A stretch of DNA of 50,606 nt from Pseudidiomarina indica. GTDB lineage: Bacteria > Pseudomonadota > Gammaproteobacteria > Enterobacterales > Alteromonadaceae. The stretch is from contig NZ_FMXN01000012.1 of NCBI RefSeq assembly GCF_900104245.1, positions 1 through 50,606 on the forward strand, written 5' to 3'. The notes under the pieces are model-generated. The model was given only the letters and a program-made list of their open reading frames with translations, did no database searches and was not told the origin of the DNA. This document shows positions 1-50,606 of the stretch, one piece after another. Position 1 is the stretch's first letter. The number at the start of each line of letters is the position of its first letter. The position numbers and the translations under genes were made by a program.

Positions 1-1
1 G

Positions 2-619
2 GATATGGGTTTAACACATATTGCCATAGATTCAAACGGCACGAAAAAACCGAATCCACGCTTTTTGAAGAAAGCCAGTGCCAATCTGCGCCGTAAACAA
101 AAAGCCTTATCACGCTGCAAGAAAGGCAGCAAAGGTCGTGCAAAAGCCCGACTTAAACTCGCTAAGGCGCATCAGCGTCTGGCGAATGCTCGTGCTGATT
201 TTCAGCACAAGCTGTCTCGACACGTTATTGACGAAAACCAAGCGGTAATTGTCGAGACACTGAAAGTCAAAAACATGCTGAAGAACAGGAAATTGTCCAA
301 GCACATTGCCGATGCGAGTTGGTCAGGCTTGATCCAAAAGCTGGAATACAAGGCCAAAGAGCAAGGCAAGCATCTGATTAAAATTGATCAATGGGTTGCC
401 AGCTCAAAAACCTGCTCTTGCTGTGGACACAAGCTGGAATACTTGTCACTGAACGTGCGTGACTGGCAGTGTCCATCCTGCTCAACACAGCATGATCGGG
501 ACATCAATGCAGCCTTAAATATCAAGGCGCAAGGTATTTTAAAATTAAAGGCCGCAGGACTGTCGGTTTCTGCCAATGGAGGCAAGCGTCAATCTGGTCA
601 CGTACCAGTTGCTGCCTGA
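2..619 (+). CDS. tnpB: TnpB, RNA-guided nuclease of an IS200/IS605 element (5' truncated by window edge)
   Basis: C-terminal half of a TnpB/OrfB protein, the RNA-guided DNA endonuclease related to Cas12. The first visible codon (2-4) is Asp followed by MGLTHIAI, which fits the RuvC-I GIDxG-type motif, so the ATG at 5 is internal and not a true start. Further on are RuvC-II (Glu in VIVETLKVKNM), a four-cysteine zinc finger (CSCCGH ... CPSC) and RuvC-III (Asp in HDRDINAALNI). All three acidic catalytic residues are therefore visible and the reading frame is intact. The N-terminal wedge and recognition region, roughly 150-200 residues in the family, is outside the window. Five bases differ from the copy at the other end. 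Family call is secure; activity is inferred. Confidence 0.88.
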   Translation, partial: DMGLTHIAIDSNGTKKPNPRFLKKASANLRRKQKALSRCKKGSKGRAKARLKLAKAHQRLANARADFQHKLSRHVIDENQAVIVETLKVKNMLKNRKLSKHIADASWSGLIQKLEYKAKEQGKHLIKIDQWVASSKTCSCCGHKLEYLSLNVRDWQCPSCSTQHDRDINAALNIKAQGILKLKAAGLSVSANGGKRQSGHVPVAA

Positions 620-673
620 GAAGTTGGAAGCCTCGCCCGTGGCGCTTTAGCGCTTAGGGCGGGGAGCAGTCAC
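520..673 (+). ncRNA. Candidate omega RNA (reRNA) of TnpB, ending at the IS right end
   Basis: In characterised IS200/IS605 elements the TnpB guide RNA overlaps the 3' end of tnpB, ends at the transposon right end, and reads its guide from the adjacent host DNA. Here the matching feature is a hairpin at 631-664: an 8-bp outer stem (CCTCGCCC with GGGCGGGG, one T-G pair) and an inner GCGC-TTTA-GCGC hairpin. The predicted guide would start at 674 (ATACCAACTAACAGCT). The 5' boundary is only a guess from typical length. Confidence 0.45.
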
Positions 674-765
674 ATACCAACTAACAGCTCAGATCACTTC
701 GTTAGCCAGGCTCAGGTACACTAGCCACAATGATGTCAGATTGATAACAAATAGGATAAAAAAGC

Positions 766-1944
766 ATGGTTATTCATCCAAAAATTCGGGGATTTATTTG
801 TACGAATGCGCATCCAGTTGGGTGTGCTGCTCACGTGCAGCAACAAATTGATTATGTGAAGCAACAAGCGCCACTCAGCATGGTACCGCAACGGGTATTA
901 GTGATTGGCTGTTCAACAGGGTACGGTTTGGCTACGCGAATCAATGCTGCGTTTGGTGCAGGTGCTAAAACTTTGGGTGTCTGCTTTGAAAAAGAGCCAA
1001 GCGAAAAGAAAACAGCCACCGCAGGATGGTATAACACAGCAGCATTCCACGCCGCCGCGAAAAAAGAAGGCTTGTATGCACATACCATTAATGGTGATGC
1101 GTTCTCCGATGAAATCAAACAAGAAGTCATTGCCCGCATCAAAGAAGAATTTGGGCAAGTTGATCTGGTTGTGTACAGCTTGGCATCCCCCAAACGTAAA
1201 GACCCAGATACCGGTGAATTATATAGTTCTGCATTGAAGCCAGTTGGCCAAGCCTATACCACTAAGACCTATCATACGGATAAAGATCAGGTGACTGAAA
1301 TCACCTTAGAACCTGCTACCGATGATGAAATTGCACAAACCATCAAGGTGATGGGGGGCGAAGATTGGGAACGCTGGATTGCCGCGCTACATGAAGCAGG
1401 CGTATTGGCTCCGCAAGCTAAAACGACTGCTTATACTTACATTGGTAAAAAGTTAACCTGGCCGATTTACGGTCATGCCACCATTGGCAAGGCTAAAGAA
1501 GATTTGGACCGTGCTGCTGCTGCCATGCGTGAGCGTTTTGCTGACATTCAATTGGAGGCATACGTGTCGTCATTAAAGGCTTTGGTGACCCAAGCCAGCT
1601 CGGCAATTCCGGTTATGCCGCTCTACATATCTTTAATCTATCGAGTCATGAAAGAAGAAGGCACGCATGAAGGCTGTATTGAGCAAACTCATCGGTTATT
1701 GCGCGATGCCTTGTATGTCGAAAATCCAGAACTTGATGAAGCAGGTCGTTTATCAATGAATGGCTGGGAAACCAACGATGCCACCCAAGCTAAAATTGAA
1801 AAGTTATGGAATGAAGTGACTCAAGATAACTTCCACCAATTAGCAGATTACGCCGGTTATCACAGCGATTTCTTGAAGCTTTTTGGCTTCGGAATTGAGG
1901 GTGTTGATTACGACGCAGATGTTGATCCAGTCGTCGCTTGGTGA
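766..1944 (+). CDS. fabV: Trans-2-enoyl-ACP/CoA reductase FabV (NADH)
   Basis: Enoyl-ACP reductase of the FabV class, catalysing the last NADH-dependent step of each fatty acid elongation cycle in the cytoplasm. The N terminus VIHPKIRGFICTNAHPVGC is the family signature, followed by a Rossmann region (VLVIGCSTGYG, about residues 46-56). The Tyr-(x)8-Lys active-site motif is present as YGHATIGKAK with Tyr235 and Lys244, the positions known for characterised FabV proteins. Length is 392 residues, close to the usual 395-400. The ATG at 766 is preceded by AGGA. FabV enzymes are typically far less sensitive to triclosan than FabI. The gene stands alone, with the IS right end 92 bp upstream, so its promoter must be short or partly IS-derived. 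A FabB gene lies at 39353. Confidence 0.96.
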   Translation: MVIHPKIRGFICTNAHPVGCAAHVQQQIDYVKQQAPLSMVPQRVLVIGCSTGYGLATRINAAFGAGAKTLGVCFEKEPSEKKTATAGWYNTAAFHAAAKKEGLYAHTINGDAFSDEIKQEVIARIKEEFGQVDLVVYSLASPKRKDPDTGELYSSALKPVGQAYTTKTYHTDKDQVTEITLEPATDDEIAQTIKVMGGEDWERWIAALHEAGVLAPQAKTTAYTYIGKKLTWPIYGHATIGKAKEDLDRAAAAMRERFADIQLEAYVSSLKALVTQASSAIPVMPLYISLIYRVMKEEGTHEGCIEQTHRLLRDALYVENPELDEAGRLSMNGWETNDATQAKIEKLWNEVTQDNFHQLADYAGYHSDFLKLFGFGIEGVDYDADVDPVVAW

Positions 1945-2123
1945 TAACGAATTAGCTTTTTTCGGTGTTGTTTTACCTAGTAAAGGTGTTAAAATGCGCG
2001 CCCTAGGTGAAATTGGACTAAATTTGGTCAGCATGAACTTGTGACGAATTCGCTGTTATAGTGAGCGAGCGCAGTTCGTGCTGGTGTGAGATTAATCTTC
2101 CCTAACGAGTAGTGCGAACGCGT

Positions 2124-3464
2124 ATGATTACGATCAAGAAAGGGCTGGATATCCCGATTTCGGGTGCGCCCCAGCAAACAATCGAAGATGGTCAAGCCAT
2201 CTCCACCGTTGCCGTACTGGGTGAAGAGTATGTCGGTATGCGCCCAACCATGCATGTCAAGGTTGGTGACCGCGTTAAAAAAGGCCAACTGCTTTTCGAA
2301 GATAAGAAAAACCCAGGGGTTAAATTCACAGCACCAGCTGCGGGCGTTATTAAAGACGTATTGCGTGGTGAACGACGGGTATTGCAGGCCGTGATCATCG
2401 AGCTTGACGGCGATGAGCAGGAAACCTTTACCCGTTACGATAGCAAGGATCTCGCCAGTCTTGATCGCGCCGCTGTCGTTTCTCAATTGAATGATTCAGG
2501 ACTTTGGGTGGCACTTCGCACTCGTCCTTTTAGTCGTTCTCCAAAACTTGATGCTGAACCCACAGCGATTTTTGTGAATGCGATGGACTCAAACCCATTG
2601 GCTGCAGATCCAAGTGTGGTAATCACCGAACAGCAACAAGCCTTTGTGGACGGCTTAAAAGTGCTAGGCACCTTAACTCAAGGTCCCGTCTATGTGGTTA
2701 AAGCAGCAGCTGCAACCGTGGATACCGGCGATGCAAAAGTACAACTAGAAAGTTTTGCAGGTCCACACCCAGCAGGTCTTGTTGGTACTCACATTCACTT
2801 CTTACAGCCAGCGTCTATCGCGAAACCTGTGTGGCACATTGGTTACCAAGATGTTATTGCGTACGGTAAGTTATTTACCACCGGTGAATTATACACCGGT
2901 CGTGTGGTAGCGCTTGCTGGCCCAGCGGTGAACAAGCCACGGTTAGTTCGTACGCAGTTAGGCGCTAACTTACGTGACCTAACCCGTAATGAGCTGAGTG
3001 CCGGTGATGTACGTGTTATCTCAGGTTCGATCTTAAATGGTCATACAGCGGATGATGCACATCAATGGCTGGGGCGTTTCCACAACCAAGTGTCAGTGTT
3101 GGCTGAAGGAACAGAGAAAAAACTGTTCGGTTGGATTCGTCCAGGTGCTAATCAGCACTCTGTCACACGTGCATATCTCGGGCATTTGTCACCGAAGAAA
3201 TTGTTCCCAATGACCACCACAACGAATGGCTCCAACCGGTCGATGGTGCCAATTGGTAACTATGAGCGTGTGATGCCACTTGATATTTTACCCACCATTT
3301 TACTACGTGACTTGCTCTCTGGTGATTCCGAACAAGCGCAAAAGCTTGGCTGTTTAGAGTTGGATGAAGAGGATTTAGCGCTGTGTTCTTACGTTTGCCC
3401 CGGCAAATACGAGTACGGTCCGGTGTTACGTAAAATGTTGACCGATATTGAGAAAGAGGGCTAA
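2124..3464 (+). CDS. nqrA: Na+-translocating NADH:quinone reductase subunit A
   Basis: Peripheral quinone-site subunit of Na+-NQR, the respiratory complex that oxidises NADH, reduces ubiquinone and pumps sodium out. The N terminus [14 protein letters not shown] is the conserved NqrA start, so I chose ATG 2124 over the in-frame GTG at 2112. This gives 446 residues, the length of the Vibrio protein. A lipoyl-like segment follows ([19 protein letters not shown], about residues 47-65). A C-terminal CPGKYEYGP segment is also present. It is the first gene of nqrABCDEF, with nqrB two bases after its stop. The ribosome site before ATG 2124 is weak. I see no convincing promoter in the 180-bp upstream gap. 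Confidence 0.97.
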
Positions 3465-3466
3465 TC

Positions 3467-4666
3467 ATGGGCTTGAAGAATTTCCTCGAGAAGATTGAGC
3501 CGGACTTTGAAAAAGGCGGTAAGTACGAGAAGTGGTACTCCTTGTACGAAGCTGCGGCAACAATTTTCTACACACCAGGCAAAGTAACAACTGGTGCGAC
3601 CCACGTGAAAGACAGCGTGGATTTAAAGCGGATTATGATTTTGGTATGGATGATGACATTCCCAGCAATGTTCTGGGGTATGTACAACATCGGTAACCAA
3701 GCCGCATTGGCATTAATGAACGATTATCAATTGGCAGATATCTGGCAGGTTGGTCTATTTACCGCATTGGGCGGTGATTTAACCACTGCTGGTTGGGCCG
3801 GTAAAATGTTCTATGGTGCCTGTTTCTTCCTTCCTGTTTATGCCGTTACTTTTATTGTGGGCGGCTTTTGGGAAGTGGTCTTTGCGACGGTTCGTAAGCA
3901 TGAAATTAACGAAGGTTTCTTCGTTACTTCGGTGCTGTTTGCATTAACTCTACCTCCAACCATGCCTTTATGGCAGGTGGCATTAGGGATTACCTTTGGT
4001 GTCGTGATTGGTAAAGAAGTGTTCGGTGGTACAGGCCGTAACTTCTTGAACCCAGCATTAACCGGACGTGCATTCTTATACTTCGCATTCCCAGCATCAA
4101 TTTCTGGTGAGCAAGTATGGACCGCCGTTGATGGGTTTTCAGGAGCAACATTACTTGGTGAAGCAACCATCAGCACTGACTATATCGCAAACATGGATTT
4201 ATGGTGGAATGCGTTCATCGGTAACGTCCAAGGTTCGATGGGTGAAGTATCAACATTGATGATTCTGATCGGTGGTTTGGCCCTGATCTACTTCCGCATT
4301 GCATCATGGCGTATTGTCGCCGGTGTCTTCATCGGGATGGTAGCTTTGTCGCTGATGTTCAACGCAATTGGTAGTGATACCAATATGATGTTTGCGATGC
4401 CGTGGTATTGGCACTTAGTTGTGGGTGGCTTTGCGTTCGGTATGATGTTTATGGCAACCGACCCAGTATCAGCCTCATTCACCAATAAAGGTAAGTTCTG
4501 GTATGGCTTCCTCATTGGTGCCATGACGGTACTTATCCGTGTGGTGAACCCAGCTTATCCAGAAGGGATCATGTTAGCTATCTTATTCTCTAACGTGTTT
4601 GCCCCGCTGTTTGACCACTTTGTTGTTCAATCAAACATTAAACGGAGAATGGCACGCAATGGCTAA
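3467..4666 (+). CDS. nqrB: Na+-NQR subunit B (membrane, covalent FMN)
   Basis: Membrane subunit of Na+-NQR carrying a covalently bound FMN and forming part of the sodium channel and quinone site. The flavinylation motif appears as [12 protein letters not shown] with Thr228 as the expected acceptor, equivalent to Thr236 of Vibrio NqrB. Many hydrophobic helices are evident through the 399 residues. The start ATG follows AGAGGG and lies two bases after the nqrA stop. The 3' end overlaps nqrC by 8 bases, implying translational coupling. ApbE, encoded at 8016, is the family enzyme that attaches the FMN. Confidence 0.97.
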
Positions 4667-5441
4667 GAATAAAGATTCACTCGGCAGCACCTTATTTGTC
4701 GTGATCACACTCTGTTTAGTGTGTGCAATTTTCGTGGCTGGTTCTGCTGTCGGTTTAAAACCACTTCAACAAAAGAACGCGGCGTTAGATATGCAACGTA
4801 ACGTGCTCGATGCAGCTGGTTTGTTGACTCCAGAAACTGATGTGATTGCAGTATTTAACGAGCGTGTTGAAACTCGATTAGTTGACTTGCAAACACTTGA
4901 GTTCGTTGATGCGGCTTATGTTGGTGCACGTAGTGCTGCAGAATACGACCCTATCGCAGTTGCCAAAAAAGCTGAGTTAGGTAAGAAGTTGAGCAAAGAC
5001 GTTGATATTGCCAGCATCGGTTCCTTAGAGAACGTGACTAAACTGTACTTCATCAAAGATGACCAAGGCGCGGTAGAAACCGTCGTGGTGTACATTCGCG
5101 GTTACGGCTTGTGGGGTACTATGTATGGCTTAGTGGCTGTTGCTCCGGATATGAATACCATTAAAGGGTTCAAGTTCTATGAACACTCAGAAACGCCAGG
5201 CCTCGGTGGTGAGATTCAAAACCCGAGCTGGGTTGCTAAATGGCAAGGTAAAGAAATTTATGACAATGGCAAGGTTGCATTGAAAGTAACTAAAAACGTT
5301 ACCCGCCCAGCGCACGACATTGACGCTCTTTCTGGTGCAACCTTAACTAGTAACGGTGTGGATCACACAGTGAACTTCTGGTTCGGAGAGCATGCGTACG
5401 GTCCATTGTTCGATAAACTTCGCGAAGGGGAGCTGAATTAA
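4659..5441 (+). CDS. nqrC: Na+-NQR subunit C (covalent FMN)
   Basis: Membrane-anchored subunit carrying the second covalent FMN in the electron path from NqrF to NqrB. I placed the start at ATG 4659 ([15 protein letters not shown]), the conserved NqrC beginning, which gives 260 residues and an 8-base overlap with nqrB; a longer open frame begins at 4599 but lies inside nqrB. One N-terminal membrane helix (about residues 12-35) precedes the soluble FMN-binding domain. The flavinylation motif is [11 protein letters not shown] with Thr228 as the predicted phosphoester acceptor. The stop overlaps the nqrD start by one base. Confidence 0.97.
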
Positions 5442-6073
5442 TGGCTATGTCAAAAGAAGTTAAAGAGGTTCTTTTTGGACCGATTATTGCTAACAACCCA
5501 ATTGCCCTTCAGATTTTAGGTATCTGCTCGGCGTTAGCGGTGACCTCGAAGATGGAAAACACCGTGGTTATGTGTATTGCACTGACCTTGGTAACAGCAT
5601 TTTCGAACTTTTTTATCTCATTGATCCGCAATCATATTCCGTCAAACGTACGGATTATTGTGCAAATGACTATTATTGCTAGCTTAGTTATTGTGGTGGA
5701 TCAAGTGTTACGGGCATATGCCTATAACATTGCTAAAGAGCTCTCGGTATTCGTTGGTTTGATTATTACCAACTGTATCGTAATGGGTCGCGCTGAAGCA
5801 TTTGCAATGAAGAGCCCACCAGGATTGTCGTTCCTTGACGGTATCGGTAACGGGTTAGGGTATTCATTCGTATTGTTGACCGTTGGTTTCATTCGTGAGT
5901 TGTTTGGTTCAGGTAGCTTGTTTGGTTATCAGATCCTGTCACTCGCTTCGGAAGGTGGCTGGTATCAACCGATCGGTTTATTAGTGTTGCCACCAAGTGC
6001 ATTCTTTATTATCGGCGGGTTTATTTGGGTACTCCGTACCTTCCGTAAAGAACAAGTCGAGCCGAAGGAGTAA
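5441..6073 (+). CDS. nqrD: Na+-NQR subunit D
   Basis: Polytopic membrane subunit, homologous to NqrE and RnfE. In known structures NqrD and NqrE together hold an iron centre between cysteines half-way through the membrane. The conserved [19 protein letters not shown] segment with its cysteine is present (about residues 19-37), as is [17 protein letters not shown] with the second conserved cysteine. The start ATG overlaps the nqrC stop by one base and has GGGGAG 8 bases upstream; an alternative ATG two codons later is possible. Length is 210 residues, as in the family. Confidence 0.97.
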
Positions 6074-6083
6074 GGAGTAGACC

Positions 6084-6692
6084 ATGGAAGCTTATCTGAG
6101 TTTATTCATAAAATCGATTTTCGTAGAAAACCTGGCGCTTTCGTTCTTCTTAGGGATGTGTACTTTCTTGGCGATTTCCAAAAAGGTACAAACAGCGTTC
6201 GGTTTAGGTGTGGCGGTAGTGGTCGTGTTATCGATAGCTACACCAATTAACGCAGCTGTATATCAGTATTTATTAGCACCAGGTGCATTAAACTGGGCAG
6301 GTTTTCCTGATGTCGACTTGAGTTTCTTACGTTTCTTAACCTTTATCGGTGTTATCGCGGCATTGGTACAGATTCTTGAAATGCTATTGGACAAATATGT
6401 TCCAGCACTGTACAACGCATTGGGAATTTTCCTTCCGTTAATTGCGGTGAACTGTGCGATTTTCGGGGGCGTGTCCTTTGCCATCGAGCGTGACTATACA
6501 ATCACTGAAAGCTTCATTTACGGTTTCGGTGGTGGTATCGGCTGGATGTTCGCAATCGTTGCTTTAGCTGCGGTTCGCGAAAAGTTGAAATATGCCGATG
6601 TTCCAGATGGATTACGTGGCTTGGGCATCACCTTTATGACGGTGGGGCTGATTGGTTTAGGGTTTATGTCATTCTCTGGCATTTCACTCTAA
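6084..6692 (+). CDS. nqrE: Na+-NQR subunit E
   Basis: Polytopic membrane subunit, inverted-topology partner of NqrD around the membrane iron site. The N terminus ([16 protein letters not shown]) and the later [13 protein letters not shown] segment carry the two conserved cysteines. Length is 202 residues against about 198 in Vibrio. A good AGGAG site precedes ATG 6084, ten bases after the nqrD stop. A 44-base gap separates it from nqrF. Iron loading of this pair depends on NqrM in other species, and nqrM is present at 9053. Confidence 0.97.
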
Positions 6693-6736
6693 TGACCCGG
6701 TTACGAAAAAACGTATAACTATAGAGGTAGAAGTCG

Positions 6737-7978
6737 ATGCAAGGGCAAGACTGGACAATTATAGCGCTTGGCGTAGGCATGTTTACCTTGATTGTACTAA
6801 TTTTAGTCGCGCTGATTATGGTGGCGCGCTCAAAATTGGTCCCTCAAGGGGATGTCGAGATTCTAATTAATAACGATGAAAGTAAGAAAATCACCACGCA
6901 GCCGGGCTCCAAATTACTTGGTGCTTTAGCGAACTCAGGTATTTTCGTGTCATCAGCTTGTGGTGGCGGTGGCTCATGTGGTCAGTGCCGCGTCGTCGTC
7001 CATGAGGGTGGTGGTGATATTCTACCAACTGAACGCGATCACATTAACCGCCGTGAAGCTCGTGAAGGTTGTCGTTTAGCCTGTCAGGTAAACGTGAAGC
7101 AAAACATGAAAATTGAACTTCCTGAAGAGGTGTTCGGTATTCGTAAGTGGGACTGTATCGTTAAGTCCAACGATAACGTTGCAACCTTTATTAAAGAGTT
7201 TGTGGTGCAGCTGCCAGAAGGTGAGGAAGTTCCATTCCGCGCTGGCGGGTACATTCAAATTGAATGTCCTCCACACCATGTGAAATACAAAGATTTCGAT
7301 ATTGCGGAGAAATTCCGTGGTGATTGGGAACACTTTGGCTTCTTTAACTTAGAATCGAAAGTGGACGAAGAAGTTGTTCGTGCGTACTCGATGGCAAACT
7401 ATCCGGATGAAAAAGGCATTATTATGCTAAACGTTCGGATCGCGACGCCACCACCTCGTGACTTAAGCTTACCGCCAGGTTTGATGTCGTCGTATATCTT
7501 TAGCCTGAAGCCAGGTGATAAGGTGACTATTTCTGGTCCGTTTGGTGAGTTCTTTGCGAAAGACACCGACGCAGAAATGGTATTTATCGGTGGTGGAGCA
7601 GGGATGGCACCAATGCGGTCACATATTTTTGACCAATTACGTCGCCTGAAGTCGAAGCGTAAAATGACGTTCTGGTACGGTGCTCGTTCGAAGAAAGAAA
7701 TGTTCTACGTTGAAGACTTCGATATGTTGGCGCGTGAAAACGATAACTTTGAATGGCATGTTGCCTTATCCGATCCACAACCTGAGGATAACTGGGAAGG
7801 CTATACTGGTTTCATCCACAACGTGTTGTATGAAAACTATCTGAAGGATCATGAAGCGCCGGAAGATTGTGAATATTACATGTGTGGACCACCCATGATG
7901 AACGCTGCGGTCATTAAGATGCTTAAAGACCTAGGTGTTGAAGAAGAAAATATCTTATTAGATGACTTCGGTGGTTAA
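6737..7978 (+). CDS. nqrF: Na+-NQR subunit F (NADH dehydrogenase, 2Fe-2S, FAD)
   Basis: Electron-entry subunit: takes hydride from NADH on FAD and passes electrons to a 2Fe-2S centre. An N-terminal membrane helix (about residues 7-30) is followed by a plant-type ferredoxin domain with Cys75, Cys81, Cys84 and Cys116 ([11 protein letters not shown] ... GCRLAC). The FAD motif RAYSMANYP and the NADH motifs [12 protein letters not shown] and [10 protein letters not shown] follow. Length is 413 residues, about six more than Vibrio NqrF. AGAGG precedes the ATG. This is the only classical Fe-S subunit of the complex, which gives meaning to the sulfurtransferase fusion at 9299. Confidence 0.98.
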
Positions 7979-8015
7979 CCGACCTTCACAAGAACTGTAA
8001 GGTGAAATAAATCAG

Positions 8016-9038
8016 ATGAAGATGAACTTATCATCGACTCTGCGGATTTGGCTGGCCCTGATAGGGCTAGCCTTTTTCGTTTCATGCACACATGCTCCCC
8101 AGCAAATCAGCATTAGCGGTGAAACCATGGGGACGACCTATCACATACGCTATGTCACCGCCAATCCGTATCATTCGCCAGAACGTGTGAAGGAACGGGT
8201 TGATCTTGTGCTGGAACAGATTAATAGCCAGATGTCGACCTATGATCCTAACTCCGAGTTGTCTTTGTTTAATCAACGGATGACGACAGAGCCAGTGGTG
8301 GTCTCTCGGGCACTTGAAACGGTGATTCACCGAGCTTTGCAAATTGCAGAAGAGACCGATGGCCTGCTGGATATTACGGTTGGGCCCTTAGTGAACCTGT
8401 GGGGCTTTGGGCCGCTCGGAAAACCCGAACAAGTGCCGACCGAAGAGCAATTAGCGGCAACCCGAGCAAAAGTTGGCTATCAACATCTCACCGTCGAAAA
8501 TCATCAAGTTACCAAGGCGGTTCCTGATCTCTACGTGGACTTATCCACCATTGCAAAAGGCTATGGAGTTGATCGCGTTGCCGTCTTATTGGACCAAATG
8601 GAGATAAAAAACTATTTGGTAGAAATTGGCGGAGAAATGCGGATGCGCGGTTCTAAGCCGGGAGAGCAACCGTGGCGGATTGCGGTCGAGCAGCCGGTCT
8701 CCCTCGAACGGTCGGTGAACCGAATTATCGAGCCTGGTAACAATTCAGTCGCCACTTCAGGCGATTATAGAAACTACTTTGAAAAGGATGGGGTTCGGTA
8801 CTCTCATATTATCGATCCTCGCACCGGTTATCCCATTCAGCACAATCTCGTTTCTGTGACCGTTATCACAGAAACGTGCATGGATGCGGACGCGTATGCC
8901 ACCGCGTTAACGGTGATGGGGCCGGAAAAAGCTTTGCAGTTTGCGAATGAAAAAGGGCTTGCAGTGTTACTTGTCACCCGTGAAAATGGCGAATATAAAG
9001 AGTACACTAGTACCGCATTCAAACGATTTGAGCAGTAG
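8016..9038 (+). CDS. apbE: FAD:protein FMN transferase ApbE (lipoprotein)
   Basis: Flavin transferase that cleaves FAD and attaches FMN through a phosphoester to threonine in SGAT motifs, here expected to be NqrB Thr228 and NqrC Thr228. The signal peptide ends in a lipobox (FFVSC), placing the enzyme on the periplasmic face. Family motifs seen are SGETMGTTYHIRY, DLSTIAKGYGVD, EIGGEMRMRG and the C-terminal TCMDADAYATAL metal-site segment. Length is 340 residues. It lies 37 bases after nqrF in the same direction and is almost certainly co-transcribed. AAGGTG precedes the ATG. Confidence 0.96.
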   Translation: MKMNLSSTLRIWLALIGLAFFVSCTHAPQQISISGETMGTTYHIRYVTANPYHSPERVKERVDLVLEQINSQMSTYDPNSELSLFNQRMTTEPVVVSRALETVIHRALQIAEETDGLLDITVGPLVNLWGFGPLGKPEQVPTEEQLAATRAKVGYQHLTVENHQVTKAVPDLYVDLSTIAKGYGVDRVAVLLDQMEIKNYLVEIGGEMRMRGSKPGEQPWRIAVEQPVSLERSVNRIIEPGNNSVATSGDYRNYFEKDGVRYSHIIDPRTGYPIQHNLVSVTVITETCMDADAYATALTVMGPEKALQFANEKGLAVLLVTRENGEYKEYTSTAFKRFEQ

Positions 9039-9052
9039 CTCAGGAGGTCCAC

Positions 9053-9286
9053 ATGGGCGTATTTATCGCAGTATTCGTCATCATGTTGGTGGTGATTTTA
9101 GGCATGTCAGTGGGCTACATTGTCCAGCGTAAATCTTTGTCTGGGAGTTGTGGCGGCATTTCATCACTCGGCATGGAAAAAGCCTGTGATTGCAAAGATC
9201 CTTGCGATGATAAGAAAGCTCGGATGGCTGCCGAGGAGCGCGCCGCTAAGCTAAAAGAATGGCAAAAAAACCAGATTGATAGCTAG
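9053..9286 (+). CDS. nqrM: NqrM, Na+-NQR maturation factor
   Basis: Small DUF539 protein of 77 residues: an N-terminal membrane helix (about residues 3-24) followed by a cytoplasmic tail with four cysteines (SGSCGG, ACDCKDPC). NqrM is needed in Vibrio for incorporation of iron between NqrD and NqrE; its cysteines are thought to carry the metal. A near-perfect AGGAGG site precedes ATG 9053, 14 bases after apbE. The next gene starts 12 bases after the stop, with its own ribosome site overlapping the nqrM stop, suggesting coupling. Confidence 0.95.
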   Translation: MGVFIAVFVIMLVVILGMSVGYIVQRKSLSGSCGGISSLGMEKACDCKDPCDDKKARMAAEERAAKLKEWQKNQIDS

Positions 9287-9298
9287 GAGTTGTTGAGC

Positions 9299-11446
9299 AT
9301 GGTCACCCCGGTACAAATTCGGCCTAAAGCGGAAGAAATCTATCTTGATTGCAATGCGACGACACCGGTGTTGCCCTACATCACTCAAGCCGTTAAACAT
9401 GTCATGGAACATGTTTTTGGCAATCCTTCTAGCAGCCATATCACCGGGCTCCAAGCACGTTATATTCTCGAGAACACACGCCGTTTAGGGCGCCAAGTTG
9501 TGGGCGCTCACAGTGGGCGTTTATTTTTTACCAGTGGCGCAACTGAAGGGATTCAGACGGCAGTCTTGTCAGCCCTAACGGGAGCTCGTTCTACTCAGGG
9601 AGCAGGAACACGTCGTTGGTTACTCTATGGAGCCACTGAGCATAAAGCGGTTCCCCAAGCCTTAGCCCATTGGAATCAAGTTCTGCAATTGAATGCTGAG
9701 CTAAAAGCCATCCCCGTGGATAGCCACGGGAAATTGGATTTAGATTTTATTGCCGAGCATGTGGGTGCGGCTTATATGATTTGCACCATGGCGGTCAACA
9801 ATGAGACCGGTGTGAGGCAAAATTTGGCGGCCTTAGAAACGGTGATTCGGCAGCATAACCCTGATGTGCCTTGGATGGTCGATTGCGTCCAAGCGTTAGG
9901 AAAAATGTGTCTCGATTTGGCCGATACGACGATTGATTACGCACCTTTTAGCGGACATAAATTGTATGCTCCAAAAGGCATCGGCTTTATGTACGTGCGT
10001 GACAGTGCTCCATTCACCCCTTTAATTATTGGCGGTGGACAAGAATTAGGGCAACGCTCAGGCACCGAGAACTTACCAGGAATAGCTGCGTTGCATGCGC
10101 TATTTGAGTTACTACTGAACCCAGAGCAATCGGTGTTCCAACCCGAATCCATTTTACTCCAGTACCGCCAGCAGCTGCTGCATGCCTTACAAAGCGCTTT
10201 CCCAACACTGGAGCTCAATCATCCATTGGCAGAATCGATTCCAACCACGCTGAACTTCTCCGTGCAAGGGGTGCCTTCGCGCGACATTATGGATGTGTTT
10301 GATGCCGCTAATATTCGGGTGAGTTCAGGATCAGCATGTAGTTCAGGGGTCACTCGCAGCTTTGTACTCGATGCGATGGGGCTGGCCGATTGGCGTTCCA
10401 GCTCCGCCATTCGTCTTTCGTTTGGGCCGGCAACCACTGCTGATACCATAGCCGCCGCTTGCGAGCGTATTCAAGAAGCTGCCCAAGCACTGCGGCAGTC
10501 GTGTTTGTTGGTGGCGGATACCAACGAAGACATCGATAGTGACCTTGACGGTATTGTGCAATGGCGATTTGGTAGCGCCTGCTGTTATTTAGTTATTGAT
10601 AAAGCCGCAGGTGAAATGGCGGTGATTGATCCGGTCGCTGAATTAGCCGAACGTATCGAACGCTTGGTGGCATGCCAACGTTATCGTGTCAAAGCCGTGC
10701 TAACTACTGAGCCCCATGGTCCGCAGAGCGCTGCGGCGATGCTGGCGAACCTGTTGTGTGCCAGTGGGTGTGAAACCGAACGGGACGCGGTGGGCTGGCC
10801 GGCAACGGCGACTGCAGTTTGTGCCGCTCCAGTAGGGTGTGATGTGACCACCGAAGGCTGCCTGACAGTGGGGCAACGGCGTTTATATCGGGTCGGTACG
10901 CGGGCACCGATTTATTTGTTGAGCTCCCCATTGGCTGGAGCAATGACATCCCCCCACGTCGATTTTGCCTTTATTGGCGAGCATCACCATAGCCCTTTCT
11001 TGCAGCAAGCGGTGACCGAGAAGACCCTGTTGTTATCCCGTTACGACGAGGCTTTCCAAGTGGTAGAAACACTTCCGGAGCTGGCTGGAATGAATCATGC
11101 TGCGCCCCTGATTAATGTCACCATCGATCAGCAGCAACAATGGTTGCAGCAGCCACAAACTTTGTTGGTAGATGTGCGTGAACAGCAAGAGCACCGAGTT
11201 CGACGGTTATCAGTCGATGCGGAAGTGGTGAATGTTCCCTTAACGAGGTTAGCGCAGTTTATTCAACAAAGTCCGGCCGCTTATCGTCAGCGGCCGATTG
11301 TGTGCGTGTGCCGCTCAGGCCACCGCAGCGCGGTGGCAGCTCAAGTAATGGCTCGTCATGGCTTCCAACAAGTCAGTCATGTGGCGGGTGGAACGGCATT
11401 ACTCATCGAAGCTGATGCGAGCGACGAATCCATCTTGACCCACTAA
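9299..11446 (+). CDS. Three-domain sulfurtransferase: cysteine desulfurase / degenerate metallo-beta-lactamase fold / rhodanese
   Basis: Residues 1-400 are an IscS/NifS-type PLP enzyme: the PLP lysine is Lys221 in SGHKLYAPKGIGF and the persulfide cysteine is Cys347 in SSGSACSSGVTRS. Residues about 418-600 resemble the start of persulfide-dioxygenase metallo-beta-lactamases (CYLVIDKAAGEMAVIDPV). Where that family has THxHxDH this protein has TEPHGPQ, so most metal ligands are lost. Residues about 605-715 are a rhodanese with active loop CRSGHR and Cys671. Start ATG 9299 has AGGAG nine bases upstream; in-frame TTG codons at 9290 and 9293 are less likely. It is the last gene of the nqr run. I infer sulfur mobilisation and relay, possibly for NqrF, but tRNA thiolation or sulfide handling are alternatives. 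Its 3' end overlaps the opposite-strand gene by 48 bases. Confidence 0.85.
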   Translation: MVTPVQIRPKAEEIYLDCNATTPVLPYITQAVKHVMEHVFGNPSSSHITGLQARYILENTRRLGRQVVGAHSGRLFFTSGATEGIQTAVLSALTGARSTQGAGTRRWLLYGATEHKAVPQALAHWNQVLQLNAELKAIPVDSHGKLDLDFIAEHVGAAYMICTMAVNNETGVRQNLAALETVIRQHNPDVPWMVDCVQALGKMCLDLADTTIDYAPFSGHKLYAPKGIGFMYVRDSAPFTPLIIGGGQELGQRSGTENLPGIAALHALFELLLNPEQSVFQPESILLQYRQQLLHALQSAFPTLELNHPLAESIPTTLNFSVQGVPSRDIMDVFDAANIRVSSGSACSSGVTRSFVLDAMGLADWRSSSAIRLSFGPATTADTIAAACERIQEAAQALRQSCLLVADTNEDIDSDLDGIVQWRFGSACCYLVIDKAAGEMAVIDPVAELAERIERLVACQRYRVKAVLTTEPHGPQSAAAMLANLLCASGCETERDAVGWPATATAVCAAPVGCDVTTEGCLTVGQRRLYRVGTRAPIYLLSSPLAGAMTSPHVDFAFIGEHHHSPFLQQAVTEKTLLLSRYDEAFQVVETLPELAGMNHAAPLINVTIDQQQQWLQQPQTLLVDVREQQEHRVRRLSVDAEVVNVPLTRLAQFIQQSPAAYRQRPIVCVCRSGHRSAVAAQVMARHGFQQVSHVAGGTALLIEADASDESILTH

Positions 11447-12379
11447 GTAGCACGCCTGGTCGTTACAGGCGCTGTTCCAGATGTTGGCAGTACTGAGTGA
11501 CTGCCACTCTGTCGCATCGGCCTTAAGGTATCCAGCCCCTTGAGGGTTCGTGACAATCATATCGCCATTTTCGCGTACAGTGAGGCTATATAGAGCGCCG
11601 GGGAAACTGGGTTCTGGTAAGGCCGTAAACTCTCCTTGTTGATAGCGTACAATACGAGGAGTGGCGGCAGGATTATTCAAATCACCCCCAGCCAGAATGA
11701 TGTGCTCGTGACTAATGGGCCACACACTCGCAATGCCAGCTTGAGGACCTGCGGGCAAGGGGGTATCAATGGCACGGTAACGAACGCCGAAGTGGCGTTT
11801 CAACAGGAGTCGAGCCGTTGCGCCGTTGGCGGTGCCGATCGCCCACGTCTGATTATTATAACGAATGCAACCACCACTGGCCGCAAGGCCCCCTTCATCA
11901 GGAAGTGGAGCACTATCTACCACGTTGCTGGCCGTGAGCCAATTACGACCATCCACACTTCGCACCATGGTCCAACGACCTTCTTGAGTATCACTGTATA
12001 CCCAAGCCTCACCGCGATGGCCAATGGCTAAACAGTTCAGGAATTGATTGGATGGGGCGCGATAACGCAGTTGCCAGTTCCGTCCGCCGTTGGCTGTGTA
12101 GTACACGCGTGAATCGCCACTTTCCCCAATGCTTAGAGCAAATGCGTGGTGGGCATCGAGGGCTTCAATATCACGAAACTGTAGCTGCTCATTGGTGGGG
12201 TTAAAGTATTCCCAGCTGTTGCCTCCATCTGTGCTACGAGCGATGGTTGCTTGTGAGCCACTAAGCCAAACCACATTAGGCGTGGGTGTACTCACCCCAA
12301 TCCACTGAACATCTGTTTGGGTTGGGATGGTGGTGACACTCAGCGCGGTGGCAACGAATAAACTAACTACGGCCATCAT
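11399..12379 (-). CDS. Secreted BNR/YCF48-like beta-propeller protein, function unknown
   Basis: Protein of about 326 residues with an N-terminal signal peptide (MMAVVSLFVATALSVTT...). Repeated Asp-box-like elements point to a beta-propeller: ARSTDGGNSWEYF, YYTANGGRNWQL and VRSVDGRNWL. Comparable folds occur in sialidase-type BNR repeats and in YCF48/HCF136-like photosystem assembly proteins; no catalytic residues are recognisable. Four cysteines in the mature part could form disulfides. It starts inside the end of copA (17-base overlap) with AAGGAAG upstream, so it is translated from the yciK-copA transcript. Its 3' end runs 48 bases into the sulfurtransferase gene on the other strand. A periplasmic role linked to copper is suggested only by position. 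Confidence 0.75.
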   Translation of the reverse strand: MMAVVSLFVATALSVTTIPTQTDVQWIGVSTPTPNVVWLSGSQATIARSTDGGNSWEYFNPTNEQLQFRDIEALDAHHAFALSIGESGDSRVYYTANGGRNWQLRYRAPSNQFLNCLAIGHRGEAWVYSDTQEGRWTMVRSVDGRNWLTASNVVDSAPLPDEGGLAASGGCIRYNNQTWAIGTANGATARLLLKRHFGVRYRAIDTPLPAGPQAGIASVWPISHEHIILAGGDLNNPAATPRIVRYQQGEFTALPEPSFPGALYSLTVRENGDMIVTNPQGAGYLKADATEWQSLSTANIWNSACNDQACYLVGQDGFVARISFDE

Positions 12380-14648
12380 TGTGCTTCCTTATTTCAGTCG
12401 TTGACTCGTGGTGCTGTGTCGTTGGCTGTCGCAGCCGTTGGAGCCGCAACGCATTGAGGACGACCGACACTGAGCTTAATGCCATAGCTCCGCCAGCTAA
12501 CCAAGGAGCGAGCAGACCAGAGGCTGCAATCGGAATACCTAGGACGTTGTAGGCAAATGCCCAAAATAAATTTTGGCGAATGTTGGATACGGTTTTTTGG
12601 CTAATATAAAGCGCATCATTTAACCGTCTTAAATCAGGGCTGAGTAGTGCAATATCTGCTGATTCTAACGCAATATCCGTACCACTGCCTAACGCAATGC
12701 CAACCTGAGCAGTGGCCAGTGCTGGGGCGTCATTAATGCCATCCCCGACCATGGCGACAAACTCACCACGTTCGCGCAGTTGGCGCACATGATCGGCCTT
12801 GTGTTGGGGCAGCAATTCTGCAATGACTTCATCAATACCGACTTGTTTGGCAATGGTATGCGCGGTACGAACGTTATCGCCGGTTAACATGACCAGTTTG
12901 ATTCCACGCGCCTTGAGGTCGTTGAGCTCTGTTTGAGCATGAGGTCGGAGCGTATCGGCAACAGCAACCATGCCTACCATTTGGTCGTTGCAGCCGATTA
13001 ACATGGCAGTTTTACCTTGCTGTTCTAATGCTTCTTTAGCAGGCAACCACGCATCCATGGATAACCCAAACTCTTGCATGAGGCGAATATTCCCCACATA
13101 CAACGAATAGGAAAGGTTGGCATGGGTGTCGTGAACTTGGGCTGCAATACCCATTCCCGTGTGTGATTTAAACTGGTCAATGGTGACCCCAGCAGTACTC
13201 TCAGAAATACCCTTAACGATGGCTTGTGCTAATGGGTGCTCCGATTGCTGCTCAACCGCTTTTACACTGCTGAGTAGTTGCGATTCGGTGAGACCTGCCG
13301 GTGGTTGAAGTTGGACATCTGTTAATTGGGGCTTGCCGATAGTGAGGGTGCCTGTTTTATCAAACACCATGGTGGTGATTTGATGGGTCACTTCCAGCCC
13401 TTCACTTTGTTTAAATAAGATGCCCCATTGGGCAGCTCGACCCGAACCCGCCATGATTGAAGTTGGGGTGGCTAAACCGAGTGCGCAAGGGCAAGCGATC
13501 ACTAATACGGCAACCGTTGCTTCCAGGGCGCTACGATAGTTGCCCGCATCCAACCACCAAAACCAAAGTACAAACGTGAGTACAGCAACCCCGAGTACGA
13601 TGGGAACAAACACGGCGGAAACACGATCGGCTAAGCGTTGAATGGGCGCTTTTGAGTTTTGTGCTTGCTCCACCACTTGAATGATTTGAGCCAAAGCAGT
13701 ATCGCGGCCAAGCTTTTGAACTTCGGCGCGCAGGAAGCCGTGCTGGTTAATGGTTGCCCCGATCAGGGCATCGCCTGGGTGCTTATCAACAGGAATACTT
13801 TCCCCGGTCAGCATGGATTCATCCACCGCACTGTCACCATTAATGACGACACAGTCGGTGGGAACTTGTTGCCCAGGCTTGATATGAATAATGTCCCCTC
13901 GTTGCAGACGTGTCACGTCAACTTCTTCAGGTTCTGCTCCAGGAACTTCACGCAAGGCGGTTTTGGGCTGTAACTGCAAGAGTTGTTGGATGGCAGCGGA
14001 GGAACGCCCCTTGGCTCGAGCTTCAAACCATTTCCCAAGGAGAATCAGTGTAATAAGCACTGCACTGGTTTCAAAATAGAGCCCCTGTTGGATTACTTCA
14101 GGGCTCCCAAACAGCGCGAGATAGAGACTATAAAAATAGGCTGCGGATGTTCCTAGCGCAACCAAGACATCCATGTTTGCGGCCCCTTGGCGCAGTGCGG
14201 TCATGCTGCCTCGATAAAACTGCCAGCCAATAATGAATTGGACGGGAGTGGCCAAGGCCATTTGCACCCAAGGGTTCATTAACCAGTCGGGCATGTATAC
14301 GCCTTGGGTCCAACTAAAATGCGCAAACATGGTGTAGAGCAACGGCGCCGAGAATAATGCTGCGGCAAGAAACTTATAAAACTGATGGCGTTGTGCCACA
14401 ACTCGTGGGTCATGCTCCGGTGCGGGTTGTTGATGATCAATCACTGAAGCTTGATACCCGGCCGCTTGCACCGCGGCGACTAGCTGGTTCGCAGCGACCC
14501 CCGTGGCGTCGACCGCTGCGACCTCGTTGGCAAAGTTAACATGCACCTCTTGCACCCCGGGAACGGCCGCTAATGCTCGTTCAATGGAACGGGCGCACCC
14601 GGCACAACTCATTCCTACTAACTGCAATTGATGGTGTTGCTTCGCCAC
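12363..14648 (-). CDS. copA: Cu(I)-exporting P1B-type ATPase CopA
   Basis: Inner-membrane P-type ATPase that exports cuprous copper. One N-terminal heavy-metal-associated domain carries MSCAGC (Cys15, Cys18). The transmembrane CPC motif (Cys386-Pro387-Cys388 in ACPCALGLATP) defines copper/silver specificity. The phosphorylation site is Asp430 in DKTGTLT, followed by the SEHPLA motif and GDGINDAPAL. Length is 761 residues with a single metal-binding domain. The start is GTG 14648 with AAGGAGAT upstream, 21 bases after yciK. I found no recognisable CueR-type operator before the operon. Confidence 0.95.
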   Translation of the reverse strand: MAKQHHQLQLVGMSCAGCARSIERALAAVPGVQEVHVNFANEVAAVDATGVAANQLVAAVQAAGYQASVIDHQQPAPEHDPRVVAQRHQFYKFLAAALFSAPLLYTMFAHFSWTQGVYMPDWLMNPWVQMALATPVQFIIGWQFYRGSMTALRQGAANMDVLVALGTSAAYFYSLYLALFGSPEVIQQGLYFETSAVLITLILLGKWFEARAKGRSSAAIQQLLQLQPKTALREVPGAEPEEVDVTRLQRGDIIHIKPGQQVPTDCVVINGDSAVDESMLTGESIPVDKHPGDALIGATINQHGFLRAEVQKLGRDTALAQIIQVVEQAQNSKAPIQRLADRVSAVFVPIVLGVAVLTFVLWFWWLDAGNYRSALEATVAVLVIACPCALGLATPTSIMAGSGRAAQWGILFKQSEGLEVTHQITTMVFDKTGTLTIGKPQLTDVQLQPPAGLTESQLLSSVKAVEQQSEHPLAQAIVKGISESTAGVTIDQFKSHTGMGIAAQVHDTHANLSYSLYVGNIRLMQEFGLSMDAWLPAKEALEQQGKTAMLIGCNDQMVGMVAVADTLRPHAQTELNDLKARGIKLVMLTGDNVRTAHTIAKQVGIDEVIAELLPQHKADHVRQLRERGEFVAMVGDGINDAPALATAQVGIALGSGTDIALESADIALLSPDLRRLNDALYISQKTVSNIRQNLFWAFAYNVLGIPIAASGLLAPWLAGGAMALSSVSVVLNALRLQRLRQPTTQHHESTTEIRKHNDGRS

Positions 14649-14669
14649 GATTTATCTCCTTACGGTGAA

Positions 14670-15428
14670 TCACTGCGCATTGATGGATTGTTTGGTAACG
14701 CCAATACTGTCGTCTGCCATTAAATACACATAGGTTGGCATCAGATCCGCAGGTGTTTTTAAACGGTTTGGATCTTCAGCAGGATAAGCTTTCGAGCGCA
14801 TGGTGGTGCGGGTTGCACCTGGGTTAATCACGTTGACCCGAATGGTTGAACCTTCATATTCATCTGCCATGACCTGGGCCAGACCTTCAATCGCAAACTT
14901 ACTGACGGCATAAGGGCCCCAAAACGCGCGACCTTCTCGGCCGACACCCGAGGAGGTGAAAATCACACTGGCTTGTGGGGCTTTGCGCAGTGCTGGGAGC
15001 AATGCTTGGGTCATCATGAACTGAGCGGTGACGTTAATCTGCATAATGTCGTTCCAGGAGTCATGATCAATGTGTTCAAAAGGAGAGAGCACTCCTAGAA
15101 TTCCCGCATTTTGTAGCAATCCATCGAGCTTGCCAAACTGCTCAATAATGGTGGCTGTCATGGCCTGATAATGAGATTTAGTTGCCCCTTTCATATCCAA
15201 GGGAATAATGGCCGGCTCGGGGCCACCTGCTGCCACGATTTCATCATAGACAGCTTCGAGTTTTTTGACGGTGCGTCCTAATAGAATCACCGTGGCACCG
15301 CAGGCTGCGTATGTCTTTGCTGTCTCACGACCAATGCCATCACCGGCACCGGTTACTAAAATCACTTTTCCTGCTAACAGGTTGGGTTTTATTTCAAACT
15401 GTTTTGGGTCAATCTGCATTGCGGTCAT
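14670..15428 (-). CDS. yciK: YciK-family short-chain dehydrogenase/reductase
   Basis: Cytoplasmic NAD(P)-dependent short-chain dehydrogenase of unknown substrate, closely resembling E. coli YciK along its length (ILVTGAGDGIGRE, ATVILLGR, MQINVTAQFMMTQALLP, INPGATRT, LKTPADLMP). The nucleotide-binding TGxxxGIG motif is near residue 26, and the catalytic Tyr-x3-Lys is in GPYAVSKFA. I chose ATG 15428 (MTAMQIDPKQF), giving 252 residues as in E. coli; ATG 15419 is also possible and a longer frame reaches 15470. It is the first gene of a probable yciK-copA-propeller operon, an unusual partner for copA. Confidence 0.88.
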   Translation of the reverse strand: MTAMQIDPKQFEIKPNLLAGKVILVTGAGDGIGRETAKTYAACGATVILLGRTVKKLEAVYDEIVAAGGPEPAIIPLDMKGATKSHYQAMTATIIEQFGKLDGLLQNAGILGVLSPFEHIDHDSWNDIMQINVTAQFMMTQALLPALRKAPQASVIFTSSGVGREGRAFWGPYAVSKFAIEGLAQVMADEYEGSTIRVNVINPGATRTTMRSKAYPAEDPNRLKTPADLMPTYVYLMADDSIGVTKQSINAQ

Positions 15429-15675
15429 TTTTAGCCTACACTCTCTTAAATGCATGGGTGAATACAGCAAGTGTACTGTTTTTTGCTATGATTCTCAGTA
15501 ACTGGGAACAAATTCATGCGAAATACTTTTAACTTAAGCGCAGACAGTGTATAAAATTTTGTTATCTAAAACATCTTGTCGTACCAGTATAAAAAGGCGA
15601 TGATAGAAAAAATGAACAACAGCATCCTGCAGGTGTTCAAAATATAACAACACGAACAAGGATTGGGGAAGCCTC

Positions 15676-18138
15676 ATGAAAAAACTATTGCTTGTAACTG
15701 CAATCGCTAGCGCGCTTGGCCTTGTGGGCTGTGGCAGCGGTGATGATGCACCTGAATCGGTTAAAGTCGAATATCAGGTATCTGCCACACGTGTGGCATT
15801 CGACCCTTCAAATGGTCAAGTACCTGTTCCGAGCAACATCTTGTTAAGTGGTAGTGTGGATGGCACGCTTAACCTCCCAGTTGCTGATCCGACCGATGGT
15901 GGGAACCCGCAAGTGGCGATTAACGGTTTGGATGGTTGGGGAACTCATTCAACGTTAACCTTTAACTTCACGTTACCAGTCGATGAAAATGGTAAAGCGG
16001 TTACAGTCACCTCGGCCTCATTGGAAGCACCGGGCTCCATTCGCTTGTTTGAAACCATTATGGGTGGTAGTGACGTCAGTGAAGGCTGTCTCAATGCTGC
16101 GAGCCCAGCGGTCACTTGTGCGGTTGCCGCAGAATTAACGCATGGTGAAGACTTCGTTGTGAAAGCAACCGGTCCGAATAGTGTGGCCGTGGTTCCACTA
16201 AAACCGTTTAAGCCAAAAACAGGCTATTTAGCGGTGTTAACGGACAATATCCGTGATTCGCTTAACCGCACTGTAAAACCGTCTCAAACCTATGGGTTAA
16301 TGAAGCGTCCAGTGTCAACACACCCAGTGTCAGGCGATGCTTCAGCGTTAAGCTTACAAGGACTCATCAATAGCCATGAAGCAGCGCTCGCGGCTGCGGG
16401 AGTGGATCCTGAATCAGTGATTTACACTTCCAGTTTCACCACCCAATCAACGGCTGATACATTCCACATGGTGAAAAACATGTTGGCAATGCAGTTCTCA
16501 GCCAGCGCGCAAGCCGGCGTCCCTTCACCGTCACTGGGCGTGATGCCACTTGGCTATAGTGCGGCACAAGCGTTGGTACAAGCGGGCATGTTACCGAATG
16601 ACCCGACCAACCCAGCGTTTGCGTTAGCCAGCACTGCTCAGGTTTATGGCGGCCAAGTGACCTTACCTTACTTCTCACCGTTACCGACCGAAGAAAATCC
16701 AACGGCTCCGTTAGAAGGACGTTGGATGGCGAAGTGTGACAGCGGTGTGGCAGTGTTAGGTGCCATTCAGGCAGGCGCGATTGATCCAATGAACACGCCT
16801 TCTATTAACCCAGCATGGTTAACGGGCGGTGCAGCGACTTTCGTTCCGGCGTGGGTTCAAGCATGTCTCCAGGCCTCAACTCCTGAAGCCATTGCGGCGA
16901 TGGATTTCCCAGGCGTGGATGACGAACGTCATGTCACGAAATACAACCCAGTGCCAGCGGTGCAAGGCCAAGTGACGGTGAATGCGGTCATGACGGTACC
17001 AGACTTAGCAACCGTGAACGCGGTTCGCGCTATGCAAGGCATGGATCCAATCGCTGCGCCTGAAAATGGTTGGCCAGTGGCAATTTTCCAACACGGGATC
17101 ACTGCCTATAAAGAGTCTGTCCTTGCGTTAGCGGGAATGATGGCACTGAATGGTGTGGCGACCGTCGCAATTGACCATCCACTGCATGGTGACCGTGGCT
17201 TTGGTGCGATTAACGCGACAGCAGGCAAAGGTCCAGCAACCGCTTATATGAACCTCGGCAGTTTGTTGACCACGCGTGATAACTTGCGTCAATCAGTGAC
17301 CGACTTACTAGGTCTTCGCTTAGCATTAAATGCGACCAATGCGCCGATTGATGCCAGCCGTGTTTATTTTGCGGGCCACTCGTTAGGGGCGATTGCAGGA
17401 ACTGCATTTACTGCGGTGGCAAACACGCCAATGGAAGGGCCATTAGCGCCTGCCAGCGCTTTGTTTACCGTGAATGGCAGTTCTTTCATGGCACCGGGCG
17501 CGAGCGTAGCAAACTTCTTGTTAGCGTCTGGCTCATTCGGTCCAGTCATCAAGAGTCAATTGTTATATAGCCAAAATCCACAATTTGCGGCGGCGGTGAA
17601 TAGCGCTGCTGAAGCGCAAGGTGTTGGTCCAGCAGATCCTGCTTTCCAAGCGGTCATGAATGCGGTGTTTGATCAGTTTTGGGCTGGCTTAAGTGATGCT
17701 CAACAAGCATCGATTAATGCGGTATTTGAGCAATTCGCGTTTGCCGCACAAACCGTGATTGATTCTGCGGATCCAATTAACTATGCGAGCACTGTGTTAG
17801 CAACAGAAACGCCAATCCACTTAATTGAAGTGGTGGGTGATGGTGGAGCAAGCTTGCCTGACCAAGTGATTCCAAACGCGGTCCCGAACAAGCCATTGGC
17901 GGGTACGGAACCCTTGATTGCTGCCCTGAAGTTGGAAGCGATTTCGGCCACCTATGCGTCTTCGGATGGTACGCCAGTATCTGGTGCGGTTCGCTTTATT
18001 GCGGGTGACCACGCATCGATTGTGAGCCCAGCAGCATCGCCTGCGGCAACCCAAGAAATGCAAACTCAAACAGCATTCTGGTTCGCAACAGATAACACCG
18101 TGATTCCGGTGCAGAACCCGACCGTTGTGAAGCAATAA
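15676..18138 (+). CDS. VolA/Pla-1-like surface lipoprotein lipase
   Basis: Lipoprotein of 820 residues with a lipobox (ALGLVGC) and a low-complexity linker (GSGDDAPES). It belongs to the family with a bacterial virulence-factor lipase N-terminal domain; VolA of Vibrio is a surface lysophospholipase that releases fatty acids from host or dietary phospholipids. The alpha/beta-hydrolase part starts near residue 470 (VAIFQHGITAYKES, oxyanion region). The nucleophile is Ser569 in GHSLG and the catalytic histidine is probably His779 in GDHASIV. Start ATG 15676 follows a GGGGAAG site. A strong terminator lies just downstream. An Ala/Gly-rich composition fits export. The substrate is inferred. Confidence 0.88.
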   Translation: MKKLLLVTAIASALGLVGCGSGDDAPESVKVEYQVSATRVAFDPSNGQVPVPSNILLSGSVDGTLNLPVADPTDGGNPQVAINGLDGWGTHSTLTFNFTLPVDENGKAVTVTSASLEAPGSIRLFETIMGGSDVSEGCLNAASPAVTCAVAAELTHGEDFVVKATGPNSVAVVPLKPFKPKTGYLAVLTDNIRDSLNRTVKPSQTYGLMKRPVSTHPVSGDASALSLQGLINSHEAALAAAGVDPESVIYTSSFTTQSTADTFHMVKNMLAMQFSASAQAGVPSPSLGVMPLGYSAAQALVQAGMLPNDPTNPAFALASTAQVYGGQVTLPYFSPLPTEENPTAPLEGRWMAKCDSGVAVLGAIQAGAIDPMNTPSINPAWLTGGAATFVPAWVQACLQASTPEAIAAMDFPGVDDERHVTKYNPVPAVQGQVTVNAVMTVPDLATVNAVRAMQGMDPIAAPENGWPVAIFQHGITAYKESVLALAGMMALNGVATVAIDHPLHGDRGFGAINATAGKGPATAYMNLGSLLTTRDNLRQSVTDLLGLRLALNATNAPIDASRVYFAGHSLGAIAGTAFTAVANTPMEGPLAPASALFTVNGSSFMAPGASVANFLLASGSFGPVIKSQLLYSQNPQFAAAVNSAAEAQGVGPADPAFQAVMNAVFDQFWAGLSDAQQASINAVFEQFAFAAQTVIDSADPINYASTVLATETPIHLIEVVGDGGASLPDQVIPNAVPNKPLAGTEPLIAALKLEAISATYASSDGTPVSGAVRFIAGDHASIVSPAASPAATQEMQTQTAFWFATDNTVIPVQNPTVVKQ

Positions 18139-18161
18139 TGCTGAGTGGTAGGTAACGATTT

Positions 18162-18189
18162 AAAAAGGCCGCTTCGTCGGCCTTTTTTT
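18162..18189 (+). terminator. Rho-independent terminator after the lipase gene
   Basis: Stem AAAAAGGCCG / CGGCC plus T-run, loop CTTCGT, followed by seven T. It is a strong canonical terminator 23 bases after the lipase stop. It ends only two to three bases before the sohB ribosome site, so it also forms part of the sohB leader. Confidence 0.9.
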
Positions 18190-18202
18190 GTGGAGAAGTA
18201 AG

Positions 18203-19207
18203 ATGATGGAATTAATTTACGAGCTGATCGCTTTTGTTCTTAAGGCTGGTGTTGTGGTGTTCGCCGTAATGCTTATTGTGGGCATTGTCGCGCAAGCCAC
18301 GCAACGGCAGAAAGTTCGAAAAGGAGAGTTAATTGTCGAACGGTTGACGGATGAACTGCGGGATGGTGTCGAACGGTTGCGACTGGAGTTAATGGATAAA
18401 AAGCAACGTAAGCAAGTGGAAAAGTCACTGAAACAAAAGCAGAAACAAGAACAGAAAGAAAACACCAAAAAGCGGGTGTTTGTTATTGATTTTAAAGGCA
18501 GCGTCGATGCCAACGAAGTAGAATCATTGCGGCGGGAAGTGAGTGCGATTATTGCGGTGGCAAAGCCAGGCGATACGGTGTTTTTACGGTTGGAAAGCCC
18601 CGGTGGTGCGGTGGATGGTTATGGGTTGGCAGCTGCCCAGCTTGAACGGCTACGTGAGGCGAAATTAGAGTTGACAGTCAGTGTTGATAAAGTCGCAGCA
18701 AGTGGCGGGTATATGATGGCGGTGGTGGCAGATCACATTCAAGCGGCCCCCTTTGCGTTTGTCGGTTCGATAGGGGTAATAGCCCAATTACCGAACTTTC
18801 ATCGTTGGTTGAAAAAGCACGATGTTGATTATGAGCAAGTAACCGCAGGGGAATACAAGCGAACCTTGTCTGTCTTTGGTGAAAATACTGATGAAGGACG
18901 GCGTAAGTTCAAACAAGAATTAGAAGGAATTCACCAGCAGTTCAAAGCGCATATTCAGCGTTATCGTCCTGATCTTGATTTAGATAAAGTTGCCACAGGA
19001 GAGTATTGGACGGCACAAGAAGCGATTGACTACGGCTTGGTCGACTCGATTAGTACGAGTGACGCATGGCTGATGGCACGACGGGATAGTCATGATATGT
19101 TTTTGGTGCGCTATGTTCAGAAGAAGAATTTAGGAGAGCGGGTGGGGCGTCAAGTGGTTGCAACATTGCAAACATTGACTAATTATATTCGCAAGCAACA
19201 GTCATAA
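18203..19207 (+). CDS. sohB: SohB, inner-membrane S49 (SppA-like) peptidase
   Basis: Membrane-anchored serine peptidase of family S49, acting on the periplasmic side on cleaved signal peptides or other membrane protein fragments. An N-terminal helix (about residues 4-31) is followed by a Lys/Gln-rich charged region (about 62-88) and the protease domain. The catalytic pair is Ser167 in KVAASGGYMMA and Lys219 in GEYKRTLSVFGENT, in the family arrangement. Start ATG 18203 has GGAG seven bases upstream; a TTG-initiated longer frame from 18188 would start inside the terminator and is rejected. Length is 334 residues. Confidence 0.95.
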   Translation: MMELIYELIAFVLKAGVVVFAVMLIVGIVAQATQRQKVRKGELIVERLTDELRDGVERLRLELMDKKQRKQVEKSLKQKQKQEQKENTKKRVFVIDFKGSVDANEVESLRREVSAIIAVAKPGDTVFLRLESPGGAVDGYGLAAAQLERLREAKLELTVSVDKVAASGGYMMAVVADHIQAAPFAFVGSIGVIAQLPNFHRWLKKHDVDYEQVTAGEYKRTLSVFGENTDEGRRKFKQELEGIHQQFKAHIQRYRPDLDLDKVATGEYWTAQEAIDYGLVDSISTSDAWLMARRDSHDMFLVRYVQKKNLGERVGRQVVATLQTLTNYIRKQQS

Positions 19208-19226
19208 CTGTGTCATCAAAACTTGA

Positions 19227-19257
19227 GGTGGCAATGGCTATCTAACGCATTGCCACC
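19227..19257. terminator. Hairpin between convergent sohB and symporter genes
   Basis: Perfect 10-bp inverted repeat GGTGGCAATG / CATTGCCACC around an 11-base loop, located between the two converging stops. The minus strand continues into a short T-rich run, so it probably ends the symporter transcript; on the plus strand there is no T-run. It may work in both directions with help from Rho. Confidence 0.55.
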
Positions 19258-19272
19258 GTGGGTGTCGGGATA

Positions 19273-20559
19273 TTATTTATCGCGCACAGTTAAACGAATC
19301 GTTGGGTCATTATAGACATCTTCATCTAATTCCCCTTCACTTTTGGCGACTACGACAGAAACCATCGCATCACCCGTTACGTTAACTGCTGTACGCGTCA
19401 TGTCGAGGAGTCGATCCACACCGAGGATCAGGCCAATCCCTTCAACGGGTAAACCGACTTGGCTGAGCACCATTGCCAACATAATCATGCCGACGCCAGG
19501 AACACCGGCAGTTCCTACGGATGCCAAGGTAGCGGTTAGAATGACCGTCAGGTAATCCACTAGTGTTAAGTCAATCAAATAGACTTGCGCAATAAAGACA
19601 GTCGCTACGCCTTGCATGATAGCAGTACCATCCATATTGATGGTGGCGCCTAACGGGACGGTGAATGAGCCGACGTTATTATGAACGCCTAACCGCTTCG
19701 TCACAGTTTCGAGGGTGACTGGCATGGTGGCATTCGAACTCGACGTACTAAAGGCAAATAAATGCACTTCTCGCAGCTTCTTTAAAAACATTAATGGATT
19801 CATACCACTTAAGGATTTTAACAAGATGGAGTAAACCACGATGCCGTGCAGTAATAAAACGGTCAATACCAGCAAGAAGTATTTGGCGAGCGTAAATATC
19901 GTGTCAAAGGAAGTTTCTGAAAATAGCTTTGCCATAAGGGCAAACACGCCGTAAGGGGCGATATTCATGAGCATAAGAACGAGCTTTAAGATAACCTCGT
20001 TAAAGTCCTCAAATAAGCTTTTGATACGAACACCGGCTTCTCCTACAAACGCCATTGCAATACCAAACAATACCGAGAACAGAATAACCTGCAACATGTT
20101 GGCGTTGGTGAATGCTGCAAAGGGGTTGGTTGGAACCAAACCAATCACAACTTCTGCGAGGGAAGGAGCGGTACCCGGTTGGTAGGTTTTATCAGTAGCG
20201 AGATCCAACCCAACCCCAGGTTCAAAAATAACTGCCATGAACACTGCGAAGGCGATGGCAAGAGCTGTTGTGAGCAAATATAAGCCGACGGTTTTACCCC
20301 CTAATCGACCTAGTTTAGCGGGGTCACTGAGTGAGCAAGTACCTAATACCAACGAGACAAATACCAAAGGAACAACGAGCATTTGCAACGAGGCGATGAA
20401 AATTTGGCCAATGACGTAGAAAAGCCCATCGCTCAAGTAAGTTTGGACGAACGAACTATCAGGGAAAGCAAACTGGAGCAGGATTCCCACAATGATCCCG
20501 GCAAGCATCCCAATGACAATGCGGGCGGTTAGGCTCAGTTTCTTTTTATTGTTAGACAT
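19273..20559 (-). CDS. Dicarboxylate/amino-acid:cation symporter (DAACS, GltP/DctA-like)
   Basis: Inner-membrane secondary transporter of 428 residues, coupling uptake of an acidic amino acid or C4-dicarboxylate to sodium or protons. The family hallmarks are present: the serine-rich re-entrant loop (FAFSTSSSNATMP, about residues 270-282), NMDGTAIMQG, and the C-terminal DRLLDMTRTAVNVTGD segment. The Asp/Arg/Thr arrangement in the last motif resembles glutamate/aspartate transporters, but I cannot separate glutamate from C4-dicarboxylate with certainty. AAGGAA precedes ATG 20559. It is monocistronic. Confidence 0.9.
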   Translation of the reverse strand: MSNNKKKLSLTARIVIGMLAGIIVGILLQFAFPDSSFVQTYLSDGLFYVIGQIFIASLQMLVVPLVFVSLVLGTCSLSDPAKLGRLGGKTVGLYLLTTALAIAFAVFMAVIFEPGVGLDLATDKTYQPGTAPSLAEVVIGLVPTNPFAAFTNANMLQVILFSVLFGIAMAFVGEAGVRIKSLFEDFNEVILKLVLMLMNIAPYGVFALMAKLFSETSFDTIFTLAKYFLLVLTVLLLHGIVVYSILLKSLSGMNPLMFLKKLREVHLFAFSTSSSNATMPVTLETVTKRLGVHNNVGSFTVPLGATINMDGTAIMQGVATVFIAQVYLIDLTLVDYLTVILTATLASVGTAGVPGVGMIMLAMVLSQVGLPVEGIGLILGVDRLLDMTRTAVNVTGDAMVSVVVAKSEGELDEDVYNDPTIRLTVRDK

Positions 20560-20697
20560 AACAATTTCCTTGCGAATAAAGATTTACCACTTTTTTATTA
20601 AAACGCATAGGTGGTTCGTTAAAAGCGGGCTAAGCCTAGCAGATAAATTGTTTAAACAGTAGTCCCTGCGCGTTCGAACGTTTATTTGATGCCATGA

Positions 20698-20727
20698 AAT
20701 AAGCCCAGCTAGAGAGCTGGGCTTATT
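20698..20727. terminator. Terminator hairpin downstream of the Yip1-family gene
   Basis: Perfect 13-bp inverted repeat AATAAGCCCAGCT / AGCTGGGCTTATT with an AGAG loop, 27 bases past the stop of the minus-strand gene at 20755. The A/T ends of the stem give a T-rich trailer on both strands. Confidence 0.85.
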
Positions 20728-20754
20728 GTCGCTTAGCGCTTGTTAAGTAGTCAT

Positions 20755-21351
20755 TTACATGTATTCAGGACCGAGACCATTGGTCCAAATAATGGCACAG
20801 GTGACCATTAAGACAACCATCATAATGAGCCCAGCAGTGACCACTGATGAGGCATAAATGAAGCCCCGCTCTTCAGGAATGTGCATCACAATAGGAATAC
20901 CTGCATATAAGAGGTAAACCGAGTAGGCAACGCCGACTAAAAAGACCATAGTGATAAACCACAATTCTGGGTACAATGCTGCGACACCTGATAAGATAAC
21001 CGGTGTGGCAGTATAAGCAGCGAGTTCCAGTGACTGGGTGAAGGTGGGGTCGGCGCCGAAGGTTTTTGCCATCCAAAATACTAAGTAGGCGAGCGCAAAG
21101 GTGCTGACAATAATGGCGAGGTACATGGCGACAGCCATTATCAGAGCGCTATTTTCGGTGAGGAAGGTCACGTTACTATTCGCAACACTCCAACCGATGT
21201 GTACCGAGGCATAGTAAGCTGCAGCACATGGAACCAACGCAATCAAAAGAATGTGAGTGAGTGCAAAGCGAATGCTTTCATGGCGTTGATCGATTGCCTT
21301 CCATTCGTCAACGGGATGAGCGAAGAGCCCCCAAATGTGATTTAAAATCAT
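20755..21351 (-). CDS. Yip1-family inner-membrane protein
   Basis: Membrane protein of 198 residues with about five hydrophobic helices and the start pattern HIWGLFAHPVDEWKAI, typical of bacterial Yip1/YIPF-domain proteins of unknown function. I chose ATG 21351 (MILNHIWGLFAHP), which has GAGG six bases upstream. A longer open frame reaches 21588, but it would overlap miaE and add residues without family resemblance. It is divergent from miaE, with about 185 bp between the starts. No function can be assigned beyond membrane location. Confidence 0.82.
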   Translation of the reverse strand: MILNHIWGLFAHPVDEWKAIDQRHESIRFALTHILLIALVPCAAAYYASVHIGWSVANSNVTFLTENSALIMAVAMYLAIIVSTFALAYLVFWMAKTFGADPTFTQSLELAAYTATPVILSGVAALYPELWFITMVFLVGVAYSVYLLYAGIPIVMHIPEERGFIYASSVVTAGLIMMVVLMVTCAIIWTNGLGPEYM

Positions 21352-21536
21352 AGTGAACCTCAACCTTTGTTGTTGTCTGTTTGGTACTGCTATCCCAGTT
21401 ATAATCGCAGACGCTTGTCGTTGCGCCTTACCATCAATATTGGTTGGTTTTTCAACATAGTCAAGCAATAATGGAAATAATAACCGTAATGACTGAAAGG
21501 TTATTGGGTTTAACCAGAAATAGATAAGAGTGTAGC

Positions 21537-22328
21537 GTGAACGCATTATTACGACCGATTCGACAGTTCTTGCATTGTGAAACGCCATCTGCGTGGATTC
21601 ATGCGGCGCGGCAGCCTGAAAACTTACCGTTGTTGCTCATTGATCACTTAATCTGTGAATTGAAAGCGGCCCAGTCAGCGATGCTATTGATTCGACGTTA
21701 TGCCGTGGATGCCGAAAGTGGGGACGCTCTGTTGGCGTGGCTACAGCCATATGAAGACTTTGCTTATCGTAAACAAGGCGATTGGCGTGACTTGGCGAAG
21801 CATACCAAGTTGACTAAAACCATGTTACCTCAGCGTCACACGCCATACAGTCAAGAGTTGATTGATAATATGGTGCTCCTGATTAAAGAAGAGCTGCACC
21901 ATTTTTATCAAGTGCTAGAAATTATGGACGAATTAGGGGTTTCTTATACCACTATTACCTCCAGCCGATACGCTCGCGGGCTGTTGCGGCAAGTGCGTAC
22001 CTATGAACCGGCAACGCTCGTGGATAAATTGATTTGTGGGGCTTATATTGAGGCCCGTTCTTGTGAGCGTTTTGCTGCGTTAGCACCTTATATGGAGCCG
22101 CGTCTAGCCAAGTTCTATGAGAGCTTATTACGTTCGGAAGCGCGACATTTTGAAGATTATTTGCGTCTTGCTGAACAAGTTGCGGGGACTTGTATTCGTC
22201 CGCGAGTTCGTGAGTTCGGGTTGGTTGAAGCAAGCCTCATTTTAGCACCTGACACGGAGTTTCGGTTCCACAGCGGGCCGCTTCCTATTGTAGGGGCTCC
22301 ACCAACAGCTCTCGAGATACCGGCGTAA
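21537..22328 (+). CDS. miaE: tRNA-(ms2io6A37)-hydroxylase MiaE
   Basis: Non-haem di-iron monooxygenase that hydroxylates the isoprenyl group of ms2i6A at tRNA position 37. The ferritin-like four-helix bundle ligands are visible in ICELKAAQSA, KEELHHFYQVLE, EARSCERF and RSEARHFEDY. Length is 263 residues, within the family range. The start is GTG 21537 behind a weak AAGAG site. Its 3' end overlaps lpxH on the other strand by 44 bases. Confidence 0.94.
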   Translation: MNALLRPIRQFLHCETPSAWIHAARQPENLPLLLIDHLICELKAAQSAMLLIRRYAVDAESGDALLAWLQPYEDFAYRKQGDWRDLAKHTKLTKTMLPQRHTPYSQELIDNMVLLIKEELHHFYQVLEIMDELGVSYTTITSSRYARGLLRQVRTYEPATLVDKLICGAYIEARSCERFAALAPYMEPRLAKFYESLLRSEARHFEDYLRLAEQVAGTCIRPRVREFGLVEASLILAPDTEFRFHSGPLPIVGAPPTALEIPA

Positions 22329-23019
22329 CTTTCAATAGACTGCCTTGAGTATACCAATCTCCCACCACAATCCGCTCTGCTACTTGCCCTTGAGGCAACG
22401 AATGCTGATGGATGGCAGGGCGATGCGTATGGCCGTGAATCATCTGGCGCACCTGATATTGCATAAAGGCATTCTGTACGGCTTGAGGGTTCGCATCCAT
22501 AATTTTTAGCTGCTCCTCAGTGAGAGGCTGCTGGGTTTTACTGGTGGCTCGTAACCGCTGTGCAATGGACATGCGCGTTCGTAGCGGCAAGCAGAGCAAA
22601 AGGCGCTGCACGACAGGGTGGCGGATTACTTTTCGGAACCGTTGATAACTGACGTCATCGGTGCATAACGTATCGCCGTGCAAGAGTAAGGTCGGGGTGC
22701 CGTATAAATCAATGAGGGTCGGTTCGGTGAGAATCTGCACACCGGTTTGCTGAGCAAATCGTTTGCCGATTAAAAAATCACGATTCCCGGCCATGAAACA
22801 AACCGGGACACCGCTTTGGGTGAGCTGCCGCAGTGCTGCTTGCACTGCGGTCGCAAAATCACTGGTATCATCGTCGCCAATCCAGACGTCAAATAAATCC
22901 CCCAAGATATACAAAGCTTCAGCGTGACGGGCTTGGTGCTCTAAAAAATGCTGAAATAAAGCTGTGATATCAGGGCGAGCGGGACTTAAGTGGAGATCAG
23001 CAATGAACCAAGTGGCCAT
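22285..23019 (-). CDS. lpxH: UDP-2,3-diacylglucosamine diphosphatase LpxH
   Basis: Peripheral membrane calcineurin-like phosphoesterase that hydrolyses UDP-2,3-diacylglucosamine to lipid X in lipid A synthesis. Metal-binding motifs appear in order: FIADLHL, LGDLFDVWIGDD, MAGNRDFL, LLHGDTLCTDD and HGHTHRPAIH. Length is 244 residues against 240 in E. coli. It lies three bases after ppiB and is co-transcribed with it, the same ppiB-lpxH order as E. coli. Its last 44 bases overlap miaE. Confidence 0.97.
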   Translation of the reverse strand: MATWFIADLHLSPARPDITALFQHFLEHQARHAEALYILGDLFDVWIGDDDTSDFATAVQAALRQLTQSGVPVCFMAGNRDFLIGKRFAQQTGVQILTEPTLIDLYGTPTLLLHGDTLCTDDVSYQRFRKVIRHPVVQRLLLCLPLRTRMSIAQRLRATSKTQQPLTEEQLKIMDANPQAVQNAFMQYQVRQMIHGHTHRPAIHQHSLPQGQVAERIVVGDWYTQGSLLKVTPVSRELLVEPLQ

Positions 23020-23022
23020 GCA

Positions 23023-23520
23023 TTACTCAACCAGCGTGGCACTTTTAATGATGACGTCTTCCACTGGGACATCTTGATGGAAGCCTGCATGTGAGGTACG
23101 GACGTTCTCAATAGCAGTGACCACGTCCATGCCTTCTACCACTTCACCAAACACACAATAACCCCAACCGCCAACACTTTCATTGCGGAAATTCAGGAAA
23201 TCATTATCGGCCACGTTAATAAAAAACTGTGCAGTGGCTGAGTGAGGATCTTGCGTGCGCGCCATCGCAATCGTGCCACGGTTATTGGCAAGACCGTTAT
23301 TGGCTTCGTTGTCGATCGCGTCATGGGTTGGTTTTTGCACCATTTCAACGTCAAAGCCACCACCTTGAATCATGAAGCCACGAATCACGCGGTGAAATAG
23401 CGTGTCATTGTAGAAACCTTCGCGCACATAATTGACAAAGTTAGCGACCGTTTTCGGTGCTTTATCGGCGAATAGTTTCAGGGTGATATCGCCATGGTTT
23501 GTATGTAGGGTAACCTGCAT
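23023..23520 (-). CDS. ppiB: Peptidyl-prolyl cis-trans isomerase B (cyclophilin)
   Basis: Cytoplasmic cyclophilin of 165 residues with the family core [33 protein letters not shown] and [12 protein letters not shown]. There is no signal peptide, so it is the cytoplasmic PpiB and not PpiA. GGAG precedes ATG 23520. It is divergent from cysS, an arrangement also found in E. coli (cysS-ppiB-lpxH). Confidence 0.96.
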
Positions 23521-23574
23521 TGCTTGACTCCATTATTTACAGATTAATTTTGAGCGGTAGTTTAGCATTGTTTG

Positions 23575-23603
23575 TTGCGAAGGCGTACCATGCGTTATCA
23601 TAT
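23575..23603 (+). promoter_or_regulatory. Possible cysS promoter
   Basis: TTGCGA (23575-23580) and TCATAT (23598-23603) separated by 17 bases in the 131-bp gap between ppiB and cysS, about 50 bases before the cysS start. The -35 is a fair match and the -10 a weak one. Predicted by eye only. Confidence 0.35.
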
Positions 23604-23651
23604 TGGCGAACAATTTCTAAAGGCCAAGTAGTCAGCTAGGAGCAACGGTGC

Positions 23652-25028
23652 ATGTTGAAGATTTATAATACGTTAACCCGTCAAAAAGAAGAGTTTCGAC
23701 CCATCACACCGGGAGTCGTTAAACTTTATGTGTGCGGGGTAACCATTTACGACTACTGCCATATTGGCCATGCCCGCACCTACGTCGCTTTTGATGTGGT
23801 GGTACGTTATCTCCGATCGCGTGGATACGACGTCACTTATGTGCGTAACATCACCGACGTGGATGACAAAATTATTCGTCGAGCAGCAGAGCGTCAGGTA
23901 TCCATTGACGAAATTACCGAACATTTTACCCAAGCAATGCATGCCGATTTTGATGCATTGAATTTATTACGCCCTGATGTGGAGCCAACGGTGACTGGGC
24001 ACATGGATGATATTATTGCCATGATTCAAAGTCTGATTGACTTGAAGCATGCCTATGTTGCGGGCAATGGTGATGTCCTCTTTGATGTCAGTACTTTCGC
24101 TGCTTACGGTCAGTTAAGCCGCCAAAACTTGAGTCAGTTGCAAGCTGGCGCGAGGGTGGATGTGGATGAATATAAACAAGACCCGTTAGATTTCGTCTTG
24201 TGGAAACAAGCCAAAGCTGGGGAGCCGAGCTGGCCATCACCTTGGGGAGATGGACGCCCTGGCTGGCACATTGAGTGTTCGGCCATGAATAAACGTCACT
24301 TGGGTGAAAATTTTGATATTCATGGGGGTGGCTCTGATTTGATTTTCCCTCACCATGAAAACGAAGTGGCGCAAAGCTGCTGTGCGAATCAAAGTCGTTA
24401 TGTGAACTATTGGATGCATAGCGGCATGGTTCAAGTGGATGAAGAAAAGATGTCCAAATCATTGGGGAATTTTTTCACCATTCGCGAAGTGTTAGCAGAA
24501 TATGACGCTGAAACCGTGCGTTACTTTTTAATGTCGAGCCACTATCGCTCACAATTGAACTATTCTAAAGAGAACTTAACGCAGGCGCGGGCGAGTTTGG
24601 AACGTTTGTACACAGCGCTACGTGATGTGCCTGAAACGCCGGTGCAAGCCGAGCTAACCGCTGCTTATGCGGATCGTTTTAACGCGGCGATGGATGATGA
24701 TTTTAACGTTCCAGAAGCGTTGACGGTGCTATTTGACTTGGCGCGAGAGGTGAACCGAACGCACGCTAGCGCCCCAGAAAAAGCGATGGCTTATGCCGCT
24801 CAATTGCGTGAGTTAGGACAACTGCTAGGGCTATTAACCCAGCAGCCTCAAGCCTTCTTGCAAGGCGGTGACGCGGATGTTGAACGCATTGAAGCACTCA
24901 TTCAGGAGCGTCAAGCAGCGCGCGCAGCGAAAGATTGGGCGCGTGCTGATGCAGCGCGTGACGCGTTAAAGGCAATGAATATTGAACTCGAAGACGGCGC
25001 TAACGGCACCACATGGCGGCGTATCTAA
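23652..25028 (+). CDS. cysS: Cysteinyl-tRNA synthetase
   Basis: Class I aminoacyl-tRNA synthetase charging tRNA-Cys. HIGH motif at residues 37-40 (CHIGHART), KMSKS at 266-270, and zinc-site cysteine Cys28 (YVCGVT) with further ligands around GWHIECSAM and [10 protein letters not shown]. Length is 458 residues (461 in E. coli). The C terminus ([11 protein letters not shown]) matches the family end. It runs in the same direction as the M17 peptidase gene, 33 bases downstream. Confidence 0.98.
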
Positions 25029-25061
25029 ATCGTTTTATACGAATGAATCATAGAGGTATTT

Positions 25062-26594
25062 ATGGCATTTCCTACGGTTAGAGTATTTGAAAGTTATGCG
25101 GCCACGGCCAGCGAAGCATTTGATGCAGTGATGCTGCTAGGTGATTTTAGCCGCCCTGTTCCAGACGACTTTAGTGAATTCGTTGCGCAAGCAAAACAGT
25201 TGGATCAACGGGTTGGCCAGCAAGCATTGTTAATTCCTGCGGATGTTGCAGGTGGGCGTTTGATTTTGGCGCCGACCGGCTCGTTATCGTGCGACTATGC
25301 TGATGTTCGTTTCATTAGTGATGCGGCAGGAACGGCAGCGCGTATTGCTCAGCAAGCTGGGGCAACCTCGGTACTCGTGGTGTTATTTGGCATTCCTAGT
25401 GAAGAACGATACAACCAAGCGGAAGCCGTTGCGTACTGGGGAATTTGCCAAGCCTTGTATGAGCCTTTAGAAGCTCGAGAGTTTCATGGCGAAGGCAAAC
25501 TGGAAACCCTGACCACCGTTGGCATGATTGGTGCGCTTGACGAAGACTGGTTCCAAGCGGTTGAAGCAGGTAAGCGGGTGGCGCGTGATTTAGCCGGAAC
25601 TGAGCCGGAGCGGATGGCACCGAAGCGTTTTGCTGAATATTGCCAACAGGCATTCGCGCATACGCCGGTGAAAGTGACGGTGATCGACGATTTACAGCAG
25701 TTACAGCATGAATACCCCCTGTTCATGGCCGTTGCACGGGCATCGGTTGGCGTTGAGCGCCATCATCCTTGTGTGGTGCGGTTGGAATACAAAGCGCCGG
25801 CAGCGGAACAAACGTTATTGCTGGCTGGTAAAGGGGTCGTGTATGACACCGGCGGTGCTGATGTCAAAACAGGCGGCCACATGGCGGGTATGAGCCGCGA
25901 CAAAGGCGGTGCGGCAGGGGTGGCAGGCTTTGTGAAAACCGTTGCCGAAATGCGTCCAAAAACATTGAGTGTTGTGGCAGAGTTAGGCTTGGTACGTAAT
26001 AGCATTGGTGCAGACGCGTTCGTGTCAGACGAAATCGTCACCGGCCATAGTGGTGTTCGGGTACGTATTGGCAATACCGATGCGGAAGGTCGATTAGTTC
26101 TTGCTGATTTGCTGTCACATTTACGCGTTGCGGCAAGTAATTATCCGCGTCCGCAGCTGTTTAGCGTGGCAACCTTAACAGGGCATGCGGCCTTAGCGAA
26201 AGGCCCTTATACGGCCCTTGTTCCTAACGGTCCTGCACGAGCGAACCTAGTAGCGGAACAGCTCTGGGAAGCGGGTGAGCAATACGGCGATCCAGCTGAA
26301 ATTTCATGGTTACGTCGAGAAGACTTTGACATGGTGCGCCCACGCACAAAAGCGGACGATACCTTATCGAGTAATACAGGTCCTTCAGCAACAACCAAAC
26401 GCGGTCATCAATTCCCGATGGCGTTTTTAATGATTGCAGCCGGGTTAGATAAACATGGGCAAGATAGTGAACAGCCGTTGCCTTATGTGCACGTTGATAT
26501 TGCCGGAAGCGGTGTTGAAGGTGGCGATTGGCAGCACGGTAAGCCAACAGCCACGCCAGTGACCTGTTTTGCTGGACGTTATTTACAGCGTTAA
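25062..26594 (+). CDS. M17 family leucyl aminopeptidase
   Basis: Cytoplasmic zinc or manganese aminopeptidase of the leucine aminopeptidase family, 510 residues. The metal and active-site segments are DTGGADVKTGGHMAGM with MSRDKGGAAG (about residues 264-287), and NTDAEGRLVLADL. The pattern GKGVVYDTGGADVKTG differs from classical E. coli PepA (typically GKGVTFDSGG), placing it in a divergent M17 branch, so no symbol is given. TAGAGG precedes ATG 25062. It follows cysS and ends at a strong terminator. It fits a peptide-consuming lifestyle together with the S9, M28 and zincin genes. Confidence 0.92.
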   Translation: MAFPTVRVFESYAATASEAFDAVMLLGDFSRPVPDDFSEFVAQAKQLDQRVGQQALLIPADVAGGRLILAPTGSLSCDYADVRFISDAAGTAARIAQQAGATSVLVVLFGIPSEERYNQAEAVAYWGICQALYEPLEAREFHGEGKLETLTTVGMIGALDEDWFQAVEAGKRVARDLAGTEPERMAPKRFAEYCQQAFAHTPVKVTVIDDLQQLQHEYPLFMAVARASVGVERHHPCVVRLEYKAPAAEQTLLLAGKGVVYDTGGADVKTGGHMAGMSRDKGGAAGVAGFVKTVAEMRPKTLSVVAELGLVRNSIGADAFVSDEIVTGHSGVRVRIGNTDAEGRLVLADLLSHLRVAASNYPRPQLFSVATLTGHAALAKGPYTALVPNGPARANLVAEQLWEAGEQYGDPAEISWLRREDFDMVRPRTKADDTLSSNTGPSATTKRGHQFPMAFLMIAAGLDKHGQDSEQPLPYVHVDIAGSGVEGGDWQHGKPTATPVTCFAGRYLQR

Positions 26595-26609
26595 CAGCAA
26601 CCATCACGC

Positions 26610-26641
26610 AAGAAAAAAGCCACGACTGTGGCTTTTTTCTT
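26610..26641. terminator. Bidirectional terminator between M17 peptidase and thioesterase
   Basis: Stem AAGAAAAAAGCCAC / GTGGCTTTTTTCTT with loop GACT. A-run on one side and T-run on the other make it a canonical terminator in both directions for the two converging genes. Confidence 0.92.
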
Positions 26642-26649
26642 GTCTTCGA

Positions 26650-27045
26650 TTAGGGCGCAACGATGGGTGTTGCATCCAATTGAGGTTTGGTTTTGCCGTG
26701 TGGTTGCGGGGTTCTGGTTTCAGGATCAATATGCACAAACACGATGTCATCAGCGACACAAATTGTTTGTTTGGTCTGCTTATTTCGCACCACACAGGTC
26801 ACTGTGATGGAGGTGACCCCAACCGCTTTTACTTCGAGGCCAAACTCAACCACATCGCCTTGATATGCAGATGTTTCGAAGGCAATCGCGCCAATATGCT
26901 TGGTGACTAAGCTCTTGTGATCCAATTGACAGGCCGCAAAAATATAGGCTTCTTCGTCAATCCACTCAAGTATACGCCCCCCAAACAATGATCCTGCAAA
27001 GTTAAGGTCGTTTGGCATGACTAAGCGACGAGATAAAAAGCGCAT
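26650..27045 (-). CDS. Hotdog-fold acyl-CoA thioesterase (YciA/BFIT-like)
   Basis: Cytoplasmic single-hotdog thioesterase of 131 residues, hydrolysing acyl-CoA. The signature MPNDLNFAGSLFGGRILEWIDEEA (about residues 10-33) carries the Asn and Asp positions used in this family, and the core strand motif GAIAFETSAYQGDVVEF follows. It resembles YciA-type enzymes but is different enough that I give no symbol; chain-length preference cannot be read. AGAGGA precedes ATG 27045. It lies upstream of the S9 peptidase gene on the same strand, with a 53-base gap. Confidence 0.85.
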   Translation of the reverse strand: MRFLSRRLVMPNDLNFAGSLFGGRILEWIDEEAYIFAACQLDHKSLVTKHIGAIAFETSAYQGDVVEFGLEVKAVGVTSITVTCVVRNKQTKQTICVADDIVFVHIDPETRTPQPHGKTKPQLDATPIVAP

Positions 27046-27098
27046 CTAAAATCCTCTTGATAGGTGGTGATGCGCTTAGTATAGCCTAGTTCAATTGT

Positions 27099-29402
27099 TT
27101 ACCGTAAGTGGCGGTTGAAGAAGTCAGCGATGAGTTTATAGCGATGGATATTCGCCGCATGCCCATAGATACCATGGGCTTCACCGGGATAAGCCATCAT
27201 TTCAAACGGCTTCATCGATTGCTGCAATCGATGTGCTAACTGTGCCGTATGGGTAAATAATACGTTGTCATCAGCCATGCCATGGTACACCAGCAGCGGT
27301 CGCTGTAATTGCTCCGCGTAGGTCAAGACGTTGGCCTGCCGATAGCCAATCACATTGTCTTGTGGGGTGCCCATGTAACGTTCGGTGTAGTGGGTGTCAT
27401 ATAAAGCCCAATCAGTGACTGGCGCGCCAGCCACGGCAGCATGGAACAACTCCGGTGCGCGCATGATCAGATGCAGCGCCATATACCCGCCATAGCTGTG
27501 GCCAAAGACACCGATTTTATTCGCGTTCACATAAGGTTGCTGGGCTAACCATTGAGCCCCGAGCTTTTGATCGGCCACTTCTACCGTGCCCATTTGACGG
27601 TAGATCGCATTTTCAAACTGCCGTCCACGATGGCCACTGCCGCGGTTATCCAGTTTAAATACGACATAGCCTTGTTGCACGAGATACTGCGTGAAATAGT
27701 CGCCCCAACTGTTGGTGACTCGTTGAGCACGAGGCCCGCCATATACCATGACAATGGCGGGGTAACGTTGGTTATCTGCCAATGGAGAAGGCTTATGAAC
27801 TTGGTAATGCAGGGTTTGCCCATCTTCTGCTTTGAGCTGCCCAAACTCTGGATAACTCCAATTCGCGATGTAAGGGTGCAGTGGATGCTGCGCATCAATT
27901 CGATTTTCATGAATCCAGGTAATGCGTTCTCCCGTCGGGCCATGCAGGCTGACTTGAGGAGGCTGGCGCGAGCTGGAAAAATAATCGATATAACTGCGAC
28001 CATCGTCAGCAAACACAATGGTGTGCATTCCCGCTTGACTGCTGAGTTGGCTCGGTTGTCCAGGGGCACTGGTATTTAAACTAGCACGGTATAAATGTCG
28101 TTCTAACGGTGATTGGCGCCGCCCGGTAAAATAAATAACGCCGGTGATTTCATCCACATAATTGAGCTTGTCAACCATCCAATCGCCGGAGGTAAGTTGG
28201 CGAATCAGGCTGCCATCAGTACGATAGAGATACAAGTGTTTATAGCCGCTACGCTCAGATGACCAAATAAAATGGCGGCTATCATTCATGAAGTGCAAGT
28301 CATCATGAAGATTAACCCAAGTCGCACTGGTTTCTTCAATGAGGACGCGTGGTGCATCCTGCGACAGTGGGAACTGCCACAGCGTTAATTTATTTTGTTG
28401 ACGGTTTTGCCATTGATAACTAATGCTTTGACTATCTGGCAGCCATGTTACTCGAGCAAGGTAGCCGGGCTCATGGCGTTGTTCTAATTGGAGCCAGGTG
28501 ATAGCGGCAAGATGGGGAGAGTTGTTATCGCTCTCTTCTTCCGGCTCCTGCATGATCTCGGCAAGACTGAACCAGCCCAAATCAAGGGCAACATTCGAGC
28601 TTCCCGCGGCGGGGTAATGTTGCGCAACCAGTTCGGAGTGATCGCCATAAACATCAACTCGGCGCTGAATGGGAACGGGGCTCAGGTCAATGCGGGTTAA
28701 GGCAATGGCCGCTTCGTCTGGGCTCCACCAGTACCCCGTCATTCGCTTCATTTCTTCTTGGGCGACAAATTCAGCGGTCGCATATTGCTCCGTGGCGCTT
28801 TGACGATGGGTGACTTGATAGGTAATGCCCGTTCGCAACGCGATAAGATAGAGATTGTAATCATGGACGAAACTGACGAAGTTCCCTTGCGGAGAAAAAC
28901 GAGCATCAGTGGCTGAAACGGAATCAGCCGTTAATTGACGTACTTGGCTATGAGCGATGTCATAAAGATACAAAGTGCCCCGCACCGGAAAGAGTAGCGC
29001 ATCGCCCGTAGGCGACCAATAGTAATCCACAATTCCGCTTGACCGAATCCGCTGCCGCTCACGACGAGCTTTCTCTTCGGCAGATAATGGTTGGTTGGGA
29101 TCAGTCAAACTGGCGGCCGCGACAATGAGCGTGTGGGTATTTTGCCGAACGTCATACAGCCATAAGTCTTGGATGTTGGGGGCATCAGCCGAGCCTTTCA
29201 AATAGCTGATTTGATGCCCACCAGGTGCAAATTTAATTTGTTGTGGCGCCGCAGTGGTGAGTGACGGCGCTGAAAAAATACGTTCAATGGTTAACGCGCT
29301 CGGGCTTTGTTGCGCGCTCGCCGTCATTGACACGACTAAAACCCACGCGGTAGCCAGCGCAACCAGCTTGGTCACAGTATGTAAAAGACGGAAACAACCC
29401 AT
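27099..29402 (-). CDS. S9 family dipeptidyl peptidase IV-like protease (exported)
   Basis: Exported prolyl-oligopeptidase-family serine protease, resembling bacterial DPP IV, which releases Xaa-Pro dipeptides. A signal peptide (GCFRLLHTVTKLVALATAWVLVVSMTASAQQ) precedes a beta-propeller (about residues 40-500) containing AEFVAQEEMKRMTGYWWSPD, where the double Glu binds the substrate amino terminus in DPP IV. The C-terminal hydrolase carries Ser636 in GHSYGG, then GMADDNVLF (Asp) and GEAHGIY (His). I chose ATG 29402 (767 residues) over the frame from 29447, which would place polar residues before the signal. The inverted repeat at 29450-29467 lies just upstream. Confidence 0.92.
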   Translation of the reverse strand: MGCFRLLHTVTKLVALATAWVLVVSMTASAQQSPSALTIERIFSAPSLTTAAPQQIKFAPGGHQISYLKGSADAPNIQDLWLYDVRQNTHTLIVAAASLTDPNQPLSAEEKARRERQRIRSSGIVDYYWSPTGDALLFPVRGTLYLYDIAHSQVRQLTADSVSATDARFSPQGNFVSFVHDYNLYLIALRTGITYQVTHRQSATEQYATAEFVAQEEMKRMTGYWWSPDEAAIALTRIDLSPVPIQRRVDVYGDHSELVAQHYPAAGSSNVALDLGWFSLAEIMQEPEEESDNNSPHLAAITWLQLEQRHEPGYLARVTWLPDSQSISYQWQNRQQNKLTLWQFPLSQDAPRVLIEETSATWVNLHDDLHFMNDSRHFIWSSERSGYKHLYLYRTDGSLIRQLTSGDWMVDKLNYVDEITGVIYFTGRRQSPLERHLYRASLNTSAPGQPSQLSSQAGMHTIVFADDGRSYIDYFSSSRQPPQVSLHGPTGERITWIHENRIDAQHPLHPYIANWSYPEFGQLKAEDGQTLHYQVHKPSPLADNQRYPAIVMVYGGPRAQRVTNSWGDYFTQYLVQQGYVVFKLDNRGSGHRGRQFENAIYRQMGTVEVADQKLGAQWLAQQPYVNANKIGVFGHSYGGYMALHLIMRAPELFHAAVAGAPVTDWALYDTHYTERYMGTPQDNVIGYRQANVLTYAEQLQRPLLVYHGMADDNVLFTHTAQLAHRLQQSMKPFEMMAYPGEAHGIYGHAANIHRYKLIADFFNRHLR

Positions 29403-29449
29403 ATTGACTTGGCCTTGTGTATGACAAAAACACTCATAGTTTACCAAAG

Positions 29450-29467
29450 CTCAAGTCAATACTTGAG
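29450..29467. promoter_or_regulatory. Inverted repeat upstream of the S9 peptidase gene
   Basis: Perfect 7-bp inverted repeat CTCAAGT-CAAT-ACTTGAG, 48 bases before the S9 peptidase start on the minus strand. It overlaps a TTGACT that could serve as a -35 element in that direction. Looks like an operator; no known regulator is matched. Confidence 0.4.
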
Positions 29468-29496
29468 TGGCTGCGACAAAGCGCAAGCAGCGTGCG

Positions 29497-31662
29497 CTAG
29501 AATTCGCCTCTTATACCAATACTCAGATTGCGGCCGCGCATTGGGGCATATTCCTTTAAAAACGAATTATGGACCAAGCCTAATTCATCGGTCAGGTTTT
29601 CAGCTTTGAGATACACACTGAGATTGTGGTTGGCCAATTGGGTTGGGAACCAGTTTACCTGAGCATTCAATAGCCCAAAACTATCGGTAACACTTTCACC
29701 ATGGCTAATACGGTTTTGTTTGTTATACCAAATGTAGCTTAAGGTCGTTTCCCAGGTGGCTGCTTGATACCGAAGGTCGCTACCAAACCGTTGGGCTGGA
29801 ATGCGTGGTAAGTTTTCGCCGCCATCTCGTGTTTTAGCACGAACATAGTCACTAAAAAGAGCGACTGTCCAATGTTCTGATAATTCATAAGAAGTGTTTA
29901 ATTCATAACCGTACAACTCGACATCGCGTTGGGTGTAAGCAATGACGGGTAAGCCCTCATGGAAGGCATGGTCGTGGTCATGCTCATGATCGTGGTCGTG
30001 GTCGTGGTGGTGTTCATGGTGCAGCTCGAGGTGGTTGATCGAGGTGTAAGCGCCATATACGAAGTCATCGATACGGTTGTAGAAAAACGTCCAATCGAAA
30101 TGAAAGCGTTGCTGATTTAAATGAATTCCTAAATCGATGTTATTCGCTTTCTCAACCCGTCCTGCGCGATCGACTTGATGTAGATGGTAGTGATGGTCAC
30201 TAACAGCCTCCAACTCATAGCCTAATCCTAGTTCGTAGGTGCGGGTAGCCAAATGAGCTCCATTTGAGTACAGCTCGGCCGCTGTTGGTGCACGTTGTGC
30301 ATGCGCGATATTGGCAGATAGCACCCAGGCATCGTTCATGGAATACGTGACACCAAACGAAGCTGAAACTGGAGTGAAGGAACGCTCATTCACTTGCACG
30401 TCCTCAACCCGGGCGCCTAGCTGCCAGTTCAGTTGCTGGTGTTCCTTCTCTAATAACCAAAAGGCTGCGTGTTTACGAGTGGTCGAGTCCGGCGTATAGG
30501 CTTCTGCCCCGGCTGCCGTTTGTTCCTGATCAAAAAAATGGTAACCAAGGGCTCCGGTCCAACCTTGCCAGGCCTCATGAGTCGCAGTTAAGCGCAATTC
30601 ATGCTGACGATTACCAAAGGTTGTGCCAGCAACGCCGTGCTCAATTTCTTGGTGTTGATAATCGGTAAAGCCATAGCGTAGCTCGACTTGTTTGAATGCA
30701 GCTGAAGGATTATTCCAACCACCATGGACTTGCACTCGGTTTTGCCATAAATCAGCGTAGGGGCCCTCGGCATGAGTTGCTTCATGGGCGTGATCATGAG
30801 CATGATCGTGGTCGTGGTCGTGGTCGTGGTGGGAGTGGCCTGGAATTCCATATTGCTGCTCCATGCGACCATAGGAAACCCCCAAGTAACCACTCTCAAA
30901 TAAGTAGCTGACACCCACGTTAGCACCTTGTGCATCAATGAAGCTATTTTCTACCGAGCTAACAGACTCACCTTCTTCGTTGATAAAGGTGGGGGCGTCA
31001 TAGTCGCCACTGTGGCGCGTGAAGGCGTCGAAGTGCCACACGCTCTGTCCATGGTCAGCGGTGACTCCTGCGGTCATTTCTCGGCGGTTGCTGGCGGTAT
31101 CACCCCCGAGTCCATAAAAGCCCCGCACGCCTCCGACAAAATCTTTGGCAATGCGATTATCGACGACGTTGACGACCCCACCAATGGCGCCTGAGCCATA
31201 GAGTAGTGTTGCTGGCCCTCGAAATACTTCAATTTGTTCAGCGACGGATGTTTCGGTAGTGACGGCATGATCCGGCGAGCCTCTCGAAACATCGCCGCTA
31301 TCGAGACCATTTTGGGTGATTTTAACGCGTGGACCATCCAATCCACGGATAATTGGGCTACTGGCCACTCCGGCAAAATGGGTGGCATTGACGCCGGGCA
31401 TTTTTGCCAAGGTTTCTCCTAGGGTATGGGCATGCTGTTCTTGTAACTCATCACCGGCCAGAATCGAGATGGGTTGCGCTGACTCTAACGGCGTCCGATT
31501 CATCGGAGACGCAGTGACAGTAATCACTTCGGTATTCGCATGTTCATGGGTGGATGAGGAAACTTCTTGTAATTCATGAGCTATTAACGACGAACTTGCG
31601 GTGAAACCGACAAAACTTGTTACGAATAGCGCTAGCGGTGTTTTACGAAACTGCGATACCAT
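29497..31662 (-). CDS. TonB-dependent outer-membrane receptor, histidine-rich, probable zinc receptor (ZnuD-like)
   Basis: Outer-membrane receptor of 721 residues. A signal peptide (LALFVTSFVGFTASSSLIAHE) is followed by a TonB-box-like EVITVTAS, a plug domain (about 45-155, VFRGPATLLYGSGAIGGVVNV) and a barrel ending in Phe (GIRGEF). Two loops are packed with His-Asp repeats: about residues 274-296 (HSHHDHDHDHDHAHDHAHE) and 547-567 (HHEHHHDHDHDHEHDHDH). Such loops in Neisseria ZnuD capture zinc. The Zur box at 31694-31708 strongly supports zinc. I chose ATG 31662 with GGAG upstream; the frame opens at 31686. Copper or nickel cannot be excluded from the loops alone. Confidence 0.9.
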   Translation of the reverse strand: MVSQFRKTPLALFVTSFVGFTASSSLIAHELQEVSSSTHEHANTEVITVTASPMNRTPLESAQPISILAGDELQEQHAHTLGETLAKMPGVNATHFAGVASSPIIRGLDGPRVKITQNGLDSGDVSRGSPDHAVTTETSVAEQIEVFRGPATLLYGSGAIGGVVNVVDNRIAKDFVGGVRGFYGLGGDTASNRREMTAGVTADHGQSVWHFDAFTRHSGDYDAPTFINEEGESVSSVENSFIDAQGANVGVSYLFESGYLGVSYGRMEQQYGIPGHSHHDHDHDHDHAHDHAHEATHAEGPYADLWQNRVQVHGGWNNPSAAFKQVELRYGFTDYQHQEIEHGVAGTTFGNRQHELRLTATHEAWQGWTGALGYHFFDQEQTAAGAEAYTPDSTTRKHAAFWLLEKEHQQLNWQLGARVEDVQVNERSFTPVSASFGVTYSMNDAWVLSANIAHAQRAPTAAELYSNGAHLATRTYELGLGYELEAVSDHHYHLHQVDRAGRVEKANNIDLGIHLNQQRFHFDWTFFYNRIDDFVYGAYTSINHLELHHEHHHDHDHDHEHDHDHAFHEGLPVIAYTQRDVELYGYELNTSYELSEHWTVALFSDYVRAKTRDGGENLPRIPAQRFGSDLRYQAATWETTLSYIWYNKQNRISHGESVTDSFGLLNAQVNWFPTQLANHNLSVYLKAENLTDELGLVHNSFLKEYAPMRGRNLSIGIRGEF
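29965..30022 (-). repeat. His-Asp codon repeat in the TonB receptor (C-terminal loop)
   Basis: Tandem hexamer-like units (CGTGGT on the plus strand) encoding alternating His-Asp/Glu. Unit length is a multiple of three, so copy-number change would lengthen or shorten the metal-binding loop without shifting frame. Confidence 0.8.
30780..30840 (-). repeat. His-Asp codon repeat in the TonB receptor (mid-barrel loop)
   Basis: Second tandem hexamer-like tract (CGTGGT units on the plus strand, then CATGAT/CATGAG variants) encoding His-Asp and His-Ala pairs at about residues 274-296. It is the same type as the tract at 29965-30022. Confidence 0.8.
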
Positions 31663-31693
31663 ACTTGAGAATCTCCGTTGGACCAAAGTGTAA

Positions 31694-31708
31694 TGTTATA
31701 ATATAACA
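31694..31708. promoter_or_regulatory. Zur box between the zinc receptor and the divergent M28 peptidase
   Basis: Perfect 15-base palindrome TGTTATAATATAACA, the core of the gammaproteobacterial Zur consensus (GAAATGTTATANTATAACATTTC). It contains TATAAT on the plus strand (31697-31702) and TATATT on the minus strand (-10-like). Zinc-loaded Zur binding here would therefore block promoters in both directions. It is 31 bases before the receptor start and about 104 before the peptidase start. Confidence 0.85.
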
Positions 31709-31811
31709 ATAACGAAAGCGTGAGCAGCACGCAAGGTTTTTTTTGCTCATTTTCATGGGGGCTGAACGGGGACATTTCCACCTTTTAAATTTTGATAACT
31801 GGATGTTAAAA

Positions 31812-33446
31812 ATGCGACTTATTTATTCGATCAGTGCTCTTATGTTGGCACTCGGGATTGCTGCGTGTACGGATGACGTACCGGCTGCGCAACAGCGACA
31901 GATGGGGGCTGATCCGGTAGCCTTACAGGCACACCTTGAGTTTTTAGCGAGCGATGAGCTCGAAGGACGTGATACCGGCAGCCGAGGGCATGAAATTGCG
32001 GCACAGTATGTGGCGACAGAATTCAAGCGGTTAGGGCTCGAGCCTGGTGGTGATGAAAACACTTACTATCAGCGGATTCAATTCCGTCGTAGCTATCTGA
32101 TCGAAAATAGTGTGGCGATGACCGTGACGAACGGCACTGAAACCATTGAGATGCAATATCCAAAGCAGTTCATTACCGGCCCGAGTGCTTATAGTGAACA
32201 GGATGATATTGAAGCACCCTTAGTGTTCGTTGGTTATGGATTGGTTTCGGATGTGTTTGGCATCGACGACTACCAAGGGTTGGATGTGACCGACAAAATC
32301 GTCGTCATGTTGACAGGCCGTCCTGAACATTTACCCAGTGAAGAGGGCGCCCACCTGAATAGCAGTAAAACTCGCTTTGCTGCAGAACGTGGGGCGGTGG
32401 GGATTATTACCTTACATACGCCAGCGCGTGAAAAAGTACGCCCATTTGAAGTCAACGCAATGTATCAACGTGCACCAAGTGTCCGTTGGTTGCACCCCAA
32501 TGGCGAGCCTAATGTTGCATTTAAAAACTTAGCAGCATCTGCTTATATTCATCATGAGGCAGCTCAGCATCTGTTTGCTAACGCCCCGGTAACGCTGGAC
32601 GAGATATTTGCGCAAATGGAACAAGGGGAATCGCCTCGTGGTTTTGAGCTGGGAGTGAATGCTCGCTTACAGCGTGCCTCTAAGCATGAGCAAATGAGCA
32701 GCCCCAACGTTGCGGCGGTGCTGCCGGGCAGTGATCCGCAATTGGCCAATGAATATATCGTGTATACCGCACATTTAGACCACATTGGTGTGACCAAAGA
32801 TTTAAGCCAGGACGACCATATCAATAACGGTGCCATTGATAATGCGTCAGGGGTTGCGGTGATGCTTGAAACGGCACGTTTATTTGCACAAGCGGATGAG
32901 CGGCCGAAACGTTCGATCATGTTCTTGGCGGTCACCGCAGAAGAGCGTGGCTTACTGGGTGCTGACTATTTTACGCATCATCCTACGGTACCGATTGAAC
33001 AAATCGCTGCGAACGTCAACCTCGATATGCCAGTATTGCTATATGACTTTGCGGATGTGATCGCATTTGGTTCGACGCACTCAACACTGGGTGAATCGGT
33101 AGCCAAAGCAGCAGGCAAGTTTGGCATTGCGTTAAGTGATGACCCGATGCCAGAACAAGCGATTTTTACCCGCTCTGACCACTATCCTTTTGTGAAGAAA
33201 GGGGTTCCAGCTGTTTTCTTGATGACTGGATTTACCTCAAAAACGGAAGGGGAAGATGGCGGGGAAGTTTGGGCTCAGTTTTTTGCGGAGCATTATCACC
33301 GTCCGAGTGATCAATCAGACTTGCCGATTCGTTATGATGCGGGTGTGATTTTCACCGATATTAACTACGCCATTGGCCAAGAAATTGCGAATCAACCGGA
33401 ACGGCCACATTGGCTTCCTGATAGTTTCTTTGCAACGCAGAATTAA
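31812..33446 (+). CDS. M28 family zinc aminopeptidase, lipoprotein
   Basis: Exported di-zinc aminopeptidase of family M28, 544 residues. The signal peptide ends in a lipobox (LGIAAC), so it is lipid-anchored. A PA domain lies between about residues 110 and 220 within the fold (IVMLTGRPEHLP ... AVGIITLHTP). Zinc ligands are visible in YTAHLDHIG, GAIDNASGVA, TAEERGLLGADYF, NLDMPV and RSDHYPF. I chose ATG 31812 (MRLIYSISALM), which directly begins the signal peptide; the open frame reaches 31743. It is divergent from the zinc receptor and shares the Zur box region. Substrates are probably small peptides. Confidence 0.92.
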   Translation: MRLIYSISALMLALGIAACTDDVPAAQQRQMGADPVALQAHLEFLASDELEGRDTGSRGHEIAAQYVATEFKRLGLEPGGDENTYYQRIQFRRSYLIENSVAMTVTNGTETIEMQYPKQFITGPSAYSEQDDIEAPLVFVGYGLVSDVFGIDDYQGLDVTDKIVVMLTGRPEHLPSEEGAHLNSSKTRFAAERGAVGIITLHTPAREKVRPFEVNAMYQRAPSVRWLHPNGEPNVAFKNLAASAYIHHEAAQHLFANAPVTLDEIFAQMEQGESPRGFELGVNARLQRASKHEQMSSPNVAAVLPGSDPQLANEYIVYTAHLDHIGVTKDLSQDDHINNGAIDNASGVAVMLETARLFAQADERPKRSIMFLAVTAEERGLLGADYFTHHPTVPIEQIAANVNLDMPVLLYDFADVIAFGSTHSTLGESVAKAAGKFGIALSDDPMPEQAIFTRSDHYPFVKKGVPAVFLMTGFTSKTEGEDGGEVWAQFFAEHYHRPSDQSDLPIRYDAGVIFTDINYAIGQEIANQPERPHWLPDSFFATQN

Positions 33447-33465
33447 TCGTCATTATCGCGAACTA

Positions 33466-33492
33466 AAAAAAGAGGCCAAATGGCCTCTTTTT
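33466..33492. terminator. Bidirectional terminator between M28 peptidase and zincin genes
   Basis: AAAAAGAGGCC / GGCCTCTTTTT with loop AAAT between two convergent genes. A-run and T-run on the two arms support termination in both directions. Confidence 0.9.
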
Positions 33493-33507
33493 ATTTTTGG
33501 TACGGAG

Positions 33508-35886
33508 TTAAATTGGGGAGCCTGGCGGTAATGCTGGCGCTGGAGTTAACGGCCAAGATTTGCCAGCCAACCATTGCTCGAGAGCATAAACAGCAAAGTC
33601 ACGATGCGCAGACGCTGGGCTATTTTGCCATTGCTGCCGTTGTTGTTGTAAAAATTGAAACAACGGTGCTTTCACTGTGGCACTCAAGGTATCGTTTTGA
33701 TAGGTACGAACCATGGCATCCAGTGCTTCAAAGCCAAGCCGTTGCTGTAATGAAGTGGCATTTGCAGCTTGGGCTGGGGTGATGGCAGCCGCGGCAATTT
33801 CGGTCAACACCAGACTGACATTAGGAATAGTCTGATCACGGCTGTGTTGCTGCTGCAAGCGTTCTAAGCGTTGTGGATGAAGCATGAGATCTAATACGAA
33901 ACGAGCAGCGCTGGCAGCCATGGTATCGGGATCGGCTGTGAGTCCCGTTAACCCAGTAAAACGCTCCCGATCGTAGGCGTTTTCACCGTAGGCGGGGGGC
34001 GCCAGCAAATCGATCACTGGGGTTGGAACCGCAAGAACCTCAGCAGATAAGGTACGACTCAATTGTTTGAGTGCCCGCAATTGCTGGGTGGCATTTACGG
34101 GGCGAATATCAATCGATTGCTCACCTTTGACAGCATAGTCATAGTGGACCCCCGAAAGCATTTTGACCGCAGCTTCAGCTTGATAGCGGTGCAATAAGTA
34201 CATGGGGACAAACACTTGATGAAGCTCGCTCAATGGGCGACCGTCGGCGAGGTTGCCTAACCCAAATTGAGCCAGCGCTGTTTGCCGCACAGCAAGGATT
34301 CGCTCTAATTCAGTTACGGCATCACTGCCGTTATCCCATAAATGGGCATCCGGGTGGGCGCCACCTGTGGCACGTGCATCTCGGTCCGAAATAAAGCTGA
34401 GTCCAAGGCGACGGTTTTGCGCTAGCACGGTGGCTGGGTCAGCCTTGCCATAACCGTACGCAATGACTTGGAGATCCCACACGCCAAGCCCCTCGGTGTA
34501 GGCATCGGTCAGGGTTAAACGATCGGTCTCGGTGTCGATGCTGATCAACGGGTGAGGGTAGTCCATGACGGAAGCACGATCATCAGCGCTGGCCGCAAAG
34601 TTGTGGGCAATTCCTAAGGTGTGCCCAATTTCATGGGCGGACAGTTGCCGAATACGCGCTAACGCCATTTCTTCGACCTGCTGTTTGAGCGCTTGCTGGG
34701 CGGCCGGGTCATCGCTGGCATAAGGTGCCAACAGCCCCTGCGCAATCAACATATCTTGCCGTACGCGTAGGGAGCCCAAGGTCACGTGGCCTTTGATAAT
34801 TTCACCAGTGCGCGGATCAATAATGGAAGCACCGTATGACCATCCACGCGTCGCGCGGTGCACCCACTGAATGATGTTATAGCGAACATCCATGGGGTCT
34901 GCATCGGCGGGCAGCTCACGAACCTGGAAGGCGTTGGGCATATCAATGGCTGCAAATGCCTCTGCCCACCAGCGCGCGCCGTCAAGTAACGCAGAGCGGA
35001 TTGGCTCGGGGACGCCAGGGTCTAAATAGTAAACAATGGGTTCTTCGTGACTAACACGATGGCGCGGAATATATTGGACCGCCATCGGCTCCCCCAATGG
35101 GGCCGCATAGTCTTGGTGAGTTTCTGTCCAGAAGCCACTTTGCGGATGGAATTCTCTCGGTTGGTATTGATTGTCGGGTAACCGAATAAATGAATGATGT
35201 AAGTGTAAGGTAATGTGATTTGGGTCGGCAGCAACACTACGAACATATTGTCCTTTCCCTTCGCCACTAAAAGTCACTTTTGCTTCCAGCTCGGTGTTGT
35301 CTACAAAGGCTTTGCTGCGCGCAGGATATACCACGGATTTTTCGGGGCTAAGCTGATACTGACCTTGTTGGCTATCACGTAAACGACGCACCACCCCATG
35401 GGTATCACTTAATAAAAAGGGCGTGTAATCAATCAATACTGAGTGGGCATCTTCGGCCACAGTTTTGAAGCCTGCAATCACCGAGTCGGCGAAGGCTTCA
35501 TTGACGCTGGCTTGTTCCGCTGGATTGTTAGTATTGGCGCGGTAATAGGTATTGTGCTCCAGCAACAATACCTTGTTCCCTTCAATAAGGAAGCTCGCCA
35601 AACGAGTCGGGCCCAACTGCCCTCGGTCCAGCCCAATATCGTTGGAGCCTAACCCCCAAGGTAAGCTGGTTTGAAAAATAAATGCTTGTTGCTCACGGGG
35701 CACTTGCAGGTAGAACTTTCCTTGCGCCGTATCGTGGTAGAAGGTGAAAAAGCCTTCATGCGCGCGCATATCAGCGGTAAACTGCTGAATAGCGCTCACT
35801 TGTTCTGTTGACTGTGGTACCGCCAAAGCAGGTTGACCAAGGCCAAGTATTAATCCGAAAACCGTTAATAAAACGATGCGTAACAT
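33508..35886 (-). CDS. Secreted zinc-dependent metalloprotease (DUF4953/DUF5117-type zincin)
   Basis: Exported protein of 792 residues with a signal peptide (MLRIVLLTVFGLILGLGQPALA). The extended zincin motif HEIGHTLGIAHNF starts at His418, followed by SVMDYPHP, which fits a metzincin-like Met-turn. The N-terminal half (FYLQVPREQQAFIFQTSLPWGLGSNDIGLDRGQL) matches the DUF5117-type region that precedes the peptidase in this family. The zincin motif and layout identify the family; no substrate is known to me. It is convergent with the M28 gene and divergent from the HIT gene. Confidence 0.88.
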   Translation of the reverse strand: MLRIVLLTVFGLILGLGQPALAVPQSTEQVSAIQQFTADMRAHEGFFTFYHDTAQGKFYLQVPREQQAFIFQTSLPWGLGSNDIGLDRGQLGPTRLASFLIEGNKVLLLEHNTYYRANTNNPAEQASVNEAFADSVIAGFKTVAEDAHSVLIDYTPFLLSDTHGVVRRLRDSQQGQYQLSPEKSVVYPARSKAFVDNTELEAKVTFSGEGKGQYVRSVAADPNHITLHLHHSFIRLPDNQYQPREFHPQSGFWTETHQDYAAPLGEPMAVQYIPRHRVSHEEPIVYYLDPGVPEPIRSALLDGARWWAEAFAAIDMPNAFQVRELPADADPMDVRYNIIQWVHRATRGWSYGASIIDPRTGEIIKGHVTLGSLRVRQDMLIAQGLLAPYASDDPAAQQALKQQVEEMALARIRQLSAHEIGHTLGIAHNFAASADDRASVMDYPHPLISIDTETDRLTLTDAYTEGLGVWDLQVIAYGYGKADPATVLAQNRRLGLSFISDRDARATGGAHPDAHLWDNGSDAVTELERILAVRQTALAQFGLGNLADGRPLSELHQVFVPMYLLHRYQAEAAVKMLSGVHYDYAVKGEQSIDIRPVNATQQLRALKQLSRTLSAEVLAVPTPVIDLLAPPAYGENAYDRERFTGLTGLTADPDTMAASAARFVLDLMLHPQRLERLQQQHSRDQTIPNVSLVLTEIAAAAITPAQAANATSLQQRLGFEALDAMVRTYQNDTLSATVKAPLFQFLQQQRQQWQNSPASAHRDFAVYALEQWLAGKSWPLTPAPALPPGSPI

Positions 35887-35935
35887 GGTGTTGACTCACT
35901 ATATTAATCGCTAACTCAATAAGGATTTTTTGTTT

Positions 35936-36412
35936 ATGACAATCACACAACGTTATAACAAACTTGCTGTGCAAAGTAACGCAGGGAATGAACTGAACGC
36001 GGTTGAATGCCTTAATTTCACGCTAGATTCGCGACTCGAGCAGGATACCTTCTGGTTGGCCAGTTGGCCACTTTGTGAGGTGTTGCGCTTTAACGACAGC
36101 CGTTATGATTGGCTGATGCTGGTGCCACGCATTGCTGATTGCACCGAAATCACCCAACTGAGCGCACCGCAATATCAGCAATTAACCCTTGAGATTCAGC
36201 AATTAGCATTGCTGTTACAAAGCTATGGGCAAGGGCATAAATTGAATGTGGGGGCGTTAGGGAATGTAGTGAGCCAACTGCACGTGCACGTGGTGTTACG
36301 TGCTACCGATGATCCTGCGTGGCCGGGGCCGGTGTGGGGGCATTCAGCGGCAATCCAGTTTACCGCCGAGACCCAAGTTACAGAGTTACAACGTTGGCAA
36401 GCTCATCTTTAA
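35936..36412 (+). CDS. HIT-domain protein
   Basis: Histidine-triad hydrolase family protein of 158 residues, probably acting on nucleoside phosphate derivatives. The active-site motif is present as QLHVHVVLR: the central and last His of H-x-H-x-H are retained but the first is Gln, as in a known bacterial subset of HIT proteins. The upstream block WPLCEVLRFNDSRYDWLMLVPR is typical of the fold. I chose ATG 35936 (AAGGA about 11 bases upstream) over TTG 35930. The 3' end overlaps fldB by 35 bases on the opposite strand. Confidence 0.85.
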   Translation: MTITQRYNKLAVQSNAGNELNAVECLNFTLDSRLEQDTFWLASWPLCEVLRFNDSRYDWLMLVPRIADCTEITQLSAPQYQQLTLEIQQLALLLQSYGQGHKLNVGALGNVVSQLHVHVVLRATDDPAWPGPVWGHSAAIQFTAETQVTELQRWQAHL

Positions 36413-36923
36413 GTTGCGCGCACCATTGTTGAATACGTTCTTCGCTGAATTGATATTGGCTATCTTCATCGAGGGCAAGCCCGACAAAAAACTCGCCATC
36501 GGAGGTCAATGCTTTCGAAGCGGCGAAGTCGTAGCCCTGATTGGGCCACAAGCCAATTCGAATGCACCCTTGGGTGCCTGCATGGCTGGCTAATTCATCG
36601 TGCAGCATGCCCAAGGCATCTTGGAACCAGTCGGTATAGCCAACCTGATCACCCATGCCGAATAAGGCAACAATTTTGCCATTGAGCTGCAACGTCGCAA
36701 TGTCATCCCAATGGCTTTCCCAATCTTCTTGAATCTCGCCAAAATCCCATGTCGAAAGCCCAAAAATAATGACGTCAAATTCCTCTGCCTGCTGCAGGGG
36801 AACTTCTTTAATATTAAATAACTCGACCTCTCCGGGAGCAAATTGAGCTTGTATTTTTTCCGCGGCAATTTCGGTAAAACAAGTGGTTGAGCCGTAAAAT
36901 AAACCAATACGTAACGCCATCAT
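36378..36923 (-). CDS. fldB: Flavodoxin FldB
   Basis: Long-chain flavodoxin carrying FMN as a low-potential electron carrier. The phosphate loop is FYGSTTCFTE (about residues 9-18). The isoalloxazine-contacting segments are STWDFGEIQEDWE and ALFGMGDQVGYTDWFQDALGMLHD. The C terminus (FFVGLALDEDSQYQFSEERIQQWC) matches E. coli FldB closely. The start is ATG 36923 or 36920 behind AGGCGA. 181 residues. It overlaps the HIT gene at its 3' end. Confidence 0.93.
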   Translation of the reverse strand: MMALRIGLFYGSTTCFTEIAAEKIQAQFAPGEVELFNIKEVPLQQAEEFDVIIFGLSTWDFGEIQEDWESHWDDIATLQLNGKIVALFGMGDQVGYTDWFQDALGMLHDELASHAGTQGCIRIGLWPNQGYDFAASKALTSDGEFFVGLALDEDSQYQFSEERIQQWCAQLKDELANVVTL

Positions 36924-37055
36924 ACTTCGCCTAAAAGGGTTTCATTTCGTTGCTGTTATGGCGTCATAGTGTACCAGAAAAAGTTATCCGTATGGTATGC
37001 TATGGGCGAAGGAATGGGTTTTATAACACCCCAGCGGGGGAACTGAGGAATAACG

Positions 37056-37355
37056 ATGGCAGCAGTGGGTAATCAGGGCTTATTTCAGGGGTATGTGAGT
37101 GATTTAGAACAGGTCTTTGACGATTTGGTCGCGACCGGTACCGATGACGAATTGTTTGCTAGTGGCTATTTACGGGGCCACTTTGATCTCGTTGTGGCCC
37201 AATTAGAGTTACAAGAACAAGCTCAGACTGAGGCAATTTTACCGGCGGTACATCAGTCGGTGGAACAAGCGAAGCATGAGCTTTCTCCTACAGATATGGC
37301 GCACATTCAAGCGTTGCTTCACCGTCTTGCAGACGTTCCGGTGCCAACCGCTTAA
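37056..37355 (+). CDS. yfcL: YfcL family protein
   Basis: Small soluble protein of 99 residues matching E. coli YfcL, best seen in TDDELFASGYLRGHFDLVVAQLEL (about residues 28-51). Function unknown. GAGG precedes ATG 37056. It lies next to mnmC and fabB, as in E. coli, but here it is convergent with mnmC and the last 68 bases overlap mnmC on the other strand. Confidence 0.88.
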   Translation: MAAVGNQGLFQGYVSDLEQVFDDLVATGTDDELFASGYLRGHFDLVVAQLELQEQAQTEAILPAVHQSVEQAKHELSPTDMAHIQALLHRLADVPVPTA

Positions 37356-39210
37356 CCAGCTCAGCACTCAGCGGTAAGGGTTCACCCAGCCATTGACTGA
37401 CCAGTAACTCTGCACATAGCGGAGCGCTGGTGAACCCCCGTGAGCTGAGTCCTCCGATAATTCCCAATGATGCGGATAACCAACCGGCCATCGGTAAGTG
37501 ATCGCGGGTGGTATGCCGCAGTGCGGCACGATCTGCCACAGGCACTAAATTGTGCGTCCAAGGCTGTTGCACATCGCTCTGTAGCTGGGCTAAGTTTGTT
37601 GCAGTATCTTCGGGTGCCAGCTCGCGATAATGCTGGGGATCAAACTGCCGTTGGTAGGTTGCCCCCACACAGTGGCAGGCAGTCTCGGAGTCGAGTACAG
37701 GCGTAAAATATCCTTTGTAGCAGACCACCACCGGACATTCTTGGCTGGTGCTATTGGCAGCAACTTGAGTGACTTGGCCGCGAACCGCTTCAGTTGCAAT
37801 ATGCCATTGCTGTAATAAGGGGAGCAGGCCAGCACCAGCGGCAAGAATGAGGGTATGGGCGTGGAATTCCTCGCCGTGTTCGCTGGTTAATCGCCACCCG
37901 CCATCTGTGGTGGGAGTGACTGCTTGGATACTGACGCCTTGTTGTACCGTTAAGCGTTCACCACATTGGGTCAGCAGATGATGGACCAATTGCGGCGGCG
38001 CGACCCAGCCTGAACTGGGATACCACAACGACGGTACGGCCGGTAACTCGGCCCAAATTTGTTGGGTCTGATCCGCCTCGAGTGAAGTCACCATGGTGGG
38101 GGCATAGACCCCATGTTCAGCCAACTTCTGTTGCCGTTGTAAACGTTTTGCTTGAGTGGCTAACTGTACCATTCCACAACCATGCCAATAGGGTTTACCT
38201 ATCCCTTGATAAAATTGACGGGCATGATCAAATGCACTCAAGTGAAAGCGGCTGAGTGGACTTAACTCTACTTGCAACAACGGATACACAGCACCTTGGG
38301 CGTTGCCTGAGGCACCATCGGCAATTCCTTCGCTCAGCAAGTGAACCTGATAGCCTCGCTGGGTGAGCGACCAAGCCACACAAGCGGCAGCAATTCCGCC
38401 ACCAACAATGGTGACAGGAACACCAGGGTCGGGCCGAGCTGCTGGCGTCACCGAAGGCGTTGCGGTAGGTAACATGCCGTGCAGCATTTCTCGTTTGTGA
38501 CCGAAGCCTTTGCTTTTTTTGACCTCAAAGCCTGCTGCCTGCAACCCTCGTCGTACGGAACCCGCAGCTGTGAAGGTGGCAAAAGTTCCTTGCTCGCGAC
38601 AGCTGGCCGCCATGGCTTGATACAAACTGTCTTGCCACATTTGAGGATTTTTATCAGGAGCGAAGCCATCCAGAAACCAAGCATCAACGGTTTGCTGTGC
38701 GTAGGGCAACCAATGCGGTAACTGCTCATGGAGATCACCGAACCATAAATCCAAGGTCACGCGATGGTGGTGAAACTGGATACGGTGACAACCGGCGTGA
38801 GGCGCGGGATAGGCTTCTAGCAGCGCTTGGCAGTATTGGCTTAGGTGAGGAAACGCCGCCATCGCTTGGGCGATATCAGTGGGTGCCATTGGATATTTTT
38901 CAAAGGACACGTAATGCAAGCGTTGGGATGCAGGTGCCGTTCGTTCGAACAAATCCCAGCAGGCTAAAAAGTTTAGGCCTGTGCCAAAGCCAGTTTCAGC
39001 AATTGTAAATGGTGTATTGCGGGGTGTTTGCCAGCGTTCAGGGAGCCCATTATGTTGCAAAAACACATAGTTGGTTTCCGCTAACCCATTTTCATTGTTA
39101 AAATAAATGTCATCAAATTGGTCGGCGATAGGAATGCCAAGTGCGTTGAACGTGACGTTCGCGTGCTGAATGGGAGCATACTTGACTGAATTTGGCTTGT
39201 TTTGACTCAC
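37288..39210 (-). CDS. mnmC: Bifunctional tRNA mnm5(s2)U34 biosynthesis protein MnmC
   Basis: Completes the mnm5U modification at the wobble position of several tRNAs. The N-terminal half is the SAM-dependent methyltransferase (ETGFGTGLNFLACW, WFLDGFAPDKNPQMW). The C-terminal half is the FAD oxidoreductase that removes the carboxymethyl group (VTIVGGGIAAACVAWSL at about residue 265, GASGNAQGAVYPLLQ, GGLSSRGFTSAPLCAELL). I chose GTG 39210 (VSQNKPNSVKYAPIQ), which has GGGGA five bases upstream; the frame opens at GTG 39249. About 640 residues, near the usual 660. It is divergent from fabB, with 142 bp between the starts. Confidence 0.95.
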   Translation of the reverse strand: MSQNKPNSVKYAPIQHANVTFNALGIPIADQFDDIYFNNENGLAETNYVFLQHNGLPERWQTPRNTPFTIAETGFGTGLNFLACWDLFERTAPASQRLHYVSFEKYPMAPTDIAQAMAAFPHLSQYCQALLEAYPAPHAGCHRIQFHHHRVTLDLWFGDLHEQLPHWLPYAQQTVDAWFLDGFAPDKNPQMWQDSLYQAMAASCREQGTFATFTAAGSVRRGLQAAGFEVKKSKGFGHKREMLHGMLPTATPSVTPAARPDPGVPVTIVGGGIAAACVAWSLTQRGYQVHLLSEGIADGASGNAQGAVYPLLQVELSPLSRFHLSAFDHARQFYQGIGKPYWHGCGMVQLATQAKRLQRQQKLAEHGVYAPTMVTSLEADQTQQIWAELPAVPSLWYPSSGWVAPPQLVHHLLTQCGERLTVQQGVSIQAVTPTTDGGWRLTSEHGEEFHAHTLILAAGAGLLPLLQQWHIATEAVRGQVTQVAANSTSQECPVVVCYKGYFTPVLDSETACHCVGATYQRQFDPQHYRELAPEDTATNLAQLQSDVQQPWTHNLVPVADRAALRHTTRDHLPMAGWLSASLGIIGGLSSRGFTSAPLCAELLVSQWLGEPLPLSAELVKRLAPERLQDGEATLECAPYL

Positions 39211-39352
39211 TGTAATCCCCACGGAAGACAAGAAAACCTTGATGGACACCTGTTAGTGTATCAAGAATGCGTTAGAATGCGTGGAAAGCAGACCACTTTT
39301 CTTGCCAATTAGGCTACCATACAGCAGCGCTCAGCAAGTACAGGATATGAGA

Positions 39353-40564
39353 ATGAGAAGAGCAGTGATTACCGGGATGGGCATTGTGTCCAGTATCGGA
39401 TTGAATAAACAAGAGGTGTTGGAGTCGTTACAACAAGGACGCTCGGGCATCGAATTTTCACAAGAATTCGCCGATATGGGGTTGCGTTGCCAGGTATGGG
39501 GACCCGTTCGTGCGAACCCTGCTGATTACATTGACCGTAAAGCATTGCGGTTTATGGGCAATTCAGCCGCCTATGCTTATATGGCGATGGCACAAGCTAT
39601 TGAAGATGCTGGCTTAACTCCGGAACAAGTGTCAAACCCACGTACGGGTTTGGTCGTGGGTTCAGGCGGAGCATCGGGTGAGCACCAGGTTGCTGCTGCG
39701 GATATTATGCGTGAAAAAGGCGTCAAACGAGTGGGGCCTTATATGGTTCCGCGTTGTATGGCATCAACCACGTCCGCATGTTTAGCCACACCCTTCCAAA
39801 TTAAAGGAGTGAACTATTCCATTAGTTCAGCCTGTGCAACCTCTGCACACTGTATTGGTCACGCACTTGAACTGATTCAGTTTGGTAAACAAGATCGCGT
39901 GTTTGCCGGTGGTGGTGAAGAGTTGCATTGGACCTTGGGTATGGAGTTTGATGCGATGGGTGCGTTGTCAACGAAGTACAATGACACGCCAACCAAAGCC
40001 TCGCGTACCTACGACGCTGATCGTGATGGGTTCGTACCAGCCGGCGGCGGCGGTATTTTAGTGATTGAAGAACTCGAAGCTGCACTGGCTCGAGGTGCTC
40101 ATATCTATGCTGAAATTGTCGGCTATGGTGCAACCTCTGATGGATTCGATATGGTCGCTCCATCAGGTGAAGGCGCTGTGCGTTGCATGGAAATGGCACT
40201 CGCCACGGTAGATACCCCGATTGATTACTTAAATACTCATGGTACTTCCACGCCAGTAGGTGATACCAAGGAATTGGAAGCTATTCGTGAAGTGTTTGGT
40301 GAGCAACTGCCTTATATCAGTGCCACCAAAGCCATGACAGGCCACGCGTTAGGTGCGGCCGGTGTGCATGAAGCGATTTACTCATTGCTGATGATGCAGC
40401 ATGGATTTGTCGCACCTTCAATCAATATTGATAATTTAGACCCAGCTGCGGAAGGCATGAATATTGTTCGTGAAACAACTGCAGCGGAGTTGACCACCAT
40501 CATGTCCAATAGCTTTGGCTTTGGTGGAACGAACGCCACCTTGGTGTTACGCAAATATCAATAA
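39353..40564 (+). CDS. fabB: 3-oxoacyl-ACP synthase I (FabB)
   Basis: Condensing enzyme of fatty acid elongation, required with FabA for unsaturated fatty acids. The nucleophile is Cys161 in [12 protein letters not shown], with catalytic histidines in [11 protein letters not shown] and [13 protein letters not shown], and the C-terminal [13 protein letters not shown]. It is very similar to E. coli FabB throughout. I chose ATG 39353 ([16 protein letters not shown]), with AGGA seven bases upstream, giving 403 residues (406 in E. coli). A frame opening at 39281 is longer but unsupported. A strong terminator follows. Confidence 0.97.
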
Positions 40565-40593
40565 TTCACGTTGACTCATTGTGAATGTTCTTT

Positions 40594-40621
40594 AAAAAGG
40601 TGCGCACGGGCGCACCTTTTT
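40594..40621 (+). terminator. Terminator after fabB
   Basis: Stem AAAAAGGTGCGC / GCGCACCTTTTT with loop ACGG, 29 bases after the fabB stop. It separates fabB from the pdxB-purF section. Confidence 0.92.
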
Positions 40622-40673
40622 GTTGTATGCTCCATGACTATTCTCGTTCACCTTTTTGAATAAGGGTTGCTGC

Positions 40674-41891
40674 ATGCACCTCCTTGCTGATGCAACAATG
40701 CCACTAGTCAGTGAACTGGCTCAATATCTTGCCCAAGCGTTAGCTCCGAGTGGCCAATCGGTGCAGCTAACGACCTTTACCGGACGTCAACCCTCTGCCG
40801 CTCAGTTGATACAGGCTGAAGTGCTCTTGATTCGTTCCATTACACAAGTTGATGCGGCGTTACTACAACAAGCACCGCACCTGCGCTGGGTCGGGACTGC
40901 CACCATTGGCACCGAACATGTCGACGCCCACGCCTGTCAGGCAGCAGGGGTGACCTTTGTGTCAACTCCTGGAGTCAATGCGAATGCGGTGGGGGATTAT
41001 GTGGTGGCTGCTGTCAGTGAGCTGGCGCTGCGGGACGGACAGCTGCCTACTGGTGACGTTGCCATTATCGGTGCGGGTCATACCGGACGTGCGGCAGGGC
41101 AGCGATTGCAAGGGCTCGGGCTGCGAGTACATTATTATGATCCCCCGTTAGTGCAATCATGGACGCCTCAAAAAATACAACAAGAACCACTGGATATTCA
41201 TGCGGATTGGCAGCGGGTGTTGGCCAGTCAGGTCATTAGTTGTCATGTGCCCTTAGTGCATGAAGGCAGGTTCCCGACCCATCATTTATTTGATGTAGAG
41301 GCGATTGCTCGCCTGCAGGCTGGGACCATCCTGATTAATGCCAGTCGCGGCGCGGTCGTGGCTGAAGAGGCGTTACGGCAAGCCATGCACCGTCAACAAG
41401 AGTTGCGCGTGGTGCTGGATGTGTGGGAGCACGAGCCACAAATTGCTCCCGATCTCCTCCCCTGGCTGAGTTTAGCAACGCCCCATATTGCGGGGCATAG
41501 CGTGATTGGCAAAGTAGCCGGCACCTGGCAGCTGTTTGCACAACTGCTGCAGTTTATTCGTCGTGACGATATTATGTTGCCTCCAGTTGAGGAGTTGTTG
41601 GCACCTTGGCCGGCTGCCACTCGACGTTACCACTGGCACACAGAAACCGCTCCTAGTTGGCAAATGCTAGCATCTTGGGTGCGCGAGATTTATGATATAA
41701 GAGACGATGATGCGCAGTTACGCCAAGCACCGTCAACCGCTGCCGCTTTTGACCAATTGCGCCGCACTTATCAAACTCGTGGGGAGCTGTCTCAAGGGAC
41801 AGTTACTGGGGGCGATTGGTTACAACAAGCACATTGGCAGCAACGACTACAGCAGCTAAATTTTTTACCTTTAAATTCGCAGGAGCAGTGA
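40674..41891 (+). CDS. pdxB: Erythronate-4-phosphate dehydrogenase PdxB
   Basis: Second enzyme of the DXP-dependent pyridoxal phosphate pathway, oxidising 4-phosphoerythronate. D-2-hydroxyacid dehydrogenase fold: substrate part (LIRSITQVDAALL, VGTATIGTEHVD), Rossmann motif VAIIGAGHTGRAAG (about residues 126-139), then NASRGAVV and HIAGHSVIGK with the catalytic histidine. The C-terminal PdxB dimerisation domain is present. I chose ATG 40674 (MHLLADATMPLV), giving 405 residues, a little longer than the 378 of E. coli. Its stop overlaps the asd start by one base. Confidence 0.94.
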   Translation: MHLLADATMPLVSELAQYLAQALAPSGQSVQLTTFTGRQPSAAQLIQAEVLLIRSITQVDAALLQQAPHLRWVGTATIGTEHVDAHACQAAGVTFVSTPGVNANAVGDYVVAAVSELALRDGQLPTGDVAIIGAGHTGRAAGQRLQGLGLRVHYYDPPLVQSWTPQKIQQEPLDIHADWQRVLASQVISCHVPLVHEGRFPTHHLFDVEAIARLQAGTILINASRGAVVAEEALRQAMHRQQELRVVLDVWEHEPQIAPDLLPWLSLATPHIAGHSVIGKVAGTWQLFAQLLQFIRRDDIMLPPVEELLAPWPAATRRYHWHTETAPSWQMLASWVREIYDIRDDDAQLRQAPSTAAAFDQLRRTYQTRGELSQGTVTGGDWLQQAHWQQRLQQLNFLPLNSQEQ

Positions 41892-42907
41892 TGGCACGTG
41901 CATTTAATATCGCAGTTTTAGGAGCCACCGGGCTGGTTGGTCAGCATTTGATTGAGCTGTTAGCCGAACGGGAGTTTCCCGTGGCACAACTGTTCCCGTT
42001 AGCAAGTCGTCGCTCCGCCGGAAGTACCGTCACGTTTCGTGGTGAAGAACTGACGGTGTTAGATGCGGATAGTTTTGATTGGAGTGAAGTAGACATTGCG
42101 TTTTTCTCTGCGGGCGGAAGCATTTCTCGAATGTATGCACCGCGAGCTGCAGAAGCGGGTTGTATCGTTATCGATAATACCTCTGAATACCGCTATGAGC
42201 CGGATATTCCTTTGGTGGTGCCAGAAGTGAATGCCCATGCATTGGCTGATTTTCGCAATCGCAACATCATTGCTAATCCGAACTGTTCGACCATTCAAAT
42301 GTTGGTTGCGTTGAAACCTATTTATGATGCGGTGGGGATTGAGCGCATCAACGTTGCCACTTATCAGTCAACTTCTGGCGCAGGGAAAGAGGCGATGGAT
42401 GAGTTGGCTCAGCAGACAGTGGCCTTGTTAAATGGCCGCCCAGCTGAGGTGAAACAGTTCAGTCGTCAAATCGCGTTTAACTGTATTCCGCAAATCGACG
42501 TTTTCCTGGACAATGACTACACCAAGGAAGAAATGAAAATGGTGTGGGAAACCCAAAAGATTTTTGGTGACATGTCGATTCGGGTGAATGCAACTGCGGT
42601 GCGGGTGCCGGTGTTTTATGGGCATGCCGAAGCATTGCATATCGAAACATTGCAGCCACTTGATGCCACCACGGCGAAAGATTTATTGCGCCAAGCGCCG
42701 GGCGTCGTGCTACTCGAGAATAATGACGAGTTCCCAACTCAAATCGGCCAAGCAACAGGGCATGATGAGGTTTATGTGGGGCGTGTCCGCAATGATATTT
42801 CTCATCCAAATGGTTTGAACTTGTGGGTCGTAGCCGATAATGTACGGAAAGGTGCCGCAACGAATAGTATTCAAATTGCCGAGCACTTAATTCGAGACTA
42901 CTTATAA
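41891..42907 (+). CDS. asd: Aspartate-semialdehyde dehydrogenase (Asd/Usg family)
   Basis: Produces aspartate semialdehyde for lysine, threonine and methionine synthesis. NADP-binding start VLGATGLVGQHLIELL. Catalytic Cys132 in NPNCSTIQ, substrate Gln in TYQSTSGAGKEA, and His245 in PVFYGHAEAL are all present. The E. coli gene in this position, usg, is a homologue that has lost the cysteine; this one looks catalytically complete. 338 residues from ATG 41891, overlapping the pdxB stop by one base; the longer frame from 41816 lies inside pdxB. Other asd genes may exist outside the window. Confidence 0.9.
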   Translation: MARAFNIAVLGATGLVGQHLIELLAEREFPVAQLFPLASRRSAGSTVTFRGEELTVLDADSFDWSEVDIAFFSAGGSISRMYAPRAAEAGCIVIDNTSEYRYEPDIPLVVPEVNAHALADFRNRNIIANPNCSTIQMLVALKPIYDAVGIERINVATYQSTSGAGKEAMDELAQQTVALLNGRPAEVKQFSRQIAFNCIPQIDVFLDNDYTKEEMKMVWETQKIFGDMSIRVNATAVRVPVFYGHAEALHIETLQPLDATTAKDLLRQAPGVVLLENNDEFPTQIGQATGHDEVYVGRVRNDISHPNGLNLWVVADNVRKGAATNSIQIAEHLIRDYL

Positions 42908-42937
42908 CGATAACGAAACGCTCAAAGGATTGGTTCA

Positions 42938-44251
42938 ATGAAGCAGAATCGTATGGCTCTTATAACAGGGTTGGCGCTGTTACTGGCGAGTAACAGTCTG
43001 CCGGTAGCTGCTCAGAATACGACGGTGGATGAGGCCGTGGTAGCGGCTGCACGGCAGGTCGATGAGCGGTGGCAAGCCGACCGTTTTGGGCCCATTAAAT
43101 CATCTGATACGCTCTGGTCCATTGCAATGTACTATAGCGACAACACCGATTTATCGGTGTACGAGATGATGGATCTGTTCATTGAGCTGAACCCACGGGC
43201 TTTCGTTGATAATCATCCCAGCCACATGCTGGATGGTTTTTATTTGCGTGTTCCTGATGTGGCACAGCAAGGCGTTCGTGAGCGTTTACGTGCGGTGCAA
43301 CAAGAACAGCAACAACAGCAACAACAGCAACAACAGCAGCAGTTTCAGCAAGCTGAGCCACAAGCTGAGCAGAATGATGCTGACAAAGTGGTGTTTGAAC
43401 GTAACGATTTAGCCGTATTACGCACCCAATTGGCGCAATCCATAGAGTTAATTGAGCAGCTCAATGATGAAAATGCACAATTGCAGGAGCGCCTAGCAAC
43501 GGTTAGCAGCGAGCTGAATCAACTGCGCCTTAAAGTAGACGCCGAACAAACCGCTGAAGATGAATTGCAACAACAAATCGAGGCGGAGCTGGCAGCAACC
43601 AAAGAAGCGATACAGCCTTCAGCGAATCAACGTTCATCACAAACCAAACAAGCACTTCAGAGTACGTCAAATGGCGTCGACTTTGTAACATGGATATTGC
43701 AGCCGTTGCCGTTATTTTTGGCGAGTTTGGTGGTTATTTTGGTGCTGGTGCTGATTATAACGGTAATTTACTTACGACGCAGTTCGCGTGAACCGGGAAG
43801 TTTGTATCATCAGGCGGTCAAGGCCGCGGATCAAGAGCAGCAACCGCAACAAGAGTCAGATGAGGCAGAGCCAGTGCTTGCTGCTTCGCCCAGTGAAGCC
43901 GAGGTGGACGCACCTACGCCTTCACCTACGCCTACATTAGCGGAGTCGGTGGATATTCCGACCAATCCTGCTGAAGAGAATGCCTTTATTGAAATTGAAA
44001 CGTTGCTGGAAGAAGCCGAAGCGGCCGCCAATGAAAGTGGCACCAGTCGGTTTGAACGCGAATCTGGGCAAGTGGATGATACCGATGAAACCCCTTGGGG
44101 GCTGATCCATTTAGCCCGTTTTTATTTGGAAGTAGACGATTTAGCGTCGGCCCGTGCTGAGCTAGAGAAAGTGAATGACAGCGATGACGATGATGCCAAA
44201 CGTGAAGCCGCCATGCTGTTACAGCAAATCAAAAATCAGGAACGTGAATGA
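42938..44251 (+). CDS. fimV: FimV-like peptidoglycan-binding membrane protein
   Basis: 437-residue FimV/TspA-type protein, in other bacteria a polar hub needed for type IV pilus assembly and twitching. A signal peptide ([20 protein letters not shown]) is followed by a FimV/LysM-like N-terminal domain ([18 protein letters not shown], about 50-67), a polyglutamine tract (about 122-137), a coiled coil (about 150-215), and a membrane helix (about 257-278). An acidic cytoplasmic tail ends in a TPR-like unit ([22 protein letters not shown]). It is shorter than Pseudomonas FimV (about 900). Position between asd and truA is as in Pseudomonas. The stop overlaps truA by four bases. Confidence 0.85.
43302..43345 (+). 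repeat. CAA/CAG triplet tract encoding polyglutamine in FimV
   Basis: Nearly uninterrupted CAA-CAG codons with a nine-base subunit (CAACAACAG) repeated several times, encoding about 14 glutamines broken once by Glu. Expansion or contraction would be in frame. Confidence 0.85.
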
Positions 44252-45045
44252 GTAGTACGCGCATCGCGCTAGGAATTGAATATGACGGCAGTCAGTTTTT
44301 TGGTTGGCAACGTCAGCGTGAAGTGGTTTGCGTGCAAGAAGTCTTGGAGCAAGCACTCAGTAAAATTGCCAACCACCCAGTACAGGTAACCTGTGCAGGG
44401 CGGACTGATGCGGGGGTACACGCAACGGGGCAGGTGGTGCATTTTGACTGTGAGACCCCTCGGGCAATGCCGGCTTGGACCATGGGGGTCAACAGCAATT
44501 TGCCAGATGCTATTGCGGTGCGTTGGGCCAAAGAGGTGCCGGCTGACTTTAATGCGCGCTTTAGTGCAACGGGCCGCCGATATCGCTATATTATTGCGAA
44601 TCAAGCACGGCGGCCTGGCATCTTGGCGCGTGGTTTGAGCCATTATCACCAACCACTCGATGCCGAGCGAATGCATGCGGCTGCACAGCACTTATTAGGT
44701 GAACACGATTTTAGCGCGTTTCGAGCCGCACAATGTCAGTCACACTCGCCGAATCGGTGTGTGACCCGAGTTGATGTGCGTCGTTATGGGCAATTTGTGG
44801 TCGTCGATATTTCTGCCAACGCATTTTTGCATCATATGGTTCGAAATATTGTCGGAAGTTTGCTCGAAGTTGGTAAAGGTGAGCAACCACTCGACTGGCT
44901 CGCTGAATTATTGGCGGGCCGCGATCGAACACGCGCTGCAGCAACGGCGAAGGCAGAAGGCTTGTATCTTGTGCAAGTTGATTATCCGGAAGCCTATGAT
45001 TTGCCCCAACTTCCACCAGGGCCATTGTGGTTACCAGACTGTTAA
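44248..45045 (+). CDS. truA: tRNA pseudouridine(38-40) synthase TruA
   Basis: Isomerises uridines 38-40 in the anticodon arm. The catalytic aspartate is Asp54 in [14 protein letters not shown], and the family segments RYRYIIAN, HNHxxxD-equivalent [11 protein letters not shown] and [13 protein letters not shown] follow. 265 residues. The ATG overlaps the fimV stop (ATGA), so it is translationally coupled. The following gene accD is 98 bases downstream; the dedA gene found between them in E. coli is absent. Confidence 0.97.
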
Positions 45046-45100
45046 GACCACTTTTTACTAAACTGAACCCATAGAATGTGCTTTAATAGAGCGTATTTAC

Positions 45101-45114
45101 TGGCGATAACGCCA
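45101..45114 (+). promoter_or_regulatory. Small hairpin in the accD leader
   Basis: TGGCG-ATAA-CGCCA inverted repeat 30 bases before the accD start. AccD of E. coli binds and represses its own mRNA; a leader hairpin could matter for such control, but no specific match is known to me. Confidence 0.3.
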
Positions 45115-45143
45115 TTTACCGACTGAGTTGATGACGAAATATT

Positions 45144-46007
45144 ATGAGCTGGATTGAGCGAATTCTTGCAAAACCAAAAAGCGGCAAGCGCCGTAACATC
45201 CCGGAAGGGGTCTGGGCGAAATGCGGTAGCTGCGATGCCATTTTGTATCATGCTGATTTAGAGCGCAGCTTAAATGTTTGCCCTAAGTGTGATCATCATA
45301 TGCGACTCTCTGCTCGCGCACGGCTTGCAAGCTTTTTAGATAATGGCACCGGGGAAGAAATTGGTGCAGAGCTTGAACCGAAAGATGTGCTGAAATTTCG
45401 TGACACGAAAAAATATCGTGATCGGATTGCTGCAGCACAAAAAGCAACCGGAGAAAAAGATGCTTTGGTAGCCCAGAAAGGGGCTTTAAAAGGCATGCCA
45501 ATTGTCGCCGTTGCATTCGAATTTGAATTTATGGGCGGCTCCATGGCATCGGTGGTGGGTGCCCGCTTTGTCAAATCTGTTGAAATTTGCTTACGCGAGC
45601 GCATTCCATTGGTGTGCTTTTCAGCCTCAGGTGGGGCGCGGATGCAGGAAGCCTTATTGTCGTTGATGCAAATGGCAAAAACCTCGGCCGCATTAGCGCG
45701 CATGAGTGAAGAAGGGATTCCGTTTATTTCGGTATTGACCGATCCAACCATGGGCGGCGTGTCTGCAAGTCTAGCCATGTTGGGCGATATTAATATTGCC
45801 GAACCAAAGGCTCTGATTGGCTTTGCTGGGCCACGGGTGATTGAGCAAACGGTTCGAGAAACGTTGCCGCCAGGGTTCCAACGAGCTGAGTTCTTATTGG
45901 ATCACGGAGCAATTGATATGATCGTGGATCGTCGTCAAATGCGGAATCGAATTGCGGCGTTAGTGGCGAAATTCCAACATTTACCAGCTCTTGCTGACGA
46001 ATTTTAA
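45144..46007 (+). CDS. accD: Acetyl-CoA carboxylase carboxyltransferase subunit beta
   Basis: Beta subunit of the carboxyltransferase that makes malonyl-CoA, pairing with AccA (not in the window). An N-terminal zinc ribbon has Cys27, Cys30, Cys46 and Cys49. The crotonase-like core has [28 protein letters not shown] and [10 protein letters not shown]. 287 residues, as usual once the E. coli C-terminal extension is discounted. folC starts five bases downstream. Confidence 0.98.
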
Positions 46008-46012
46008 ATGGT

Positions 46013-47308
46013 ATGAGCGCACTGCAAGCACCTTCTGCAACAGCCAGTCTTGATGATTGGCTGTCTTATTTAGAGCAACTTCATCCAAGCGCGATTGATA
46101 TGGGGCTTGAACGGATCAAAACCGTTGCGGATCGATTGCAATTAACAACGACCGACGCCCAAGTCTTTACCGTTGCCGGAACCAATGGCAAAGGGTCGAC
46201 CGTTCGCTACTTGGAAACTATCTTAGAATGTGCCGGCTACCGCACGGGCGTCTATGTGTCACCTCATTTACATCATTACACCGAGCGCGTGCGCATCAGT
46301 GGGCAATGTTTGACGGATGCGGAACATGTTGCCGCTTTTGCTGCCATTGAAGCAGTACGAGGGGAAGTTTCGCTCACTTATTTTGAGTTTGGAACCCTGG
46401 CAGCTTTGTGGTTATTGCGCCAACACAAGTTAGATGCGTGGGTGTTAGAAGTTGGCTTGGGAGGTCGTTTAGACGCCGTTAATATTGTTGATGCAGATGT
46501 GGGAATTATTACTAGCATTGGCATTGACCATATTGGTTTCTTAGGCTCGGATCGTACCGGAATTGCTCGTGAAAAAGCAGGCGTGTTTCGTTCCCAGCGC
46601 CCGGCCATTGTGGGGGAGCCTGATTTCCCTGCTGCGGTTGTTGCAACCGCCCAAGAGCAGGGAATTCCACTGCAACGGGTCGGCCATGATTTCTTTTATC
46701 GCATTACAGGTCCAACGTCTTGGGAATACCGTGATAGCAACCATTTCCTGCAAGAATTACCTCTGCCACAACTGCCGTTACCCAATGCCGCAACGGCCGT
46801 GGCGGCGTTAGCGGCTTGCCGATTGCCGATTGCCGCCCAGGCAATTCGTGATGGTTTGGCAGGCGCACGTGAAGCAGGACGGTTAGAATGGCGTCCAGGG
46901 AATGGCGTGACGCGAGTGGATACTCTATTGGATGTGGCCCACAACCCCCATGCGGCAAACTTTTTGGTACAAGCGATTCAAGCACGTTATCCGACCTATC
47001 GCATCTTTGCGGTGGTGGGCATGCTAGAAGATAAAGATATTGCCGGTACACTGACCACCTTAGCTCCGGCCGTGGATGCCTGGTACTTCGCCAGTTTATC
47101 GGTTGCACGCGGGAGTTCTGCTGAGCAATTGGCTGATCATGTTGCAGCAGAAGTTGCAGAAAAAGTACCGGTACGAGGTTGTTTTGCTAGCGTTTTAGAG
47201 GCTTACCAACAGGCTCAACAGGATGCCTTAGCAACAACAGGGCAACCGATACTGGTATTGGTGTGCGGCTCGTTTTACACTGTCGGTCAAATTCCCGATT
47301 CGGAGTAA
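46013..47308 (+). CDS. folC: Bifunctional dihydrofolate synthase/folylpolyglutamate synthase
   Basis: Adds glutamate to dihydropteroate and to folates. The ATP loop is VAGTNGKGST (about residues 52-61), followed by YVSPHLHHYTERVRI, LEVGLGGRLDAVN, SIGIDHIGFLG and the C-terminal-domain motif DVAHNPHA. 431 residues (422 in E. coli). ATG 46013 starts five bases after accD and dedD starts three bases after its stop, so the three genes form one unit. Confidence 0.97.
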   Translation: MSALQAPSATASLDDWLSYLEQLHPSAIDMGLERIKTVADRLQLTTTDAQVFTVAGTNGKGSTVRYLETILECAGYRTGVYVSPHLHHYTERVRISGQCLTDAEHVAAFAAIEAVRGEVSLTYFEFGTLAALWLLRQHKLDAWVLEVGLGGRLDAVNIVDADVGIITSIGIDHIGFLGSDRTGIAREKAGVFRSQRPAIVGEPDFPAAVVATAQEQGIPLQRVGHDFFYRITGPTSWEYRDSNHFLQELPLPQLPLPNAATAVAALAACRLPIAAQAIRDGLAGAREAGRLEWRPGNGVTRVDTLLDVAHNPHAANFLVQAIQARYPTYRIFAVVGMLEDKDIAGTLTTLAPAVDAWYFASLSVARGSSAEQLADHVAAEVAEKVPVRGCFASVLEAYQQAQQDALATTGQPILVLVCGSFYTVGQIPDSE

Positions 47309-47311
47309 GTC

Positions 47312-47848
47312 ATGGCATCGCAGTTACAAAATCGAATTGTTGGCAGTGTTATTCTCATCGCACTGGCAGTGATTTTTTTACCTGAACTGTTGGATGGTCA
47401 ACCGCAACAACGACAAGAAACCTTTGACGCCATTCCCCTCCAGCCGGAGTTGGAAGTTGCTGAAATGCCAGTAACGCAGGTTCCTGAAGTGGAACAATTT
47501 AATGGGGTAGCTGCGGTTGAAACCGTCGAACTTGATGCCGAAGAAGCCCCAGTTATGCGGAAGAGTACTGCGGCGTCACCCACAGCGCCCACCGCAGGTG
47601 ACTTAAAACAACCGGGTTGGGTCATCCAATTGGGAGTATTTCGAAACCAAGCTTCCGTTGATCGGTTAGTCGAGCAACTTCGTGCGGCCGGGTATCCGGC
47701 TTATCGAGAAGCGACTCAGAGTGAGCAAGGCGTTCGCCATAAACTCTTAGTTGGCCCTGGGTTAGTGAAAGCCGAACTCGAAGCAGATTTACCGAAACTA
47801 AAAGAACTGACCGATTTAAATGGTCGAGTTTTTCGCTATGAGCCCTAA
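47312..47848 (+). CDS. dedD: DedD, SPOR-domain cell division protein
   Basis: Inner-membrane protein with one N-terminal helix (about residues 9-27), a periplasmic acidic linker, and a C-terminal SPOR domain (WVIQLGVFRNQASVDRLVEQL to GRVFRYEP) that binds denuded septal peptidoglycan. 178 residues, shorter than the 220 of E. coli. It lies directly after folC as in E. coli and Pseudomonas. Confidence 0.92.
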   Translation: MASQLQNRIVGSVILIALAVIFLPELLDGQPQQRQETFDAIPLQPELEVAEMPVTQVPEVEQFNGVAAVETVELDAEEAPVMRKSTAASPTAPTAGDLKQPGWVIQLGVFRNQASVDRLVEQLRAAGYPAYREATQSEQGVRHKLLVGPGLVKAELEADLPKLKELTDLNGRVFRYEP

Positions 47849-47856
47849 GATTAGTG

Positions 47857-47868
47857 CAGCAATTGCTG
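47857..47868. promoter_or_regulatory. Perfect 12-bp palindrome before cvpA-purF
   Basis: CAGCAATTGCTG, located immediately upstream of a likely extended -10 for cvpA and thus over the -35 region. It does not match the PurR consensus ACGCAAACGTTTTCGT used on cvpA-purF in E. coli. Confidence 0.35.
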
Positions 47869-47876
47869 GTGGTTTC

Positions 47877-47885
47877 TGATACAAT
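47877..47885 (+). promoter_or_regulatory. Possible extended -10 promoter for cvpA-purF
   Basis: TGATACAAT: an extended -10 (TG, one base, TACAAT) about 37 bases before the cvpA start and inside the 73-bp gap after dedD. No -35 match is evident, which extended -10 promoters can tolerate. Confidence 0.4.
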
Positions 47886-47921
47886 TTTGCCGATCATTGA
47901 TACAGCTATGGAACCCCGATA

Positions 47922-48413
47922 ATGGTCTGGATTGATATCACGATTCTCGTGATCATTGGTATTTCTACCCTCATTAGCTTAACCCGCGGGTTTGTGAAAG
48001 AGGCCCTGTCGTTGGCGATTTGGATCGCCGCATTCTTTATCGCTAAGTTCTTCTACCTTGACCTCGCAATGCTATTTACTGGCATTGAAGACACCATGTT
48101 GCGCAATGCAGCTGCCGTCACGGCGCTGTTTGTTGCCACACTTATTGTGGGCTCAGTGGTGAATTATTTAATCGGTCGCTTGGTTGAAAGTACTGGGCTT
48201 ACCGGTACTGACCGGTTGTTGGGTGGTATCTTTGGTGCCATTCGCGGCATTTTGATTGTGGCAGCGCTGCTCTTTTTCATGGATTCATTTACCGGTTTAT
48301 CCGATGAACAATGGTGGGAAGAGTCAGACCTGATCCCTCACTTCGGTATTGTGATTCAATGGTTCTTTGAGTTTTTAGAAAGTTCTTCCAGTTTTTTACC
48401 CCAAAACAGTTAA
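47922..48413 (+). CDS. cvpA: CvpA family inner-membrane protein
   Basis: Polytopic protein of 163 residues with about four helices and the family start WIDITILVIIGISTLISLTRGFVKEA. In E. coli it is needed for colicin V production and envelope stress tolerance; its molecular role is unknown. It precedes purF by 15 bases, the classical cvpA-purF pair. Confidence 0.94.
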   Translation: MVWIDITILVIIGISTLISLTRGFVKEALSLAIWIAAFFIAKFFYLDLAMLFTGIEDTMLRNAAAVTALFVATLIVGSVVNYLIGRLVESTGLTGTDRLLGGIFGAIRGILIVAALLFFMDSFTGLSDEQWWEESDLIPHFGIVIQWFFEFLESSSSFLPQNS

Positions 48414-48428
48414 TGAGGTTGTGGTTGC

Positions 48429-49946
48429 ATGTGTGGGATAGTTGGAATTGTAGGTAAAGATCCGGTCAACCAAGCGTTGTACGATGCGCTGACGATGTTA
48501 CAGCATCGCGGGCAAGATGCGGCCGGGATAGTGACCGTGGATAATGGCACATTACGATTACGCAAAGCTAATGGCCTTGTGCGTGATGTCTTCCACACCC
48601 GTCATATGCATCGATTGCAGGGGCGAATTGGCATCGGCCATGTGCGCTACCCGACGGCTGGGAGTGCCAGTTCAGCAGAAGCGCAACCATTCTATGTGAA
48701 CTCGCCGTTCGGTATTGCCTTGGCCCATAATGGCAATTTGACCAACGCCCACGAACTTCAACAGCAACTCTTCGATAAAGCCCGCCGTCACATCAATACC
48801 ACCTCAGATTCTGAAATTTTACTCAACGTATTTGCGCATGAGTTATATCAACAGGAATGTCTGCGAGTCACCCCTGAAGATGTGTTCGCGACGGTAGCTC
48901 GGGTGCATCGCCAAATTCGCGGTGCCTATGCAGTGGTTGCGATGATCATTGGGCACGGCATTATTGCGTTCCGAGATCCTTGGGGTATTCGGCCATTGGT
49001 GTTAGGGTATCGTGAAACAGCGACCGGCGAGAAAGAGTATATTGTCGCGTCTGAAAGTGTTGCAGTGGACGGCACAGGGTTTACCTACTGGCGAGATGTT
49101 GAGCCAGGTGAAGCGGTCTATATTACGGAAGATGGCGAACTCTATTCACGTCAATGTGCTGACAACCCACAGCATTGTCCCTGTATTTTTGAATATGTAT
49201 ATTTTGCCCGTCCTGACTCAGTGATCGACAAGGTGTCGGTGTATGCGTCACGCGTTAACATGGGGCGTAAGCTTGGGGAAAAACTGAAGCGTGACTACGC
49301 TGATTTAGAAATTGATGTTGTGATTCCCATTCCGGAAACCAGCTGTGACATCGCTTTGGAAATTGCCTCGGTCCTTAACTTACCTTATCGCCAAGGGTTT
49401 GTTAAAAATCGCTACATTGGGCGGACCTTTATTATGCCGGGGCAGACGCAACGGCGGAAATCTGTGCGGCGCAAACTGAACGCGATTAGCGCGGAGTTTA
49501 AAGGTAAAAATGTCCTCTTAGTGGATGACTCCATTGTTCGTGGAACCACCTCAGAACAAATTATCGAAATGGCTCGAGAAGCGGGTGCGAAAAAGGTTTA
49601 TTTTGCCTCTGCGGCACCAGAAATTCGTTTTCCTAACGTCTATGGCATCGATATGCCAAGTGCCAATGAGCTCATTGGTCACGGCCGAGAGGCGGAAGAG
49701 ATCAACGAGTTGATTAATGCTGACGGGTTGATCTACCAAGATTTAGACGATTTAATTGCGGCAGTGCGCGAAGAAAACCCAGACATCCAGCGGTTTGAAA
49801 CCTCGGTGTTTAATGGTGAGTACATTACCGGTGACGTGAATCAGAGCTATCTGGACCGTTTAGATGCCGCTCGCAATGATGTCGCACTGCATCGCCAAAC
49901 GGTGAATGAAGACGCCAACCTTGAATTACATAACGAAGATGGGTGA
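48429..49946 (+). CDS. purF: Amidophosphoribosyltransferase PurF
   Basis: First committed step of purine synthesis: PRPP plus glutamine gives phosphoribosylamine. The Ntn glutaminase nucleophile is Cys2 (MCGIVGIVG, exposed after Met removal), with HNGNLTNA and the PRPP loop [16 protein letters not shown] (about residues 363-378). 505 residues, the E. coli length, ending LELHNEDG much like E. coli (LEMHNEG). The stop TGA at 49944-49946 lies inside the sequence shared with the other IS copy, so the IS appears to have inserted exactly at the end of the gene and to supply or recreate the stop. Confidence 0.97.
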
Positions 49947-50096
49947 CTGCTCCCCGCCCTAAGCGCTAAAGCGCCACGGGCGAGGCTTCCAACTTCTCAG
50001 GCAGCAACTGGTACGTGACCAGATTGACGCTTGCCTCCATTGGCAGAAACCGACAGTCCTGCGGCCTTTAATTTTAAAATACCTTGCGCCTTGATA
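49943..50096 (-). ncRNA. Candidate omega RNA (reRNA) of the second TnpB copy
   Basis: Mirror of the candidate at 520-673, with the same hairpin and end. The predicted guide would read into purF on the minus strand, beginning CCATCTTCGTTATGTA from 49942 downward. The 5' boundary is approximate. Confidence 0.45.
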
Positions 50097-50605
50097 TTTA
50101 AGGCTGCATTGATGTCCCGATCATGCCGTGTTGAGCAGGATGGACACTGCCAGTCACGCACGTTCAGTGACAAGTATTCCAGCTTGTGTCCACAGCAAGA
50201 GCAGGTTTTAGAGCTAGCAAACCATTGATCAATTTTAACCAGATGCTTGCCTTGCTCTTTGGCCTTGTATTCCAGCTTTTGGATCAAGCCTGACCAACTC
50301 GCATCGGCAATGTGCTTGGACAATTTCCTGTTCTTCAGCATGTTTTTGACTTTCAGTGTCTCGACAATTACCGCTTGGTTTTCGTCAATAACGTGTCGAG
50401 ACAGCTTGTGCTGAAAATCAGCACGAGCATTCGCCAGACGCTGATGCGCCTTAGCGAGTTTAAGTCGGGCTTTTGCACGACCTTTGCTGCCTTTCTTGCA
50501 GCGTGATAAGGCTTTTTGTTTACGGCGCAGATTGGCACTGGCTTTCTTCAAAAAGCGTGGATTCGGTTTTTTCGTGCCGTTTGAATCTATGGCAATATGT
50601 GTTAA
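49997..50605 (-). CDS. tnpB: TnpB, RNA-guided nuclease (5' truncated by window edge), second copy
   Basis: Same protein as at 2-619 with three amino-acid changes: Ile to Val and Val to Phe just before the zinc finger (LVKIDQWFASSK), and Gln to Arg at STRHDRD. RuvC-II Glu, the four zinc-finger cysteines and RuvC-III Asp are intact. The RuvC-I Asp codon is just beyond the window edge. An ATG at 50551 is internal, not a real start. The frame stays open to the edge. Confidence 0.88.
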   Translation of the reverse strand, partial: LTHIAIDSNGTKKPNPRFLKKASANLRRKQKALSRCKKGSKGRAKARLKLAKAHQRLANARADFQHKLSRHVIDENQAVIVETLKVKNMLKNRKLSKHIADASWSGLIQKLEYKAKEQGKHLVKIDQWFASSKTCSCCGHKLEYLSLNVRDWQCPSCSTRHDRDINAALNIKAQGILKLKAAGLSVSANGGKRQSGHVPVAA

Positions 50606-50606
50606 A

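Follow-up and report, generated by a model that had tools for sequence, protein, structure and literature searches.

The DNA window analyzed here (50,606 nt of Pseudidiomarina indica) carries, directly behind nqrM, a gene encoding a cysteine desulfurase, a degenerate persulfide-dioxygenase domain, and a rhodanese on a single chain. The loss of the iron site, the extra cysteines that are conserved, and the location after nqrM were all confined to one clade, and the protein appears to be a repurposed member of a family with three domains. With moderate confidence, we interpret it from its sequence as a persulfide relay from cysteine to an acceptor, descended from an enzyme that would also have been able to oxidize persulfide. 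The gene and its upstream neighbors are located as follows:

2112–7978, plus strand: nqrA–F; nqrA, nqrD, nqrE, and nqrF passed NCBIfam cut-offs, and nqrB and nqrC were assigned by Pfam domain and position
2112–3464, plus strand: nqrA
3467–4666, plus strand: nqrB
4656–5441, plus strand: nqrC
5441–6073, plus strand: nqrD
6084–6692, plus strand: nqrE
6737–7978, plus strand: nqrF
8016–9038, plus strand: apbE, flavin transferase (Pfam ApbE, E 8.9e-96)
9053–9286, plus strand: nqrM (Pfam NqrM, E 4e-21)
9285–9289, plus strand: AGGAG, a putative Shine-Dalgarno-like element overlapping the nqrM stop codon (9284–9286), 9 nt ahead of the ATG at 9299
9299–11446, plus strand: cysteine desulfurase–degenerate persulfide-dioxygenase domain–rhodanese fusion, open frame from ATG 9299, 715 amino acids

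The frame given in the initial annotation was open over its whole length on translation, and Pfam calls agreed with the placement of the gene after apbE and nqrM. The fusion starts 12 nt past the nqrM stop codon. No terminator-like or promoter-like match was found on the plus strand of the nqrM–fusion interval, and the fusion gene is apparently a member of the nqr operon. Elsewhere in the window, on the minus strand (37291–39249), Methyltransf_30 and DAO domains were detected, the arrangement of MnmC, an enzyme that acts on thiolated tRNA in the synthesis of mnm5s2U. Within the fusion, the following domains and residues were distinguished:

9338–10450, plus strand: group I cysteine desulfurase domain, residues 14–384 (Pfam Aminotran_5, E 5.1e-55; NifS/IscS-type matches)
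9350–9352, plus strand: Cys18, specific to the nqr-linked clade (31/32 sequences vs. 0/48 others among the matches listed)
9959–9961, plus strand: Lys221 in SGHK, invariant in 27-row and 45-row family alignments
10337–10339, plus strand: Cys347 in SSGSACSS, invariant in the same two alignments
10505–11122, plus strand: middle domain, residues 403–608, with an ETHE1/PDO-type metallo-beta-lactamase (MBL) fold predicted and no iron ligands (profile comparison, structure model, ligand-position alignment)
10706–10726, plus strand: TEPHGPQ, T470–Q476, at the position of THxHxDH in relatives, with Glu471 replacing the ligand His
10820–10861, plus strand: C508-x5-C514-x6-C521, a cysteine motif confined to the nqr-linked clade among the matches listed
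11126–11395, plus strand: rhodanese domain, residues 610–699 (Pfam, E 1.6e-9, 38.5 bits against a cut-off of 22.2)
11309–11311, plus strand: Cys671 in the rhodanese loop CRSGHR, invariant in the 27-row and 45-row alignments

Lys221, Cys347, and Cys671 sit where the initial annotation had put them, and His115, Asp195, and Gln198 were invariant in the family alignments as well. We take Lys221 to be the PLP Schiff-base lysine and Cys347 to be the desulfurase catalytic cysteine. The N-terminal part is a group I desulfurase, with an aminotransferase class V domain, the PLP lysine, and the catalytic cysteine loop. The C-terminal part is a rhodanese with a cysteine in the CxxGxR loop, and both catalytic cysteines are present on one chain, as in a natural desulfurase–rhodanese (CD-Rhd) fusion. 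The likeness to IscS/NifS consists of the domain, the PLP lysine, and the active-site cysteine loop. In the NCBIfam IscS/NifS equivalog comparison, the window protein was under every desulfurase cut-off shown (NifS, the best, 258.3 vs. 530.75; IscS, 207.1 vs. 643.2), whereas the IscS of the same genome scored 773.2 against a cut-off of 548.

Nothing significant was detected by Pfam between the Aminotran_5 and rhodanese domains. Profile comparison of this middle segment with the intact persulfide-dioxygenase domain of relatives gave 99.9% (E 7e-33), and there was 37% identity over residues 10–103 of the intact domain (E 1.7e-14). The structure model, which covers the middle domain and whose input alignment included intact relatives, had a pLDDT of 89, and its best PDB matches were ETHE1 and the persulfide dioxygenase–rhodanese fusion BpPRF (Foldseek to 4chl_B, E 1.9e-8, TM 0.56 by query). 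The profile of the nqr-linked middle domains alone reached ETHE1 only at E 0.12, and that of the intact middle domains reached Myxococcus ETHE1 (4ysb) at E 2.3e-35. Structure prediction and structural search thus returned an ETHE1/PRF fold and not something unrelated, and together with the profile match they bear out the dead ETHE1-type MBL fold proposed initially. The TEPHGPQ segment had been pointed out where THxHxDH was expected; relatives indeed have THGHADH there. In the alignment, the first ligand His is replaced by Glu, the His of GHT falls into a gap, and the Asp is replaced by Glu. The window protein has the MBL fold in the model and lacks the 2-His-1-Asp iron site of persulfide dioxygenases. 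The domain is also shorter, 211 residues vs. 274 in an intact relative from Shewanella gaetbuli (L196), about 60 residues being gone. Since the iron-ligand positions are lost, this protein should no longer be able to oxidize sulfur to sulfite.

When 295 genomes from the order were searched, 32 strong fusion homologues (E < 1e-160) were obtained and, besides them, eight plain desulfurases (E 1e-51 to 1e-57). The fusion was found in 39 of 118 genomes of the family and in 25 of 26 genomes of the genus (in pieces in G312); it was absent in G309. In a class-wide sample, it occurred in one of 369 genomes, that of P. indica itself. Spread beyond the order was therefore rejected, and within the sampled genomes the three-domain fusion family is confined to this order. 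A scan of named genomes, a set overlapping with the order genomes, gave at least 80 fusion loci, of which the best 80 were compared. Among the matches listed were Pseudidiomarina, Idiomarina, Thalassotalea, Thalassomonas, and Shewanella, and further Pseudoalteromonas, Rheinheimera, Arsukibacterium, Alkalimonas, Ferrimonas, and others.

Genes of nqr precede the fusion in 32 of these best 80 loci, 31 of them with a readable frame, and the readable ones among the matches listed belong to Idiomarina and Pseudidiomarina. In the desulfurase-domain tree of the best 80 named loci, one branch (100/99) parted the 32 nqr-linked rows from the 48 other fusion rows; the lone IscS outgroup of this 81-row tree has a very long branch and was placed among the nqr-linked rows. 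In a 38-row tree (36 fusion rows and two outgroups), a single branch (99/99) set the 16 nqr-linked rows apart from all other rows, outgroups included. The trees were built without L198, whose frame is broken, and without L034, a duplicate reference.

The state of the iron site followed the same division of the best 80 named loci. None of the 31 readable nqr-linked loci has either ligand histidine, and only L148, L164, and L167 keep the aspartate, which is lost in the other 28. Away from nqr, all three ligand positions were kept in 47/48 loci and the full HxHxDH motif in 34/48. Eleven loci of Thalassotalea and its kin, among the matches listed, were intermediate: the Asp-His of the motif was lost and the ligand positions were kept, except in L194. 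Loss in every readable nqr-linked locus among the matches listed ruled out a sequencing or frame error as the source of the degenerate motif. The intact motif would be the older state, judging mainly from its match to ETHE1 and PRF. Since the C-terminal half of the intact L196 matched BpPRF (E 2.4e-21) and ETHE1 (E 8.6e-11), and the intact-domain profile matched ETHE1, the ancestral architecture was likely cysteine desulfurase–persulfide dioxygenase–rhodanese. The initial annotation had rightly described a desulfurase, a dead ETHE1-type fold, and a rhodanese on one chain but missed that this form is derived within a mostly motif-intact family.

The same clade is distinguished by 20 fixed positions of its own among the matches listed, three of which are cysteines. 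Cysteines corresponding to C508, C514, and C521 were present in 30, 27, and 30 of 32 nqr-linked sequences, respectively; the whole motif occurred in 27/32, and 5/32 were without it in full. Away from nqr, among the matches listed, C508 and C521 were found in 0/48 sequences and C514 in 0/49 (49 including and 48 excluding L034). L198 was left out of the motif counts and L054, whose frame is masked by an antisense frame, of one motif comparison. The nqr-linked protein of Pseudidiomarina taiwanensis (L158, 677 amino acids) has a shortened middle domain and no tri-cysteine motif.

The association with nqr claimed initially was conserved among close relatives. In three genera, each of the 28 loci other than that of the window was nqr-linked (24 in the own genus, three in g117, and one in g106; L119 shows only an apbE fragment at the contig end). 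The nqrM–fusion gap, calculated from automatic start codons, was 0–185 nt (median 38), below 100 nt in 29 of the 31 readable nqr-linked loci of the best 80. Beyond this clade, the association did not hold. An nqr gene was nearby in 0/48 of the remaining loci within the available flanks (best 80 named loci), in 0/42 loci re-tested by tblastn at E 1e-8, a threshold that a divergent nqrM may escape, and in 0/31 loci of a further comparison; an order-wide association was rejected on these counts. Flanks end early at contig ends, the shortest locus being 4,963 bases. A constant follower of nqrM in other lineages was likewise dropped, as the gene there varied among six loci (names read by eye).

By genome content, nqrM accompanied the fusion in 30/32 genomes and was present in 199/263 others (Fisher p 0.02, kinship ignored), so that co-occurrence is weak and most genomes with nqrM are without the fusion. 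The complete Nqr cofactor cluster envisaged initially stands as a hypothesis for one lineage and is no rule for Alteromonadales, in which nqrM occurred in 229 and the fusion in 32 of the 295 genomes. As for a maturation factor of Nqr, operon-like linkage was found in one clade only, and the fusion is not needed wherever nqr is. In G309 (L138:1836-4115, L231), nqrA–F, apbE, and nqrM are followed by a YCF48-like gene, leaving a clean natural empty site between nqrM and the latter. A desulfurase of G309 (L124:6049-8113) is DndA-like, below the DndA cut-off, and beside a PAPS-reductase-like gene; the pair is perhaps a DNA phosphorothioation island and was not read as compensation for the missing fusion.

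A separate desulfurase was also retained in 24 of 25 fusion-bearing genomes of the genus, the exception, G312, being 77% complete. The genome of P. indica itself (2.2 Mb) has, besides IscS, a complete isc operon with IscR, IscU, IscA, HscB, HscA, and ferredoxin, each above its cut-off, and IscS was the sole other desulfurase-like match at E 1e-3. No other persulfide-dioxygenase match was found in this genome at E 1e-5, and a second such enzyme taking over was rejected; a weak additional match was present in 5/26 genomes of the genus.

Sulfur- or iron-sulfur-related neighbors occurred in some lineages among the neighborhoods examined. Away from nqr, iscX (PF04384) was by the fusion in eight of the best 80 named loci, 3' of it in seven loci from Thalassotalea or Thalassomonas and in one further genome (L187, L171, L172, L176, L177, L181, L193, L185), and in eight genomes of the family the sole IscX match lay no more than about 2 kb from the fusion. 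Downstream of the fusion in L038, by visual inspection, are genes resembling malic enzyme, ndk, and rlmN; the malic-enzyme assignment was checked in L035. TusA was found two genes upstream in a Pseudoalteromonas locus. In G039 (L064:8936-13158), the genes after the fusion are lipB-like (octanoyltransferase domain) and lipA-like (lipoyl synthase domain) and belong to another sulfur-inserting pathway. In L048:7171-12466, an intact-motif fusion is flanked upstream by a PALP (cysteine-synthase-like) gene and downstream by a SLAC1/TDT-type anion channel, of a family that includes sulfite exporters; these neighbors would fit a cysteine-to-sulfite route. Unrelated neighbors elsewhere were DEAD helicase, patatin, FadR, DUF386, and cupin genes.

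These data leave considerable room, somewhat short of an even chance, for a general persulfide donor or a producer of H2S or low-molecular persulfides (for tRNA thiolation or thiol persulfides) that stands in the nqr transcription unit by chance, the linkage having arisen once and persisted by descent. The linkage is confined to one side of a single branch, possibly one event; G309 has nqr and no fusion; and the neighbors elsewhere are varied (iscX, TusA, lipB/lipA-like, PALP, and unrelated genes). The YCF48-like, SDR, and lipase-like genes downstream of the fusion also keep their order in relatives, so linkage to nqr may be plain synteny. However, the short gap to nqrM was found in all 31 measured loci among the matches listed, and L123 (g106) keeps this adjacency (92 nt) though apbE is no longer found between nqrF and nqrM. 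The 20 clade-specific fixed positions, cysteines included, also suggest that the job of the protein changed in the same clade.

It is improbable that the middle domain is a degenerate remnant, decaying between two working enzymes. Besides the losses of the iron ligands and about 60 residues described above, the domain is mostly gone in L123, where the rhodanese loop stays as CRSGGR, and the frame is broken in one MAG locus (L119/L198). On the other hand, dN/dS of the dead domain was 0.012–0.091, similar to both flanking domains (six distinct close pairs drawn from nine genomes; dS of the middle domain reached 2.5), 52/206 of its columns were conserved in 30 or more of 32 sequences, and the structure model was confident. 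An oxygenase that is still active, or a hydrolase using a different metal site, is very improbable: the MBL fold is kept in the model, but none of the six histidine columns of the window's middle domain was kept in at least 27 of 32 sequences, the GHT segment is missing, and the available text of PMC6060420 assigns the THxHxDH residues an important part in the activity of a PDO studied there. Because that source counts these residues important, the Thalassotalea-type intermediates may be inactive too.

The persulfide relay is the most economical reading, since both catalytic cysteines are invariant and the oxidizing site is lost. The N-terminal desulfurase, with its intact PLP and Cys347 sites, would take the sulfur of L-cysteine as a Cys347 persulfide. 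The persulfide would then pass to Cys671 of the rhodanese and on to a protein or thiol acceptor; desulfurase-to-rhodanese transpersulfidation has been shown for the natural Pseudorhodoferax fusion, according to the available part of PMC8931425. The middle domain appears to descend from an iron persulfide dioxygenase and presumably no longer oxidizes sulfur to sulfite; its predicted fold is kept, under purifying selection in the six close pairs. It is now probably a spacer, a docking surface, or a cysteine way-station via C508/C514/C521. These features suggest that the lineage switched from destroying sulfur to delivering it.

In the last step, the relay may serve the maturation of the Nqr iron-sulfur centers. 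Because the gene stands 0–185 nt behind nqrM in 31/31 readable loci among the matches listed, these centers are the likeliest customer; delivery to them, judged by gene position, is possible though doubtful. According to the available text of PMC12174285, NqrM seems to be needed for the membrane [2Fe-2S] to be inserted between NqrD and NqrE, and a sulfur donor inside the same operon would plausibly make sense from its position. We consider it unlikely that an ancestor of Idiomarina/Pseudidiomarina converted a persulfide oxidizer into a dedicated Nqr sulfur-delivery machine, stripped of its iron site, in which the tri-cysteine motif holds persulfide or iron next to NqrM and the operon desulfurase, not general Isc, builds the NqrDE [2Fe-2S] center.

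Desulfurase–rhodanese and dioxygenase–rhodanese fusions are already known. BpPRF is an iron enzyme. It is without a desulfurase (PDB 5ve3/5ve4/5ve5), and the window protein is without the BpPRF-type iron-ligand positions. ETHE1 (4chl, human; 4ysb, Myxococcus) shares the MBL fold with the window protein, in which all three iron-ligand positions are lost. The Pseudorhodoferax CD-Rhd fusion (WP_056898193.1; PMC8931425) likewise has cysteine desulfurase and rhodanese with both catalytic cysteines on one chain, but it is a 54-kDa protein, and the available text of that paper mentions neither a middle domain nor an nqr context and has no occurrence of the word dioxygenase. No paper describing a desulfurase–dioxygenase–rhodanese triple fusion was found in the open-licence literature. 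The intact three-domain form would lead from cysteine to sulfite within a single protein, and the family would form a natural series from an architecture able to make and burn persulfide to one only making and carrying it, the change being confined to one branch with all members behind nqrM among the matches listed. In Vibrio, apbE and nqrM lie downstream of nqrA–F, and the available parts of PMC12174285 and PMC6209661 describe no sulfur donor there. At nqr-linked loci, the fusion stands in line with the NqrM and ApbE maturation genes and is a concrete candidate for the sulfur source of the Nqr [2Fe-2S] centers.
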